Below, one piece after another: positions 1-64,000 of a stretch of DNA of 64,000 nt. The position numbers and the translations under genes were made by a program. The stretch is from an uncultured Muribaculaceae bacterium (GTDB taxonomy: Bacteria; Bacteroidota; Bacteroidia; Bacteroidales; Muribaculaceae). The stretch lies in contig CANQZG010000009.1 in assembly GCA_947628305.1 (NCBI GenBank), forward strand, positions 1-64,000, read 5' to 3'. Position 1 is the first letter of the stretch; each line of letters starts with the position of its first letter. The notes beneath the pieces are model-generated. The model did not search any database. It had not been told where the DNA came from and saw only the letters and a program-made list of their open reading frames with translations.

Positions 1-400
1 AGAGTCCGGTTCAATACCGAACTCTTTCTATAACTGGATAGTGTTTAACATGTCCAACTTTTGGGGGGCACTTCACGTTGGCGCGTCCCTACGACAGGAA
101 TGATAACGACCGAATGGTACGGTGCGGCCCATTGACAGAACCGCAACCATCGCCTAAAAGAGGGTGTTGCAAAATTGACATTTTATGAGAAATCGTAGGG
201 ACGCGTCAACGGACGCGTCCGAGGGAATTGCAGATTGTCAGCTATTTGTAATATAGAGGGTGTTGCAAAACTCCGAAAAATTGCCCTACCGTAGATATCG
301 CCTTTAGGATATTATTTAGACGATGAAACTCCTTACGATGCAAATGATTGATAATCTACCCCTTTGAGGACGCGCTCGTTGGCGCGTCCCTACGATGCCT

Positions 401-546
401 AAGATACTTCCGCTCGGCAAACCCAAAATAAATTTTGCTTTGCGCTCTCTTATCCGTATCTTTGACTCCGTCGAAGATACTCACGCTCGGAAAAGTTCAA
501 GCGAGCTTGCTCTTTTCTCTCGACTTATTCGTATCTTTGCCAAGAA
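401..546 (+). repeat. Two degenerate ~73-75-bp tandem units, each ending in promoter-like TATCTTTG
   Basis: Units begin AAGATACT..CGCTCGG (401 and 474) and end CGTATCTTTG (457-464 and 532-539). Confidence 0.65.
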
Positions 547-548
547 AT

Positions 549-1103
549 ATGGTAAACCAGGAGATTCAATCACCTTATAAACGCGGTGGCGACGACGGGC
601 TGACGTTCGGCGCATACCTCACCGTGATGTTTTTCAGCGGGATATTCTCACAATACATCCCGGGCGCAAACCTCGTGTCATCGCTGATGATGCTGGGCGT
701 TCCCGCCGTGACATATTTCTATCTGCGACGGTATTTCATCAAGGAGCGGGGACGGCTCACGGTGTCGGCCCTGTGGATGCACGGTATAGTGACATTCGCC
801 TGCGGGTCGCTGCTGGCCGCATTCCTGATGTTCATCTACATGCGCTGGATTGAGCCGGACTATCTGCACAGGGTCTGGACGATGTTTGTCGATGTGATGG
901 CGCAGTCCGACGACCCTGGGATGCAGGAAATCGTGCGCGTGTCACGCGAGGCCGAAGCCCACAAAGTGCAACCCGTCACACCTATAATATTCAGTATAAC
1001 CACAATAATGCTGGCAATACTCAGCGGCTCGGTGCTCTCGCTCATCATCGGCGTGATAGTGAAAGCCATGGGCCTACCCCGAACTAAAAACAACAATATA
1101 TAA
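549..1103 (+). CDS. DUF4199-like integral membrane protein
   Basis: ORF 435..1103; ATG at 549 preferred over the upstream TTG. Several hydrophobic segments; sits directly before a GT2 gene, the usual Bacteroidales arrangement. Confidence 0.7.
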   Translation: MVNQEIQSPYKRGGDDGLTFGAYLTVMFFSGIFSQYIPGANLVSSLMMLGVPAVTYFYLRRYFIKERGRLTVSALWMHGIVTFACGSLLAAFLMFIYMRWIEPDYLHRVWTMFVDVMAQSDDPGMQEIVRVSREAEAHKVQPVTPIIFSITTIMLAILSGSVLSLIIGVIVKAMGLPRTKNNNI

Positions 1104-1110
1104 TTATAAG

Positions 1111-2073
1111 ATGGACATATCGGTAGTAATCCCTTTATATAACGAGGCTGAATCGCTCCCGGAGCTGACGGCCTGGATTGAACGTGTCATGGCCGAGAAC
1201 AATTTCAGTTATGAAATCCTGTTCATCAACGACGGTAGCACCGATGACTCCTGGGAGGTAATCAACACCCTCGCCGAGCGCAACCCTGCCATCAAGGGGG
1301 TATCGTTCAGGCGTAACTACGGCAAGTCGCCGGCGTTGAACACAGGTTTCCGCCATGCAAAGGGCGATGTCGTAATCACGATGGACGCCGACCTACAGGA
1401 CAGTCCCGATGAAATCCCGGGACTGTACCGCATGATAACCGAGGAACGGTATGACCTCGTGTCGGGGTGGAAACAGAAACGGTATGACCCGCTGTCAAAG
1501 ACCATCCCGACCAAGCTGTTCAACGCAACGGCCCGCAAGGTGAGCGGCATACACAATCTCCACGACTTCAACTGCGGACTCAAGGCCTACCGTAACAAGG
1601 TGGTGAAACACATCGAAGTGTACGGCGACATGCACCGATACATACCCTATCTCGCCAAGAACGCGGGGTTCAACCGCATAGGCGAGAAGGTAGTGCACCA
1701 CCAGGCGAGGAAATACGGCAAGACAAAGTTCGGACTTGACCGATTTGTCAACGGCTACCTCGACCTGGCCACACTGTGGTTCACGGGTAAATTCGGAGCG
1801 AAACCGATGCACTTCTTCGGGTTGCTCGGCTCGCTGATGTTCATCCTCGGGTTCATCGCGGTGGCGATTGTCGGCCTGACCAAACTGTACAACATGCACG
1901 CCGGAAACCATTACACACTGGTCACCGACTCACCTTACTTCTATCTCTCCCTCGTCATGATGATACTCGGCACACAGCTGTTCCTGACCGGGTTCATCGG
2001 CGAACTTGTCGTGCGCAACTCCACGCGCCGCAATTCCTACGAAATAGAAAGCGAACTAAACATTACCGACTGA
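1111..2073 (+). CDS. Glycosyltransferase family 2 (GtrB/DPM-like) with C-terminal transmembrane helices
   Basis: MDISVVIPLYNEAESLPEL, MDADLQDSPDEIP motifs; two C-terminal TM segments. Confidence 0.9.
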   Translation: MDISVVIPLYNEAESLPELTAWIERVMAENNFSYEILFINDGSTDDSWEVINTLAERNPAIKGVSFRRNYGKSPALNTGFRHAKGDVVITMDADLQDSPDEIPGLYRMITEERYDLVSGWKQKRYDPLSKTIPTKLFNATARKVSGIHNLHDFNCGLKAYRNKVVKHIEVYGDMHRYIPYLAKNAGFNRIGEKVVHHQARKYGKTKFGLDRFVNGYLDLATLWFTGKFGAKPMHFFGLLGSLMFILGFIAVAIVGLTKLYNMHAGNHYTLVTDSPYFYLSLVMMILGTQLFLTGFIGELVVRNSTRRNSYEIESELNITD

Positions 2074-2609
2074 TGGAAAATTTCAACGTATTCCCGCGGT
2101 TTTACAGCCTCATAAACGAACGATATTCATGCCGCGACTATTCACCAAGGCCGGTCGCGACCGAGATGATACGCACGATTCTCGACACGGCACGGCTCGC
2201 CCCGTCGGCATGCAACCGACAGCCATGGGTGTTCATCGTCGTGGAGGACGGCGAGGAGCGCGACGCCCTTGTGTCATCCTACGGCCGCGACTGGTTCAAC
2301 AGTGCACCCGTTTACATCGTCGCATGCGGAAACCACTCCGAGGCATGGCATCGCGCCGACGGCAAAGACCACACCGATGTCGATGTAGCCATAGCCGTTG
2401 AACATATATGTCTCGCGGCCACCACATTCGGCCTCGGCACCTGCTGGGTGTGCAATTTCGACCGACCGACGGTGAGCGAGGGACTGGGACTGCCTCCCGA
2501 AATCGAACCTGTCGCCATAATCCCGCTCGGATTTCCCGCCGAAGGTTCCGTGCGCCCCGAGAAGAAACGTAAGCCTATCGATGATATCGTGAAATGGGGA
2601 AAATTCTGA
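2073..2609 (+). CDS. Nitroreductase family protein
   Basis: N-terminal RYSCRDYSPRPV, LAPSACNRQPWVFIVV, GLGTCWVCNF motifs. Confidence 0.9.
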   Translation: MENFNVFPRFYSLINERYSCRDYSPRPVATEMIRTILDTARLAPSACNRQPWVFIVVEDGEERDALVSSYGRDWFNSAPVYIVACGNHSEAWHRADGKDHTDVDVAIAVEHICLAATTFGLGTCWVCNFDRPTVSEGLGLPPEIEPVAIIPLGFPAEGSVRPEKKRKPIDDIVKWGKF

Positions 2610-3112
2610 CATCGGTCATAGCGGCGATAACGGCAGCCGTCATTGTCTCAAGCTGCAATACATCAGGCTGTCTCGAGAATCAGAACAGCCTGCCGCTCGC
2701 AGGGTTGTATGACAGCGCGACAGGACGCGCCGTCTCCATCGACTCGATTGACGTGGGGGGCGTTGGCGCGCCTGATGATTCGCTGCTGTACAAGGCCGGG
2801 ATGAAACTGACCGAAATATATCTGCCGTTCCGCTCGACACAACCGTCGACATCATTCTTCATCCATTACGCGCAGAAAGGCCTTGACGATGAAAGATTGA
2901 ACGACACACTGTCGTTTGAATACACGTCACGGCCCTATTTCGCAAGCGAGGAGTGCGGGGCGATGTTCCGTTACAACCTGACCCGCATGAGCCACACGAC
3001 CCATCTCATTGATTCCGTCAAAATCGTCGATTCTCTAATCACCAACCTGGCCGTGCAACAGATTCACATCTATTTCCGCGTGACACAGGAAGAACCTGAC
3101 CCTGAACAATGA
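2594..3112 (+). CDS. Putative lipoprotein, DUF6452-like
   Basis: Signal/lipobox VIVSSCNTSGC; followed by a DUF6048-like gene. Confidence 0.6.
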   Translation: MGKILTSVIAAITAAVIVSSCNTSGCLENQNSLPLAGLYDSATGRAVSIDSIDVGGVGAPDDSLLYKAGMKLTEIYLPFRSTQPSTSFFIHYAQKGLDDERLNDTLSFEYTSRPYFASEECGAMFRYNLTRMSHTTHLIDSVKIVDSLITNLAVQQIHIYFRVTQEEPDPEQ

Positions 3113-3999
3113 GGACACTTCTACGCAATATCATGATATCGCTCGGCGCGATGATAATGCTGGCGATGGCAGTTCCAGACGCCACGGCACAGAGACGCGT
3201 GACCCCGGTCACTCCGTCAGACCCCGTGACCAACCCGAAACGTCCGGAGACCACAAAAAAAATAGACCGCAGCCGTCTCGCCGAAATCACCGACGCCCAA
3301 GGGAATATCGTCCTCGTGGACACCGTGACAGGGACGGAATTCATCGACTCGACCGCAATCAAGACAGTGCCCAAGATGCAATACCCGCTGTGGCATGCCG
3401 TGGTCGCGGGTGTGAATCTATGGGACCCGCTGATGAGAGCGTTCGGTCAGAAATACGGACTGTTTGACGTATGGGCCGAACTTAGCATCCACAACCGCTA
3501 CAAACCAATCATCGAACTTGGCCTCGGAACAATCAACGACACCCCGAGCGGTGGCAACTATACGTTCAAAAGTCCTGTCGCCCCCTATTTCAAACTCGGC
3601 GCGAACTATAACTTCTTCTACAATTCCAACCCCGACTACCAGTTGCTCGGCGGCCTTAGGCTCGGTTTCACCCATTACAACTACGAAATCCCCCACTTCT
3701 CCCTCTCGGGCGACTACTGGGACGAGAGTTCCAGCCTAAGCATCCCCAAACAAAGCTCAACGGCGGCCTATCTTGAAATCGTATTCGGAATCAAGGTCAA
3801 AATCGCAGGGCCTATATCCATGGGTTGGAACATAAAGTACCACTCGATTCTCCATGAAAGCAAGGCGGAGTATGGCCAATCGATGTACATCCCCGGGTAC
3901 GGTAAACGCAATTCCTCGATAACCGGCGGATTTTCAATCATGTACACCATCCCGCTGAACAAAACCATAGTCCCGGTGGTTGAATCAGAAAAAAAGTAG
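3109..3999 (+). CDS. DUF6048-like outer-membrane beta-barrel family protein
   Basis: Signal peptide; alternating beta-strand pattern with GLRLGFTHYNY; overlaps the preceding lipoprotein gene. Confidence 0.6.
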   Translation: MRTLLRNIMISLGAMIMLAMAVPDATAQRRVTPVTPSDPVTNPKRPETTKKIDRSRLAEITDAQGNIVLVDTVTGTEFIDSTAIKTVPKMQYPLWHAVVAGVNLWDPLMRAFGQKYGLFDVWAELSIHNRYKPIIELGLGTINDTPSGGNYTFKSPVAPYFKLGANYNFFYNSNPDYQLLGGLRLGFTHYNYEIPHFSLSGDYWDESSSLSIPKQSSTAAYLEIVFGIKVKIAGPISMGWNIKYHSILHESKAEYGQSMYIPGYGKRNSSITGGFSIMYTIPLNKTIVPVVESEKK

Positions 4000-4006
4000 A
4001 CAAATC

Positions 4007-4798
4007 ATGAAGAATATACTGATAATAGGCGCATCATCTGGCATCGGCCGCCGTGTCGCCGAAGATTTCGCCCTAATGGGATGGCGCGTGGGTGTCGCCG
4101 CAAGACGCGAAGAACCGTTGAAAGAACTACAGGAGAAGCATCCCGACAACGTTGTCTATGAAACCATGGATGTCACCGCCAACGATTGCGTGGAACGGTT
4201 CTACCGACTAATCGAGCGCATGAACGGCATGGACGTGTTGCTGTTTGCGTCAGGTGTCGGCTTCCAGAACCCGGAATTGCAATTGTCCCGCGAAGTCAGG
4301 ACACTGGAAACCAACGTCGTGGGGTTCGCACGCATCGTCACTGCCGCCTACCGTTACTACCGCGACACGGCCAATGACGCACCGGGCCGCATCGCGTTCA
4401 TCAGTTCGGTCGCATCCACAAAGGGAATCGGTGTCGCAGCGTCATACAGCGCATCCAAACGCTTCCAGCGCACCTATATCGAGGCACTGGAGCAACTCGC
4501 CCACAAACAACGTGTCAACGTCAAGTTCACTGACATACGACCGGGGTTCATACGCACCCCCATACTTGATGAATCACGCGACTATCCGTTGCTGATGACC
4601 CTCGACTATGCCGCCCCGCTCATCGAGCTTGCAATCATCCGGGGCAAGCGCGTCGCGACCGTCGACTGGCGGTGGCGTCTGCTCTGTGCCGCATGGCGTT
4701 GCATCCCCTCCCGTTGGTGGGTCAACATGGACATCGACATGGCGCAGGAACGCACATTCCCGGCCCAGGCATCCACTGAAAACATCATTTCTAAGTAA
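4007..4798 (+). CDS. SDR family NAD(P)-dependent oxidoreductase
   Basis: MKNILIIGASSGIGRRVAEDFA Rossmann motif, SSVASTKG, YSASKRF. ATG 4007 preferred over 3980. Confidence 0.9.
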   Translation: MKNILIIGASSGIGRRVAEDFALMGWRVGVAARREEPLKELQEKHPDNVVYETMDVTANDCVERFYRLIERMNGMDVLLFASGVGFQNPELQLSREVRTLETNVVGFARIVTAAYRYYRDTANDAPGRIAFISSVASTKGIGVAASYSASKRFQRTYIEALEQLAHKQRVNVKFTDIRPGFIRTPILDESRDYPLLMTLDYAAPLIELAIIRGKRVATVDWRWRLLCAAWRCIPSRWWVNMDIDMAQERTFPAQASTENIISK

Positions 4799-4799
4799 T

Positions 4800-5264
4800 A
4801 TGTCATCAATATTAATCCCAGGGAAGAAACTCGCTATATGCAGCGACCACGCCGGATACGAACTGAAAAGCATCATCGAGGGATACCTCGATGTCCAAGG
4901 AGTGGAATATGAGGACTTCGGTACATTCAGCTCCGAGAGTTGCGACTATCCCGACTATGCCCATCCCGCCGCGCTTGCCGTGGAGGAAGGCCGCTGTTAC
5001 CCCGGCATCGCGATATGCGGCACAGGCAACGGCATCGGCATGACGCTCAACAAGCATCAGCTGATACGCGCCGCCCTGTGCTGGAACACCGAAATCGCTT
5101 CGTTGGCACGTCATCACAACAACGCCAACTTTGTCGTGCTGCCCGCACGTTTCATCGACCCCGCGACAGCGATTTCAGTCGTGGAGACATTCCTTGAGAC
5201 ACCATTTGACGGTGGCCGGCATGAACGCCGAATAGAGAAAATGCCCGTCACCTCCTGCAAGTAG
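4800..5264 (+). CDS. rpiB: Ribose 5-phosphate isomerase B (RpiB/LacAB family)
   Basis: MSSILIPGKKLAICSDHAGYELK, CGTGNGIGMTLNKH; ATG at 4800 within ORF 4608..5264. Confidence 0.92.
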   Translation: MSSILIPGKKLAICSDHAGYELKSIIEGYLDVQGVEYEDFGTFSSESCDYPDYAHPAALAVEEGRCYPGIAICGTGNGIGMTLNKHQLIRAALCWNTEIASLARHHNNANFVVLPARFIDPATAISVVETFLETPFDGGRHERRIEKMPVTSCK

Positions 5265-5277
5265 CAGGACAATAACA

Positions 5278-5323
5278 TAAAAATAAATGGGACGGTCGTT
5301 AACGACCGTCCCATTTATTTTTA
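5278..5323. terminator. Bidirectional terminator-like perfect palindrome between convergent rpiB and trxB
   Basis: TAAAAATAAATGGGACGGTCGTT|AACGACCGTCCCATTTATTTTTA; 23-bp perfect arms with A/T-rich ends. Confidence 0.85.
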
Positions 5324-5337
5324 ACCCGCACCGAACG

Positions 5338-6279
5338 TCACTCACTCTCGGCAAGGAAACGCTCGACATCAAGCGCGGCCTTGCATCCCATGCCGGCAGC
5401 GGTGATGGCCTGTCGGTAACGGGGGTCGGCGACATCGCCCGCGGCAAACACGCCGGGGATATTGGTGGCGGTGGTATCGCCCTGCGTCTTGATATAACCT
5501 GCTTCATCGACCTCTATCGCCGGGGTGAAAACAGCGGTGTTGGGCGTATGCCCTATCGCAAGGAAGAAGCCGTCGACCGGCAGGTCAAACCGCTGCTCGT
5601 TGTCAGTGCCCAGGCCTTCGACAAGATGCGCCCCTTCAAGGGCATCGTCTCCGTAAAGGCCTACGGTGTTGGTATTGAACAATACATTTATATTCGCCTT
5701 GTCAAGGACGCGACGTTGCATTACCTTGGAGGCACGGAGATAATCCTTGCGTACAATGAGGAACACATCGGCGGCTATGTTGCTAAGGTACAACGCCTCC
5801 TCACAGGCAGTGTCACCGCCACCCACGACAGCGACCCTCTTGCCACGATAGAAGAATCCGTCACATGTCGCGCACGCCGACACCCCAAGCCCCATATACT
5901 TCTTTTCATCATCAAGGCCAAGGTAGCGGGCGGTCGCCCCTGTCGATATTATTATAGTGTCGGCATAGACAATATTTCCATCGGACGTCTTTGCGACAAA
6001 CGGCCGTTTGCTGAAATCGACCTCTGTCACGAGACCATCCTTGATCTCGGCACCGAATTTAACGGCCTGATTACGGAAATCCTCCATCAATTCAGGGCCT
6101 GTAGTGCCATCGGGATAACCGGGGAAATTCTCCACCTCGGTTGTGGTGGTAAGCTGGCCGCCGGGTTGATGTCCCTCATACATGAGGGGCGAAAGATTGG
6201 CACGTGATGCATATATCGCCGCCGTGAATCCGGCAGGCCCCGAGCCTATTATCAGGCATTTTGTCTTTATTTCGTCCAT
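5338..6279 (-). CDS. trxB: Thioredoxin-disulfide reductase
   Basis: GSGPAGFTAAIYASRA, CATCDGFFYRGKRVAVVGGGDTA, GVFAAGDV. Confidence 0.95.
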   Translation of the reverse strand: MDEIKTKCLIIGSGPAGFTAAIYASRANLSPLMYEGHQPGGQLTTTTEVENFPGYPDGTTGPELMEDFRNQAVKFGAEIKDGLVTEVDFSKRPFVAKTSDGNIVYADTIIISTGATARYLGLDDEKKYMGLGVSACATCDGFFYRGKRVAVVGGGDTACEEALYLSNIAADVFLIVRKDYLRASKVMQRRVLDKANINVLFNTNTVGLYGDDALEGAHLVEGLGTDNEQRFDLPVDGFFLAIGHTPNTAVFTPAIEVDEAGYIKTQGDTTATNIPGVFAAGDVADPRYRQAITAAGMGCKAALDVERFLAESE

Positions 6280-6305
6280 AACTCTAAACTCTAAACGTTA
6301 AACTT

Positions 6306-6920
6306 CTATCTCAAATCCACGACCTGAGCCTTGGGTGCTTTTTTCTTCTCAAACCGGAATGTCGACATGGGAAGGGTCGCCCCGACACGAGCCGAGGACA
6401 CTTTTATGGTGATTGTCTTGTTCCCGGCCATAGTCAGGACAATCGATGCCGGGAACAGGGTGGATGTATTCATTGTCACAATTGCCTTACGGATTTCATC
6501 ACGCGGGTTCAATGCGGTCAGCTGCACCTGCTTGGTCACACCGTTGGCCTTCCCCATATAACTTGCCTTGTAGGCACGACGGAACGCCTGTATGATTGCG
6601 AACGGATTGACCTGCTGAAGTTCCTCGGCCGTCGGCTCTGTTATATTCACCTCATTGATTGCCGGAGAATAACTCCACTGGGTCTTTCCGTCATACCACA
6701 CCGTCATGTCGGGTGATGTAATGTAAAAACGAGTACCCGATACGGTAATAGACCCGGCTGTAGCCGAGCCATCGGCACTCATGGTGTATCCTGCGGTGAT
6801 TGACTTGGCCGCACGGTAATGGTTGGCCGCACGGTCAAGAAGCGCGGTAGCCGATTCCGCGGCCGTCATGGAGGCCGCCATGCCAAGGAACAGGCAAAGT
6901 GTAAACAGTATCTTTTTCAT
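6306..6920 (-). CDS. LolA-like outer-membrane lipoprotein carrier protein
   Basis: Signal peptide MKKILFTLCLFLGMAASMTAAES; LolA-like YDGKTQWSY...INEVNITEP. Met at 6920 preferred. Confidence 0.8.
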   Translation of the reverse strand: MKKILFTLCLFLGMAASMTAAESATALLDRAANHYRAAKSITAGYTMSADGSATAGSITVSGTRFYITSPDMTVWYDGKTQWSYSPAINEVNITEPTAEELQQVNPFAIIQAFRRAYKASYMGKANGVTKQVQLTALNPRDEIRKAIVTMNTSTLFPASIVLTMAGNKTITIKVSSARVGATLPMSTFRFEKKKAPKAQVVDLR

Positions 6921-6958
6921 CAATGTGATAACAATTTCTACAGAACAAATGTTGGATG

Positions 6959-9553
6959 TCACATCTCAAGCAGACGGTCAAGCTGCAACTGGTCAATCAA
7001 CACCTGGCGCGGTTTCCCTCCCTGTGACGGCCCGACGATGCCCGCGGCCTCCATCTGGTCCATGATTTTGCCCGCGCGGTTGTAGCCGATTGAATACCGC
7101 CGCTGCAACGATGATGTCGAGGCCTGACCCGATGTGATGACAAGGCGTGCCGCCTCCTCAAACAACGAGTCGCGGTCAGTGAGACTTGCCATCGAACCCC
7201 CTTCGCTCTCCTCGGCGACATACTCCGGCAACTCGTAGGGACACGGGTAGCCGACCTGCTCGGCGATGCTGTCACAGATTGCATCCACCTCGGGCGTATC
7301 GATGAACGCACATTGCACGCGCTCGATGTTACCGCCTGTCGAGAACAACATATCCCCGCGGCCGATGAGTTGATTTGCGCCCGGACGGTCGAGAATCGTG
7401 CGGGAGTCCACCATCTGGAACACCCTGAAAGCGACACGGCCGGGGAAGTTGGCCTTGATTACGCCCGTGATGACGTTGGTCGACGGGCGTTGCGTCGCAA
7501 GTATCATGTGCATACCTATGGCACGCGCCTTCTGCGCGATACGGGCAATCGGGGTCTCCACTTCCTTGCCCACCTGCATTATTAAATCAGCGAACTCATC
7601 GACAATCACAACGATGTAAGGCATATAGCGGTGACCCTTCTCGGGGTTTAGCGTACGATTGATGAACTTGGTGTTATACTCCTTGATGTTACGCGCCCCC
7701 GCGAGTTTCAACAATGAATATCGATTGTCCATCTCGACACATAGCGAGTTGAGCGTGGCGACCGCCTTGTTCACATTAGTTATAATCGCTTCCTCCTCAT
7801 CAGGTAATTTGGCAAGATAATGTCTCTCCAGTTTGGAATAGAGGCTGAACTCGACCATCTTGGGGTCAATCAGGACAAATTTCAGTTCGGCAGGATGCTT
7901 CTTATATAATAAGGAGGTGATAATCGTGTTTAGCCCAACAGACTTACCCATACCGGTCGCTCCGGCCACAAGAAGATGAGGCATCTTGCAAAGGTCGGCG
8001 ATAAACACCTCATTTGAAATTGTACATCCAAGAGCCATGGGGAGTTCCATGCGACATTCCTGGAACTTTCGCGAGCCGATAATCGAGCGTATAGACACAG
8101 TCTGCGGGTTCTTGTTGGGAACCTCGATACCGATTGTCCCTTTACCGGGAATCGGGGCGATGATGCGTATGCCGAGAGCCGACAGGTTCAGGGCTATATC
8201 GTCCTCAAGACGTTTTATTTTGGCGATGCGCACCCCCTCGGCAGGGATGATTTCATACAAGGTTACAGTCGGGCCGACAGTCGCCTTTATGCGCGAAATC
8301 GCGATTCCGAAGTCATTGAGGGTCTTGGTTATTCGTTCCTTGTTCTCGTCCTGCTCGTTCATGTCCACATCGGCATCGGTGTCCCCACGGTCAATCAGCA
8401 GGTCGAGTGTAGGGAAACGGTAACGCGAGAGTTCGGCTGTCGGGTCATATACATCGGTCGTGATTGTCTCGGCAGCATCTATTGTTGGGCGGTCAATATC
8501 GATTGGCGGGTCATCGGTCGCCTCGGTTGAAACAGAAAGGGAGGTGTCATCCACGTCCTCATCTACGATTGACGAATCATCATCCTCTGCATCCGGCGAT
8601 TCTTCCAACGGCTCATCAAACGTGAACGGCTCATCCTCATCAGCCTTGTCCCTACGACCGATGGTATCCGAAACATCCGCTCTATCTTCTATCGTAGCAT
8701 CGGCTTCTTCCTTTTTCTCTTTCTCCTTTTTCAACTGCGCCTGACGTGCGAGTTTTTCCTGACGCATGGCCTCCTCGATGCGTTCACGCTCCAAACGGGC
8801 GGCCCGATGTTGTTCCATCTTACGGCGATACGCATCATAAAAAGCCTTCAGGTCATTGAAATACAACAATATCACGAGTGAGATGAGAAGCAGGTTGACA
8901 ACCAGCGCGCCCCATACCCCTGACAGTTCAATCAACTGACAGTTAAGGACAAAACCGTGTTGTCCGCCCCAATAGAAATGGGAAGGGACATAGATGTTTA
9001 CGAAACCGAGCACCACCGATGTAGCGATGGCCGACACGAGCGACCTGGATGTCAGGGACCAGAACTTGAAACGATGCACCTTCAACAACTGTAACCCTAA
9101 AGCAAACATATAGAACACCAGGATGAAAGAGCCTACACCAAGCCATTTCGAGAAAAGCAGGTCAGAGAGCCATGCCCCAAAGGGGCCCCCTGTGTTCTTG
9201 ATTTGTGACGCCTGTCCCGACATTTCGTCCAACCCCATACTTGTCACTATGCTCTGGTCGTCACCGCCGTGGGCGTAATAACTGATAGCGACAATGGTTA
9301 TATAGGCCGCCGCGAGCAACAACACTATACCGGTAAAAATTGAAATACGCCTGTCAGTGATAGAGTTGAAAAATGATTGCTTCTCGCCATCGTCGGCAGT
9401 CGTTTTTTTGTCAACGCCTTTTTTGTCATGGCGGCACTGACCGCCCTTCTTTATGCGACGACGAGGTGGGGTCGCAGCCGTGGCCTCATTGAGACCGCCG
9501 TCTATTTCGTCGGGATTGTACGTCTTGGTTTCTATATCGTTGAGGTTCATCAA
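6959..9553 (-). CDS. ftsK: FtsK/SpoIIIE DNA translocase
   Basis: N-terminal TM helices, LLVAGATGMGKSVGLN Walker A, VDEFADLIM, C-terminal gamma domain SSLQRRYSIGYNRAGKIMDQME. Confidence 0.95.
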   Translation of the reverse strand: MMNLNDIETKTYNPDEIDGGLNEATAATPPRRRIKKGGQCRHDKKGVDKKTTADDGEKQSFFNSITDRRISIFTGIVLLLAAAYITIVAISYYAHGGDDQSIVTSMGLDEMSGQASQIKNTGGPFGAWLSDLLFSKWLGVGSFILVFYMFALGLQLLKVHRFKFWSLTSRSLVSAIATSVVLGFVNIYVPSHFYWGGQHGFVLNCQLIELSGVWGALVVNLLLISLVILLYFNDLKAFYDAYRRKMEQHRAARLERERIEEAMRQEKLARQAQLKKEKEKKEEADATIEDRADVSDTIGRRDKADEDEPFTFDEPLEESPDAEDDDSSIVDEDVDDTSLSVSTEATDDPPIDIDRPTIDAAETITTDVYDPTAELSRYRFPTLDLLIDRGDTDADVDMNEQDENKERITKTLNDFGIAISRIKATVGPTVTLYEIIPAEGVRIAKIKRLEDDIALNLSALGIRIIAPIPGKGTIGIEVPNKNPQTVSIRSIIGSRKFQECRMELPMALGCTISNEVFIADLCKMPHLLVAGATGMGKSVGLNTIITSLLYKKHPAELKFVLIDPKMVEFSLYSKLERHYLAKLPDEEEAIITNVNKAVATLNSLCVEMDNRYSLLKLAGARNIKEYNTKFINRTLNPEKGHRYMPYIVVIVDEFADLIMQVGKEVETPIARIAQKARAIGMHMILATQRPSTNVITGVIKANFPGRVAFRVFQMVDSRTILDRPGANQLIGRGDMLFSTGGNIERVQCAFIDTPEVDAICDSIAEQVGYPCPYELPEYVAEESEGGSMASLTDRDSLFEEAARLVITSGQASTSSLQRRYSIGYNRAGKIMDQMEAAGIVGPSQGGKPRQVLIDQLQLDRLLEM

Positions 9554-9588
9554 GGGAATAAAGTTTATGGGGTATTTTAGTTTATGGT

Positions 9589-10236
9589 TTACAGGGAATG
9601 CAACCTTGAAATCGCTTCTCGGGGGTCGGACGAGCCGAACACATGACTCCCGGCGACAAGTATGTCCGTGCCGGCATCGACAAGGAGCGGTGCGGTCTCA
9701 AGGTCGACACCACCGTCAACCTCGATGAGAGCGTGCGACCCTGTCTCTTTAATCAGAGCGCGGAGTTCTTTTACCTTCTTGAGGGTGTGAGGGATGAATC
9801 GTTGTCCGCCGAAACCCGGATTGACCGACATCAGCAAGACCATGTCGAGTTCCGTGATAATATCTTTCAAAAGCATTACCGGGGTGGCCGGACACAGCGT
9901 CACGGCAGCCTTCATCCCCGCCGTCTTGATTTGCTCCACAGTGCGGTGAACGTGGGTGCATGCCTCCCAATGAAAGTTCATGAACTCCGCGCCCGTATCC
10001 CTGACGCGGGACACCCATTTCTGTGGCTCGACAATCATTAGATGCACATCGAGCGACTTTGTTGAAATCCGTGCGACAGCGTCCATCACCGGGAAACCGA
10101 ATGATATATTGGGGACAAACACTCCGTCCATGACATCAAGATGCAGAAAACTTGCATCGGAGGAGTTAACCATTTCAACCTCCTGTGACAGGTTCAAGAA
10201 GTCGGCTGCGAGTAGCGATGGAGCGATATGTGTCAT
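9589..10236 (-). CDS. rpe: Ribulose-phosphate 3-epimerase
   Basis: IAPSLLAADFLNL, HLDVMDGVFVPNISFG, VEVDGGV-like motif, AGSHVFG. Confidence 0.94.
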   Translation of the reverse strand: MTHIAPSLLAADFLNLSQEVEMVNSSDASFLHLDVMDGVFVPNISFGFPVMDAVARISTKSLDVHLMIVEPQKWVSRVRDTGAEFMNFHWEACTHVHRTVEQIKTAGMKAAVTLCPATPVMLLKDIITELDMVLLMSVNPGFGGQRFIPHTLKKVKELRALIKETGSHALIEVDGGVDLETAPLLVDAGTDILVAGSHVFGSSDPREAISRLHSL

Positions 10237-10907
10237 GACTCAACGGTATTTTTACGTGGTTTGAAAGCGTTCCAGAGTATAATCGCAAGGCACACGACAC
10301 CTATCGCCAGTCCTGCGTATGTCAGGTAGTCATTATATTGTTCCACCTTTTCAAACAGCTCGTCCAACGGGACGGTCTTTCCGAGCCACCATCCGAGAAA
10401 AGCGAGCACAGCGTTCCATATCAACGCGCCAAGCCCGGTGAAAACCACAAATTTCACAACGTTCATCCTCGCCAGGCCGGCAGGAATCGAAATCAGCTGG
10501 CGCACAGCGGGAATCAGACGTCCTATAAAGGTGGAGACCGCGCCATGACGGTCAAAGTAGCGTTCGGCCTTGTCAACCTTGGACTCGTCAATCAGGCAAG
10601 CATGGCCGAGACGGCTGTTGGCGAAGCGGTAAACGAGTGGACGACCAATCCACACCGACAGATAGTAGTTGATTAACGCCCCGGCAATCGCCCCGGCAGT
10701 CGCGACAAGCACGACGATAAACAGGTTCATGTCACCCTTGGTCGTAGCGAGATAGGCCGCCGGGGGCACCACGACTTCCGATGGGAAAGGAATAAATGAA
10801 CTTTCAATTGTCATCAACATAAACACAAGGCCATACCCGGCATTGTCGATAACCCACTGGAATATACCTGATGCATCGATTATAGATAGTTGGATGAAGT
10901 CAAGCAT
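10233..10907 (-). CDS. DedA family membrane protein
   Basis: ESSFIPFPSEVVVPPAAYLA, FIGRLIPAVRQLISIPAGLARM. Confidence 0.92.
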   Translation of the reverse strand: MLDFIQLSIIDASGIFQWVIDNAGYGLVFMLMTIESSFIPFPSEVVVPPAAYLATTKGDMNLFIVVLVATAGAIAGALINYYLSVWIGRPLVYRFANSRLGHACLIDESKVDKAERYFDRHGAVSTFIGRLIPAVRQLISIPAGLARMNVVKFVVFTGLGALIWNAVLAFLGWWLGKTVPLDELFEKVEQYNDYLTYAGLAIGVVCLAIILWNAFKPRKNTVES

Positions 10908-10934
10908 GAGTAAATAATGTGATTATAAGAAGTA

Positions 10935-10966
10935 CAAAGTTACAATCTTTTGACTCTCGCTGCAAA
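10935..10966 (-). promoter_or_regulatory. Canonical Bacteroidetes promoter for the DedA-rpe-ftsK direction
   Basis: Reverse strand reads TTTG-N20-TAACTTTG, upstream of 10907. Confidence 0.7.
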
Positions 10967-10984
10967 TTTGTATGTCAATAAAAA

Positions 10985-11578
10985 TTACAAAACGCCGGCC
11001 GCATCAAACAGCGAACGGTAATAATCGGCCTTCCTTGCAATCGCAAGCGGATAAGCACGCGACGTCGACGGCATCCTGAAAATACGGAGTCGACGGCCGT
11101 CAGTCCATATCGCATCTTTCTCCTCGCCCATTCGCGGCACATCAGTCCCCGTAAGCTGCGCAATCACGCCGGCTGCCTTTTCCCCCGTAGTCGCAATCAC
11201 ATTACAACCGGGCATATCAGCGAGCAACGCGCCCAAATCGACAGGCCTGACAATTTCCAGGAACTTGTCAGAGGCATTGTCACGTAACCTGCGCACCTCA
11301 TGCCCAGTGTCATTCAATGCAATCCCTTTGTCGTCAAGGAATCGTTTTATACGCTCAAGATTGAAGCGTTTTTCGGCCTCATCCCAAAAGATGAAAGGGT
11401 CGTTGTAAAATACAAGTCCCATTATCCGCCAGAAATCATTCTGTCGGTTAGGATAATAGAAGTTCATAGACCACCGCGATGGCTTAGGCGGGAATGTCCC
11501 CATTATCAGCACTTTGGCATTCATCGGGACAAATGGAGACCAAGGATGTATTTCAGTCATATCGGCAGATAAATTCAT
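10985..11578 (-). CDS. Uracil-DNA glycosylase superfamily protein (Mug/deoxyinosine glycosylase-like)
   Basis: HPWSPFVPMNAKVLIMGTFPPKPSRW, FYYPNRQNDFWRIMG, MPSTSRAYP. The longer ORF start (11608) lies in the repeat element, so Met at 11578 is preferred. Confidence 0.82.
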   Translation of the reverse strand: MNLSADMTEIHPWSPFVPMNAKVLIMGTFPPKPSRWSMNFYYPNRQNDFWRIMGLVFYNDPFIFWDEAEKRFNLERIKRFLDDKGIALNDTGHEVRRLRDNASDKFLEIVRPVDLGALLADMPGCNVIATTGEKAAGVIAQLTGTDVPRMGEEKDAIWTDGRRLRIFRMPSTSRAYPLAIARKADYYRSLFDAAGVL

Positions 11579-11584
11579 ATTACC

Positions 11585-11784
11585 AAGTAACTGTTCAAAA
11601 TTAAACAATATTATTATCTCTAAGTAACATTCATGTTTTATCTTTTATACCCTCTGCGGCTTTATTTCGGTTAAAATCTATGCTTTCATCGGTCGTTTAT
11701 ATCTATAAACTCCCTTTTCAACCATAGATTTTCCCTCGAAATAAATCTCGCATACGATATAAATTAATTATGAACAGCTACTTA
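11585..11784 (-). repeat. ~200-bp foldback repeat element, copy B
   Basis: Reverse complement aligns over its whole length with 58786..58985. Ends TGAACAGCTACTTA / AAGTAACTGTTCA; internal hairpin GTTTATAGATATAAAC. Confidence 0.9.
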
Positions 11785-11846
11785 TGAGAGTAACACAACA
11801 TGTGATTAAATGGATACACAAAATTAGGGATAATATTGTTAAAACG

Positions 11847-11878
11847 TTTGTGAAGTATGGTAAAATGTATTAATTTTG
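11847..11878 (+). promoter_or_regulatory. Canonical Bacteroidetes promoter upstream of the EPS export operon
   Basis: TTTG (11847-11850) - N20 - TAATTTTG (11871-11878). Confidence 0.78.
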
Positions 11879-11953
11879 TCGCGAAAAATATCGTTATTCT
11901 GCATGGGATAACTATGTGATGACGCGTCATTATTATAACCAGAAATTAAATTT

Positions 11954-12781
11954 ATGCGCCTATCTCGATTATTGTTGATTTTGTTGGGTATAACGGGATT
12001 GTTCAGCTCCTGCTCAACCCCTAAAAATATCGCATACTTCCCTGATTTGGCCGACGGGGAGGTAATCACAGTCCAACAGGCCAAGCCAATCGTAGTGCAG
12101 CCTGATGACAAGCTGTCGATTATAGTCAATTCCAAGGACGGAAGTCTCGCAGACCTGTTCAACCTGCCTATAACGTCACGCCGGGTTGGCACGCAGTCCA
12201 ATTCAGGGGCAACAGCCACACGCAATTACATCAGCAGCAACGAAGGTATATCATATTATACCGTAGACCCCGACGGCAATATCGATTTCCCCGTCATAGG
12301 CAAGATTCATGTCGCGGGGATGACGCGCTCACAACTTGCATCAGACATCAAGAAAAGACTGGTCGCAGGCAATTATGTGAAAGACCCGGTTGTGACCGTT
12401 GAGTTCATCAGCACCGGCATTTCCATTATGGGTGAGGTTACCTCACCGGGGCGTTATGACATAAACCGTGACCGACTGACAATCCTTGAGGCCCTCGCGA
12501 TGGCCGGAGACCTCACGATACAGGGACAACGCGAGAACGTACTTGTCATACGCCCGTCAGACGATGGCACACAGACAGCCTATCGCGTTAATCTGACCGA
12601 TGGTGAAAAACTGATAAAATCCCCTGTGTTCTATCTGCAACCCAACGACATAGTCTATGTCGAGCCTAACTCTTTCAAGAAACGTCAGACAACTGTCAAC
12701 GGGAACAACGTGCTCAACGCGTCATTCTGGGTTTCGGTGGCATCGTTGCTGACCTCGGTCGCAGTGCTGATATTTAAATAA
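11954..12781 (+). CDS. Polysaccharide export outer-membrane lipoprotein (Wza-like, SLBB)
   Basis: Lipobox LFSSCSTPKN; poly-export domain DDKLSIIVNSKD; SLBB ISIMGEVTSPGRYDI; C-terminal TM helix. Confidence 0.93.
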   Translation: MRLSRLLLILLGITGLFSSCSTPKNIAYFPDLADGEVITVQQAKPIVVQPDDKLSIIVNSKDGSLADLFNLPITSRRVGTQSNSGATATRNYISSNEGISYYTVDPDGNIDFPVIGKIHVAGMTRSQLASDIKKRLVAGNYVKDPVVTVEFISTGISIMGEVTSPGRYDINRDRLTILEALAMAGDLTIQGQRENVLVIRPSDDGTQTAYRVNLTDGEKLIKSPVFYLQPNDIVYVEPNSFKKRQTTVNGNNVLNASFWVSVASLLTSVAVLIFK

Positions 12782-12801
12782 CCATCACACCTGTTATCTC
12801 T

Positions 12802-15255
12802 ATGGCATCGGAAAACGGAAATATGCAAGTGGAACAGCCTGAAGAAGACTCTATCCAAATCAAGGATTTATTAACCTTGTTTCTTGCCAATTGGAAGTGG
12901 TTTATACTATCCCTGATAATAGTCCTGGGGTTGGGTGTGCTGTATATTCTGCGCACGCCACCGGTATACCTGCGTACCGCATCACTATTGATAAAAGACG
13001 ACTCAAAATCAACGAGCATATCATCTGACGTGGCCAACATGTTTTCGGAACTCGGGGTAGGAAATACCAACGCCAACGTATATAACGAGATGGTAACACT
13101 CATGTCTCCGACGACCCTGTTGCAGACCATCAAGAAACTATCACTCGATGTCAACTATACAATCCCCGGCACTTTCTATGCCCGTACCCTTTATGGCAAC
13201 ACATTGCCGATAAAGGTGACGTTCCTTAACATACCTGACGACTATAGCGCATCACTAAAAGTCAAGTTGCTCGATGGAAACCGCGTTGAACTATCCCACT
13301 TCACATACGGAGAGAGCGAAGATGGCGACACAGTCGTAAAAGCCAAGCTGAACCAAGCGGTTCAAACCCCTGCCGGCAAAGTGATTGTAACCCCAATGCC
13401 TGAATATAACGCCTACATGCGTAAAGGCGAGTCGACTTCAATCAATGTTCATCGCACCAATGTCTATTCCACGGCCGAAGAACTATCATTGCGGCTCGGC
13501 GTCGAGATGACCGATGAGGACGGCACTGTAATAGACATCTCTTTCAAGGACGTGTGCCCACAACGCGCAGTCGACATAATCAACACAATCATTGATGTCT
13601 ACAAACAGGATTGGGTGGAAGAACGCAATGAGGTGACACGTGTCACCTCAGCATTCATCACCGACCGTCTTGGCGTGATTGAACAGGAACTTGGACAAGT
13701 GGATGCTGATATTTCGACCTACAAAAGCGAGAACCTCGTGCCCGATGTCCAGGCGGCCTCACAGTTGTTCCTGACCCACACCAGAGAGGCAAGCAACATG
13801 ATTCTGCAACTAAACAACCGTCTTGCCATGGCCCGTTACATAAAGAGTTATCTTGGGAACACGGCCAATAACAATCGGCTGCTCCCGGCCAACTCGGGGA
13901 TGGAGAGCCAGGGACTTGAAAAACAGATTGCCGACTACAACGAATTGCAGATGCAACGCAACACATTGGTTTCCAACAGCAGCGAATCCAATCCATTAGT
14001 CGTCGACCTCGACCAGTCGCTGGCCGATATGCGCAAAGCTATCAACGTATCGGTGGATAACCTGATTGTTGACTTAGGGACGCAGATAAAAAATGTGGAG
14101 CGTGATGAGCAACATACATACGCACAAATCGCCGCCAACCCCAATCAGGAGAAATATCTCCTTGCCGTCGGACGTGAACAGAAAGTGAAAGAAGCACTGT
14201 ACCTATTCCTGTTGCAAAAGCGAGAGGAGAATGAACTGTCCCGTACATTCTCGGCGTTCAACACACGGCTGTTGTCCCCCCCCACCGGCAGCTTGAAACC
14301 GGTTGCGCCGAAGAAAATGCAGATATTACTCATCTCATTTGTCATCGGAATGCTCATTCCGGCAATATTATTGTTTGTCAGGATGCAGATGAACACCACG
14401 GTAAGAGGACGTAAAGACATAGAAAAACTAACAATACCCATAATCGGTGAAATTCCGCAGTTTGGCGGTCGTAAACACCGCAAGAACCTTGGACGTCACA
14501 TCGACGAGGGCGGTGAATCCCAGATTGTGGTCAAGGCCGGAAACCGTAACTACATAAACGAGGCATTCCGTGTGCTTAGGACCAACATCGAATTCATGAC
14601 ACATAATTCGGCACAGTCCTGTAACGTGATAGGCATAACATCGTTCAATGCCGGTTCAGGTAAATCCATTATATCAATAAACATAGCAATCGCATTGGCA
14701 TTAAAGGGCAAACGCGTGCTGTTGATAGATGGTGACTTACGCCGCCATTCAGTATCGGCCCATTTACCTAAGACCAATAAAGGTTTAGCTGATTTCCTGA
14801 ACGGAGCAGTCAGTGACATGGACGAACTCCCGGTTACTTACAATGAGAAATATAGTTCATTCAGGATTATACCGGTGGGGGCTATTCCGTCTAATCCCTC
14901 AGAGTTGATAGACCAACCCGCCATGAGGGAGTTGATTGACTATATGAGAGAACGATATGATTACATATTTGTCGATTGTCCTCCGATTGACATAGTCGCC
15001 GACACGCAATTGCTATCACCAATGTTTGACCGCACTATCTTCATTCTACGTGCCGGTATCTTTGAACGGAGCCTGTTGCCCGAACTGGAGAAAATGTACC
15101 GCACCGACCGATTCAAGAACCTCACGCTTGTATTGAACGGCACAGAGGTCTCCAATCATCGTTACGGCGGTAAAGGGTACTCATACGGATACGGATATGG
15201 AAGAAAAGGAGGATACGGCTACTATGCAAGCTATGGCGGTGGTAATGATGACTGA
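12802..15255 (+). CDS. Exopolysaccharide co-polymerase / bacterial tyrosine kinase (Wzc-like)
   Basis: Wzz domain, Walker A FNAGSGKSIISINIA, Walker A' LLIDGDLRR, Tyr-rich C-terminus YGGKGYSYGYGYGRKGGYGYYASY. Confidence 0.95.
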   Translation: MASENGNMQVEQPEEDSIQIKDLLTLFLANWKWFILSLIIVLGLGVLYILRTPPVYLRTASLLIKDDSKSTSISSDVANMFSELGVGNTNANVYNEMVTLMSPTTLLQTIKKLSLDVNYTIPGTFYARTLYGNTLPIKVTFLNIPDDYSASLKVKLLDGNRVELSHFTYGESEDGDTVVKAKLNQAVQTPAGKVIVTPMPEYNAYMRKGESTSINVHRTNVYSTAEELSLRLGVEMTDEDGTVIDISFKDVCPQRAVDIINTIIDVYKQDWVEERNEVTRVTSAFITDRLGVIEQELGQVDADISTYKSENLVPDVQAASQLFLTHTREASNMILQLNNRLAMARYIKSYLGNTANNNRLLPANSGMESQGLEKQIADYNELQMQRNTLVSNSSESNPLVVDLDQSLADMRKAINVSVDNLIVDLGTQIKNVERDEQHTYAQIAANPNQEKYLLAVGREQKVKEALYLFLLQKREENELSRTFSAFNTRLLSPPTGSLKPVAPKKMQILLISFVIGMLIPAILLFVRMQMNTTVRGRKDIEKLTIPIIGEIPQFGGRKHRKNLGRHIDEGGESQIVVKAGNRNYINEAFRVLRTNIEFMTHNSAQSCNVIGITSFNAGSGKSIISINIAIALALKGKRVLLIDGDLRRHSVSAHLPKTNKGLADFLNGAVSDMDELPVTYNEKYSSFRIIPVGAIPSNPSELIDQPAMRELIDYMRERYDYIFVDCPPIDIVADTQLLSPMFDRTIFILRAGIFERSLLPELEKMYRTDRFKNLTLVLNGTEVSNHRYGGKGYSYGYGYGRKGGYGYYASYGGGNDD

Positions 15256-15261
15256 CAGAAT

Positions 15262-15972
15262 GTGATGTGGCCATTGTTTGAACGCAAATACAAGATTGGC
15301 GAGAGCGGTATACTTAACGGATATACCGACTGGCATTCCCACATCCTTCCCGGTGTTGACGACGGCGTGCGTGACATTGAGAAATCACTTGAAATCCTTG
15401 AACGCTATGAGGGGATTGGTGTTAAGTCAGTATGGCTCACGCCACACATAATGGAAGACATCCCGAACTCCACCGACCATCTGCGAGAACGTTTCGCTGA
15501 ACTACAAAACGCCTATAACGGGCCTATCGGACTTAACCTTGCGTCAGAGAACATGCTTGACGTGCTGTTTGAAGAACGTCTCTCCCAAAACGACCTGTTA
15601 CCCATAAATGGGAACCATCTTCTTGTCGAGACCTCCTACATCGAGCCTCCGATGGATTTATACGGACTTCTTTCCCGCATCAAGAGCGCAGGATACTTCC
15701 CCATCCTTGCACACCCTGAACGATACCGATACATGTCTGATGAAGACTACAGACAGTTGGTCGCTATGGATGTAAAATTGCAGATGAATCTGCCCTCGGC
15801 TATCGGAATGTACGGCGATGAGGCACATCGTCGCATGAAATGGTTACTTAAAAACGGAATGTACTCGTTTATAGGTACCGACTTGCACAACGGCAGAATG
15901 CTTGGAAAACTCCTTGACGGAAAAATTTCATCGTCACTGTGCAAGTCAATCAAAAACATTGAAACCGACTGA
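15262..15972 (+). CDS. PHP-type tyrosine-protein phosphatase (CpsB/CapC/YwqE-like)
   Basis: TDWHSHILPGVDDGVRD, LTPHIMEDIPN, LAHPERYRYM, GTDLHN. Confidence 0.92.
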   Translation: MMWPLFERKYKIGESGILNGYTDWHSHILPGVDDGVRDIEKSLEILERYEGIGVKSVWLTPHIMEDIPNSTDHLRERFAELQNAYNGPIGLNLASENMLDVLFEERLSQNDLLPINGNHLLVETSYIEPPMDLYGLLSRIKSAGYFPILAHPERYRYMSDEDYRQLVAMDVKLQMNLPSAIGMYGDEAHRRMKWLLKNGMYSFIGTDLHNGRMLGKLLDGKISSSLCKSIKNIETD

Positions 15973-16041
15973 CTGACTGAACAAACTTTAGGGAGCGTTA
16001 AGTTGTTATAAAAGTATAATCAACGTAAACGACTCCTAACG

Positions 16042-16482
16042 ATGAAACGGCGGACTGCACTATTGACCACGATTTTCTGGACTATACTCCTGCTTGGCGC
16101 ATGCAACGATTCAGTATGGGAACAATTACCATCATCTGTCTCTCAATTTGTGACAGAATATTATCCCGGGAGCGACATAAAATCCTACAATACCGATGCA
16201 GACGGTAACCAGACCGTTGAAATAAAGAACGGGGCCGTCCTTAAATTTGACCGCGATGGTGCGTGGACCGAAATCAGTGGCCGTGGAGTCCCATTGCCTG
16301 AAGTCCTTGTCCTGGATGAACTTCCGTCCCCGCTGTACCGATACCTACAGGAAATCACAGCAACTACACTTGTCTATAAAATGAGTCGCACCCCAAGGGA
16401 GTACACCTTGCTGCTCACCGACTCGATGCTGGAGTATGACATTGCGACTGAAAAAGTATCCTACCGGGAATCCACTCTGTAA
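16042..16482 (+). CDS. PepSY-like (DUF2874-type) putative lipoprotein
   Basis: Lipobox LLLGACNDS; FVTEYYPGSDIKSYNTDADGNQTVEIKNG..FDRDGAW pattern. Confidence 0.7.
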   Translation: MKRRTALLTTIFWTILLLGACNDSVWEQLPSSVSQFVTEYYPGSDIKSYNTDADGNQTVEIKNGAVLKFDRDGAWTEISGRGVPLPEVLVLDELPSPLYRYLQEITATTLVYKMSRTPREYTLLLTDSMLEYDIATEKVSYRESTL

Positions 16483-16508
16483 CAACCTGCCACCTAAGAT
16501 ATATCGAG

Positions 16509-16540
16509 AGTGTGAAGTTTCGGCCTCACACTTTATTTGT
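16509..16540 (+). terminator. Terminator-like hairpin after the PepSY-like gene
   Basis: AGTGTGA-agtttcggcc-TCACACT followed by TTATTTG. Confidence 0.6.
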
Positions 16541-16614
16541 TTATTTATATGGTGATATGTCGCAAATTTTGCGTAAGTTTGCAAGAGATTATATAATGAT
16601 AACACTGAATCGTA

Positions 16615-17595
16615 ATGGCAGAGATAAAATGTGTAGGCATTTTGACCTCCGGCGGTGACGCCCCCGGCATGAATGCAGCGATACGCGCCGTCACTCGTTC
16701 GGCAATCTACAGCGGATGTAAGGTCAAGGGAATCTATCGAGGCTACCGTGGCCTCATAACCGATGAAATAGTGGATTTCAAGACCCAGAATGTATCGAAT
16801 ATCATACAGATGGGCGGCACTATTCTGAAAACCGCCCGTTGCAAGGAATTCCAGACCCCCGAAGGACGCCAACTCGCATTTGACAACATCAAGCGCCACG
16901 GCATCGACGCCCTTGTAGTCATCGGTGGCGACGGCTCACTGACCGGTGCGCGAATATTTGCCAACGAATACAATTTTCCTATAATCGGGTTACCCGGTAC
17001 AATCGACAACGACCTTTTCGGCACCGACACGACAATAGGCTACGACACCGCCCTCAACACCATCATGCAGTGTGTCGACAAAATACGCGACACGGCTACA
17101 AGCCATGAGCGACTGTTTTTCATCGAGGTCATGGGACGCGACGCGGGATTCCTCGCTCTCAACGGTGCGATTGCATCAGGGGCGGAGGCCGCCATTATCC
17201 CCGAAATCTCGACCGAGGTCGACCAGTTGGCCGAACTTATTCAGAACGGATTCCGCAAGAGCAAGAACTCTTCAATCGTACTCGTCGCCGAGAGTCCTGT
17301 GACGGGGGGCGCGATGGGCATGGCCGAACGTGTCAAGAACGAATACCCGGGGTACGATGTGCGCGTGTCAATCCTGGGACACCTCCAGCGCGGTGGCTCG
17401 CCGACCGCCCACGACCGCATACTTGCATCCCGCATGGGAGCGGCAGCGATGGACGCCCTGCTCGAAGACCAACGTAACGTCATGATTGGCATACGCAACG
17501 ATGAGATTGTGTACGTCCCCTTCTCCAAGGCAATCAAGAACGACAAGCCAATCAACCGAGATTTGCTCAACACGCTTAGACGGCTGTCTATCTGA
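16615..17595 (+). CDS. pfkA: ATP-dependent 6-phosphofructokinase
   Basis: [53 protein letters not shown]. Confidence 0.96.
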
Positions 17596-18281
17596 TGATT
17601 GAAATCCGCGACATATCCAAGTCCTACGACAAGCTACAGGTGCTTGACAAGATTTCGCTCGACATCAACGACGGCGAAATCCTGTCAATAGTGGGGCCGA
17701 GCGGCGCGGGCAAGACCACATTGTTGCAGATTGCCGGCACACTTGAACGCCCCGACAACGGCACTGTCTCCTACAACGGTGTAGATGTCACATGTCTCTC
17801 CGGGGCAAAACTGTCGCGATTCCGTAACCGTAACATCGGCTTCATCTTCCAATTCCATCAATTGTTGCCCGAATTCACCATGGTCGAGAATGTATCGATG
17901 CCCGCTCTAATCGCAGGGGAGTCACGCTCCAAAGCCGAACACCGTGCCGCCGAGCTTCTTGATTACCTGGGATTGAGTGAACGTCTGCGCCACCGTCCCG
18001 CCGAACTGTCGGGAGGTGAGCGACAACGCGCCGCCGTGGCACGCGCCCTCCTCAACCGTCCGGGGGTGATTCTCGCCGATGAACCGTCGGGAAGTCTCGA
18101 TTCCCACAACCGCGAGGAACTTCACAACCTGTTTTTCAAACTGCGGGACGAGATGGGACAGACATTTGTCATAGTCACCCATGACGCATCACTGGCCGCA
18201 GGTTGCGACCGTGTCGTCAACATGCGTGACGGCCGCATATCCGGCATCTCGATTAACCGTGAAACAAATACCGCATCATGA
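17595..18281 (+). CDS. ABC transporter ATP-binding protein (LolD/MacB-like)
   Basis: Walker [13 protein letters not shown], signature [15 protein letters not shown], Walker [13 protein letters not shown]. Confidence 0.92.
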
Positions 18282-18958
18282 GGACTTTAAGGAACATAAT
18301 ATCACTAATCCTGCCTGTATTCATCATGGCGTTCTCATCATGCAGTGTCAACGACAACACCTACGACGGGGAAGTCACGGCCACACTTTATGACATCGTG
18401 ACATTCACCGGCAATGACAACGGACAGGCCGTGTTCACGTTCAATCAGGTCGATGACACCCCCGAAGTCACATTACGTGCCAACGGTACACTCGACGACA
18501 AGCGCATAGAACCGGGCAAACGGATATATATCGCCTACCAACCCGTCCATGGGAAAGCATTCGTCTCTGACGACATCCGTCTCTATTCGCTGGCTTCAAT
18601 CAACAACGGTACAATCAACACCGAGGAGAGCATCGCCGATTTCCCTGAATGGGACCGCGACAAGGTATATCTCCTCGCTGCATGGCGGTCGGGAAAATAT
18701 ATCAACCTACAGACACGCCTCGTCTACACCAAGGAGCCGCGTAAATACCGCCTTGTCGGAGACCCGGAAACATTCGGAGACCCCTATCCTGACGTTTACC
18801 TTCTCCATCAACTCAATGAGGAAACCGACAATTTCCAGCGCACGTTCTATGCATCGTTTGACATCTCCCCCGTCTGGGAACTTCCGACATGCCGGGGCAT
18901 CACCCTCCATGTCGCCAACTCAAACCTCAAGCAAACAAAATTCATATTCAAGAAATAA
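18278..18958 (+). CDS. NigD-like lipoprotein
   Basis: Lipobox AFSSCSVND; secreted Bacteroidales lipoprotein. Confidence 0.65.
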
Positions 18959-18970
18959 AAACTTACAATC

Positions 18971-19297
18971 ATGGCAGAAAACAAACAAAACGAAATAAAA
19001 ATCGAACTGACACCTGAAGTGGCTAACGGACATTACGCCAATCTCGCCGTCATCTCTCACACCGGCAACGAGTTTTTCATCGACTTTATCGCCGTGGCAC
19101 CCAACATGCCCCAGGCCAAGGTACAGAGCCGCATAATCATGACACCCGAAAACGCCAAGAATCTGCTGTTCGCCCTTAGCGACAATGTCAAGAAATATGA
19201 ACAGACATTCGGTGAAATCGAGCGTAAACTCCCCAAGAACAACAACGGCCAACAGGGTGGCATACCCAATCCGTTCATGACCGGCGGGAAGGCGTGA
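18971..19297 (+). CDS. DUF3467 family protein
   Basis: IELTPEVANGHYANLAVISHTGNEFFIDFIAVAP..RIIMTPENAKNLLFAL. Confidence 0.85.
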   Translation: MAENKQNEIKIELTPEVANGHYANLAVISHTGNEFFIDFIAVAPNMPQAKVQSRIIMTPENAKNLLFALSDNVKKYEQTFGEIERKLPKNNNGQQGGIPNPFMTGGKA

Positions 19298-19350
19298 TGA
19301 TAGTTTAGAGTTTAGAGTTAAAAGTTTAAAGGACAGCATTCCAATACGAC

Positions 19351-20832
19351 ATGTCACTGACATTATACAACACACTGACGCGTACAAAACAGGAATTCGT
19401 CCCGTTGCACGAGGGAAGCGTCGGGATGTATGTCTGCGGCCCGACCGTCTATGGCGACGGGCACTTGGGACATGCGCGCCCGGCAATAACGTTCGACATT
19501 CTTTTCCGCTATCTGCGCCACAAAGGATACAAAGTTCGCTATGTGCGCAATATCACCGACGTGGGACACCTGGAACACGATGCCGACGACGGTGAGGACA
19601 AAATAGCCAAGAAAGCGCGTCTCGAGCAGCTTGAGCCTATGGAGGTGGTGCAATATTACCTCGGCCGATACCACAAGGCCATGGAAGCGTTGAACGTGCT
19701 TCCCCCTTCGATTGAGCCGCATGCGTCAGGCCACATCATCGAGCAAATCGAGTACATCAAGCGCATACTTGACGCGGGATATGCCTACGAATCAAACGGC
19801 TCGGTATATTTCGACATACCCAAATACAACAGCTCCCACCCCTACGGCAAACTGTCAGGACGCAATATCGATGAACTGTTGTCAACAACCCGCACTCTCG
19901 ACGGGCAGGAGGAGAAACACAACCCCGCCGATTTCGCGTTATGGAAAAAGGCCGCGCCCGAGCACATCATGCGATGGCCTTCGCCATGGAGCGACGGGTT
20001 CCCCGGATGGCATCTCGAATGCTCGACTATGTCGGAGAAATATCTCGGCGAACGGTTTGACATACACGGCGGAGGCATGGACCTCATGTTCCCCCACCAC
20101 GAGTGCGAAATCGCCCAATCGGTAGCCCATAACGGACATGAGACCGTCGGTTATTGGCTTCACAACAACATGATTACCATCAACGGCAAGAAGATGGGCA
20201 AGTCACTGGGCAATTTCATCACGCTCGATGAATTCTTCACCGGCAGCCATCCGTTGCTGGAGAAGGCCTACTCGCCTATGACGATAAGGTTCTTCATCCT
20301 CCAGGCACACTACCGCGGTACAGTCGATTTCAGCAACGAGGCGTTACAAGCAGCGGAAAAAGCCCTCGCCCGTATCCTCGACGGCTACCACCGACTTCAG
20401 GAACTGACCGCATCAGCCGACTCCACAATCGATGTGTCACAGCTGCGCGCAAGATGCTATGAGGCAATGGACGATGACCTCAACACCCCTGTTGTCATCG
20501 CCCATCTGTTTGACGGAGTCAAGATGATTAACCAGGTCAAGGACGGCAACGCCAAGGTGACCCAGGCCGACATCGATGAACTTAAAGACGTTTTCGATAC
20601 ATTCCTTATCGAAATCCTCGGCATAAAGCCGGGAATACTGGAGGGAGCGACCGACGCGAAGGCGATGAAACCATTTGAGGACGCCGTTGAATTGCTCCTT
20701 GAAATGCGCTCCAAGGCCAAGGCTGCGAAGGACTGGGCAACGAGCGACCTTATACGCGACCGCCTCGGTGAAATCGGTTTTGACATCAAGGACACCAAGG
20801 ACGGCTATGAGTGGTCATTGAAAAAACAATGA
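19351..20832 (+). CDS. cysS: Cysteinyl-tRNA synthetase
   Basis: [47 protein letters not shown]. Confidence 0.97.
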
Positions 20833-20835
20833 CGC

Positions 20836-22068
20836 ATGGGGCGTTATATTCTCACGGCGCAACAATGGCTTGAAAACATTGGCATGCCACAGGAGCATCT
20901 GAAGTCGGTATCGGCTTTCATGCTCGCCTGTGGCGTGTTGGTTCTTGCATGGGTCGTGTACCGCATAATAACACGTCCAGTGGCCCATATCCTAATCAGG
21001 TTCGCCCGGCATACGGCCGCGACATGGGATGACAAACTACTATCGCCCAAAATGTTACATGCGGCGGGAGGACTCATCACGGCAATACTGCTGACGATTA
21101 CCCTTCCTGATACCCTGTCGCTCTACCCTCTTTGGAAAACAGTTGCACTCAAATGCTGCCGGATACTCAACATTGTCGCGAGCGTCATCCTTGTATACCG
21201 AACCCTCAACGCGCTCTATGATATAATATGCGAGAACAAGAACACCCCTGTCGATTCCCTGAAAGGGGTAAGGCAGATGCTTCAAATAATCGCCATTATC
21301 ATAGGTGTCATCCTGATTGTCAGCATCATAACCGACCGTAACATCACATTCATACTGTCGGGAATCGGTGCATCGGCGGCCGTATTGATGTTGATTTTCA
21401 AGGATTCGATACTTGGTGTCGTAGCCGGGGTTAAACTGACGACCAACAACATGTTGCGCACCGGCGACTGGATTTCAGCACCGAAATACGGCGCGAACGG
21501 GATAGTGATTGACGTAACGCTAACGACCGTAAAAGTCCAGAACTATGACATGTCGATTGTCACCATACCGCCATACTCTCTCGTCAGCGATGCGTTCCAA
21601 AACTGGCGCGGGATGCAGGAGAGCGGTGGCCGACGCATCATGCGTTCACTGTCAATCGACCTCAATTCAATCGGCTTCATCCAGCCACAGGAGCTTGAAC
21701 AGTTCGCTTCAGAGCCTTGGGCCGAAGGTATCGACCTATCGACACGTCAGGCCAACATAACATTGTTCCGCAAATATCTTGAACATTACATCACCACCGT
21801 GCCGACAGCGTTGCTGTCACCTCCGGGACATATCACCCCCGACTCGACAGCCGCGGGGCAGCTGATATGGATGGTACGGGAATTGCAACCCACCCAACAC
21901 GGTCTTCCTGTTGAAATCTATCTGTTCACCACCGAGACCTCATGGCGACCCTACGAGCAAGTACAGGCCGACATACTTGACCATATAATCGCCACGGTAC
22001 ACGAGTTCGGTCTACGTGTATACCAGTCCCCCTCGGGTCTCGATATACTGTCTCTCACACAAAAATAA
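20836..22068 (+). CDS. Mechanosensitive ion channel family protein (MscS)
   Basis: TM region, IGASAAVLMLIFKDSILGVVAGVKLTTNNMLRTGDWI. Confidence 0.9.
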   Translation: MGRYILTAQQWLENIGMPQEHLKSVSAFMLACGVLVLAWVVYRIITRPVAHILIRFARHTAATWDDKLLSPKMLHAAGGLITAILLTITLPDTLSLYPLWKTVALKCCRILNIVASVILVYRTLNALYDIICENKNTPVDSLKGVRQMLQIIAIIIGVILIVSIITDRNITFILSGIGASAAVLMLIFKDSILGVVAGVKLTTNNMLRTGDWISAPKYGANGIVIDVTLTTVKVQNYDMSIVTIPPYSLVSDAFQNWRGMQESGGRRIMRSLSIDLNSIGFIQPQELEQFASEPWAEGIDLSTRQANITLFRKYLEHYITTVPTALLSPPGHITPDSTAAGQLIWMVRELQPTQHGLPVEIYLFTTETSWRPYEQVQADILDHIIATVHEFGLRVYQSPSGLDILSLTQK

Positions 22069-22075
22069 TTACACT

Positions 22076-23128
22076 ATGAAAAAAATCCTTTCAATACTTT
22101 TGACCTTGGTAGCCTGTATAGGCTCACAGGCACAGACCCCGATGAAATTTGCATTCACGGGCGACATAATGATGGGCACAAACTATCCCGAAACACCCAA
22201 GGGCGCATATCTCCCGGCCAATGACGGCGCACAACTGTTCAAGGACGTAAAAGCCGTATTATCCCAGGCCGATATTGCCGCCGGCAACCTTGAAGGGACA
22301 CTTCTCGACAATGGCGGGACGGTGAAACGATGCAGCGACCCAAGCATCTGTTACGCGTTCCGCACCCCCACCGCATACGTAAACAACCTCACAGACGCAG
22401 ACATGGACTTCATGGGGATAGCCAACAACCATATCAATGATTTCGGGGCGGCCGGTATCGCATCCACCGAGAAAACACTTGGCGGCGCAGGAATAAAGTA
22501 CGCCGGGTTGCGCGGACGCTGCGAGACCGCAATCATCGAGAAGCGAGGCAAAAAAGTGGGATTCGCCGCTTTCGGCCACAACCGTGGCACATTGAGCATC
22601 CACGACATGGAGGAGGTTAAGCGCGTTGTCGGAGACCTTGACAGGAAATGTGACATCGTAGTAGTCTCGTTCCACGGAGGCGGGGAAGGCCCACGTTTCA
22701 CCCATGTCCCTCACGCCTCCGAGACTTGTTTCGGCGAAAACCGTGGAAATGTAGAGAAGTTTGCCCACACGGCAATCGATGCCGGTGCCGACATCGTCTA
22801 CGGACACGGGCCACATGTCACCCGTGCGGTCGAACTTTACAAAGACCGTTTCATCATGTACAGTCTCGGTAACTTCTGCACACCTTATCGCGTGAATCTC
22901 AACGGAATCAGCGGACACGCCCCCGTGGTAACAGTCGACACTGACGCTTCAGGCCGATTCATCTCCGGGAAAATACACTCGTTCATTCAACAGAAAGGCA
23001 TAGGCCCGCGCATCGACAAGAACAATGCCGTGTCCAAGAACATGCGTGCCCTCACCCTGTCCGATTTCCCATCCACGCCAATCACCATAGCCGATGACGG
23101 CTCAATCACACGAAAAACCAAGAAATGA
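22076..23128 (+). CDS. CapA family protein (poly-gamma-glutamate synthesis/metallophosphatase-like)
   Basis: FAFTGDIMMGTNYPE, AAGNLEGTLLDNGG, GHGPHVTRAVELYKDRFIMYSLGNF. Start corrected to the Met at 22076. Confidence 0.88.
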   Translation: MKKILSILLTLVACIGSQAQTPMKFAFTGDIMMGTNYPETPKGAYLPANDGAQLFKDVKAVLSQADIAAGNLEGTLLDNGGTVKRCSDPSICYAFRTPTAYVNNLTDADMDFMGIANNHINDFGAAGIASTEKTLGGAGIKYAGLRGRCETAIIEKRGKKVGFAAFGHNRGTLSIHDMEEVKRVVGDLDRKCDIVVVSFHGGGEGPRFTHVPHASETCFGENRGNVEKFAHTAIDAGADIVYGHGPHVTRAVELYKDRFIMYSLGNFCTPYRVNLNGISGHAPVVTVDTDASGRFISGKIHSFIQQKGIGPRIDKNNAVSKNMRALTLSDFPSTPITIADDGSITRKTKK

Positions 23129-24441
23129 GCCACAGACTCCTTTCATCAGTCGCCGATTCAATCAAGCGTAACAGTCTCCTCTCACCGGGGACACGAGTCA
23201 TTGTCGCCCTTAGCGGAGGAGCAGACTCTGTCGCGCTGCTTGCGGCCTTGACCGAGTTAGGATATGATTGCGTGGCCGCACACTGCAATTTCCATTTACG
23301 CGGTGATGAAAGCGACCGTGACGAACGCCATGCACGCAAGACCGCCGAGATGTTGAACGCCGATTTCCGCCTGATTCATTTCGATATCGACGAGCGGAAA
23401 AAGATGACAGGCGAATCAACCGAAATGGCATGCCGCTCCCTGCGTTACGACTGGTTCCGCAAACTCCTTGACAGCGAAAAAGCCGAGGCTGTGGCCGTGG
23501 CACATCACCGAGACGACAACATCGAGACATTCTTCCTGAACCTATTAAGGGGCACCGGATTAGCGGGACTAAAAGCCATGAACCCACGCAACGGCCATAT
23601 CATACGGCCTATGCTCGACATCACACGTGAGGATGTAGAGTCCTATCTTTCATCCTTGGGACTGAAGTATGTCACCGACAGCACCAACCTTGAAAGCGAG
23701 TATCTGCGAAATCGTCTACGCAACATTGTGTTACCCGCGATTTACAATCAATTTCCCAACGGAGCGACAGCGATTTCAACGACAATCACCAATTTATCAG
23801 ACACATACACTCTATTCCGCTCACTTGTGGACGAAAAGCGTCGCATGTATACCGATGATGACGGCGTAATCGACATCGCATCGCTTATCGCCAACGAACC
23901 CATGGCTGCAAATCTGCTCAACGAATTCATGCGCGACAATGGCGCGGACGCATCACTGGCCGATGACATCCTGCGCTCATCCCACAAGTCAGGGAAATTC
24001 TTCCATACCCCCCTGACAACCTATCTGCTCGACCGTGGACGTTTAATCCCTACAACACAAGATGAACGACAGGAATCTATCATCGTGCGACTCGATTCCC
24101 ACCCATTTTCAATGATGACCGAGCCAGTCGGCGCATTCAATCCGGGACGAGACCCGATGACCGCCTATTTCGATGCAAGCATACTTGACGGAGACCCGCA
24201 ATTCGAACTACGCACCATGCGCCCGGGCGACCGTCTGTCACCATTCGGGATGAAAGGGACAAAAAAAGTGAGCGACATATTCAATGACGCTCACATCTCG
24301 CTCGTTGAAAAGAGCCGACCCAAAATCCTGACCCGTAACGGAGAAATAATCTGGGTTGTTGGCGTCCGGCATTCAAGATTGTTCCGGGTCGGCCCTTCAA
24401 CTCAATATTTTATAACCGTGCGTTACACAGGCTCTATTTGA
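23125..24441 (+). CDS. tilS: tRNA(Ile)-lysidine synthetase
   Basis: VALSGGADSVALLAAL PP-loop, HHRDDNIETFFLNLLRGTGLAGL. Confidence 0.95.
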   Translation: MSHRLLSSVADSIKRNSLLSPGTRVIVALSGGADSVALLAALTELGYDCVAAHCNFHLRGDESDRDERHARKTAEMLNADFRLIHFDIDERKKMTGESTEMACRSLRYDWFRKLLDSEKAEAVAVAHHRDDNIETFFLNLLRGTGLAGLKAMNPRNGHIIRPMLDITREDVESYLSSLGLKYVTDSTNLESEYLRNRLRNIVLPAIYNQFPNGATAISTTITNLSDTYTLFRSLVDEKRRMYTDDDGVIDIASLIANEPMAANLLNEFMRDNGADASLADDILRSSHKSGKFFHTPLTTYLLDRGRLIPTTQDERQESIIVRLDSHPFSMMTEPVGAFNPGRDPMTAYFDASILDGDPQFELRTMRPGDRLSPFGMKGTKKVSDIFNDAHISLVEKSRPKILTRNGEIIWVVGVRHSRLFRVGPSTQYFITVRYTGSI

Positions 24442-26647
24442 CCGCTTCAAGAAGGAGTACACGACTGGCCCACTCGTTGCGTTGGCTGTTATCCACCGAA
24501 TGATTGACAGGCATCTCGAGTCCGTTATCCATCAGGAAACGCCCGGTAAACGTCTTGCCCTCAAATTTCATCGGCTTATTGTCTATGCGGTTCAACTCCG
24601 TCACCCGATAGGTCTTGTCGGGGTCGAGTCCTGCCATAGGCACACGCGGATATTGCTTGTTGCGGAACGCCTCGGTCTTCCACCAAAAGAACACGGCGCG
24701 GTCTTTTTCGGGCGACGTATACATCAATGACGCCGCACCCTGATTGTCGTAGGGTGACAGCAAACGGTAGATATCGCCTTGCTGGACGACGGGACGGATG
24801 GATTTATACTCCTCGATAGCCTTACGACAAAGAGCCTTTTCTTCTTCCGTCATGTTCTGTGGCTGTATTTCCATACCGAGACGGCCGCTCATCGCGACAT
24901 CTATGCGATATTTCAACGGAGTCACACGATGGGTCTGATGATTGGGAGTGGCACTGATATGCGAGGCCATAGCGACAGCGGGATAAAAGTAGGATGTACC
25001 CCACTGGATATACACACGCTGCAGTGCATCGGTGTTGTCACTCACCCAAAACTCATCAAACCAAGGCAGTACACCATAGTTGGCACGACCCCCACCTCCG
25101 GCGCAAGCCTGGATTGTGACATCGGGGTATTTGGCCCGTATACGGTCAAGGTTTTTTGCAAGCCCCTTGTGATAGTCGATGAACAGGTGGCTCTGATTGT
25201 CGGCCGACAGATATTGCGAGCCATGGTTCAATTGCGACATGTTGGCATCCCATTTGATGTAATCTATATCGGGATATTTGGTCATCAGTGTATCGACAAT
25301 CGTGAATACAATATCCTGGACGGCCGGATTCCCGAGGTCGAGAACCATCTGACCTCCACCACGTCCGTACTTCGGTTCACGATTGGCGGCCTTCACCACA
25401 TATTCGGGATGTTTCTCAAACAGCTCGCTCTTGACATTAACCATCTCCGGCTCAATCCATATACCGAATTTCACGCCATGCTTGCGTGCCGACTTTATAA
25501 GTCCATCGATACCGTTAGGCAGTTTGCGCTTATCCACGCGCCAGTCACCGAGACCGACCTTGTCATTGTCGCGGGGATATTTGACTCCGAACCATCCGTC
25601 ATCCATAACGAACAATTCACCTCCCATCGAGGCGATATCCTCCATCATCTTGTCCATCCCGGCCTCGTTGATGTCAAAATAAACACCTTCCCAGCTGTTG
25701 AGCAATATCTTGCGTAACTCATTGCCATGAGCCATACGGTGGTTTCTCGCCCAACGGTGGAAATTACGGCTGACTCCACTAAGGCCGTCATTGCTGTAAC
25801 TCAACGCAAGGACAGGGGTTGTAAACACCTCGCCTTTCTTAAGATTATAGGGCGAGTCCTCCTCATTGATTCCGGCAAAGAAATGATGATAGTCGCTCGC
25901 GTCGGTGTCGATACGCAGTTTATAATTACCACTGTAACACAGTGCCGCGCCGATTGTACGCCCCGTGTTCTCCTGCGGTTTGCCGTCAAGAGAGAACATC
26001 ACTTCACTGTGAGCGAAGTGGGAGTTGCGCACACCGTCACGATTCTTGATGACTTTCATCCCGTGGGCGAGCGGCTGCGCATCTACATGAGTCTCGTTAC
26101 CCCATGCGCCATAAAGATTGGACAACCATACATTGCCATAACGCACGGGGATATACCCCGAGGCGAAACGTGTCAACTTAACCGTCCCCTTTTCCCCATG
26201 TAAAATATCAGTCCATGTCTCCATGACATCGGCATCGGGATATGTGCGGTAATTGACATTCACCGTGAAAGGATAGTAGGCATCTTTAAGCCTTATGACG
26301 GTGAGGTCTCCCTTCCCGTCCTTGCGGTGCTCGACACCATCGACACGTAGGTCGAGTGTCATGTTCCCGTCACTGTGAACCGCGCTCAACGCCGTTTCCG
26401 GCACTGTTATAAGGCCATAGTCGGGATAGGCGTCACGATTGGCCGCCCCCGCCGATTTTAGCGAAGAAGCATCGGCATCGGTTATGTTTGCGCCGTAATA
26501 CAGATGTTTCAGTTTCTTCCCTTTTGTCGCGTCAAGGACCATCGATGACGACTTGGTGTCGACCTTGACAATCTCGGCCGTGGCAACCGCAGAAGCCATG
26601 AACACCGCCAGCGAGACAGCAAATATTCTATTCAGTATTCTATTCAT
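24434..26647 (-). CDS. GH36 alpha-galactosidase (melibiase) with signal peptide
   Basis: Signal peptide; LFVMDDGWFG, KFGIWIEPEMVN, IDYIKWDANMS (nucleophile), CAGGGGRAN, FWVSDNTDA. Confidence 0.92.
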   Translation of the reverse strand: MNRILNRIFAVSLAVFMASAVATAEIVKVDTKSSSMVLDATKGKKLKHLYYGANITDADASSLKSAGAANRDAYPDYGLITVPETALSAVHSDGNMTLDLRVDGVEHRKDGKGDLTVIRLKDAYYPFTVNVNYRTYPDADVMETWTDILHGEKGTVKLTRFASGYIPVRYGNVWLSNLYGAWGNETHVDAQPLAHGMKVIKNRDGVRNSHFAHSEVMFSLDGKPQENTGRTIGAALCYSGNYKLRIDTDASDYHHFFAGINEEDSPYNLKKGEVFTTPVLALSYSNDGLSGVSRNFHRWARNHRMAHGNELRKILLNSWEGVYFDINEAGMDKMMEDIASMGGELFVMDDGWFGVKYPRDNDKVGLGDWRVDKRKLPNGIDGLIKSARKHGVKFGIWIEPEMVNVKSELFEKHPEYVVKAANREPKYGRGGGQMVLDLGNPAVQDIVFTIVDTLMTKYPDIDYIKWDANMSQLNHGSQYLSADNQSHLFIDYHKGLAKNLDRIRAKYPDVTIQACAGGGGRANYGVLPWFDEFWVSDNTDALQRVYIQWGTSYFYPAVAMASHISATPNHQTHRVTPLKYRIDVAMSGRLGMEIQPQNMTEEEKALCRKAIEEYKSIRPVVQQGDIYRLLSPYDNQGAASLMYTSPEKDRAVFFWWKTEAFRNKQYPRVPMAGLDPDKTYRVTELNRIDNKPMKFEGKTFTGRFLMDNGLEMPVNHSVDNSQRNEWASRVLLLEAVK

Positions 26648-26656
26648 TACTAATAT

Positions 26657-27523
26657 CTATCGTTTATGTGCGTCAAGCAACAGTTCGCCGAAAGCCTCGA
26701 TATTCTCTGCTGTAATCGCAGGCATCGGGTCAGAATTCATCGCCGTATCAAGTGTAGTCTCCCCTGAAAGAACGAGGACACCAAGCGCACCGGCGTTACG
26801 TGCCATCGCTACATCGGTATATATGCGGTCGCCGCACATCGCGATTTCATCGGCCTGCAGGTTGTGGAGGAAACGGATTCCCGAAAGCATGTCGGGGTTG
26901 GGTTTGCCGATTACAATGTCAGGCTCACGCCCTGTCGCATGCTCGATACACTTGCATAACGAGCCACAGTCAACGAGCACAGTGGGCTGGTCGGTGGGGC
27001 ACACACGGTCAGGGTTCGTGGCAATGTAAGGAATCCCTTGCGACGCCCACCATGAGGCATGGCACAGCTTGGGATAATCGAGAGTCGTGTCAAATGCCAC
27101 CACAAGGGCATCAGGACGGTCGGCGGCATCGATTGCCGCCATTTCAAACCCCGCGCTCTCAAATTCCTTTATCATGCTCGGTGTCCCGACCACATACAGA
27201 CGACGAGCCTCGGGCATTGTCGCGTGGATATAGTCTATTGTCGCCACAGCGGTGGTGTACATCTGTTCACGGTCGGCCTCGATTCCCAATTTCGACAGCT
27301 TGGCAAGATAATCGGCGATGCTGCGTGTCGGGTTATTGGTCAGGAACGAATAGCCGATTCCATTGTCAGTCAGTGACTGAAGGAATTTCTTGGTGAACGG
27401 GAACAGGGTCGAACCCATATATATAGTCCCGTCCATGTCGAGGGCGACATGTTTTATTTTAGCGCATGCCCCGAGAAGTTCCTCCCGGGACATAGGTGTG
27501 ATATAACGGTCGGTCTTAATCAT
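26657..27523 (-). CDS. HAD-IIA family phosphatase (NagD/AraL/phosphoglycolate or glycerol-3-P phosphatase-like)
   Basis: VALDMDGTIYMG, FLTNNPTRS, IGKPNPDML, MCGDRIYTDVAMARNAG. Confidence 0.9.
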   Translation of the reverse strand: MIKTDRYITPMSREELLGACAKIKHVALDMDGTIYMGSTLFPFTKKFLQSLTDNGIGYSFLTNNPTRSIADYLAKLSKLGIEADREQMYTTAVATIDYIHATMPEARRLYVVGTPSMIKEFESAGFEMAAIDAADRPDALVVAFDTTLDYPKLCHASWWASQGIPYIATNPDRVCPTDQPTVLVDCGSLCKCIEHATGREPDIVIGKPNPDMLSGIRFLHNLQADEIAMCGDRIYTDVAMARNAGALGVLVLSGETTLDTAMNSDPMPAITAENIEAFGELLLDAHKR

Positions 27524-27525
27524 TT

Positions 27526-29076
27526 TTAGAAATTAGAAAGGTCGTTTTTCTCATTGTTCAATTCATTGACAATCGCCTGGTCTTTCTCCTGCTGGGCATA
27601 GAACTTGTTGCTTCGTTCATATCCGTCACGCGGAGCCAGCCACATTGACACGAAAGTAATCGCGCCAAGCACACCGACACCTATAATAATATAGAACACC
27701 ATGTTCCATCCCCAGTGGTCGGCTACGATACCAATACCGATAGCCGACAGGAATGAACCAACGTAACCGAATATACCGGCGAGACCGTTGGCTGTGGCCG
27801 AGGCTTCCTTAGTGGCATGGTTGGCCGAGGCAATCCCGATTAGGGCCTGCGGGCCGTAGATAAAGAAACCGGCCATTGCGAGCATGACAATCGAGACAAT
27901 CATTGGAAGTTCGGGGAACAAGATGAAAATAGCCATAAAAGCCACGGCGCATGACATGCAGACGAAACACATGCGATGAGCCTTACCCTTGAAAATGTGG
28001 TCGGTAGCCCATCCGGCAAAGATAGTGCCAACGATTGCAAAGATTTCAAACGCGCCGACTGACCATGCGGCATCCTCGATTGACATGTGGCGTGCCTCGG
28101 TGAGGAACTTAGGACCCCAGTCAAGAATACCCATACGCATAACATATACAAAGACATTGGCGATGCAGAGCGTCCATATCCAACGGTTAGTCCACACCAT
28201 CGCCTTGAGGAACTTGCCGCGTGACGGCGACTTGCCGTCCTTGGTTTCCTTTTTACCCGTATTTGTTCCCGGGAGTTCAGGAAGGCCGACCGAACGGGGG
28301 TCGTCACGCAATCCGAAATATAGCCATGCAGCGCCAAGAATCGCGAGACAGCCGGGCAACCAGAAACACCATTTCCATGCGTCCCAGTGCATCGCATAAT
28401 TCTTGATTGTCTCCATATTCTTGGCGACAGACGGGTCAAGATTCAGGTTGGAGGCAATGCGGTTGATTATTTCAGGGTCGGCACTAAGGTCACGCCCCAT
28501 CGTGCCCATGATGTAACCGCACACGACCACAGCGAGCGCGGCGCCTATCGAATGGGATGTATTCCAGATTGACATCTTGGTGGCGAGTTCCGACGGATGA
28601 ATCCACGACGGCAACAGACGCGCACACGGAGGGTAACCCACCCCTTGGAACAACTGGTTGAGTATGATTGTCACGGCCATCACGAGCACAAGCATGTTGA
28701 TAAAATCAGGGCCGGCATCCACGCCTGTAATCCATGAACTGATGTTCACCCCGAAACCGAACGCGAAGTTGGAGGCCGCACACAACAGCAGGCCGATTGC
28801 CATGACAGCGCGTGCGCTGTATTTATCGACAACAAAACCGTTGATAAAACGCGACAGTCCGTAAATCAAAGAGCCGATACCTATTACGATACCGAAACTC
28901 GTGTTGGAGATGCCATACTGTGCCGTAAGCCCCGGCATGGCGATGGAGAAGTTCTTACGTACAAAATAATAGATGGCGTACCCAATCATGGACACGAGAA
29001 TTGTACGCAGCTGCCAGCTCTTGAATTGCTTGACAACTTCAGGTTTCCAGCCTGCATAGATGTTTTCTTTAGCCAT
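27526..29076 (-). CDS. glpT: MFS organophosphate:phosphate antiporter, GlpT-like glycerol-3-phosphate transporter
   Basis: GYAIYYFVRKNFSIAMPGL, DKYSARAVMAIGLL, GVGYPPCARLLPSWI; GlpT/UhpT family. Context with glpABC supports glpT. Confidence 0.88.
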   Translation of the reverse strand: MAKENIYAGWKPEVVKQFKSWQLRTILVSMIGYAIYYFVRKNFSIAMPGLTAQYGISNTSFGIVIGIGSLIYGLSRFINGFVVDKYSARAVMAIGLLLCAASNFAFGFGVNISSWITGVDAGPDFINMLVLVMAVTIILNQLFQGVGYPPCARLLPSWIHPSELATKMSIWNTSHSIGAALAVVVCGYIMGTMGRDLSADPEIINRIASNLNLDPSVAKNMETIKNYAMHWDAWKWCFWLPGCLAILGAAWLYFGLRDDPRSVGLPELPGTNTGKKETKDGKSPSRGKFLKAMVWTNRWIWTLCIANVFVYVMRMGILDWGPKFLTEARHMSIEDAAWSVGAFEIFAIVGTIFAGWATDHIFKGKAHRMCFVCMSCAVAFMAIFILFPELPMIVSIVMLAMAGFFIYGPQALIGIASANHATKEASATANGLAGIFGYVGSFLSAIGIGIVADHWGWNMVFYIIIGVGVLGAITFVSMWLAPRDGYERSNKFYAQQEKDQAIVNELNNEKNDLSNF

Positions 29077-29195
29077 TGCGAAAAGAATATGTTTCTGTGA
29101 TTGGTATTAATTTACAAAGTTAATAATTTCTGCCAATTTACAGCAACGGACGCGACATGGCCGCGTCCCTGATGCAAGAGAAATCCATATCGGGG

Positions 29196-30461
29196 TCACA
29201 CCAGGCCGTTGGCACGGCGTGTGGCCTCCACATCGAGCGCATCGGCGATAACCGAGATAGGATTATATACCGGCACGCCTGTGCTCATCTCAATCTGCCA
29301 CTTGCACGTCTCGCAGTCGGTGGCCACAAAATCAACGTTAGCCTCCTTTATATGCTCAAAAAGGTCTTTACCGATGGCCTGGGAATAGGCATAATTCTCT
29401 TTCTTGAAGCCGTAAGTCCCGGCAATGCCACAACACTGGGATTCAATAGGCACAAAATCCACACCGGGGATGCTCTTAAGCAATGACACCGAGTAGATTG
29501 TCCATCCGAGTTTCTGCATGTGACATGGAGTGTGATAGGTTATCCGTGCCTTGTAATCGGGACGGAACACAAGTTTCACGCCCTCGGTCTCCATCAGACG
29601 GTACAGCCATGCGGTGGCGATTAATATATCCTCGCGCACGTCTGAATTATCAACCCCCAGGAGATGGGGGTATTCATCACGCATCGTGAAGATGCAAGTC
29701 GAGCTTGTTCCCACCACCGGAGCATGCCCTTCCATGACGGCCTTGCGTATCGAGTTGATGTTCAGCTCGGCATCACGCTTGGCCTCCTTGACAAGACGAT
29801 TGGCGATTTTGGCCACACCGCAGCACTTCTCCTTTTCAAGGAGACGCACCCCATAGCCGATAGCGTTCATTACCTTAACGAAGTCCTGTCCCAATTTGGG
29901 ATAGTTATAGTTTACATAACATCCGTGAAAATAGGACACCTGACGGGCATACACGCTCTGGTCGGGGGCTTTTTTCTTCATCCATGACTCAAACGTACGC
30001 CCCGCGTATGCCGGAAATTGACGGTGACTGTCAACACCGATAGTGACATCCATCGCCTTCTTCACAATAGGCATCTTGAGCACAGTGTTGACAATCGGTG
30101 CCATCTTTGTCGCCATCGAGCCGACAAAGTCGGTGTTGGCGAGCGTCCAGTCACGCAGCGGCACCGGCTTCTTGTCATAGTCGAGACGGGCCATCTGGAT
30201 GATGTCTCCGATTTTGACATTGGATGGACACGCCACTTCACACCGCTTACAATTCAAGCAATATTTCAACGCCTTGTCATAGAACTCGGGGTTCTTCAGA
30301 CGGTAACGTTCACCGTCAGGACCGGCCTGCTTAGGCCCGGGATAATCGGGGTTAACCGCAAGAACAGGACAATAGGCCGTACATATTGTACATTTTATGC
30401 ACTGTTCAAAATTATTGGGACTTATATTCTTTACCTGGTATTCCATCGCTCCTGCCATCAT
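29196..30461 (-). CDS. glpC: Anaerobic glycerol-3-phosphate dehydrogenase subunit C
   Basis: Two 4Fe-4S clusters CIKCTICTAYCPV, CLNCKRCEVACPS; CCG motifs EKCCGVAKI, SQCCGIAGTYG. Confidence 0.93.
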   Translation of the reverse strand: MMAGAMEYQVKNISPNNFEQCIKCTICTAYCPVLAVNPDYPGPKQAGPDGERYRLKNPEFYDKALKYCLNCKRCEVACPSNVKIGDIIQMARLDYDKKPVPLRDWTLANTDFVGSMATKMAPIVNTVLKMPIVKKAMDVTIGVDSHRQFPAYAGRTFESWMKKKAPDQSVYARQVSYFHGCYVNYNYPKLGQDFVKVMNAIGYGVRLLEKEKCCGVAKIANRLVKEAKRDAELNINSIRKAVMEGHAPVVGTSSTCIFTMRDEYPHLLGVDNSDVREDILIATAWLYRLMETEGVKLVFRPDYKARITYHTPCHMQKLGWTIYSVSLLKSIPGVDFVPIESQCCGIAGTYGFKKENYAYSQAIGKDLFEHIKEANVDFVATDCETCKWQIEMSTGVPVYNPISVIADALDVEATRRANGLV

Positions 30462-31705
30462 TTTTGATTCAATATTAGGTCGGCGACCTCAAGCGCGGTC
30501 ACCGTAGCCACACCCGCGCCCGACTCCTCTTTCAGCGGATTGCATCCGCCGAGAATCGCTCCGGCCGCATAAACATTCTCAATAACCTTGCCATCTTTCT
30601 TGACACGGAACTGCGGGTCGGTGTCCACTCCGAACTCCATGAAAGGTTGCGCCTCGAAAAGATTTTTCCTAAACCATTCATCACGGTCGGAAGGCACCCT
30701 GACATCAAGGTTAAACACAGGTTCAACCACTTTGTGAGGTTCGGCGACAAGGCCATGGCTGAAAAAGCTACCGGTGGCGAGAATGAAATTATCGGCGAAC
30801 AAGCTGACCGGTGCAAGATTCACAGTCTCGACCGAGACCATACGTGCAGCCTTCATATAACCGCTGCTGACACTGTCTCCAAGGAAATAAACACCGCCAA
30901 GGGATTCAAAATAACGCCGCAGAGCCATCTGGCAACGCAACCCGCCAACCGACATCGGGATAACAGGCACACATGACAACGGAGCCTTAACCTTAGAACG
31001 CAAGTCCACAAGAGGTTTCTCCGAGTCAAGCCCGACAACCGCAGGAATCAACACCATATCAATGTCAGGTGTCAACACCCGGTTTATCTCGGTCGCAAAT
31101 AGGTCAAGGTTGTCGCCTTTAAGGTATTTGGCAATCGCCGTGGCACGCATTTCCGATGAACTTTTGCGCAGACGCTCAAGGTCGGGAAGCGAGAGGGTAT
31201 AACTCACGCTTACAATTCCTTTCTTCTTCAATTCATCGGCAATGAATTCAGGATAAAAGTCAAGATACCCTTTAAAGTTTATAATCGCAACCTTTTTCCA
31301 TTTGATGGCAGCAAGGTCTTCGCAAGTGGCATAATCGTCAAGAGTAAGCCATGCCGGACGGCAACGCCCTATCGGTGTGAGATGATAATGGTTGGCTGTC
31401 GCGTCCCCCTTGAATGTCAACCCCGCCTCCGAGAGAAGATTTTTCACCTCGGCGGCGTGTGATATGACTTTTTCCGCACCCACCTTGGAATAAGGATGAA
31501 CGGCGGGGAGATTTTTAATCCCCTCGACCGGGTTGGTCACACTATGGCCATCGACCGAACCGAGCAACCCGAAAGAGCCGGAGCTGAAATGAAGCGCGCT
31601 CTGACCCGAGGATATTATCGCGACTTTCTGCCCTGCCTTAGCAAGACGTATCCCGGCCAAAAGGCCGCTCAAGCCACCGCCTATTATGATACTGTTATAT
31701 TTCAT
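30458..31705 (-). CDS. glpB: Anaerobic glycerol-3-phosphate dehydrogenase subunit B
   Basis: SIIIGGGLSGLLAGIRLAKAGQKVAIIS; C-terminal NVYAAGAILGGCNPLKEESGAGVA; overlaps glpA and glpC. Confidence 0.92.
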   Translation of the reverse strand: MKYNSIIIGGGLSGLLAGIRLAKAGQKVAIISSGQSALHFSSGSFGLLGSVDGHSVTNPVEGIKNLPAVHPYSKVGAEKVISHAAEVKNLLSEAGLTFKGDATANHYHLTPIGRCRPAWLTLDDYATCEDLAAIKWKKVAIINFKGYLDFYPEFIADELKKKGIVSVSYTLSLPDLERLRKSSSEMRATAIAKYLKGDNLDLFATEINRVLTPDIDMVLIPAVVGLDSEKPLVDLRSKVKAPLSCVPVIPMSVGGLRCQMALRRYFESLGGVYFLGDSVSSGYMKAARMVSVETVNLAPVSLFADNFILATGSFFSHGLVAEPHKVVEPVFNLDVRVPSDRDEWFRKNLFEAQPFMEFGVDTDPQFRVKKDGKVIENVYAAGAILGGCNPLKEESGAGVATVTALEVADLILNQK

Positions 31706-33351
31706 TGCTGATGAGTTTCTTTTATATTGTCCTTACAAGGTTCAAGACCGCACACTCCCTCATACATCCATGAGGTGAACTGTGCCTCGACAAGGGTCTG
31801 CCCCCATGCCACAGGCATCATCCCCTTCCATCTCTCATTGACAAACGATGCAAGGTCACACAACGCCTCGTCCCGTTTGCCAAGTTCATTGCCGAGTATC
31901 GCGGCGGCACGACACGCGCACAACCCTCCCTGGCACGTACCCATGCCCAGACGGGTGCGACGACGCAGGTTTACCAGATTATTAACATGGAGTTTATCGA
32001 TTGCATACTTGATTTCACCGACTGACACCTCCTCGCACTCACACACAAGGGCATCATCGGTGTCACTCTTATATTCGATTTCAGAGCTCAACGACCCGTG
32101 ACGGCCCTGGGCCGCGAGCTGGTCGGTACTCATCTCTATTATGTGGGACTTCCTCGGCTTGTCCTCACCGACATTCTCCTCCGAACCGGGAAGAGGCGTC
32201 TCGGCCGTACGGCACACTCCGGTATGGCCCAATTTGCGACACGCCATGTCGGTGGCCCATTCGGCCATGAGTCGATAGGTCATCAGCTTGCCCCCTGTGA
32301 TTGTTATGAATCCCTCGAGTCCGTCTCGTGTCGCATGGTCAAGACAGACAATGCCACGGCTGATTGTACGGCCCGAAGGGTCATCATCCGATGCCACCAA
32401 CGGGCGCACACCGGCATACGCGCGAAGGATGCGTGTGTAAGCGAGCGACGGCGCAATCTTGACACCCTCACGCAACAACACATCAACCTCCTCCTGCGTC
32501 ACATCCATATTGTCGACCTGGTCAAACGGCACACGGCTCGATGTCGTGCCTATGAGCGAAATCGTGTCGCCCGGCACAAGAATGTCGGCATCGGCCGGCT
32601 TGCGGCATCGATTGATTACCGTGTTATTGACTCTGTGCCCGAAAATCAGAAGCGCACCCTTGGCCGGGAACATATTGATTGTCACCCCGACCTTTTTGGC
32701 GATAAGATGCCCCCATATACCCCCGGCGTTTATGACGAGCGACGCATCAACGACAAGTCGCTCCCCGGTATGACGGTCAAGGAGTTCCACACCGGTGACA
32801 CGCCCGTTTGAAACCGGGAGGTCAACGACCTCATGATAGGTGAGTATGTCAGCGCCATGCTGGCGTGCGCTGATTGCATTGGCTGTAGTCAGGCGGAACG
32901 GGTCAACCGCCCCGTCGGGCACCTTGACAGCCCCTATTATATCGGGGTTGACTGCCGGTTCAAGCCTCAACGCCTCCGCCGGGTCAATCACCTCGGCGTC
33001 TATGCCCGATAATCGGCACGACTCGACAAACTTTTTTTGATATTCCAGGTCATCCTCAGGCAATGTCACAAAGAGACCACCGGTCTCCTCGACGCAATGG
33101 CGTGCGATTTTGCGCAGAATCATGTTCTCTTTTATACACTCCGTCGCCGACTCCCTGTCGGTCACCGCGTAACGCGCCCCGCTATGAAGCAGTCCGTGGT
33201 TTCTGCCGGTCGCACCCGCTGTAAAATCGAAGCGTTCAACGAGCAATGTCGAGAGACCGCGCATCGCACAGTCCCGCGCAGTCCCCGCACCGGTCGCACC
33301 CGCGCCTATGACAATGACGTCATAATGCTTTTTGCAGTGTTTCTTATCCAT
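31702..33351 (-). CDS. glpA: Anaerobic glycerol-3-phosphate dehydrogenase subunit A
   Basis: VIVIGAGATGAGTARDCAMRGL, RNHGLLHSGARYAV, C-terminal BFD-like Cys cluster CECEEV...GTCQGGLCACR. Confidence 0.95.
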   Translation of the reverse strand: MDKKHCKKHYDVIVIGAGATGAGTARDCAMRGLSTLLVERFDFTAGATGRNHGLLHSGARYAVTDRESATECIKENMILRKIARHCVEETGGLFVTLPEDDLEYQKKFVESCRLSGIDAEVIDPAEALRLEPAVNPDIIGAVKVPDGAVDPFRLTTANAISARQHGADILTYHEVVDLPVSNGRVTGVELLDRHTGERLVVDASLVINAGGIWGHLIAKKVGVTINMFPAKGALLIFGHRVNNTVINRCRKPADADILVPGDTISLIGTTSSRVPFDQVDNMDVTQEEVDVLLREGVKIAPSLAYTRILRAYAGVRPLVASDDDPSGRTISRGIVCLDHATRDGLEGFITITGGKLMTYRLMAEWATDMACRKLGHTGVCRTAETPLPGSEENVGEDKPRKSHIIEMSTDQLAAQGRHGSLSSEIEYKSDTDDALVCECEEVSVGEIKYAIDKLHVNNLVNLRRRTRLGMGTCQGGLCACRAAAILGNELGKRDEALCDLASFVNERWKGMMPVAWGQTLVEAQFTSWMYEGVCGLEPCKDNIKETHQQ

Positions 33352-33423
33352 GTGTTGTCAAGGCTTATAAGCCATTTAATAGTAAATGCATTTTACGACC
33401 TTTACAAGGCGTAGTTTTCACAA

Positions 33424-33455
33424 CAAAAGTACAAATGTTTTATTTAAAAAGCAAA
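33424..33455 (-). promoter_or_regulatory. Canonical Bacteroidetes promoter for glpA
   Basis: Reverse strand TTTG-N20-TACTTTTG, ~70 bp upstream of the glpA ATG. Confidence 0.75.
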
Positions 33456-33572
33456 TATTATTACAGTATTAATATTGCTTTTTCGCAACATTCATACACA
33501 ACAGACTATTATCCAACAGATTATATCGCACCAAAATTCACACTCCGACTAACAAATAGACTTCTACGGGCG

Positions 33573-33587
33573 TTTTCATAACGAAAC
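33573..33587 (+). promoter_or_regulatory. Candidate DeoR/GlpR operator motif, copy 1 (TTTTCATAACGAAAC)
   Basis: Exact 15-mer also present inverted at 34602-34616 in the PUL leader. Confidence 0.5.
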
Positions 33588-33674
33588 TTATGTTGTAAAA
33601 CATATAAAATCCACATATCCGCCATGGAATCACCAATGATTAAATGGAAAAAAATTCGTACATTTGCAACCGCC

Positions 33675-34463
33675 ATGACTAAAGAAGAACGACATAGCCT
33701 GATTATAGACACACTGATGAGACACGAATCAATCCCGGTATCGAACCTATCGATGCTGTTGGACGTGTCGGCCGTTACCATACGCAAGGATTTGTCAGAA
33801 CTTGAACGGGAAAACAAACTGTACCGCAGTCATGGAAAAGCGATACTCATCGACCCGTATATAAACAACCGTTCAATCAACGAGAAAGACAAACTGGCCA
33901 GGAAAGAAAAAGAATTGATAGGGAAATGCGCGGCATCGTTGATTACCAAGGACGATTCAATCATAATCGCCTCAGGCACCACAGTCACGGCCATGGCCCG
34001 TTGCATCAAGCCAATACATCGACTCACTGTGATATCGGCATCCCTGAAAGTCTCGGAACTGTTGGGTACTGACGAATCAATAGATGTCGTACAGCTCGGC
34101 GGCACCGTGCGCACCAGTTCGCTCTCGGTCGTAGGCAAATATGCCGAAAGCCCACTCGCCGAATTCTCATGCAGCAAACTTTTCATCGGGGTCGACGGAA
34201 TAGACCTTAACTTCGGCATCACCACAACTGACATCCGCGAGGCCGACCTGAACAAAGTCATGATGAGGACGGCCCAAAAGACAATAGTGTTGGCCGACTC
34301 GTCCAAATTCCGCCGTCGTGGGTTCAGTAAAATCGCCAATATATCCGATGTAGACATAATCATAACCGATTCAAACATCCCTGAACGCATTGCCCGCGCC
34401 ATAGAGGACATCGGAGTCGAACTGAAAATCGTCGACCTCAAGGAGGACAACCACATCTCTTGA
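33675..34463 (+). CDS. DeoR/GlpR family transcriptional regulator
   Basis: HTH MTKEERHSLIIDTLMRHESIPVSNLSMLLDVSAVTIRKDLSELE; DeoRC IIASGTTVTAMARCI. Start 33675 preferred because TACATTTG (-7-like) lies at 33659-33666 inside the longer ORF. Confidence 0.92.
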   Translation: MTKEERHSLIIDTLMRHESIPVSNLSMLLDVSAVTIRKDLSELERENKLYRSHGKAILIDPYINNRSINEKDKLARKEKELIGKCAASLITKDDSIIIASGTTVTAMARCIKPIHRLTVISASLKVSELLGTDESIDVVQLGGTVRTSSLSVVGKYAESPLAEFSCSKLFIGVDGIDLNFGITTTDIREADLNKVMMRTAQKTIVLADSSKFRRRGFSKIANISDVDIIITDSNIPERIARAIEDIGVELKIVDLKEDNHIS

Positions 34464-34548
34464 CCACACACATACGAAGCATCTCATTGATGTCCTCCGT
34501 CCGTTTTATTGCATTTTAAAAATTTAAAATCATTATTAACTACCTATA

Positions 34549-34580
34549 TTTGGCGGAGTGTATTTATTCGCCTAATTTTG
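34549..34580 (+). promoter_or_regulatory. Canonical Bacteroidetes promoter for the PUL
   Basis: TTTG (34549-34552) - N20 - TAATTTTG (34573-34580). Confidence 0.75.
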
Positions 34581-34601
34581 TTGCGTCATGAAACTCAAAT
34601 G

Positions 34602-34616
34602 GTTTCGTTATGAAAA
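34602..34616 (-). promoter_or_regulatory. Candidate DeoR/GlpR operator motif, copy 2 (inverted)
   Basis: GTTTCGTTATGAAAA, reverse complement of 33573-33587; lies just downstream of the predicted PUL transcription start. Confidence 0.5.
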
Positions 34617-34954
34617 TTTTACCAAATTTATATAATATATTACAACCAAAATCTCAACATCAAATACATAATTCTATATGACTCCCTTCAATTAACACAT
34701 TCCTACGCCAACATAGGAAAAAATGCGGAATGCAAGCCCCTAACCGTTCCGTAGCACAACCCAAAGGGGCAACACAAGCCAATCTATAAACAACAGCCAA
34801 ATTCAATTTATACTATATCTATACACTTATATAAGTATGTATTATATGTACGGCTATTCCTGTGCCCTGACAACTGCACCGCTCCCCAAATTCTTCCTTT
34901 TCAATCCAGTTTCTCTTTTCACTTTTAACCAATCTACAATTATCTAAAACATCA

Positions 34955-35929
34955 ATGAACAATCGAATTTTCCGTGTATTCACGGCCATGTTCATCGCGG
35001 TAGGCTTCATGACATCATGCTCGATGGATGACACCGCCGATGACGCTCTACCACGGCTCAAGGTGGACAAAAACCGGGTGGAAATCATCCGGGACGGGAA
35101 TCTGTCAAACGGCAATCCGGCCACCGTCAATGTCACCGCCAACAAAGGCTACAACGTCACCAGCGACAGCGACTGGCTCTCAGTCGAGAAACCAACGGGA
35201 CAAGGCTGGGCCACGCTCACGATTCTCGCCCAACCAAACAATTCAGGCGCGGTGAGAGAAGGGCATCTTACAGTGACCTCCGCCTCCCTTTCCGAGACTA
35301 TAACCGTGAAACAGACACTCGCGTTGAATACCGATGACGGCAAAGAGGCAGGATTTGTCTACTTCTACGATGATTTTGAATGGTGTGTAGGCGGTACCGA
35401 TGCCATCGCCGACAAGGCAGCAGGGGATGCCCGCAACATCTACACCTGGGACTACAAGGGCAACGGGTTCACCGACCCACTCCCGACATTCCAGAAATCA
35501 TATGACGACCTCAACTCCAACGCCAAGACAGTCTATACGATGAAAGGCTTCATCAAGTTTGACAAGACCAACACCATAACCGCAATCGCCATCAAGGATA
35601 ATGGTATCGAGCCGGGCAAGACCTCCAATGTCAAGGTCAGCTTCAAGGGAGCACGCCACGGTTCCGACAAAATCCAGATTGTTGTGGGCATCGAGGGCGA
35701 CGGCACTATCGAGGGCGGGGAGACCGCAGGGTCAAGAATGGTCAGCCAGGTGCTTCCCATCACATCCGACAGTTACACCTGGAGCGAGGTGAGCGTCAAC
35801 ATCAGTGGCGTCTCATCAAACACCAAGATTATAATAGGCGACGTAACCTACGTCAAGGACAACATCAATAACCAAGGTACATTCCGTTGGTATCTCGACG
35901 ACCTTAAAATCGAAAGAATAGGCATTTAA
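34955..35929 (+). CDS. BACON-domain surface lipoprotein with putative C-terminal glycan-binding domain
   Basis: Lipobox FMTSCSMDD; BACON SDWLSVEKPTGQGWATLTILAQPN; C-terminus shared with the next gene (ARNIYTWDYKGNGF..). Confidence 0.8.
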   Translation: MNNRIFRVFTAMFIAVGFMTSCSMDDTADDALPRLKVDKNRVEIIRDGNLSNGNPATVNVTANKGYNVTSDSDWLSVEKPTGQGWATLTILAQPNNSGAVREGHLTVTSASLSETITVKQTLALNTDDGKEAGFVYFYDDFEWCVGGTDAIADKAAGDARNIYTWDYKGNGFTDPLPTFQKSYDDLNSNAKTVYTMKGFIKFDKTNTITAIAIKDNGIEPGKTSNVKVSFKGARHGSDKIQIVVGIEGDGTIEGGETAGSRMVSQVLPITSDSYTWSEVSVNISGVSSNTKIIIGDVTYVKDNINNQGTFRWYLDDLKIERIGI

Positions 35930-35944
35930 CACCATATCTTAAAA

Positions 35945-37531
35945 ATGAAAACAAAATTCAACAATATCTTCATCGCGGCCATTCTCATCGCCGGGACATC
36001 AATGACGGCACTGACAGGTTGTGATGACGACAAGAACCCCGACTCTTATATAAAGGTGTCGGAACGCAACTTCACCCTCGCCTACGATGGCCTGACCGAT
36101 TCAGGAGAATCAGGCACATTCGATTTCGGGGCGAACGAAGCGTGGAAAGTATCACAAAAAGACCCCTGGCTCGGCCTGTCACACGAATCGGGCGACCGTG
36201 GGAGTTACACACTGTTCGTCACCGCCGAGGAAAATCTCACCGGCGAGGAACGCACCGGCTTCATCGAGATATCGCTCATGAGCGGAAAGACCGAGCAGCT
36301 CCGTGTCACACAACAGCCCAAGACCGACGTTCTCAAACTCACCCCCGCCACACTCTCGCTGACCATACTCGGCACGACCGAGACAGGCGAGACCCCGGCG
36401 GTGACCGTTGATACCAATAACGAATGGACACTACAGATTCCGGCAGGATGTGACTGGCTCACACCATCAGCCGTTTCGGGCAAAGGTGGACAAGAGTTGA
36501 TTACATTCTCGGTCACGGTGAATGACAGCGGTGTCGAACGAACAGCAAAAATTGCATTTACCTCCGGCAGCCTGACACGCAATGTCACTGTGACACAAAG
36601 CGAGAAAGCATTCACGATAAGCCAGACAAAAGTCTCGTTTGCCAACGGTGTATCATCCGCCGACGGAACCACGGCCAAATTGACCGTGAACGCCGTCGAG
36701 AACTGGCGCATCGCCGACAAACCCGCCTGGCTCACAGTGACACCGGAAATGGGACAACCCGGAGAGACCGAAATCACAGTGACTGCCGAAAGCAATGACG
36801 GCGACGCCCGTCAAGGTATCATCACCCTGACTTCCACAAGCGGACTCACCGCTACAATAGAGGCCGAGCAGATGGGCAACATGGCATTGCGCCCCGACAG
36901 TCAACCCGTGGGATATGTATACTATAACGATGACTTCTCATGGGTAGAGGGCGGCTCCGACCAGGTAAGCAACATAAACGGCGGCGCACCCAACAACGCA
37001 CGCAACATCTACACCTGGGATTTCAAAGGCAACGGATTCTCTGACGTACTCTCGTCGTTCAACGGCAAGTACATCGACCTCAACGCCGGGGCGAAAACCA
37101 TCTACGCCATGGACGGCTACCTTAAGTTCAACGCCGGCGGCAAACAGACCGCGTTACAACTTAAAGACGGCCTCCCAATCGCAGCCGGACGATATGCCGA
37201 TGTAGAACTAACCTTCCGCGCCACCCCCAACGGGACAGACAAGACAGTCCTTGCCGTGGCTATCGAAGGGGATGGGAACATTGACGGCGGGACTGTGACC
37301 TCGGACAACCCTGCACGCAAGTACAGTGCCGACATCGCGCTCCCGGCCAACACCGACAAGACACGCCCCTGGCAATGGACGACAATGAAAGTGACCCTCC
37401 GCGGTGTCACAAAGGACACCAAAATCGCCCTTGGCGCGACCGAGGTAATCAAAAATTCCAATGGAGCAGTATCGGGATACTACCGCTGGTTCATGGACGA
37501 CCTTAAAATAACACGAATCGAAACCAAGTAA
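35945..37531 (+). CDS. Multi-BACON-domain lipoprotein, same C-terminal domain as preceding gene
   Basis: Lipobox LTGCDDD; repeated BACON-like segments (WKVSQKDPWLGLSHESG, CDWLTPSAVSGKGG, WRIADKPAWLTVTPEMGQPG); C-terminal ARNIYTWDFKGNGFSDVLSSF. Confidence 0.8.
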   Translation: MKTKFNNIFIAAILIAGTSMTALTGCDDDKNPDSYIKVSERNFTLAYDGLTDSGESGTFDFGANEAWKVSQKDPWLGLSHESGDRGSYTLFVTAEENLTGEERTGFIEISLMSGKTEQLRVTQQPKTDVLKLTPATLSLTILGTTETGETPAVTVDTNNEWTLQIPAGCDWLTPSAVSGKGGQELITFSVTVNDSGVERTAKIAFTSGSLTRNVTVTQSEKAFTISQTKVSFANGVSSADGTTAKLTVNAVENWRIADKPAWLTVTPEMGQPGETEITVTAESNDGDARQGIITLTSTSGLTATIEAEQMGNMALRPDSQPVGYVYYNDDFSWVEGGSDQVSNINGGAPNNARNIYTWDFKGNGFSDVLSSFNGKYIDLNAGAKTIYAMDGYLKFNAGGKQTALQLKDGLPIAAGRYADVELTFRATPNGTDKTVLAVAIEGDGNIDGGTVTSDNPARKYSADIALPANTDKTRPWQWTTMKVTLRGVTKDTKIALGATEVIKNSNGAVSGYYRWFMDDLKITRIETK

Positions 37532-37545
37532 CAGAACAACCTAAC

Positions 37546-40500
37546 ATGAAACATAAAGCAAATAAGCCTAAAGGTATCAACCGTATATTTGGCTTGATTA
37601 CACTATGCCTCCTGTCCCTGAGCGCGGTAACCGCCCGCGCTCAGGTGACCGGGACGGTCACCGACACCACCGGCGAACCGATGATTGGCGCGACCATCAT
37701 CGTCGAAGGCTCGAAAGAGGGTACCTCGGCCGATTTTGACGGCAAATTCACAATCGCCGCCAAACCGGGCAACGTACTGCGCGTTTCCTCAATCGGTTAT
37801 AACCCCGAGACCGTCAAGGTCGTGGATGGCAAGAACCACTATGACATCGTCCTGACCGAGAACTCAACTGTCCTCGACGACATTGTCGTTGTCGGCTACG
37901 GCACTATGGAGAAGAAACGTGTAACCTCGTCAATCACCTCCATCAATGGCGACCAACTCATGACCGGGCTCGGTGGCTCGACAATCGCGACCGCCCTCCA
38001 AGGAAAGGTCTCGGGTCTCACCATAAGCGGCAGTTCCTCTCCCAACGCATCCAATGGTTACCAATTGCGTGGCGTGGCATCGGTCAACGCCGGACAAGGC
38101 CCTCTTGTCGTCATTGACGGCGTTCCCGGTGGTGACCTCCGCGCTATCAACCAAGAGGATGTCGAGTCAATCGACGTGCTCAAGGACGCATCGGCAGGAG
38201 CAATCTACGGTACACGCGCAGCGGCGGGCGTTATCCTCGTCACCACCAAGAAAGCCAAAGAGGGCAAGACCCAAATCAACTATACAGCCGAACTGTCGGT
38301 TGAGAGCGTGCGCAAGCACCTCGACCTCCTTTCGTCACAGGAATATGTAGAATACGGCATCGGACAGGACTACGGCTACGACACCGACTGGTACAAACAG
38401 CTCACCCGCGACAACCCCCTCTCACAGCGTCACGTCCTGACAATCTCGGGCGGGACACAGAACCTTCAACTCTACTCGTCATTGATGTACCAGGACCAGA
38501 AGGGTATCGTAATCGGCGACGGTCGTCAGGACTACTCGGCACGTCTCAACGGACGTTACACGATGTGGGACGGCCGCATGGAAATAGCCCTTAAGGCACA
38601 GTTCCGTCAGGCCGACCGCGACCGCCGAAACGGCTCCTATACTTTCCAACAGGCAATACAGCTGAATCCCACGATACCTTTGATGAATCCCAACAACCCT
38701 AACGACTACAATGTAAACGCCATTGGCGTGGGCGGCTCGTCATGGAACCCGGTGGCCGACATCATGTACAAGGATTACAGCGGCAAAGACCAATGGCTTC
38801 TTGGCGACGCGACACTGAAATTCAACATCATGCGCGGTCTCTCTATCCAGGGTACGATGGGCATCGACCAACGCCAGTATCAGAATTATACCTATTACAA
38901 CCAAAAACACCGCGAAAGCATAACCTCGGGCAAACGCGGCAGGGCAAGCCATTCGTTTGACAAGTCCATCAACAAGTCATTCGAGGCATACGCATCATTC
39001 CTGCGTGAGTTCAACACCGTCCACCGTGTCGACGCGGTCGCCGGATGGTCGTTCTACGAGACCAACGGCGAGAGCTTCGAGATGAGCAACGCCAACTTCA
39101 CCGTTGACGGAATCGGCCCGTGGGACATGAGCGCAGGCACCGACCTAAGCGACGGACAGGCGACCATGGACTCCAATAAAGACCCGCGCCAACGACTGAT
39201 TTCGTTCTTCGGGCGTGGCAACTACTCCTACAATGACCGCTACATGGCGACGGTCAGCTACCGTCGCGAGGGCAGCTCCAAGTTCGGTAAGAACAACCGT
39301 TGGGGTAACTTCTGGTCAATCTCCGGCGGGTGGCGCATCAGCAACGAGGATTTCATGAGAGACCTCACATGGGTCAGCGACCTGAAAATACGCGCCGGTT
39401 ACGGTGTCACCGGTAACAACGACTTCGGCAGCGGATACACCGTGCGCACCTACAAGGCCAATGACATGTACCCCACCAACGGTATATGGCAACCCGGTTA
39501 CGGCTCAACCAAGAACATCAACCCTGACCTGAAATGGGAGGAAAAGAAAGAGTTCAACGTGGGTCTTGACTTCGCGTTCCTCAACAACCGCATCTACGGG
39601 AAATTTGACTGGTATCACCGTCAGGTCGATGACATGCTGTTTGAGGTGGCCGCACCCGTTCCGCCCATGGTCTATGACACCGTGATGAAGAACATAGGCA
39701 GCCTTACCAACACGGGATGGGAGTTTGAACTGACAGGCAACATCTTCCAGATGAAAGATTTCGACTGGACATCAACCGCGAGAGTGTCACACAACACGAC
39801 CAAAATCAAGAACCTCGGCGACAGCGACTCATTCCTGTTGAGCGACGCCATGCCCGCCTCGATGGGTTACACCGGCAAACTTCTCAACGGTTCGACACTC
39901 GGCCAATTCTGGCTGTTCAAGCACGCCGGCCTTGACGAAAACGGCAAGTGGCTAATCTATGACAAGGACAACAACATCGTCCCCGCCGAGGGTAACACGA
40001 CCGATGTCAACAAGCATTTCGTCGGCAACGGTGTCCCCAAGGTGATTCTCTCATGGGATAACAACTTCAGCTACCGCAACTTCGACCTCGGCATCAGTCT
40101 GCGTTCATGGCTCGACTATGATGTGTTCAGCCAGGTCAACCTCTACCACGGGCTCAAGAGCGCGTCCCAGGAGAATGTACTTAAAATCGCCTATACCGAC
40201 AACAAGGAAATCAATGACTCGCGCATCACTTCAGACTACTTCCTCAGCGACGGCTCGTTCCTGAAAATCGACGCCATCACGGCAGGTTACACCCTCAATA
40301 CTTCCAAATGGAACAAATACCTGACCCGCGCACGATTCTATGTCACCGCCCGTGACGTAGCGATGTGGACAAAATACAAGGGATACAATCCCGAGGTCAA
40401 TGTCAACGGACTGTTCCCGGGCGTCGAGTATGTACGCAGTTCATCCAACATGTACCCGCAGACCATCCGATGGACATTCGGCATGCAACTTACTTTCTAA
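37546..40500 (+). CDS. SusC/RagA family TonB-linked outer-membrane protein
   Basis: VTGTVTDTTGEPMIGATIIVEGS, TonB plug VVVGYGTMEKKRVTSSI, GVPGGDLRAINQEDVESIDVLKDASAGAIYGTRAAAGVILVTTK. Confidence 0.97.
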   Translation: MKHKANKPKGINRIFGLITLCLLSLSAVTARAQVTGTVTDTTGEPMIGATIIVEGSKEGTSADFDGKFTIAAKPGNVLRVSSIGYNPETVKVVDGKNHYDIVLTENSTVLDDIVVVGYGTMEKKRVTSSITSINGDQLMTGLGGSTIATALQGKVSGLTISGSSSPNASNGYQLRGVASVNAGQGPLVVIDGVPGGDLRAINQEDVESIDVLKDASAGAIYGTRAAAGVILVTTKKAKEGKTQINYTAELSVESVRKHLDLLSSQEYVEYGIGQDYGYDTDWYKQLTRDNPLSQRHVLTISGGTQNLQLYSSLMYQDQKGIVIGDGRQDYSARLNGRYTMWDGRMEIALKAQFRQADRDRRNGSYTFQQAIQLNPTIPLMNPNNPNDYNVNAIGVGGSSWNPVADIMYKDYSGKDQWLLGDATLKFNIMRGLSIQGTMGIDQRQYQNYTYYNQKHRESITSGKRGRASHSFDKSINKSFEAYASFLREFNTVHRVDAVAGWSFYETNGESFEMSNANFTVDGIGPWDMSAGTDLSDGQATMDSNKDPRQRLISFFGRGNYSYNDRYMATVSYRREGSSKFGKNNRWGNFWSISGGWRISNEDFMRDLTWVSDLKIRAGYGVTGNNDFGSGYTVRTYKANDMYPTNGIWQPGYGSTKNINPDLKWEEKKEFNVGLDFAFLNNRIYGKFDWYHRQVDDMLFEVAAPVPPMVYDTVMKNIGSLTNTGWEFELTGNIFQMKDFDWTSTARVSHNTTKIKNLGDSDSFLLSDAMPASMGYTGKLLNGSTLGQFWLFKHAGLDENGKWLIYDKDNNIVPAEGNTTDVNKHFVGNGVPKVILSWDNNFSYRNFDLGISLRSWLDYDVFSQVNLYHGLKSASQENVLKIAYTDNKEINDSRITSDYFLSDGSFLKIDAITAGYTLNTSKWNKYLTRARFYVTARDVAMWTKYKGYNPEVNVNGLFPGVEYVRSSSNMYPQTIRWTFGMQLTF

Positions 40501-40536
40501 CAAATCTCTCACTCTGATTAAACACTGAATAAAGAC

Positions 40537-42180
40537 ATGAAATTAAAATATGCAGCAATAGCGATTCTCGGCACGGTGGCATTGAACTCCTGTGACCTGG
40601 ACGAGAAATTCTACTCCAGCGTGACACCTGACACGTTCATCACGTGCCCCGAGAACACCTACGCGATACTTTGCCGTCCCTTCACCCACTGGAAATGGTA
40701 CCTCGGGACTGACCGCTGGTATCTACAGGAACTCACCACCGACGAGATGGTATGCCCCACCCGTGGCAACGACTTCTACAACAACGGCGAGTATATCCGT
40801 CTCCACGAACACACATGGATGCCCAATGACCGATTCGTGGAGAACACCTACACCGGCACGATGAGCGCAATCGCCCGTACACTCGAGGCATACGATGACC
40901 TCGCGGGCGTCAACTACAACGCCATCGGTCTCAACGACGCGGTCAAGGCCGACCATCTGAACCAACTCAATGCAATAAAGGCCTATTATTACATGCGTGG
41001 TCTCGATTTCTTCGGCGGTCTGTCGATATATCACTCCAACAACGATGCCCCCTGCGCACGTTCAACCGACAAGGAGACCTTCGACCACATCGAGAAACTC
41101 CTCAAAGAGGCCATACCCAATCTGACGCAGAAGAAAACCCTGACCGAGAGTCAGGACGGGTACATCAAACAGGCGGCCGCCGCATTGATGCTCGCCCAGC
41201 TCTATTTCAACGCCGAGGCTTACATCGGTGAGGACCGTTACAACGACGCGTCCAAAATCGCGCAGGACATCATCGATGGTGTGTATGGCCCTTACCAACT
41301 CGACCCGACCTGGTACGGTCCTCACTGCTTCGACAACGATGTGTCGCCCGAGGCGATATGGTATGTCCCCTCCCAGAACTCCAAGATGGAATACAACTGG
41401 TACTACCGCTATTTCTACAACCACCAGGCCGACCTGTATTTCAACTGTCCTTTCCCGGCATCACGTTACAACGGCTTCCAGCTGTCACCCTCTCGTGAAT
41501 CGGCCACAAGCGGTGTCTATGACGACAAGCTCGGCAAATCCTACGAGAAGTATCACGACAAGGACCTCCGCAAGAAGCCATACGTGTACCACGGCAACAA
41601 GAAATATGAAGGCATGTTCTGCGTCGGACTTCAGAAAAACCCCTATACAGGCGAGACCGCCAAGGGTCAGAAAGACATGGCCGGCAAGGATATCGTACTC
41701 GTCGACTACGTCAATGTCACCGGCACCAAGAGTGACATGATGGAGGGTTCGGAGGCTTCGGGCGTGCGTCTTGTAAAGATGCCGATTCCCAATATGGCCG
41801 ACAAAGACCTGCTCTGGAACCCCGACTTCCCCTGCATGCGTCTCACCGAGGTCTATTACATACTCGCCGAATGCAAATGGCGCAAAAATGACAAAAAGGG
41901 CGCGGCCGACCTCCTGAACCAGGTGCGCAAACGTAATTTCGAGGGTGGAAACGACCCTAACCCGGTACCGTCGTCATTTGACATCTACCGTCTCGCTGAC
42001 GAATGGCAGATTGAGTTCCTCGGCGAAGGACGCCGTCGCACCGACCTCATACGTCTGGGCCTGTTCACAACTGAAAGATGGTGGACACACGAACCGACAG
42101 ACCCCACCAGGAACCGTTTCCCGATTCCCTCGTCGGCCATCGCGGGCAACACCCTCATCGAGCAAAATCCCGGCTACTAA
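40537..42180 (+). CDS. SusD/RagB family nutrient-binding outer-membrane lipoprotein
   Basis: Lipobox LNSCDLDEK; directly after SusC; C-terminal EWQIEFLGEGRRRTDLIRLG. Confidence 0.95.
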   Translation: MKLKYAAIAILGTVALNSCDLDEKFYSSVTPDTFITCPENTYAILCRPFTHWKWYLGTDRWYLQELTTDEMVCPTRGNDFYNNGEYIRLHEHTWMPNDRFVENTYTGTMSAIARTLEAYDDLAGVNYNAIGLNDAVKADHLNQLNAIKAYYYMRGLDFFGGLSIYHSNNDAPCARSTDKETFDHIEKLLKEAIPNLTQKKTLTESQDGYIKQAAAALMLAQLYFNAEAYIGEDRYNDASKIAQDIIDGVYGPYQLDPTWYGPHCFDNDVSPEAIWYVPSQNSKMEYNWYYRYFYNHQADLYFNCPFPASRYNGFQLSPSRESATSGVYDDKLGKSYEKYHDKDLRKKPYVYHGNKKYEGMFCVGLQKNPYTGETAKGQKDMAGKDIVLVDYVNVTGTKSDMMEGSEASGVRLVKMPIPNMADKDLLWNPDFPCMRLTEVYYILAECKWRKNDKKGAADLLNQVRKRNFEGGNDPNPVPSSFDIYRLADEWQIEFLGEGRRRTDLIRLGLFTTERWWTHEPTDPTRNRFPIPSSAIAGNTLIEQNPGY

Positions 42181-42211
42181 ACTATAAACCTTAACCCATA
42201 AACCATAAATA

Positions 42212-43744
42212 ATGAAATTCCTAAATTATATAGCCGTCTCCCTTGCGATATTCACCATGGTGTCGTGCGACGACAATGTCGAAGCCGTACGCACCGGGGG
42301 CGACAACGACAAACTGACTATCCAACACCAGTTCGGGAAAAACCTCGTCGGCCGCGTGACGGTCGACGGGGTACCCCGCGAGGGTGTCGTGGTGAGCGAT
42401 GGAATCACCGTGATGACAACCGACGCCAACGGTGAGTACCAAATGTACACCACCGGTCGCCAACACGTATTCATTTCAGTCCCGGAGGATTGCGAGGTAC
42501 CCGTATTCAACGGACACCCAAAGTTTTACAAAACGCTGGATTTCTCCAATGACGCAATTATCCAACGTGACTTCCAGTTGCGTTCATGCAACAAGAAGAC
42601 CGAATGGACTCTGTTCACAATGGCCGACGTTCAAATTGGCAACGGAGACGTAAACGACTATTCCAATGTTGTCATGCCGCAAATCCTTGATTTCACACAG
42701 ACGCTAACCAATAACACCTACGGCATCAATGTGGGTGACATCGTGTGGAACACACCCTCGCTGTTCGAGACCTATAAGACCCAGGTCGCCAAGACCTTGA
42801 TTCCGACATTCAACGTAATCGGCAACCATGACCACAACGAGGGCATAAAAAACGATACCGAGAGCGACAGGGACTATCGCAACGCACTCGGCCCGACCTA
42901 TTACTCCGTCAACATCGGCGACTGTCACCTCGTCGTCCTCGACGATGTCCTGTACCGTGGTGTCGATGGACGTAACGACTACTCCGGGACTATCACACAG
43001 GCGCAACTCGACTGGCTTGAAGAAGACCTTTCCTACGTCAGCAAGGACAAGATGATTATAATAGGCGTGCACATTCCCACCAAACGCCGTAACCGCAGCA
43101 CGCAGTTGACCAACAACCAAGCGTTGTATGACCTCGTGAAAGATTTCAAGGAGGTGCAGATATTGTCGGGCCACACCCACAACAACTTCACCACCACGAT
43201 TGCCGACAACATCACCGAGACAACATTCGGCGCGGTAATGGGTGCCTACTGGTATCCGTTGTGCAACGACGGCTCGCCGCGTGGATACGCCGTCCTCAAG
43301 TTCAACGGCAACCGTCTTGTCGACAAATACTATCGTGGCGCGGCCACGCCCCGTGACTACCAGATGGAAATCTATCCGCCGTCGGAGGCTGTGATGTGGC
43401 AGAAGGACGCAAAGGCCGGAGACCCTTACGACAAAATCCTTGTCAACATCTTCGCATGGCACTCGACATGGACCGTTGAAATCCAGGAGGACGACGGTGC
43501 ATGGACTACACTCAGCGACTCCGACCGTCTCGTCCCCACAGCCGCACGCCCATGCTGGGACCCGCGCATCCATCTACAGGTCAACGAGGACGGTGTTCTT
43601 GACGCCAACCACGGCGGGTCAGCACCTGAAAACTATAACGACCACATGTTCCTGTACAAGCCGGCATCCTCGTGGAAAAACGTAACCGTGCGTGCAACCG
43701 ACCCATTCGGGAATGTGTACACATCGTCATTGGATAATAAATAA
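42212..43744 (+). CDS. Calcineurin-like metallophosphoesterase lipoprotein with N- and C-terminal Bacteroidetes metallophos domains
   Basis: Lipobox TMVSCDDN; metal ligands MADVQ, NVGDIVW, VIGNHDHNEG, GVHIP, LSGHTHNN. Confidence 0.9.
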   Translation: MKFLNYIAVSLAIFTMVSCDDNVEAVRTGGDNDKLTIQHQFGKNLVGRVTVDGVPREGVVVSDGITVMTTDANGEYQMYTTGRQHVFISVPEDCEVPVFNGHPKFYKTLDFSNDAIIQRDFQLRSCNKKTEWTLFTMADVQIGNGDVNDYSNVVMPQILDFTQTLTNNTYGINVGDIVWNTPSLFETYKTQVAKTLIPTFNVIGNHDHNEGIKNDTESDRDYRNALGPTYYSVNIGDCHLVVLDDVLYRGVDGRNDYSGTITQAQLDWLEEDLSYVSKDKMIIIGVHIPTKRRNRSTQLTNNQALYDLVKDFKEVQILSGHTHNNFTTTIADNITETTFGAVMGAYWYPLCNDGSPRGYAVLKFNGNRLVDKYYRGAATPRDYQMEIYPPSEAVMWQKDAKAGDPYDKILVNIFAWHSTWTVEIQEDDGAWTTLSDSDRLVPTAARPCWDPRIHLQVNEDGVLDANHGGSAPENYNDHMFLYKPASSWKNVTVRATDPFGNVYTSSLDNK

Positions 43745-43782
43745 GGTGCTTTCTGACAAAATTTTGTTAAATTTGCAAAACA

Positions 43783-43976
43783 GAAGTCATCTTGACTTTT
43801 GAATCGTTGGCATTTCCAGCCATTCTTGAGGACGTTTTGGGGTTGATTCAAGGGAGCGATGCGGGCATCGTGACCGCGAAACAACCCCAAAACAGGCCAA
43901 GAATGACGGAAAGGTCTCGAAATAATTCACAGATGACGACTGTTTTTAATATTTTTCAATAAGTCAAGATGACTTC
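43783..43976. mobile_element. MITE-like palindromic element (~194 bp)
   Basis: 16-bp perfect terminal inverted repeats GAAGTCATCTTGACTT / AAGTCAAGATGACTTC; inner inverted arms CATTCTTG..TTTTGGGGTTG / CAACCCCAAAACAGGCCAAGAATG; ACA on both flanks. Confidence 0.65.
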
Positions 43977-44004
43977 ACAAATTAATCCCTAACATAAACC
44001 ACGA

Positions 44005-46260
44005 ATGCACAGAATCTTCAAAAGTCTCGCCGCAGTCCTGATTTCATTATCGGGACTGACGGCAATGGCTGAAAAACCGGCGGCCAATCCGTTGGTATTC
44101 GGCAACAACCGCCTGTCAATCATCACGCCGACGCTGCTCCGCCTGGAATATGCCCGTGATGCAAAGTTCATTGACGAACCTACGATGTTCGCCTACGACC
44201 GTGAGAGCATGCTCGACACCGACAAGATTGATGTCAAGAAAATCGACGGCGAATGGTATGAAATCACCACCCCGGCACTGCGCATCCGCTTCAAGGATGA
44301 CGGCTTCCCGTTCTCGACCTCCAACCTGCTTGTGTACTACACTCTGAACGGCAAGGAGAAGAAATTCACCAACCGCAACCATCCTATCGGCCGAAACAAC
44401 CTCGGCGGCCCGGTAGAGACCCTCGACCGCTGCACCAAGGAAATCCCGATGGACGAGGGTCTGCTACGCCCCGAGGGTTGGTATGTCATCGATGACGAGA
44501 ACAAGGACCTCCTTGTTGACGGCTGGTTGAAACCCCGCAACAACAAGAACCATATCCAGGACCAGTACTGCTTTGTCTACGGCAATGACTACAAGGCCGC
44601 CCTCGCCAGCCTCGGCGCAATCAGCGGGAAAGTGCCCATGACACGAAAATATATCCACGGCGTGTGGTACTGCCGTTACTGGGACTACACCACCGATGAA
44701 TTCCTCGACATCATCAACGGGTATGACAAGAACGATTTCCCCATCGACAACCTCGTGATGGACATGGGATGGCACACCAACGACGCCACAACCGGGACGG
44801 GTCACAACGGCCATCTCAACTGGAACGGCTATACCTGGAACAAAAAACTCATCCCCGACCCCCAGGCTCTTATCGACTCGGTCCATGCCCGTGGCATCAC
44901 GGTCTCTCTCAACGACCACCCGCATGACGGCATCCGTCCACATGAGTACAATTACAACGAATTTGTCAATGCCCTCGGACATAAAGGTGACAAAGTGCCG
45001 TTGTTTGACCCTGCCGACAGGAACTACATGACAAAATTCTTCGACTATGCCCACCGACCCCATGAAAACATGGGTGTAGACTTCTGGTGGCTCGACTGGC
45101 AACAGAATTATCTTTACCAGAAGGTACCCGGACACAGCACCTCGACACTCGCATGGCTCAATGCCCTGTATTTCAATGACACCAAACGCGACAACAAACG
45201 CGGTGTCGGCTACAGCCGTTGGGCCGGATGGGGCGACCACCGTCACCCCGTGCAGTTCTCGGGTGACGCCCAGGCCAACTGGCCCATGCTCGCCTTCGAG
45301 GTCAAACTGACCGCTGCAAGCGGTAACGGGGGCTGCTATTATTGGATTCATGACACCGGCGGTTTCCGTGGCATACCCAACCCCGAGCTGACCGTCCGCT
45401 GGACACAGTTCTCGGCTTTGACCGCCGCCCTGCGCGTCCACTCCACCAAGGACGCCAAACTCGACCGTCGTCCGTGGATAAGTGGCGACAAAGAGACCAA
45501 GGCGATGAGAAAGATGTATCATTTCCGTTCGGAACTGATGCCCTACGTCTACTCAAGCGTGTGGCAGGTACACTCGACAATGATACCCCTGAACCGTCCG
45601 ATGTACATCGACTACGGCCACGACAAAGAGTCGTTCAAGCAACCCCAGCAGTTCACATTCGGCGACATCCTGCTCGCCGCCCCCATCACCTCACCCGGCA
45701 AAGGGGACGACAAGGTGGCGGCACAGACAGTGTGGTTCCCCAAAGGGGAGGTATGGTATGACTACTTCAACCACGGCAAGGTCGACGGCGGACAGACCCT
45801 CTCCATAGAGAAATCCCTCGATGAATTCCCTCTTTATGTCCGTGGCGGATGGATTCTCCCGATGCAGCCTTACACCCCGCGTCCGGCATCGGAACCGCTG
45901 AAGAATCTCGTAATGAGAGTCTACCCCGCGGCCGGTGACACCGACAACACCTATACACTCTATGAGGACGACGGCATAAGCCGCGACTACGAGAACGGCG
46001 GATTCGCCACTACGCGTCTGCAATATACCCAGACCGGAGGCAAGGCCACCGTCACGGTACATCCTGCCGAAGGTGGCTACAACGGACAGGTCAAGACCCG
46101 TGCCTATACTCTTCAACTCCCCGCGCTCAAGGACGGCGTTACCGTCAAGGTGAACGGAAAGAAGGCCAAGGTAGGGACCGACCCCAAGCACGGCTGCAAG
46201 ACAGTGACCGTCGCCCCGACATCCGTCTCCAGGAAAGTCGTCATCGAATACAACATCTGA
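44005..46260 (+). CDS. GH31 family glycoside hydrolase (alpha-glucosidase-like), secreted
   Basis: Signal peptide; FPIDNLVMDMGWH, VDFWWLDWQQNY nucleophile region, GDAQANWPMLAFEVKLTAASGNGGCYYWIHDTGGF. Confidence 0.9.
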   Translation: MHRIFKSLAAVLISLSGLTAMAEKPAANPLVFGNNRLSIITPTLLRLEYARDAKFIDEPTMFAYDRESMLDTDKIDVKKIDGEWYEITTPALRIRFKDDGFPFSTSNLLVYYTLNGKEKKFTNRNHPIGRNNLGGPVETLDRCTKEIPMDEGLLRPEGWYVIDDENKDLLVDGWLKPRNNKNHIQDQYCFVYGNDYKAALASLGAISGKVPMTRKYIHGVWYCRYWDYTTDEFLDIINGYDKNDFPIDNLVMDMGWHTNDATTGTGHNGHLNWNGYTWNKKLIPDPQALIDSVHARGITVSLNDHPHDGIRPHEYNYNEFVNALGHKGDKVPLFDPADRNYMTKFFDYAHRPHENMGVDFWWLDWQQNYLYQKVPGHSTSTLAWLNALYFNDTKRDNKRGVGYSRWAGWGDHRHPVQFSGDAQANWPMLAFEVKLTAASGNGGCYYWIHDTGGFRGIPNPELTVRWTQFSALTAALRVHSTKDAKLDRRPWISGDKETKAMRKMYHFRSELMPYVYSSVWQVHSTMIPLNRPMYIDYGHDKESFKQPQQFTFGDILLAAPITSPGKGDDKVAAQTVWFPKGEVWYDYFNHGKVDGGQTLSIEKSLDEFPLYVRGGWILPMQPYTPRPASEPLKNLVMRVYPAAGDTDNTYTLYEDDGISRDYENGGFATTRLQYTQTGGKATVTVHPAEGGYNGQVKTRAYTLQLPALKDGVTVKVNGKKAKVGTDPKHGCKTVTVAPTSVSRKVVIEYNI

Positions 46261-46289
46261 TTCCGCTGATATAAAAGTAAACATACTCT

Positions 46290-46323
46290 AAAAGGGTTTG
46301 TTAAAAAATTAACAAACCCTTTT
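46290..46323 (+). terminator. Rho-independent terminator after GH31
   Basis: AAAAGGGTTTGTTAA-aaaa-TTAACAAACCCTTTT, 15-bp perfect arms. Confidence 0.85.
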
Positions 46324-46425
46324 ATTATGTCGAATTTTTACGCTATTTTTGCAGCGCCTGACAATATCAGATACACTTATTTTGTAATTAAACATACCTG
46401 ACATTAACCGTTTAAATTAATATTA

Positions 46426-47268
46426 ATGAAAAAATTCCTTTCATTCGTGGCCGGCGCGTTAGTCACGGCTTCGGCTGTCAATGCAGCATGCCCCCCAAAA
46501 GTAATCGCCCATCGCGGCTACTGGGAAACCGCCGGTTCGGCACAGAACTCAATCCGTTCATTGGTAAAAGCTGACTCCGTGAAATGTTACGCATCGGAGT
46601 TTGACGTGTGGATGACCGCCGACAGCGTTCTTGTTGTCAATCATGATGCCAAATTCAAGGGCGCGAACATGCACAAAGACCGTGCATCAAAGATATGCGC
46701 CGTGAAACTTGACAACGGCGAAAACCTCCCGACTCTTGAGGAATATCTCAAGGCCGCACAGAAACTGCCGGTACGCCTTGTTCTCGAAATGAAGACCCAT
46801 GACAGCCGCGCACGCGACAAAAGAGCCGTGAAAGCTATCGTCGACATGGTGAAGAAATATGGATTGCAGGACCGCACCGATTACATCACATTCTCAAAGG
46901 AGGGTTTCCAGAACTTCATTAAATTCGCCCCCAAAGGCACTGAAGTCTACTATTTAACCGGCGATTATATCCCTGCCCAGGTCAAAGAGATGGGTGGTGC
47001 CGGCATTGACTACAGTCTCAAGGCATTGAAAGCTCACCCCGAATGGATTCGCCAAGCCCAGGACCTCGGGATGAAAGTGAACGTGTGGACTGTCAATGAG
47101 AAGGACGACATGCAGTGGTGCATCGACCGTGGCGTGGACTTCATCACCACCAACTTCCCCGAACAGAGCCAGGAACTCATCGAGCTGAACGGCCCTTGCA
47201 AATGCAAGACCGCATGCCCGTTGGAATCAAAGGACGCTAAATCCAAGAAGAAAAAGGGTAAAAAATAA
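46426..47268 (+). CDS. Glycerophosphodiester phosphodiesterase (GDPD/GlpQ-like), secreted
   Basis: Signal peptide; VIAHRGYWETAGSAQNS, ASEFDVWMTADSVLVVNHDA, LVLEMK, VNVWTVNEKDDMQWCIDRGVDFITTNFP. Confidence 0.92.
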   Translation: MKKFLSFVAGALVTASAVNAACPPKVIAHRGYWETAGSAQNSIRSLVKADSVKCYASEFDVWMTADSVLVVNHDAKFKGANMHKDRASKICAVKLDNGENLPTLEEYLKAAQKLPVRLVLEMKTHDSRARDKRAVKAIVDMVKKYGLQDRTDYITFSKEGFQNFIKFAPKGTEVYYLTGDYIPAQVKEMGGAGIDYSLKALKAHPEWIRQAQDLGMKVNVWTVNEKDDMQWCIDRGVDFITTNFPEQSQELIELNGPCKCKTACPLESKDAKSKKKKGKK

Positions 47269-47286
47269 CGCGACCAAACGACATTC

Positions 47287-47339
47287 AATAAATCAAAAAA
47301 TGGCGTCCGGCAAATAACGGGCGTCATTTTTGATTTATT
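47287..47339. terminator. Terminator-like imperfect inverted repeat after GDPD
   Basis: AATAAATCAAAAAATGGCGTCCG ... CGGGCGTCATTTTTGATTTATT. Confidence 0.65.
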
Positions 47340-47364
47340 GACGATTGTTTGTAAATTTGCAATC

Positions 47365-49152
47365 ATGAAACAAGAAATCAGACAACGCATCGCCCGTCTT
47401 CGCGACGAAATGAAAAGCCACGGCATAGATGCCGTCATCATCCCCCAAAGTGACCCTCACCACAGCGAATACCTCGCGGGGCACTGGCAATTGCGCCGCT
47501 TCCTGTCAGGGTTCACAGGTTCGGCCGGAACATTGGTCGTCACTCAAGACGATGCCGCGTTGTGGACTGATTCACGTTATTTCCTACAGGCCGCCGACCA
47601 ACTCCACGGGACTGACATCGCCCTGATGAAAGAGGGAGTCGAGGATACTCCATCCATCGCCGATTACCTAACCGGGAGTCTCGGCGAAGGGAAAACAGTC
47701 GGCATAGACGGCATGCTGTTCTCGATAAACGACACCGATGAATTGCGTGGCAATCTCGGCAAAAAAGGCATCAACCTTGACGTGAGTTTCAACGTGTCCG
47801 ACAAAATGTGGCCCGAACGCCCCTCGCTGCCCGATGACAAGATATTCATCCACGAGGAAAAATTTGTGGGGAGAAGCGCAAGCGATAAAATAGCCGAAGT
47901 AATGAAGAACGTTCACACCCAGGGGGCTGACGCTGTGTTCATTTCGGTCCTCGATGAAATCGCGTGGACGCTCAACATCCGTTCGTCAGACGTTGAAAGC
48001 AACCCGGTCGCCATGGCATTCCTTTATCTCTCCCATGAAGGCTCGACTCTTTTTGTCAACGAACGCAAGGTCACTCCCGAAATCATCGAATACTTATCAC
48101 AGGCCGGAATCACCACCGCGCCTTACGATGCCGTAGAGCCGTTCCTCCGCAATATCCCCGATGACCGACGCGTCCTCGTGAGTGTCACACAATCGGCTGG
48201 CGCGCTACTTCCCATCCTTGGCCGACGCGCCGTGACAGGGACATCCCCTGTGGCCGGTCCCAAGTCCATAAAGAATGACACACAGGTCAAAGGAATACGC
48301 AACGCCATGGTGCGCGACGGGGTCGCCCTTGTGAAAGCGTTCATGGAAATAGAGGATGCAATCACCGACAAACGATGCCTGACAGAAACCGGCATCGCAA
48401 CCATATTGACAAAGCACCGCAGCCGTCAGGAATTATATTTCGACCAAAGTTTCGACACAATCGCAGGATGGGGCGCACACGGCGCAATAGTGCATTATTC
48501 AGCCAACAAGAAGACCGATGCAACCATCGAAGGCGACAATCTGCTGCTAATCGATTCCGGAGCCAACTATCTCGACGGGACCACCGATATAACACGCACC
48601 ATCGCAATAGGAACGCCCACCGATGAACAACGCCATGACTTCACCCTTGTCATGAAAGGGCACATCGCTCTCGCGACAGCCATCTTCCCCAAAGGCACAC
48701 GTGGGGGACAAATCGACTGTCTCGCACGGCAATACCTATGGCAAGAAGGCAAGACCTACCTCCATGGCACGGGGCACGGTGTCGGCCATTTCCTGAATGT
48801 GCACGAGGGGCCGCAACGCATCAGCCTCCTTGATAACACCGCACCGCTCGCCATCGGCATGGTGACATCCAACGAACCCGGTCTCTACCGTACCGGCATG
48901 TACGGAATCCGTTGCGAAAACCTGATGCTCACCGTACCCGCATTCACGACCGAATTCGGCGAATTCCTCCGTTTCGAGACACTCACCCTGTTCCCGTTCG
49001 ACCTCTCGCTTTTTGACACGTCCATCATGAGTGACGCCGAAATCGACTGGGTCAATAACTATCACACCCAAGTGCGTGAACATTTATCCCCCCTGCTCGA
49101 TGTCCGTGAAAAGTCATGGCTCGAAATGCACACCGCTCCATTATCCCGATAA
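47365..49152 (+). CDS. Aminopeptidase P family protein (M24, Xaa-Pro aminopeptidase)
   Basis: LLLIDSGANYLDGTTDITRTI, LHGTGHGVGHFLNVHEGPQ, SNEPGLY. ATG at 47365 preferred. Confidence 0.93.
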   Translation: MKQEIRQRIARLRDEMKSHGIDAVIIPQSDPHHSEYLAGHWQLRRFLSGFTGSAGTLVVTQDDAALWTDSRYFLQAADQLHGTDIALMKEGVEDTPSIADYLTGSLGEGKTVGIDGMLFSINDTDELRGNLGKKGINLDVSFNVSDKMWPERPSLPDDKIFIHEEKFVGRSASDKIAEVMKNVHTQGADAVFISVLDEIAWTLNIRSSDVESNPVAMAFLYLSHEGSTLFVNERKVTPEIIEYLSQAGITTAPYDAVEPFLRNIPDDRRVLVSVTQSAGALLPILGRRAVTGTSPVAGPKSIKNDTQVKGIRNAMVRDGVALVKAFMEIEDAITDKRCLTETGIATILTKHRSRQELYFDQSFDTIAGWGAHGAIVHYSANKKTDATIEGDNLLLIDSGANYLDGTTDITRTIAIGTPTDEQRHDFTLVMKGHIALATAIFPKGTRGGQIDCLARQYLWQEGKTYLHGTGHGVGHFLNVHEGPQRISLLDNTAPLAIGMVTSNEPGLYRTGMYGIRCENLMLTVPAFTTEFGEFLRFETLTLFPFDLSLFDTSIMSDAEIDWVNNYHTQVREHLSPLLDVREKSWLEMHTAPLSR

Positions 49153-49178
49153 AGACAACACATTAATAATATATAGAT

Positions 49179-49718
49179 ATGCCATATATAATTCCAGTCC
49201 GTGGCTTCACCCCTAAAATAGGACAAGACTGTTTTATCGCCGAGAACGCAACGATTGTCGGAGATGTCACCATGGGTGACGAATGCAGCGTATGGTTCAA
49301 CACAGTCCTACGCGGCGATGTCAACACAATCACGATAGGCGACCGTGTCAACATCCAGGACGGTTCAGTCCTTCACACCTTATATAAAAAGTCAACAATT
49401 GAGATTGGCAACGATGTCTCTATCGGCCATAATGTTACAATCCATGGCGCAAAGATTCATGACTATGCCCTGATTGGAATGGGCGCGCTCGTTATGGACG
49501 ACGCCGTGGTGGGGGAAGGCGCGCTCGTGGCCGCCGGCTCCGTCGTGCTTTCACGCACCCAAATCGGCCCTAACGAAATGTGGGGCGGCGCACCGGCTAG
49601 ATTCATCAAGATGGTTGACCCCGCCCAGTCAAAGGAGTTAAACCAAAAAATCGCACATAACTACCTGATGTATTCACGTTGGTACACCCAACCCGACAAC
49701 AGCGACAACCTTGAATAA
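49179..49718 (+). CDS. Gamma-carbonic anhydrase family protein
   Basis: Left-handed beta-helix hexapeptides; LRGDVNTITIGDRVNIQDGSVLHT, IGHNVTIHGAKIHD, IGMGALVMDDAVVGEGALVAAGSVV. Confidence 0.92.
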   Translation: MPYIIPVRGFTPKIGQDCFIAENATIVGDVTMGDECSVWFNTVLRGDVNTITIGDRVNIQDGSVLHTLYKKSTIEIGNDVSIGHNVTIHGAKIHDYALIGMGALVMDDAVVGEGALVAAGSVVLSRTQIGPNEMWGGAPARFIKMVDPAQSKELNQKIAHNYLMYSRWYTQPDNSDNLE

Positions 49719-49804
49719 TCGTCTTCAAGGCAGCTCATTGTAGATACTTCTCATCAACATCACACCATTTAATAAACTTTTACAACAAAAATAAAGCGCG
49801 AAAG

Positions 49805-49836
49805 TTTGGTGGTTTAAAAAAATGTTCGTAATTTTG
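49805..49836 (+). promoter_or_regulatory. Canonical Bacteroidetes promoter for the tRNA-tuf operon
   Basis: TTTG (49805-49808) - N20 - TAATTTTG (49829-49836). Confidence 0.78.
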
Positions 49837-49899
49837 CATCGCTTTTGACCCGAAAGGGCTCAAACGAAAGAGCACAATAAACTTATTGAACTCCAAAAT

Positions 49900-49973
49900 G
49901 CCTCTTTAGCTCAGTTGGCCAGAGCACGTGATTTGTAATCTCGGGGTCGTTGGTTCGAATCCGACAAGAGGCT
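49900..49973 (+). tRNA. tRNA-Thr(TGT)
   Basis: Acceptor GCCTCTT/AAGAGGC, anticodon loop TTTGTAA, encoded CCA. Confidence 0.95.
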
Positions 49974-50003
49974 CCAACAGGCGACCGCACCTGCGGTCGC
50001 TAC

Positions 50004-50086
50004 GGGCGAATACCAGAGTGGCCAAATGGGGCAGACTGTAAATCTGCTGGTTTATACCTTCGGTGGTTCGAATCCATCTTCGCCCA
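50004..50086 (+). tRNA. tRNA-Tyr(GTA)
   Basis: Acceptor GGGCGAA/TTCGCCC, anticodon GTA in GACTGTAAATC, long variable arm. Confidence 0.95.
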
Positions 50087-50093
50087 CAACAAT

Positions 50094-50166
50094 GCGGAAG
50101 TAGCTCAGTTGATAGAGCATCAGCCTTCCAAGCTGAGGGTCGCGAGTTTGAGCCTCGTCTTCCGCT
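50094..50166 (+). tRNA. tRNA-Gly(TCC)
   Basis: Acceptor GCGGAAG/CTTCCGC, anticodon TCC, encoded CCA. Confidence 0.95.
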
Positions 50167-50180
50167 CCAAGACAACAATC

Positions 50181-50252
<72 letters not shown>

Positions 50253-50354
50253 CAAAAGAGAAATCGAATAAAAAGCGACTTCGGTGGTGTATCTTGTGCG
50301 CTATCGTGTCGTTTTGTTAGAAAGAAATCATTTAATTCTATAAATAGCAAAGTT

Positions 50355-51539
<1,185 letters not shown>

Positions 51540-51552
51540 TCAAAGGTCACGC

Positions 51553-51575
51553 AGGACTGTAACCAACACAGTCCT
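51553..51575 (+). terminator. Hairpin downstream of tuf
   Basis: AGGACTGT-aaccaac-ACAGTCCT. Confidence 0.5.
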
Positions 51576-51645
51576 GGTCACTGAAAATAAATAATCGGTT
51601 CCGTGCCAACGGAATCAACCTCAAGGCACGGGCCGATTATAAAAT

Positions 51646-51718
51646 ACGGGACTAGCTCAGTTGGTAGAGCACCGGTCTCCAAAACCGGGTGTCGGGAGTT
51701 CGAGTCTCTCGTCCCGTG
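51646..51718 (+). tRNA. tRNA-Trp(CCA)
   Basis: Acceptor ACGGGAC/GTCCCGT, anticodon CCA in GTCTCCAAAAC, encoded CCA. Confidence 0.95.
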
Positions 51719-51732
51719 CCAAAACAATAAAG

Positions 51733-51933
51733 ATGAAAAAACTAAAACTTATAACCGATATCCAGGAGTCTTATACCGAATTGCGATATAAGACTTCTTG
51801 GCCAACAAAAGGTCAATTGATTAAAAGCTCGATTATCGTGCTCATCGCCTCTCTCATCATTGCGGTAATCATCTTGATTATGGACCAGGTTGTCGATGCA
51901 CTGATGCACCTGATATACGGTCTCGGACAATAA
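51733..51933 (+). CDS. secE: Preprotein translocase subunit SecE
   Basis: Short one-TM protein between tRNA-Trp and nusG; ELRYKTSWPTKGQLIKSS. Confidence 0.93.
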   Translation: MKKLKLITDIQESYTELRYKTSWPTKGQLIKSSIIVLIASLIIAVIILIMDQVVDALMHLIYGLGQ

Positions 51934-51956
51934 TTTAACACCACCCTATTTTTCCA

Positions 51957-52505
51957 ATGGCTGAACAGAGAAAAGCATGGTACGTCCTGCGTGCCATTTC
52001 AGGGAAAGAAGCTAAAGTCAAGGAAGTGCTTGATGCGGCCATACGCAACACTGACCTTGGCAATTCGTTGTTTCAGGTGCTGATTCCGACCGAGAAGGTG
52101 ATGACCGTGCGTAACGGCAAGAAAGTCATCAAGGAGAAAAACCTTTACAGCGGTTATGTTTTCATCGAGGCTATTCTCAACGGCGAAGTCATGAACGAAC
52201 TTCGCAACACGACCAATGTAATCGATTTCCTGAAAGGGAAAGACAAAAGCGCGATGCCTGAACCGCTACGCGAGATTGAGGTAAAGCGCATGCTCGGGAA
52301 GGCCGATGAACTTATTGACATGACCGAGGACGGTAACGACTATATAGTCGGCGAGACCGTTAAAGTTAATTTCGGTCCGTTCAAAGACTTCTCGGGAATA
52401 ATCGAGGAGGTCAACAAGGAGAAAAAGAAACTGAAGGTGATGGTCAAGATATTTGGTCGCAAGACACCTTTGGAACTGGAGAATTCACAAGTAGAGCGGG
52501 AATAA
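51957..52505 (+). CDS. nusG: Transcription termination/antitermination factor NusG
   Basis: WYVLRAISGKEAKVKEVL, GYVFIEAIL, KOW GETVKVNFGPFKDFSGIIEEVN. Confidence 0.96.
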   Translation: MAEQRKAWYVLRAISGKEAKVKEVLDAAIRNTDLGNSLFQVLIPTEKVMTVRNGKKVIKEKNLYSGYVFIEAILNGEVMNELRNTTNVIDFLKGKDKSAMPEPLREIEVKRMLGKADELIDMTEDGNDYIVGETVKVNFGPFKDFSGIIEEVNKEKKKLKVMVKIFGRKTPLELENSQVERE

Positions 52506-52670
52506 GGACAACATAGTTTCAATTGAAGACAATCACGGCGCGCCAGGCAGCTTCCACCATCATTGCCCGCGTCGCGATTTCAGTGAATGAGAGGCCGGTT
52601 ACGAGGCCAAGCCGTCAGTTGGAATTCCTTAGGAACGCACTTATCAACAATATCTAAATTAAGATTTATC

Positions 52671-53114
52671 ATGGCTAAAGAAATTGCTGGACAGATCAAA
52701 TTGCAGATTAAAGGTGGAGCAGCGAATCCATCGCCGCCAGTAGGTCCCGCGCTGGGTTCTAAGGGCATCAACATCATGGAGTTTTGCAAGCAATTCAATG
52801 CCCGTACCCAGGACAAGGCTGGCAAAGTCCTTCCGGTCGTAATTACCTATTACACCGACAAGAGCTTTGACTTCATTGTCAAGACCCCTCCCGTTGCAAT
52901 CCAGTTGCTGGAAGCGACCAAACTCAAAAGCGGCTCGGCACAGCCCAACCGTAATAAAGTGGCCGAGGTCACCTGGGAACAGGTAAAGGCAATCGCTGAA
53001 GACAAGATGCCGGATTTGAACTGTTTTACCGTAGAATCGGCAATGCGTATGGTTGCCGGTACAGCCAGAAGCATGGGTATCACCGTAAAAGGAGCATTCC
53101 CTGAAAATAATTAA
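52671..53114 (+). CDS. rplK: 50S ribosomal protein L11
   Basis: [44 protein letters not shown]. Confidence 0.98.
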
Positions 53115-53132
53115 TAAACTTCAATTGAAACA

Positions 53133-53828
53133 ATGAGTAAACTTACAAAGAACCAAAAGTTAGCCCTGGAAAAGATTGAAGCTGGGAAGGCCTACACGCT
53201 CGGTGAGGCGGCAGAGAAAGTGAAAGAAATCACTTACACCAAGTTTGACGCTTCATTTGACATCGACGTGCGTCTCGGCGTTGACCCCCGCAAGGCTAAT
53301 CAGATGGTGCGCGGTGTCGTGACACTGCCCCACGGAACAGGAAAACAAGTAAAGGTGCTTGTGCTCTGCAATCCCGACGCCGAGGCGGCCGCAAAGGCAG
53401 CCGGTGCCGATTATGTAGGTCTTGACGAATATATCGCCAAAATAAAAGGTGGCTGGACTGACATTGACGTGATTATCACCCAACCCGCGGTGATGCCTAA
53501 GATAGGCGCACTGGGACGTGTACTTGGCCCGCGTGGCCTTATGCCTAACCCCAAGAGCGGAACAGTGACAAATGACGTCGCCAAGGCAGTCGAGGAAGTC
53601 AAGAAAGGTAAGATTGACTTCAAGGTAGACAAGAACGGTATCGTTCACTCATCGATTGGTAAAGTATCGTTCACTCCCGAGCAGATGAAGGAGAACGCAC
53701 GAGAATTTATCAACACCTTGATTAAATTGAAACCTGCAACCGCCAAGGGTACCTATATCAAGAGTATTTATCTTTCGAGCACAATGAGTCCCGGTGTTAA
53801 GGTTGACTCTAAGTCAATCGATGACTAA
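53133..53828 (+). CDS. rplA: 50S ribosomal protein L1
   Basis: [50 protein letters not shown]. Confidence 0.98.
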
Positions 53829-53848
53829 CCATTAAACCCAGTGTAACA

Positions 53849-54373
53849 ATGAAAAAGGAAGATAAAGCTATCGTTATAGACCGCATCGCTGAGACCATCA
53901 AAGGTTACAGCTGCTTCTACCTGGCCGAGACCGCAGGTCTCGACGCCGCTAAGACATCAGACCTGCGCCGTGCCTGCGCCAAGGCCGACATCAAGCTGAT
54001 GGTTGTCAAGAACACCTTGCTTCACAAGGCTCTTGAATCGCTTGAAGGCGATTATTCCGAATTGTATTCTTCGCTCGAAGGTCCCACTTCAATACTGTGC
54101 TCCAACGTGGGCAACGCCCCCGCAAAGCTCATCAAGGAGTTGACCAAGAAGGATAGCACATTGCCCCGTTTCAAGGCGGCGTATGTTGAAGAAACCATAT
54201 ATGTCGGTGCCGACCAACTCGACACTCTTGTTGCAATCAAGAGCAAGAACGAACTCATCGCCGATGTCATCGCCCTTCTCCAGTCGCCCGCCAAGAATGT
54301 TATCTCCGCTCTTTCTTCCGGTGGTAACAAACTCCACGGCATTCTTGAAACCCTTTCAAAGAAGGAAGACTAA
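53849..54373 (+). CDS. rplJ: 50S ribosomal protein L10
   Basis: Between rplA and rplL; LMVVKNTLLHKALE; L10-like. Confidence 0.96.
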   Translation: MKKEDKAIVIDRIAETIKGYSCFYLAETAGLDAAKTSDLRRACAKADIKLMVVKNTLLHKALESLEGDYSELYSSLEGPTSILCSNVGNAPAKLIKELTKKDSTLPRFKAAYVEETIYVGADQLDTLVAIKSKNELIADVIALLQSPAKNVISALSSGGNKLHGILETLSKKED

Positions 54374-54423
54374 CCAAGTGATTAATCCAATCAGAAAAAA
54401 TAATCAAATAAAATCATACAAAA

Positions 54424-54798
54424 ATGGCAGATTTAAAAGCTTTTGCAGAACAATTAGTTAACCTCTCAGTTAAAGAAGTAAACGAACTTGCTCAGATACT
54501 CAAAGACGAATATGGCATCGAACCTGCAGCTGCAGCTGTAGCAGTAGCAGCCGGTCCCGCCGCAGGTGCTCCCGCCGCTGAGGAAAAGACTTCGTTCGAC
54601 GTAGTCCTCAAGGCAGCCGGCGCAAGCAAGCTCGCAGTCGTTAAGCTCGTTAAGGAGCTCACCGGCCTTGGCCTCAAGGAAGCCAAAGAAATGGTTGACG
54701 GCGCACCCAGCGTAATCAAGGAAGGCGTTGCCAAAGCCGACGCTGAAGGTCTCAAGAAACAGCTCGAAGAGGCCGGCGCTGAAGTTGAGCTCAAATAA
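54424..54798 (+). CDS. rplL: 50S ribosomal protein L7/L12
   Basis: [43 protein letters not shown]. Confidence 0.98.
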
Positions 54799-54822
54799 TA
54801 TTGCCTGATTTTCAGGTAAATA

Positions 54823-54861
54823 GGTTAAGAATCACCTTAACAGTTGATTCTTAACCTTTTT
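54823..54861 (+). terminator. Terminator/attenuator hairpin between rplL and rpoB
   Basis: GGTTAAGAATCA-ccttaacagt-TGATTCTTAACC-TTTTT. Confidence 0.75.
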
Positions 54862-54910
54862 GTGCTATAATCCAATTTGAGTTTCTCCTTTTAACGTTAT
54901 TAATTTTTAG

Positions 54911-57900
54911 ATGTCAGTTACAACCAATAAACCCCGTGTAAATTTTGCGTCGGTAAAGAACCCTCTCCCCTATCCCGACTTTCTCGAGGTGCAGCTGAAA
55001 TCATTCAAGGACTTCCTGCAACTCGACACGCCACCGGAAAAACGAAATAACGAGGGACTTTACAAGGTCTTTTCCGAAAATTTCCCAATTGCCGACACCC
55101 GCAATAATTTCGTACTCGAATTCTTAGATTACTACATAGACCCCCCGCGTTACACCATCGAGGAGTGTCTTGAACGCGGCCTGTCCTACAGTGTACCGCT
55201 GAAAGCTAAGCTGAAACTGTATTGCACCGACCCTGACCACGAGGATTTCGCAACTGTTATCCAGGATGTATATCTCGGCCCGATTCCCTACATGACCGAA
55301 AAGGGAACGTTTGTCATCAACGGTGCGGAACGCGTCGTCGTATCACAGCTCCACCGCTCACCGGGCGTGTTCTTCGGACAGAGCACCCACGCCAACGGCA
55401 CCAAACTGTACTCGGCGCGTATAATCCCGTTCCGCGGAAGCTGGATTGAATTCGCGACTGACATCAACAACGTGATGTATGCCTACATCGACCGCAAGAA
55501 AAAGCTCCCTGTGACGACACTCCTGCGTGCGATTGGTCTCGAAAGTGACAAGGACATCATCGAAATCTTCGGTCTCGCCGAGGAAATGAAGGTCAACAAG
55601 ACCAACCTCAAGAAGGCCGTGGGACGTAAACTCGCCGCACGCATCCTCAAGACATGGGTCGAGGACTTTGTCGACGAGGATACCGGCGAGGTTGTCTCCA
55701 TCGAGCGTAACGAGGTCATCATGGACCGCGAGACCATCCTTGAGGAGGAGAATATCCAGGATATACTCGATTCAGGCGTAGCCACAATCCTTCTTCACAA
55801 AGAGGACGCCAACACGAGCGATTACTCAATTATCTTCAACACACTGCAAAAGGACACCTCCAACTCTGAAAAGGAGGCCATACAATATATCTACCGGCAG
55901 CTGCGCAACGCCGAGCCGCCGGACGATGCCAGCGCACGCGAGGTCATCACCAACCTGTTCTTCTCGGAGAAACGTTACGACCTCGGCGACGTAGGCCGCT
56001 ACCGTATCAACAAAAAACTCGACCTCGGTATCCCGATGGATGTCAAGGTGCTAACCAAAGAGGACATCATAGCCATCATCAAGCACCTTATTGAGTTGAT
56101 TAACTCCAAGGCTGATGTCGATGACATCGACCACTTGAGCAACCGTCGCGTACGCACCGTGGGCGAACAGCTCTACAACCAGTTCGGCGTGGGTCTCGCC
56201 CGTATGTCACGCACAATCCGCGAACGCATGAACGTCCGTGACAACGAGGTGTTCACCCCAATTGACCTCATCAACGCCAAGACAATCTCATCGGTCATCA
56301 ACACGTTCTTCGGCACCAATGCGCTGTCGCAGTTCATGGACCAAACCAACCCGTTGGCCGAGATGACCCACAAACGCCGTATGTCGGCCCTCGGCCCCGG
56401 CGGTCTGTCACGTGAACGCGCCGGTTTCGAGGTACGTGACGTGCACTACACCCACTACGGTCGTCTCTGCCCAATCGAGACACCTGAAGGCCCTAACATC
56501 GGTCTTATCTCGTCTCTGTGCGTTTACGCCAAAATCAATGACCTCGGGTTTATCGAGACCCCTTACCGCAAGGTGGCTGATTCAAAGGTCAACCTCAACA
56601 ACGACGAGGTCGTATACCTCACAGCCGAAATCGAGGAGGGCAAAGTGATTGCCCAGGGCAACGCCCCGCTTAAGGAAGACGGCTCGTTTGTCCGTGACCG
56701 TGTCAAGGCCCGTCTTGACGCCGACTTCCCCATCGTGCCGCCACAGGACGTGGAACTGATGGACGTGTCACCGACACAGATTGCCTCAATCGCCGCCTCG
56801 CTCATCCCGTTCCTTGAACATGACGACGCCAACCGTGCGTTGATGGGGTCGAACATGATGCGCCAGGCAGTGCCCTTGTTGCGCAGCGAATCTCCTATTG
56901 TCGGCACGGGTCTCGAAGGACAGCTCATCCGCGACAGCCGCACACAGATTACCGCCGAGGGCGACGGTGTCATCGAGTTTGTGGACGCAACCGTCATCCG
57001 CATCCGTTATGACCGCACCGAGGAGGAGGAATTTGTGGCATTCGAGGACGCAGTCAAGGAATATCACATACCCAAGTTCCGCAAGACCAACCAGAGCACA
57101 TCGATTGACCTTCGCCCGATATGCGAGAAAGGTCAGCGTGTGACAGCCGGCGAAATCCTCACCGAGGGTTACTCTACCGAGAACGGTGAACTCGCGCTCG
57201 GCCGCAACCTTAAAGTGGCGTTCATGCCATGGAAAGGTTACAACTACGAGGACGCCATCGTGCTCAACGAGCGCGTGGTGCGCGAGGACATACTCACCTC
57301 GGTACACATCGATGAATACTCTCTCGAAGTACGCGAGACCAAGCGAGGCATGGAGGAACTGACATCCGACATCCCCAACGTCAGCGAGGATGCCACCAAG
57401 GACCTCGACGAACGCGGTATCATACGTGTCGGGGCGCATGTTGTCCCCGGCGACATAATGATTGGTAAAATCACGCCCAAGGGCGAGAGCGACCCCACCC
57501 CCGAGGAGAAGCTTCTCCGCGCGATTTTCGGTGACAAGGCCGGCGATGTCAAGGACGCATCGTTAAAGGCCTCACCGTCATTGAAAGGCGTCGTTATCGG
57601 CACCAATCTGTTCTCGCGTGCACAGAAGAAGAAAAAATCCAAGAGCGCGAACGCTCAACTCCCGAAACTTGACGAGGAGTATGAAGACAAGCTCAACGCT
57701 CTCAAGGATGTCCTCGTCAACAAACTGATGACGCTTACAAACGGCAAGACATCCCAGGGCGTCAAGGACTTCCTCGGCACTGAAATCATCCCCAAGGGAG
57801 CGAAATTCACAGCCGGGACGCTAAAGGAAATCGACTATGACACGGTCAACCTCAGCAAATGGACGGCCGATGCACATAAGAACGACCTGATTCGCGCCAC

Positions 57901-58723
57901 AATCGTCAACTACCTGCGCAAGTCAAAGGAAATCGACGCCGAACTGCGCCGTAAGAAATTTGACATCTCGATTGGTGACGAACTCCCCTCGGGCATCATG
58001 CAGATGGCCAAGGTCTACATCGCCAAGAAACGTAAAATCAGCGTGGGTGACAAGATGGCGGGACGTCACGGTAACAAGGGTATCGTGTCACGCATCGTCC
58101 GCCAGGAGGACATGCCGTTCCTTGCCGACGGTACCCCCGTCGACATCGTGCTGAACCCGCTGGGTGTGCCTTCACGTATGAACCTCGGACAGATTTTCGA
58201 GACCGTACTCGGATGGGCAGGCCGCGAGCTCGGCGAGAAATTCGCCACTCCGATTTTCGACGGTGCGACACTCGACGACCTCAATGAATGGACCGACAAG
58301 GCAGGCCTTCCCCGCTACGGCAAGACCTATCTGTATGACGGCGGCACTGGCGAGCGTTTTGACCAGCCGGCGACCGTGGGTGTAATCTACATGCTCAAAC
58401 TCGGTCACATGGTCGAGGACAAGATGCACGCCCGTTCAATCGGCCCGTACTCGCTTATCACCCAGCAGCCGCTCGGCGGTAAAGCCCAGTTCGGCGGTCA
58501 GCGTTTCGGAGAGATGGAGGTATGGGCACTCGAGGCATTCGGCGCAGCCCACATCCTTCAGGAGATTCTCACCATCAAGAGTGACGATGTCAACGGGCGC
58601 AGCAAGGCCTACGAAGCGATTGTCAAGGGCGACAATATGCCCGTCCCAGGCATCCCCGAATCACTCAACGTGCTTCTACACGAGCTCCGCGGCCTCGGCT
58701 TGAGCATCAATCTGGAACAATAA
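54911..58723 (+). CDS. rpoB: DNA-directed RNA polymerase subunit beta
   Basis: Full-length beta; [47 protein letters not shown]. Confidence 0.99.
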
Positions 58724-58734
58724 CTTAACAATCT

Positions 58735-58774
58735 CATTGTCATGACCGGGGCATTTACCCCTGTCATGACAATG
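58735..58774 (+). terminator. Strong hairpin immediately after rpoB
   Basis: CATTGTCATGACCGGGG-cattta-CCCCTGTCATGACAATG; 17-bp arms with one mismatch, no clear U tract. Confidence 0.55.
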
Positions 58775-58785
58775 ACAACATAAAC

Positions 58786-58985
58786 TAAGTAACTGTTCAT
58801 AATTAATTTATACTATATGCGAAATTTATTTCGAGGGAAAATCGATGATTGAAAAGGGAGTTTATAGATATAAACGACCGATGAAAGCATTGATTTTTAC
58901 CGAAATAAAACGCAGAGAGTATGAAAGATAAAGAATGAGGGTTACTTAGAGATAGTAATATCGTTTAATTTTGAACAGTTACTTA
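58786..58985 (+). repeat. ~200-bp foldback repeat element, copy A, in the rpoB-rpoC intergenic region
   Basis: Terminal inverted repeats TAAGTAACTGTTCA / TGAACAGTTACTTA; aligns full length with the reverse complement of 11585..11784. Confidence 0.92.
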
Positions 58986-58999
58986 AACATCATTTTTCA

Positions 59000-61900
59000 A
59001 TGGCTTTTAGAAAAGACAACAAAATAAAAACCGGGTTTTCCAAGATTTCAATCGGCCTCGCATCGCCCGAGGAGATTCTTGAAAAATCAAGCGGTGAGGT
59101 GTTGAAGCCCGAGACCATCAACTATCGCACGTATAAGCCTGAACGCGACGGCCTTTTCTGCGAGCGCATCTTCGGCCCTGTAAAGGACTATGAATGCCAT
59201 TGCGGGAAATACAAGCGCATCCGTTACAAAGGCATCGTCTGCGACCGTTGCGGTGTCGAAGTCACAGAGAAAAAGGTGCGCCGTGAACGCATGGGTCACA
59301 TCAAACTTGTCGTTCCCGTCGCCCACATCTGGTATTTCCGCTCTCTCCCCAACAAAATCGGTTATCTGCTCGGTCTTCCCTCCAAGAAACTCGACTCGGT
59401 AATCTATTATGAACGTTACGTTGTCATCCAGCCGGGTGAGGTCGAGGGGGTCGAGAAACTTGACCTGCTCACCGAGGAGGAATATTTTGACATCCTCGAG
59501 AAACTCCCCCGCGAGAACCAGCTTCTCGATGACAGCGACCCCAATAAATTCATCGCCAAGATGGGTGCCGAGGCCATCTATGACCTGTTGCAGGGCCTTG
59601 ACCTCGACAACCTCAGCTACGAACTGCGCCACCAGGCCGACACCGACGGCTCGCAACAGCGCAAGACCGAGGCGTTGAAACGCCTTCAGGTCGTTGAATC
59701 ATTCCGTGCGTCACGTGGACGCAACAAACCCGAATGGATGATACTCCAGGCCGTTCCCGTGATTCCGCCGGAACTGCGTCCGCTCGTCCCACTCGACGGT
59801 GGCCGTTTCGCAACCAGCGACCTCAACGACCTTTACCGCCGTGTGATTATCAGAAACAACCGACTAAAACGCCTTATTGAAATCAAGGCTCCCGAGGTGA
59901 TTCTCCGCAACGAGAAACGTATGCTCCAGGAGGCCGTTGACTCACTTCTCGACAACTCACGCAAGTCATCGGCCGTAAAGACCGAGGCTAACCGCCCCTT
60001 GAAATCACTGTCAGACAGCCTCAAGGGCAAACAGGGACGTTTCCGTCAAAACCTGTTGGGTAAACGTGTCGACTACTCGGCCCGTTCGGTTATTGTCGTA
60101 GGCCCTGAATTGAAGATGCACGAATGCGGCATCCCCAAGAATATGGCCGCCGAACTTTACAAGCCGTTCGTCATCCGCAAACTCATCGAACGCGGTATCG
60201 TAAAGACCGTCAAATCGGCCAAGAAGATTGTCGACCGCAAGGAACCGGTCGTATGGGACATCCTTGAACACGTGATGAAAGGCCATCCCGTGCTGCTCAA
60301 CCGTGCCCCGACACTTCACCGTCTCGGCATCCAGGCATTCCAGCCAAAGATGATTGAGGGCAAGGCCATACAGCTGCACCCGCTTGCATGTACCGCGTTC
60401 AACGCCGACTTCGACGGTGACCAGATGGCCGTGCATTTGCCTCTCGGTAACGAGGCCGTCCTCGAGGCACAGATGCTGATGCTCGGCGCACACAACATCC
60501 TCAACCCGGCCAACGGTGCACCTATCACCGTGCCTTCACAGGACATGGTGCTCGGTCTCTACTATATCACCAAGCTCCGCAAGGGCGACAAGGGCGAAGG
60601 ATTGAAGTTCTACGGTCCTGAAGAAGCCGAAATCGCATACAACGAAGGCAAGGTGACACTCCATGCCCCCGTCTCGATTGTAGTCGATGACATCGATGAA
60701 AACGGCAACCCCATCAAGCATCTCGTAGAGAACACCTCGGTGGGCCGTGTACTCGTCAACCAGTATGTCCCCAAGGAAATCGGCTACGTCAACGAAATCC
60801 TTTCAAAGAAATCGTTACGTACAATCATTTCCAAGGTTATCAAGAACTGCGGTATCCCACGCTCGGCACAGTTCCTTGACGACATCAAGAACCTCGGTTA
60901 CTACATGGCGTTCAAGGGAGGCCTGTCGTTCAACCTCGGCGACGTGATTATCCCCAAGGAGAAAGAGGAATATGTAAACGAAGGTTACGAGCAGGTTCAG
61001 GAAGTGATGAACAACTACTCGATGGGGTTCATCACCAACAACGAACGCTACAATCAGATTATCGACATCTGGACGCATGTCAACTCGCGTCTCGCCAGCA
61101 CTCTGATGAAACAGATTTCAGAGGACCAGCAAGGGTTCAACCCTGTGTACATGATGCTCGACTCGGGCGCACGTGGTTCAAAGGACCAGATTCGTCAGCT
61201 CTCGGGTATGCGTGGTCTTATGGCGAAACCGCAAAAGAGCGGTGCCGAAGGCGGTCAGATTATCGAGAACCCGATTCTCGCCAACTTCAAGGAGGGTCTG
61301 TCGGTGCTCGAATACTTCATCTCTACCCACGGTGCACGTAAGGGTCTTGCCGACACCGCATTGAAGACAGCCGACGCAGGTTACCTGACCCGCCGTCTTG
61401 TCGATGTGGCGCATGACGTGATTATCCGCGAGGAGGACTGCGGTACGCTCCGCGGACTCGTATGCACCGAAATCAAGAACAACGACGAGGTTGTCGCATC
61501 GCTCGGCGAACGCATCCTCGGCCGTGTATCGGTCCACGACATCGTCGACCCCACCACAGGCGAAATCATTGTCGCAGCCGGCGAGGAAATCAACGATGCA
61601 GCCGCCGACCGCATCAACGCCTCCCCCATCGAATCGGTCGAAATCCGCTCGGTGCTCACCTGCGAATCCAAGCACGGCGTGTGCGCCAAGTGCTATGGCC
61701 GCAACCTGTCAAACAACCGTCTCGTGCAGAAAGGCGAGGCTGTCGGCGTGATTGCCGCCCAGTCAATCGGCGAGCCTGGTACACAGCTGACACTGCGTAC
61801 ATTCCACGTCGGTGGTGTCGCATCAAATATCGCAGCCGTCTCCAACCTGACGTCACGCTATGACGGTGTCCTTGAAATCGAGGAACTCCGCACAGTCAAG

Positions 61901-63289
61901 ACCGACGAGAAGGATGCTAACGGACGCAACGTCGAGGTGGTCATCGGTCGTCTCGCCGAGATGCGCATCATGGACCCCAAGACCAAGATGATGTACACCA
62001 ACGCCAATATCCCCTACGGCGCCAAGCTGTTCTTCAGCGACGGCGACACGGTGAAACAGGGCGATGTCATCTGTGAATGGGACCCGTTCAACGCTGTCAT
62101 CGTCAGTGAGGTCGGCGGTAAGGTCAAATATGTCAACCTCGTCGAGAACGGTACGTTCCGCACCGATTATGACGACCAGACCGACCTTAGCGAGAAAATC
62201 ATCATCGAGTCCAAGGTCAAGGGCGAAGTCCCCGAGGCACAGATTATCGACAAGAACGGCCAGGTATTGAAAACCTACGCCCTCCCCGTGGGAGCGCATC
62301 TCATGGTGGACGACGGCGCGGAACTCCGTCCCGGCGAAATCTTCGTCAAAATCCCACGTGCCACCGGTAACGCCGGTGACATCACCGGCGGTCTCCCCCG
62401 TGTGACCGAGCTGTTCGAGGCACGTAACCCGTCCAACCCCGCCATTGTGTCGGAAATCGACGGCGAGGTGACATTCGGCAAGGTGAAGCGTGGCAACCGC
62501 GAGATTTCAGTGACCTCCAAACTCGGCGAGGTCAAGAAATATCTCGTGCCCCTCTCCAAGCAGATACTTGTACAGGAGAACGACTACGTGCGTGCCGGCA
62601 CACCGCTGTCGGACGGCGCAATCACACCCGCCGACATCCTCAACATCATGGGCCCGACAGCCGTTCAGGAATACATCGTCAACGAAGTTCAGGACGTGTA
62701 CCGCATGCAAGGCGTGAAAATCAACGACAAACACTTCGAGGTGATTGTACGCCAGATGATGCGCAAGGTCAACATCCTCGACCCGGGCGACACATGCTTC
62801 CTCGAGCAGCAGATTGTCGACAAACGCGCCTTCATGGACGAGAACGACCGCATCTGGGGCAAGAAGGTTGTCACCGATGCAGGTGACAGCGAGAATGTCA
62901 AGCCGGGCATGATTATCACAGCCCGCAAGCTGCGCGACGAGAACTCGGCACTGAAACGCCGCGACCTCAAGCTCATCCAGGTGCGTGACGCTGTCCCCGC
63001 GACATCGGAGCAAATCCTGCAGGGTATCACCCGCGCCGCACTCCAGACATCGAGCTTCATGTCGGCCGCATCGTTCCAGGAGACCACCAAGGTGCTCAAC
63101 GAGGCTGCCATCAACGGCAAGGTCGATACACTCGAGGGCATGAAAGAGAACGTCATCTGCGGTCACCTGATTCCCGCCGGTACAGGTCTGCGCGAATATG
63201 ACCGTCTCGTTGTCGGCGGCAAGGACGACATCGACGACATCTTCAGCGAGGCGTCTGAAATCATCGATGTAAACCACATCGAGATGTAA
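59000..63289 (+). CDS. rpoC: DNA-directed RNA polymerase subunit beta'
   Basis: [39 protein letters not shown]. Confidence 0.99.
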
Positions 63290-63323
63290 CCCACAGGCAA
63301 CGACTAACTTCCACTATACCTAT

Positions 63324-63361
63324 GCGGTGTCGCACCCCTCACGGGCGCGACACCGCTTTTT
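63324..63361 (+). terminator. Rho-independent terminator after rpoC
   Basis: GCGGTGTCGC ... GCGACACCGC followed by TTTTTAT. Confidence 0.88.
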
Positions 63362-63496
63362 ATATCGCCGACCAATACATTCAACACTAATTAACTTTTA
63401 ATCTTAATACATTATTTATTATTAACAATCGGGGGGGTAATTTTTAATTTTCGTTATACCTTTGTGATGATTTATAGCTCATTTAAACACTTCAGC

Positions 63497-64000
63497 ATGA
63501 AGAAAATATCGATACTAATAATATTATTGGCAACAATCATAGCCTGCAATGCCGAAACCTTTACACTGGACTATGTATTCCATTACACTGTCAAAAACAG
63601 GGATGCGACAATGTTAAGAGACCGAAGCGACCCCAATAATGCCTATAGGATTAAATTCACAATCGTCGACAACAACGTGAAAGTCGCAGTGTCAGAGGTC
63701 AAAATCAATGCCAACGGCATAGCGACAACCATAAAACGAATCAAAAACATATCGTTCAATTCCACCGACACCGAGGTGCCGTTGTATGAAACCGGCGACA
63801 TAATCAATTTAGGCAATAGGATACTTCTAGACAAAGAGCAATGCGCTCTCTGTCTAGACATATCCTCAGGTGACATTTATTCAGTCCAAGAACTACTGAC
63901 GGGTATGTATCTATATTCCCAATCGGACGGAAAAAAATGGGCGTCACGCACGCAAGAATACCATCAGACACAATATGACAAACTAATCGCCGCTCTTAAA
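63497..64000 (+). CDS. Secreted hypothetical protein, truncated by the window end
   Basis: Open frame to base 64000: MKKISILIILLATIIACNAETFTLDYVFHYTVKNRDATMLRD...; preceded by TACCTTTG (63457-63464). Absent from the supplied ORF track because no stop is reached. Confidence 0.7.
   Translation, partial: MKKISILIILLATIIACNAETFTLDYVFHYTVKNRDATMLRDRSDPNNAYRIKFTIVDNNVKVAVSEVKINANGIATTIKRIKNISFNSTDTEVPLYETGDIINLGNRILLDKEQCALCLDISSGDIYSVQELLTGMYLYSQSDGKKWASRTQEYHQTQYDKLIAALK

Follow-up and report, generated by a model that had tools for sequence, protein, structure and literature searches.

The window, by which we mean the whole stretch of 64,000 nt that was analysed, carries two copies of a foldback element, as claimed in an earlier note on this DNA: copy A on the plus strand and copy B, 91% identical to it, on the minus strand. 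Copy A is bracketed by the rpoB stop at 58723 and the rpoC ATG at 59000, both genes being confirmed with NCBIfam, and copy B lies upstream of a minus-strand gene (10985-11608) with a weak similarity to DNA-deoxyinosine glycosylase. To the 11585-11784 interval of copy B, one extra, mutated terminal base (11584) has to be added. The features of both copies are as follows.

58786..58985, plus strand: copy A, complete 200-bp element in the rpoB/rpoC gap, the rpoC start codon being 14 nt past its right end
58786..58809, plus strand: left terminal inverted repeat of copy A, TAAGTAACTGTTCATAATTAATTT, the outer TA being the presumed target duplication
58807..58929, plus strand: structured core of copy A (model R1, 118.2 bits)
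58856..58879, plus strand: apex of copy A, GG-GA-GTTTAT-AGAT-ATAAAC-GA-CC, with the tandem GA/GA mismatch
58956..58985, plus strand: right end of copy A, TAATATCGTTTAATTTTGAACAGTTACTTA, within which TAATTTTG matches the Bacteroidetes -7 consensus TAnnTTTG (putative promoter box)
11584..11784, minus strand: copy B, complete element, its right end about 5 nt 5' of the ATG of gene 10985-11608
11640..11763, minus strand: structured core of copy B (model R1, 128 bits)

Neither copy has any coding capacity, the longest ATG frame being 28 aa in copy A and 15 aa in copy B. Around copy A, no intrinsic terminator was detected, nor any sigma-70-like promoter in a scan that does not cover Bacteroidetes promoters. 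When folded as RNA, copies A and B reached -66.5 and -66.3 kcal/mol, respectively, against -28.0 (sd 3.7) and -29.2 kcal/mol for dinucleotide shuffles (z -10.4 for each). The long hairpin proposed earlier is far stabler than the shuffles, but it is not a single perfect hairpin; about 40 nt beside the right end have no counterpart in the left arm. The proposed change of a G-U into a U-A pair, from AAAATC[G]ATG/CAT[T]GATTTT in copy A to [T]/[A] in copy B, is present in the predicted folds, and the replacement of TTATACT/AGTATGA by TTATATC/GGTATAA comprises a double change, from U-A to C-G, plus two changes on one side only.

In the home genome (3.67 Mb in 72 contigs) there are 13 full copies, one internally deleted copy of 135 bp, solo ends, and remnants of 38 bp made up of two element ends and nothing else. 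Many more copies, whose absence had been set beforehand as refuting the proposal, were thus found in this genome and in its relatives, with matches in 51 of the 297 sampled genomes of the bacterial family, distributed over 12 of 30 genera. The elements combine a length of 200 bp, a lack of coding capacity, terminal inverted repeats and many dispersed copies, and the identity of copies A and B as MITEs, together with their structure, is well supported. The ends of the family, TAAGTAAC..GTTACTTA, are of the IS630 type, and each genome has its specific end variant, nearly alike on both sides (TAAGTAACTGTTCA in the home genome, TAAGTAACTCTTCA and TAAGTAAGTRTTCA elsewhere). A TA is present at both ends of the elements of this first family, with no empty site to compare: in the congener G045, where the empty site of copy A was sought, the intergenic region is too diverged for alignment, and nested insertions gave no usable case. 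Plasmid and phage records yielded zero matches. That the solo ends could be halves of a long autonomous element was rejected, no partner being found within about 10 kb around them. Palindromes of 37-38 bp made of two IS630-type ends only were observed at L020 (1487-1524), L023 (1487-1524) and L202, the last one being a Barnesiella record in which a DJ-1-like gene is flanked by two of them. Copy numbers are underestimated, since assemblies break at the elements; in G268, four contigs (L114, L115, L118 and L124) terminate some 50 bp into an element.

Insertion sequences of 1.07-1.11 kb with ends of like design and a DDE_3 transposase, the protein domains of which were verified, occur in the same bacterial family and elsewhere in the order. 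In those of 1114 bp from the same family, the ends TAAGTAAGTCGTAAAAATTA / TAATTTTCAACATCTACTTA show 3-4 mismatches per 20 with the MITE end, and are therefore similar to it but not identical. The DDE_3 transposase was detected in only 24 of the 297 family genomes, with MITE and DDE_3 matches in one genome in G120, G080 and G089, and no DDE_3 / IS630 transposase match was obtained in the home genome. Consequently, either the home copies are relics, or the transposase that mobilised them has since been lost or was missed. An autonomous partner in the same genome is customary for an IS630-derived MITE, though not required. Judged from its sequence anatomy, the element is an IS630-derived MITE, a non-autonomous DNA transposon. 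Bacteroidales MITEs whose interiors differ also terminate in exactly this 22-nt right end (70 loci), indicating that the end is widespread in the order; from these records, the host would be a Bacteroidales bacterium. In several Bacteroidales MAGs (L171, L173, L183, L195, L213 and L232), MITEs having the same 22-nt right end and a low-complexity interior (gtcccgaagtcccgtgtcccgaagtc) were recurrently observed upstream of one gene (MKKIIIIDGGPRA..).

The core was aligned for 46 elements of many genera, its length being 122-125 nt throughout, and the caveat of n=2 formerly attached to the proposed structure no longer applies. RNAalifold gave 35 core pairs, 30 of which showed a double compensatory change, with a covariation score of 0.561 against 0.189 in shuffles. 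Not one of 500 shuffles attained this score; strong covariation, the lack of which had been named as refuting, is present. In a separate count, 97.0% of the cells paired (76.7% in shuffles) and 317 double-change cells were observed for 101 in shuffles, these cell counts being descriptive as the 46 sequences are related and the cells non-independent. When the partner was shifted by one column, only 43-48% of the cells still paired, instead of 97%. The apex retains two tandem GA/GA mismatches with two pairs between them, in 37/46 elements for the first and 32/46 for the second, and the apical stem is variable (GTTTAT, GCATAG, GAATAT, GTGAAG, GCTTAG), each version with its partner. These data bear out the view of the earlier note that the element is a conserved RNA or DNA structure and not random intergenic sequence. 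Because G-U cells (65) outnumber A-C cells (9) and the plus strand gives the more stable fold in each of the 46 elements (mean of -44.0 against -32.0 kcal/mol), the plus strand is the constrained, folded strand. It was again the better folder in 46/46 with DNA parameters, and the predicted fold and the G-U bias would suit single-stranded DNA as well. No relevant family was found in Rfam 15, either at the gathering score or at E<=1.

The covariance model of the core also detected, within the window, a third element that is absent from the earlier note.

43783..43976, plus strand: third element, 194 bp, with ends GAAGTCATCTTGACTT..AAGTCAAGATGACTTC unrelated to those of copies A and B
43803..43925, plus strand: core hairpin of the third element (model R1, 49.9 bits, E 4e-9), with the apex GG-GA-GCGATG-CGGG-CATCGT-GA-CC at 43852

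This element is flanked by a 3-bp direct repeat (ACA), its right end is 28 nt 5' of the ATG (44005) of an alpha-xylosidase/glucosidase-like gene, and it has about 8-10 relatives in the home genome. Over the whole home genome, the core model gave about 119 matches at E<=0.1, some of them being both strands of one hairpin, and the MITEs that contain these matches have ends of at least three types. The majority belong to elements of about 270-340 bp, with ends GAG..TGTTT or GAAGCTGTTT and two oppositely oriented hairpins. Identical 3-bp flanks, chiefly TAA or TTA, were found in 36 of the 44 doublet elements, and in 5 of 7 members of the 194-bp family. A 3-bp duplication of the TAA/TTA type resembles that of some IS5-family elements. 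Among the doublet MITEs of the home genome (L303-L319 and L351-L390), the terminal repeats differ between copies (AGAGTATGTTTGAA, AGAGCTTGTTTAG, AGAGTCTGTCTTGA, AGAGCCTGTTCAAA), both ends of an element varying in concert.

Local alignment of the hairpin of an IS630-type MITE from another genus (L108) with that of a home GAAGCTGTTT element having 3-bp duplications gave a z of 15, which, as judged by alignment, establishes homology beyond shape for some hairpin pairs. For other pairs, such as the first and the 194-bp families of the home genome, z was about 0 and only the architecture and the apex are in common, so convergence is possible there. Two further families of the order carry such hairpins, again with other ends; in the class-wide model search 8 candidates per genome were scored, so its low counts are no measure of distribution.

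The position of the elements relative to genes was determined with start codons assigned from open frames alone. In the home genome, the right end lies -1 to 28 nt upstream of the ATG of a long frame in 14/14 copies (13 full and one deleted) and the left end in 0/14, and the folded strand is the sense strand of the adjacent start codon in all 14. Among 62 copies from other genomes, a start codon was found on the right only in 28, on the left only in 8, on both sides in 3 and on neither side in 23 (right versus left, p 0.001). The rule of placement before a start codon is therefore not universal. Of the 194-bp family, nine copies were considered: six have a start within 50 nt on the right and two have one on the left. 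In B. thetaiotaomicron, the 5' UTR has a median length of 32 nt and a commonest length of 23 nt (PMC7366714); with right ends so near to the starts, the inserts probably lie within the leader or substitute for it. No common function was seen among the downstream genes as read from their sequences (rpoC, lgt-, hisF-, murB-, leuB-like and others). A hisF-like gene with an element directly 5' of its start codon was observed in two genera (L064 and L101).

We infer a function for the element as a leader RNA, an outward promoter or a DNA-level hairpin, and we lean towards an IS630-type MITE whose core acts at the RNA level, as a leader or intercistronic hairpin that keeps the downstream gene expressed. 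An IS630 transposase would work in trans and insert the element at TA, the insertion point being the usual position of a Bacteroidales 5' leader; because the insert would occupy this position, the core would be transcribed as a sense-strand hairpin, either in the leader or between the genes of an operon, as for rpoB/rpoC. This hairpin, with tandem G-A at its apex, could then be bound or processed as RNA, so that the downstream gene would remain expressed despite the insertion. Such a hairpin could be a useful passenger, which would account for the same design in MITEs with unrelated ends and for some MITEs with two opposite hairpins. These opposite pairs fit the RNA view, since one hairpin is sense in either landing orientation, and they also fit the DNA view. 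We propose only tentatively the broader reading that Bacteroidales MITEs of different transposase families carry a structured RNA module not yet described (a long hairpin, a bulged A and a tandem G-A apex), which would be active in the leaders of target genes and would allow insertions upstream of start codons to be tolerated or regulated.

A mobile promoter, in which the -7 box of the right end would initiate transcription a few nt inside the element end, the hairpin being secondary, seems to us rather unlikely, and we are equally doubtful that copies before start codons persist by replacing the displaced promoter. The box TAnnTTTG is found in 12/14 right ends and 0/14 left ends of the home genome, where all copies present their right end first to the gene; transcription beginning about 5 nt inside the end would yield leaders of about 4-33 nt, within the measured Bacteroides range; two solo right ends reduced to 30-64 bp are still upstream of start codons; and promoters are carried by the Correia and BrickBuilt MITEs (PMC10969869). 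In other genomes, however, the presence of the box is not significantly linked to start-codon proximity (p 0.13), at least 4 boxless left ends precede genes, no consistent -33 element was seen, and a promoter leaves the conserved structure of the core unexplained.

Somewhat less probable still is a hairpin acting as DNA, i.e., a cruciform or a protein-bound single strand with a role in transposition or replication, the placement being then due only to target choice or selection. The occurrence of hairpins in several MITE end types, the doublets with one hairpin per orientation and the better folding of the plus strand with DNA parameters are in agreement with it, whereas the folded strand tracks the gene sense in the home genome and the single Y1 (HUH) transposase gene in this genome has its own different palindrome, with no core match nearby. 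It also speaks against this reading that transposons of the DDE type are mobilised as double-stranded DNA, with no known requirement for an internal hairpin. Finally, the elements could have no function, their palindromes being made and homogenised by arm-to-arm template switching and by the spread of a few source copies. This explanation, already disfavoured, we consider very improbable: cells are not independent, since the elements within a genome are related to one another and many of the double changes are specific to a lineage, but template switching, raised earlier as able to mimic covariation, would erase the G-A mismatches that are kept across genera and would not yield the excess of G-U over A-C cells, and the loss of pairing on a one-column slide also speaks against it.

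MITE interiors are commonly regarded as residual filler. In the present elements it is the structure of the interior that is conserved, and a single hairpin design recurs in elements apparently mobilised by distinct transposases. Should the hairpin function as RNA, a transposon-delivered leader would be carried by dozens of genes in each genome, among them essential genes such as rpoC, and whether mobile elements spread via harmlessness or via usefulness to the following gene would become testable. As MITEs, these elements are of a known kind; a conserved hairpin across unrelated end types is not described within the tools and literature searched, and a literature search, with most subscription journals outside its coverage, found no account of the MITE family.

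Among known systems, the BrickBuilt MITEs of Porphyromonas gingivalis, compared by literature description only, are likewise Bacteroidales MITEs and have reported promoter sequences (PMC10969869). Correia/NEMIS elements of Neisseria share the TA ends and a location mostly immediately upstream of genes, with reported promoters and hairpin transcripts cut by RNase III, and ERIC/IRU of enterobacteria are MITEs with TA ends that are co-transcribed and whose RNA fold affects mRNA stability (PMC10969869, PMC2229807); both differ in ends, host and core, being set apart by description and not by sequence. REP/REPIN sequences with RAYT are also dispersed hairpins, preceded by a GGAG-like foot and at times in inverted pairs, whereas the present hairpins lie inside MITEs with terminal inverted repeats. 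A RAYT/REPIN origin was rejected, given the different palindrome of the Y1 transposase gene and the lack of a core match near it. This single RAYT-like gene (L350) lies between inverted copies of the palindrome CCCCATAT..GGCGAGCGTAAGCGATGCC (1320-1400 and 1900-1960), which has GA/GA near its apex as well. RUP of Streptococcus pneumoniae, a MITE linked to IS630-Spn1, is similarly small and AT-rich with TA and IS630-like ends, and its transcript self-folds with the ends paired (PMC2229807, PMC3049150). In contrast, RUP is enriched between convergent genes (PMC3049150), whereas the home copies all precede start codons in one orientation, and a long covarying hairpin, topped by tandem G-A, makes up the present core.
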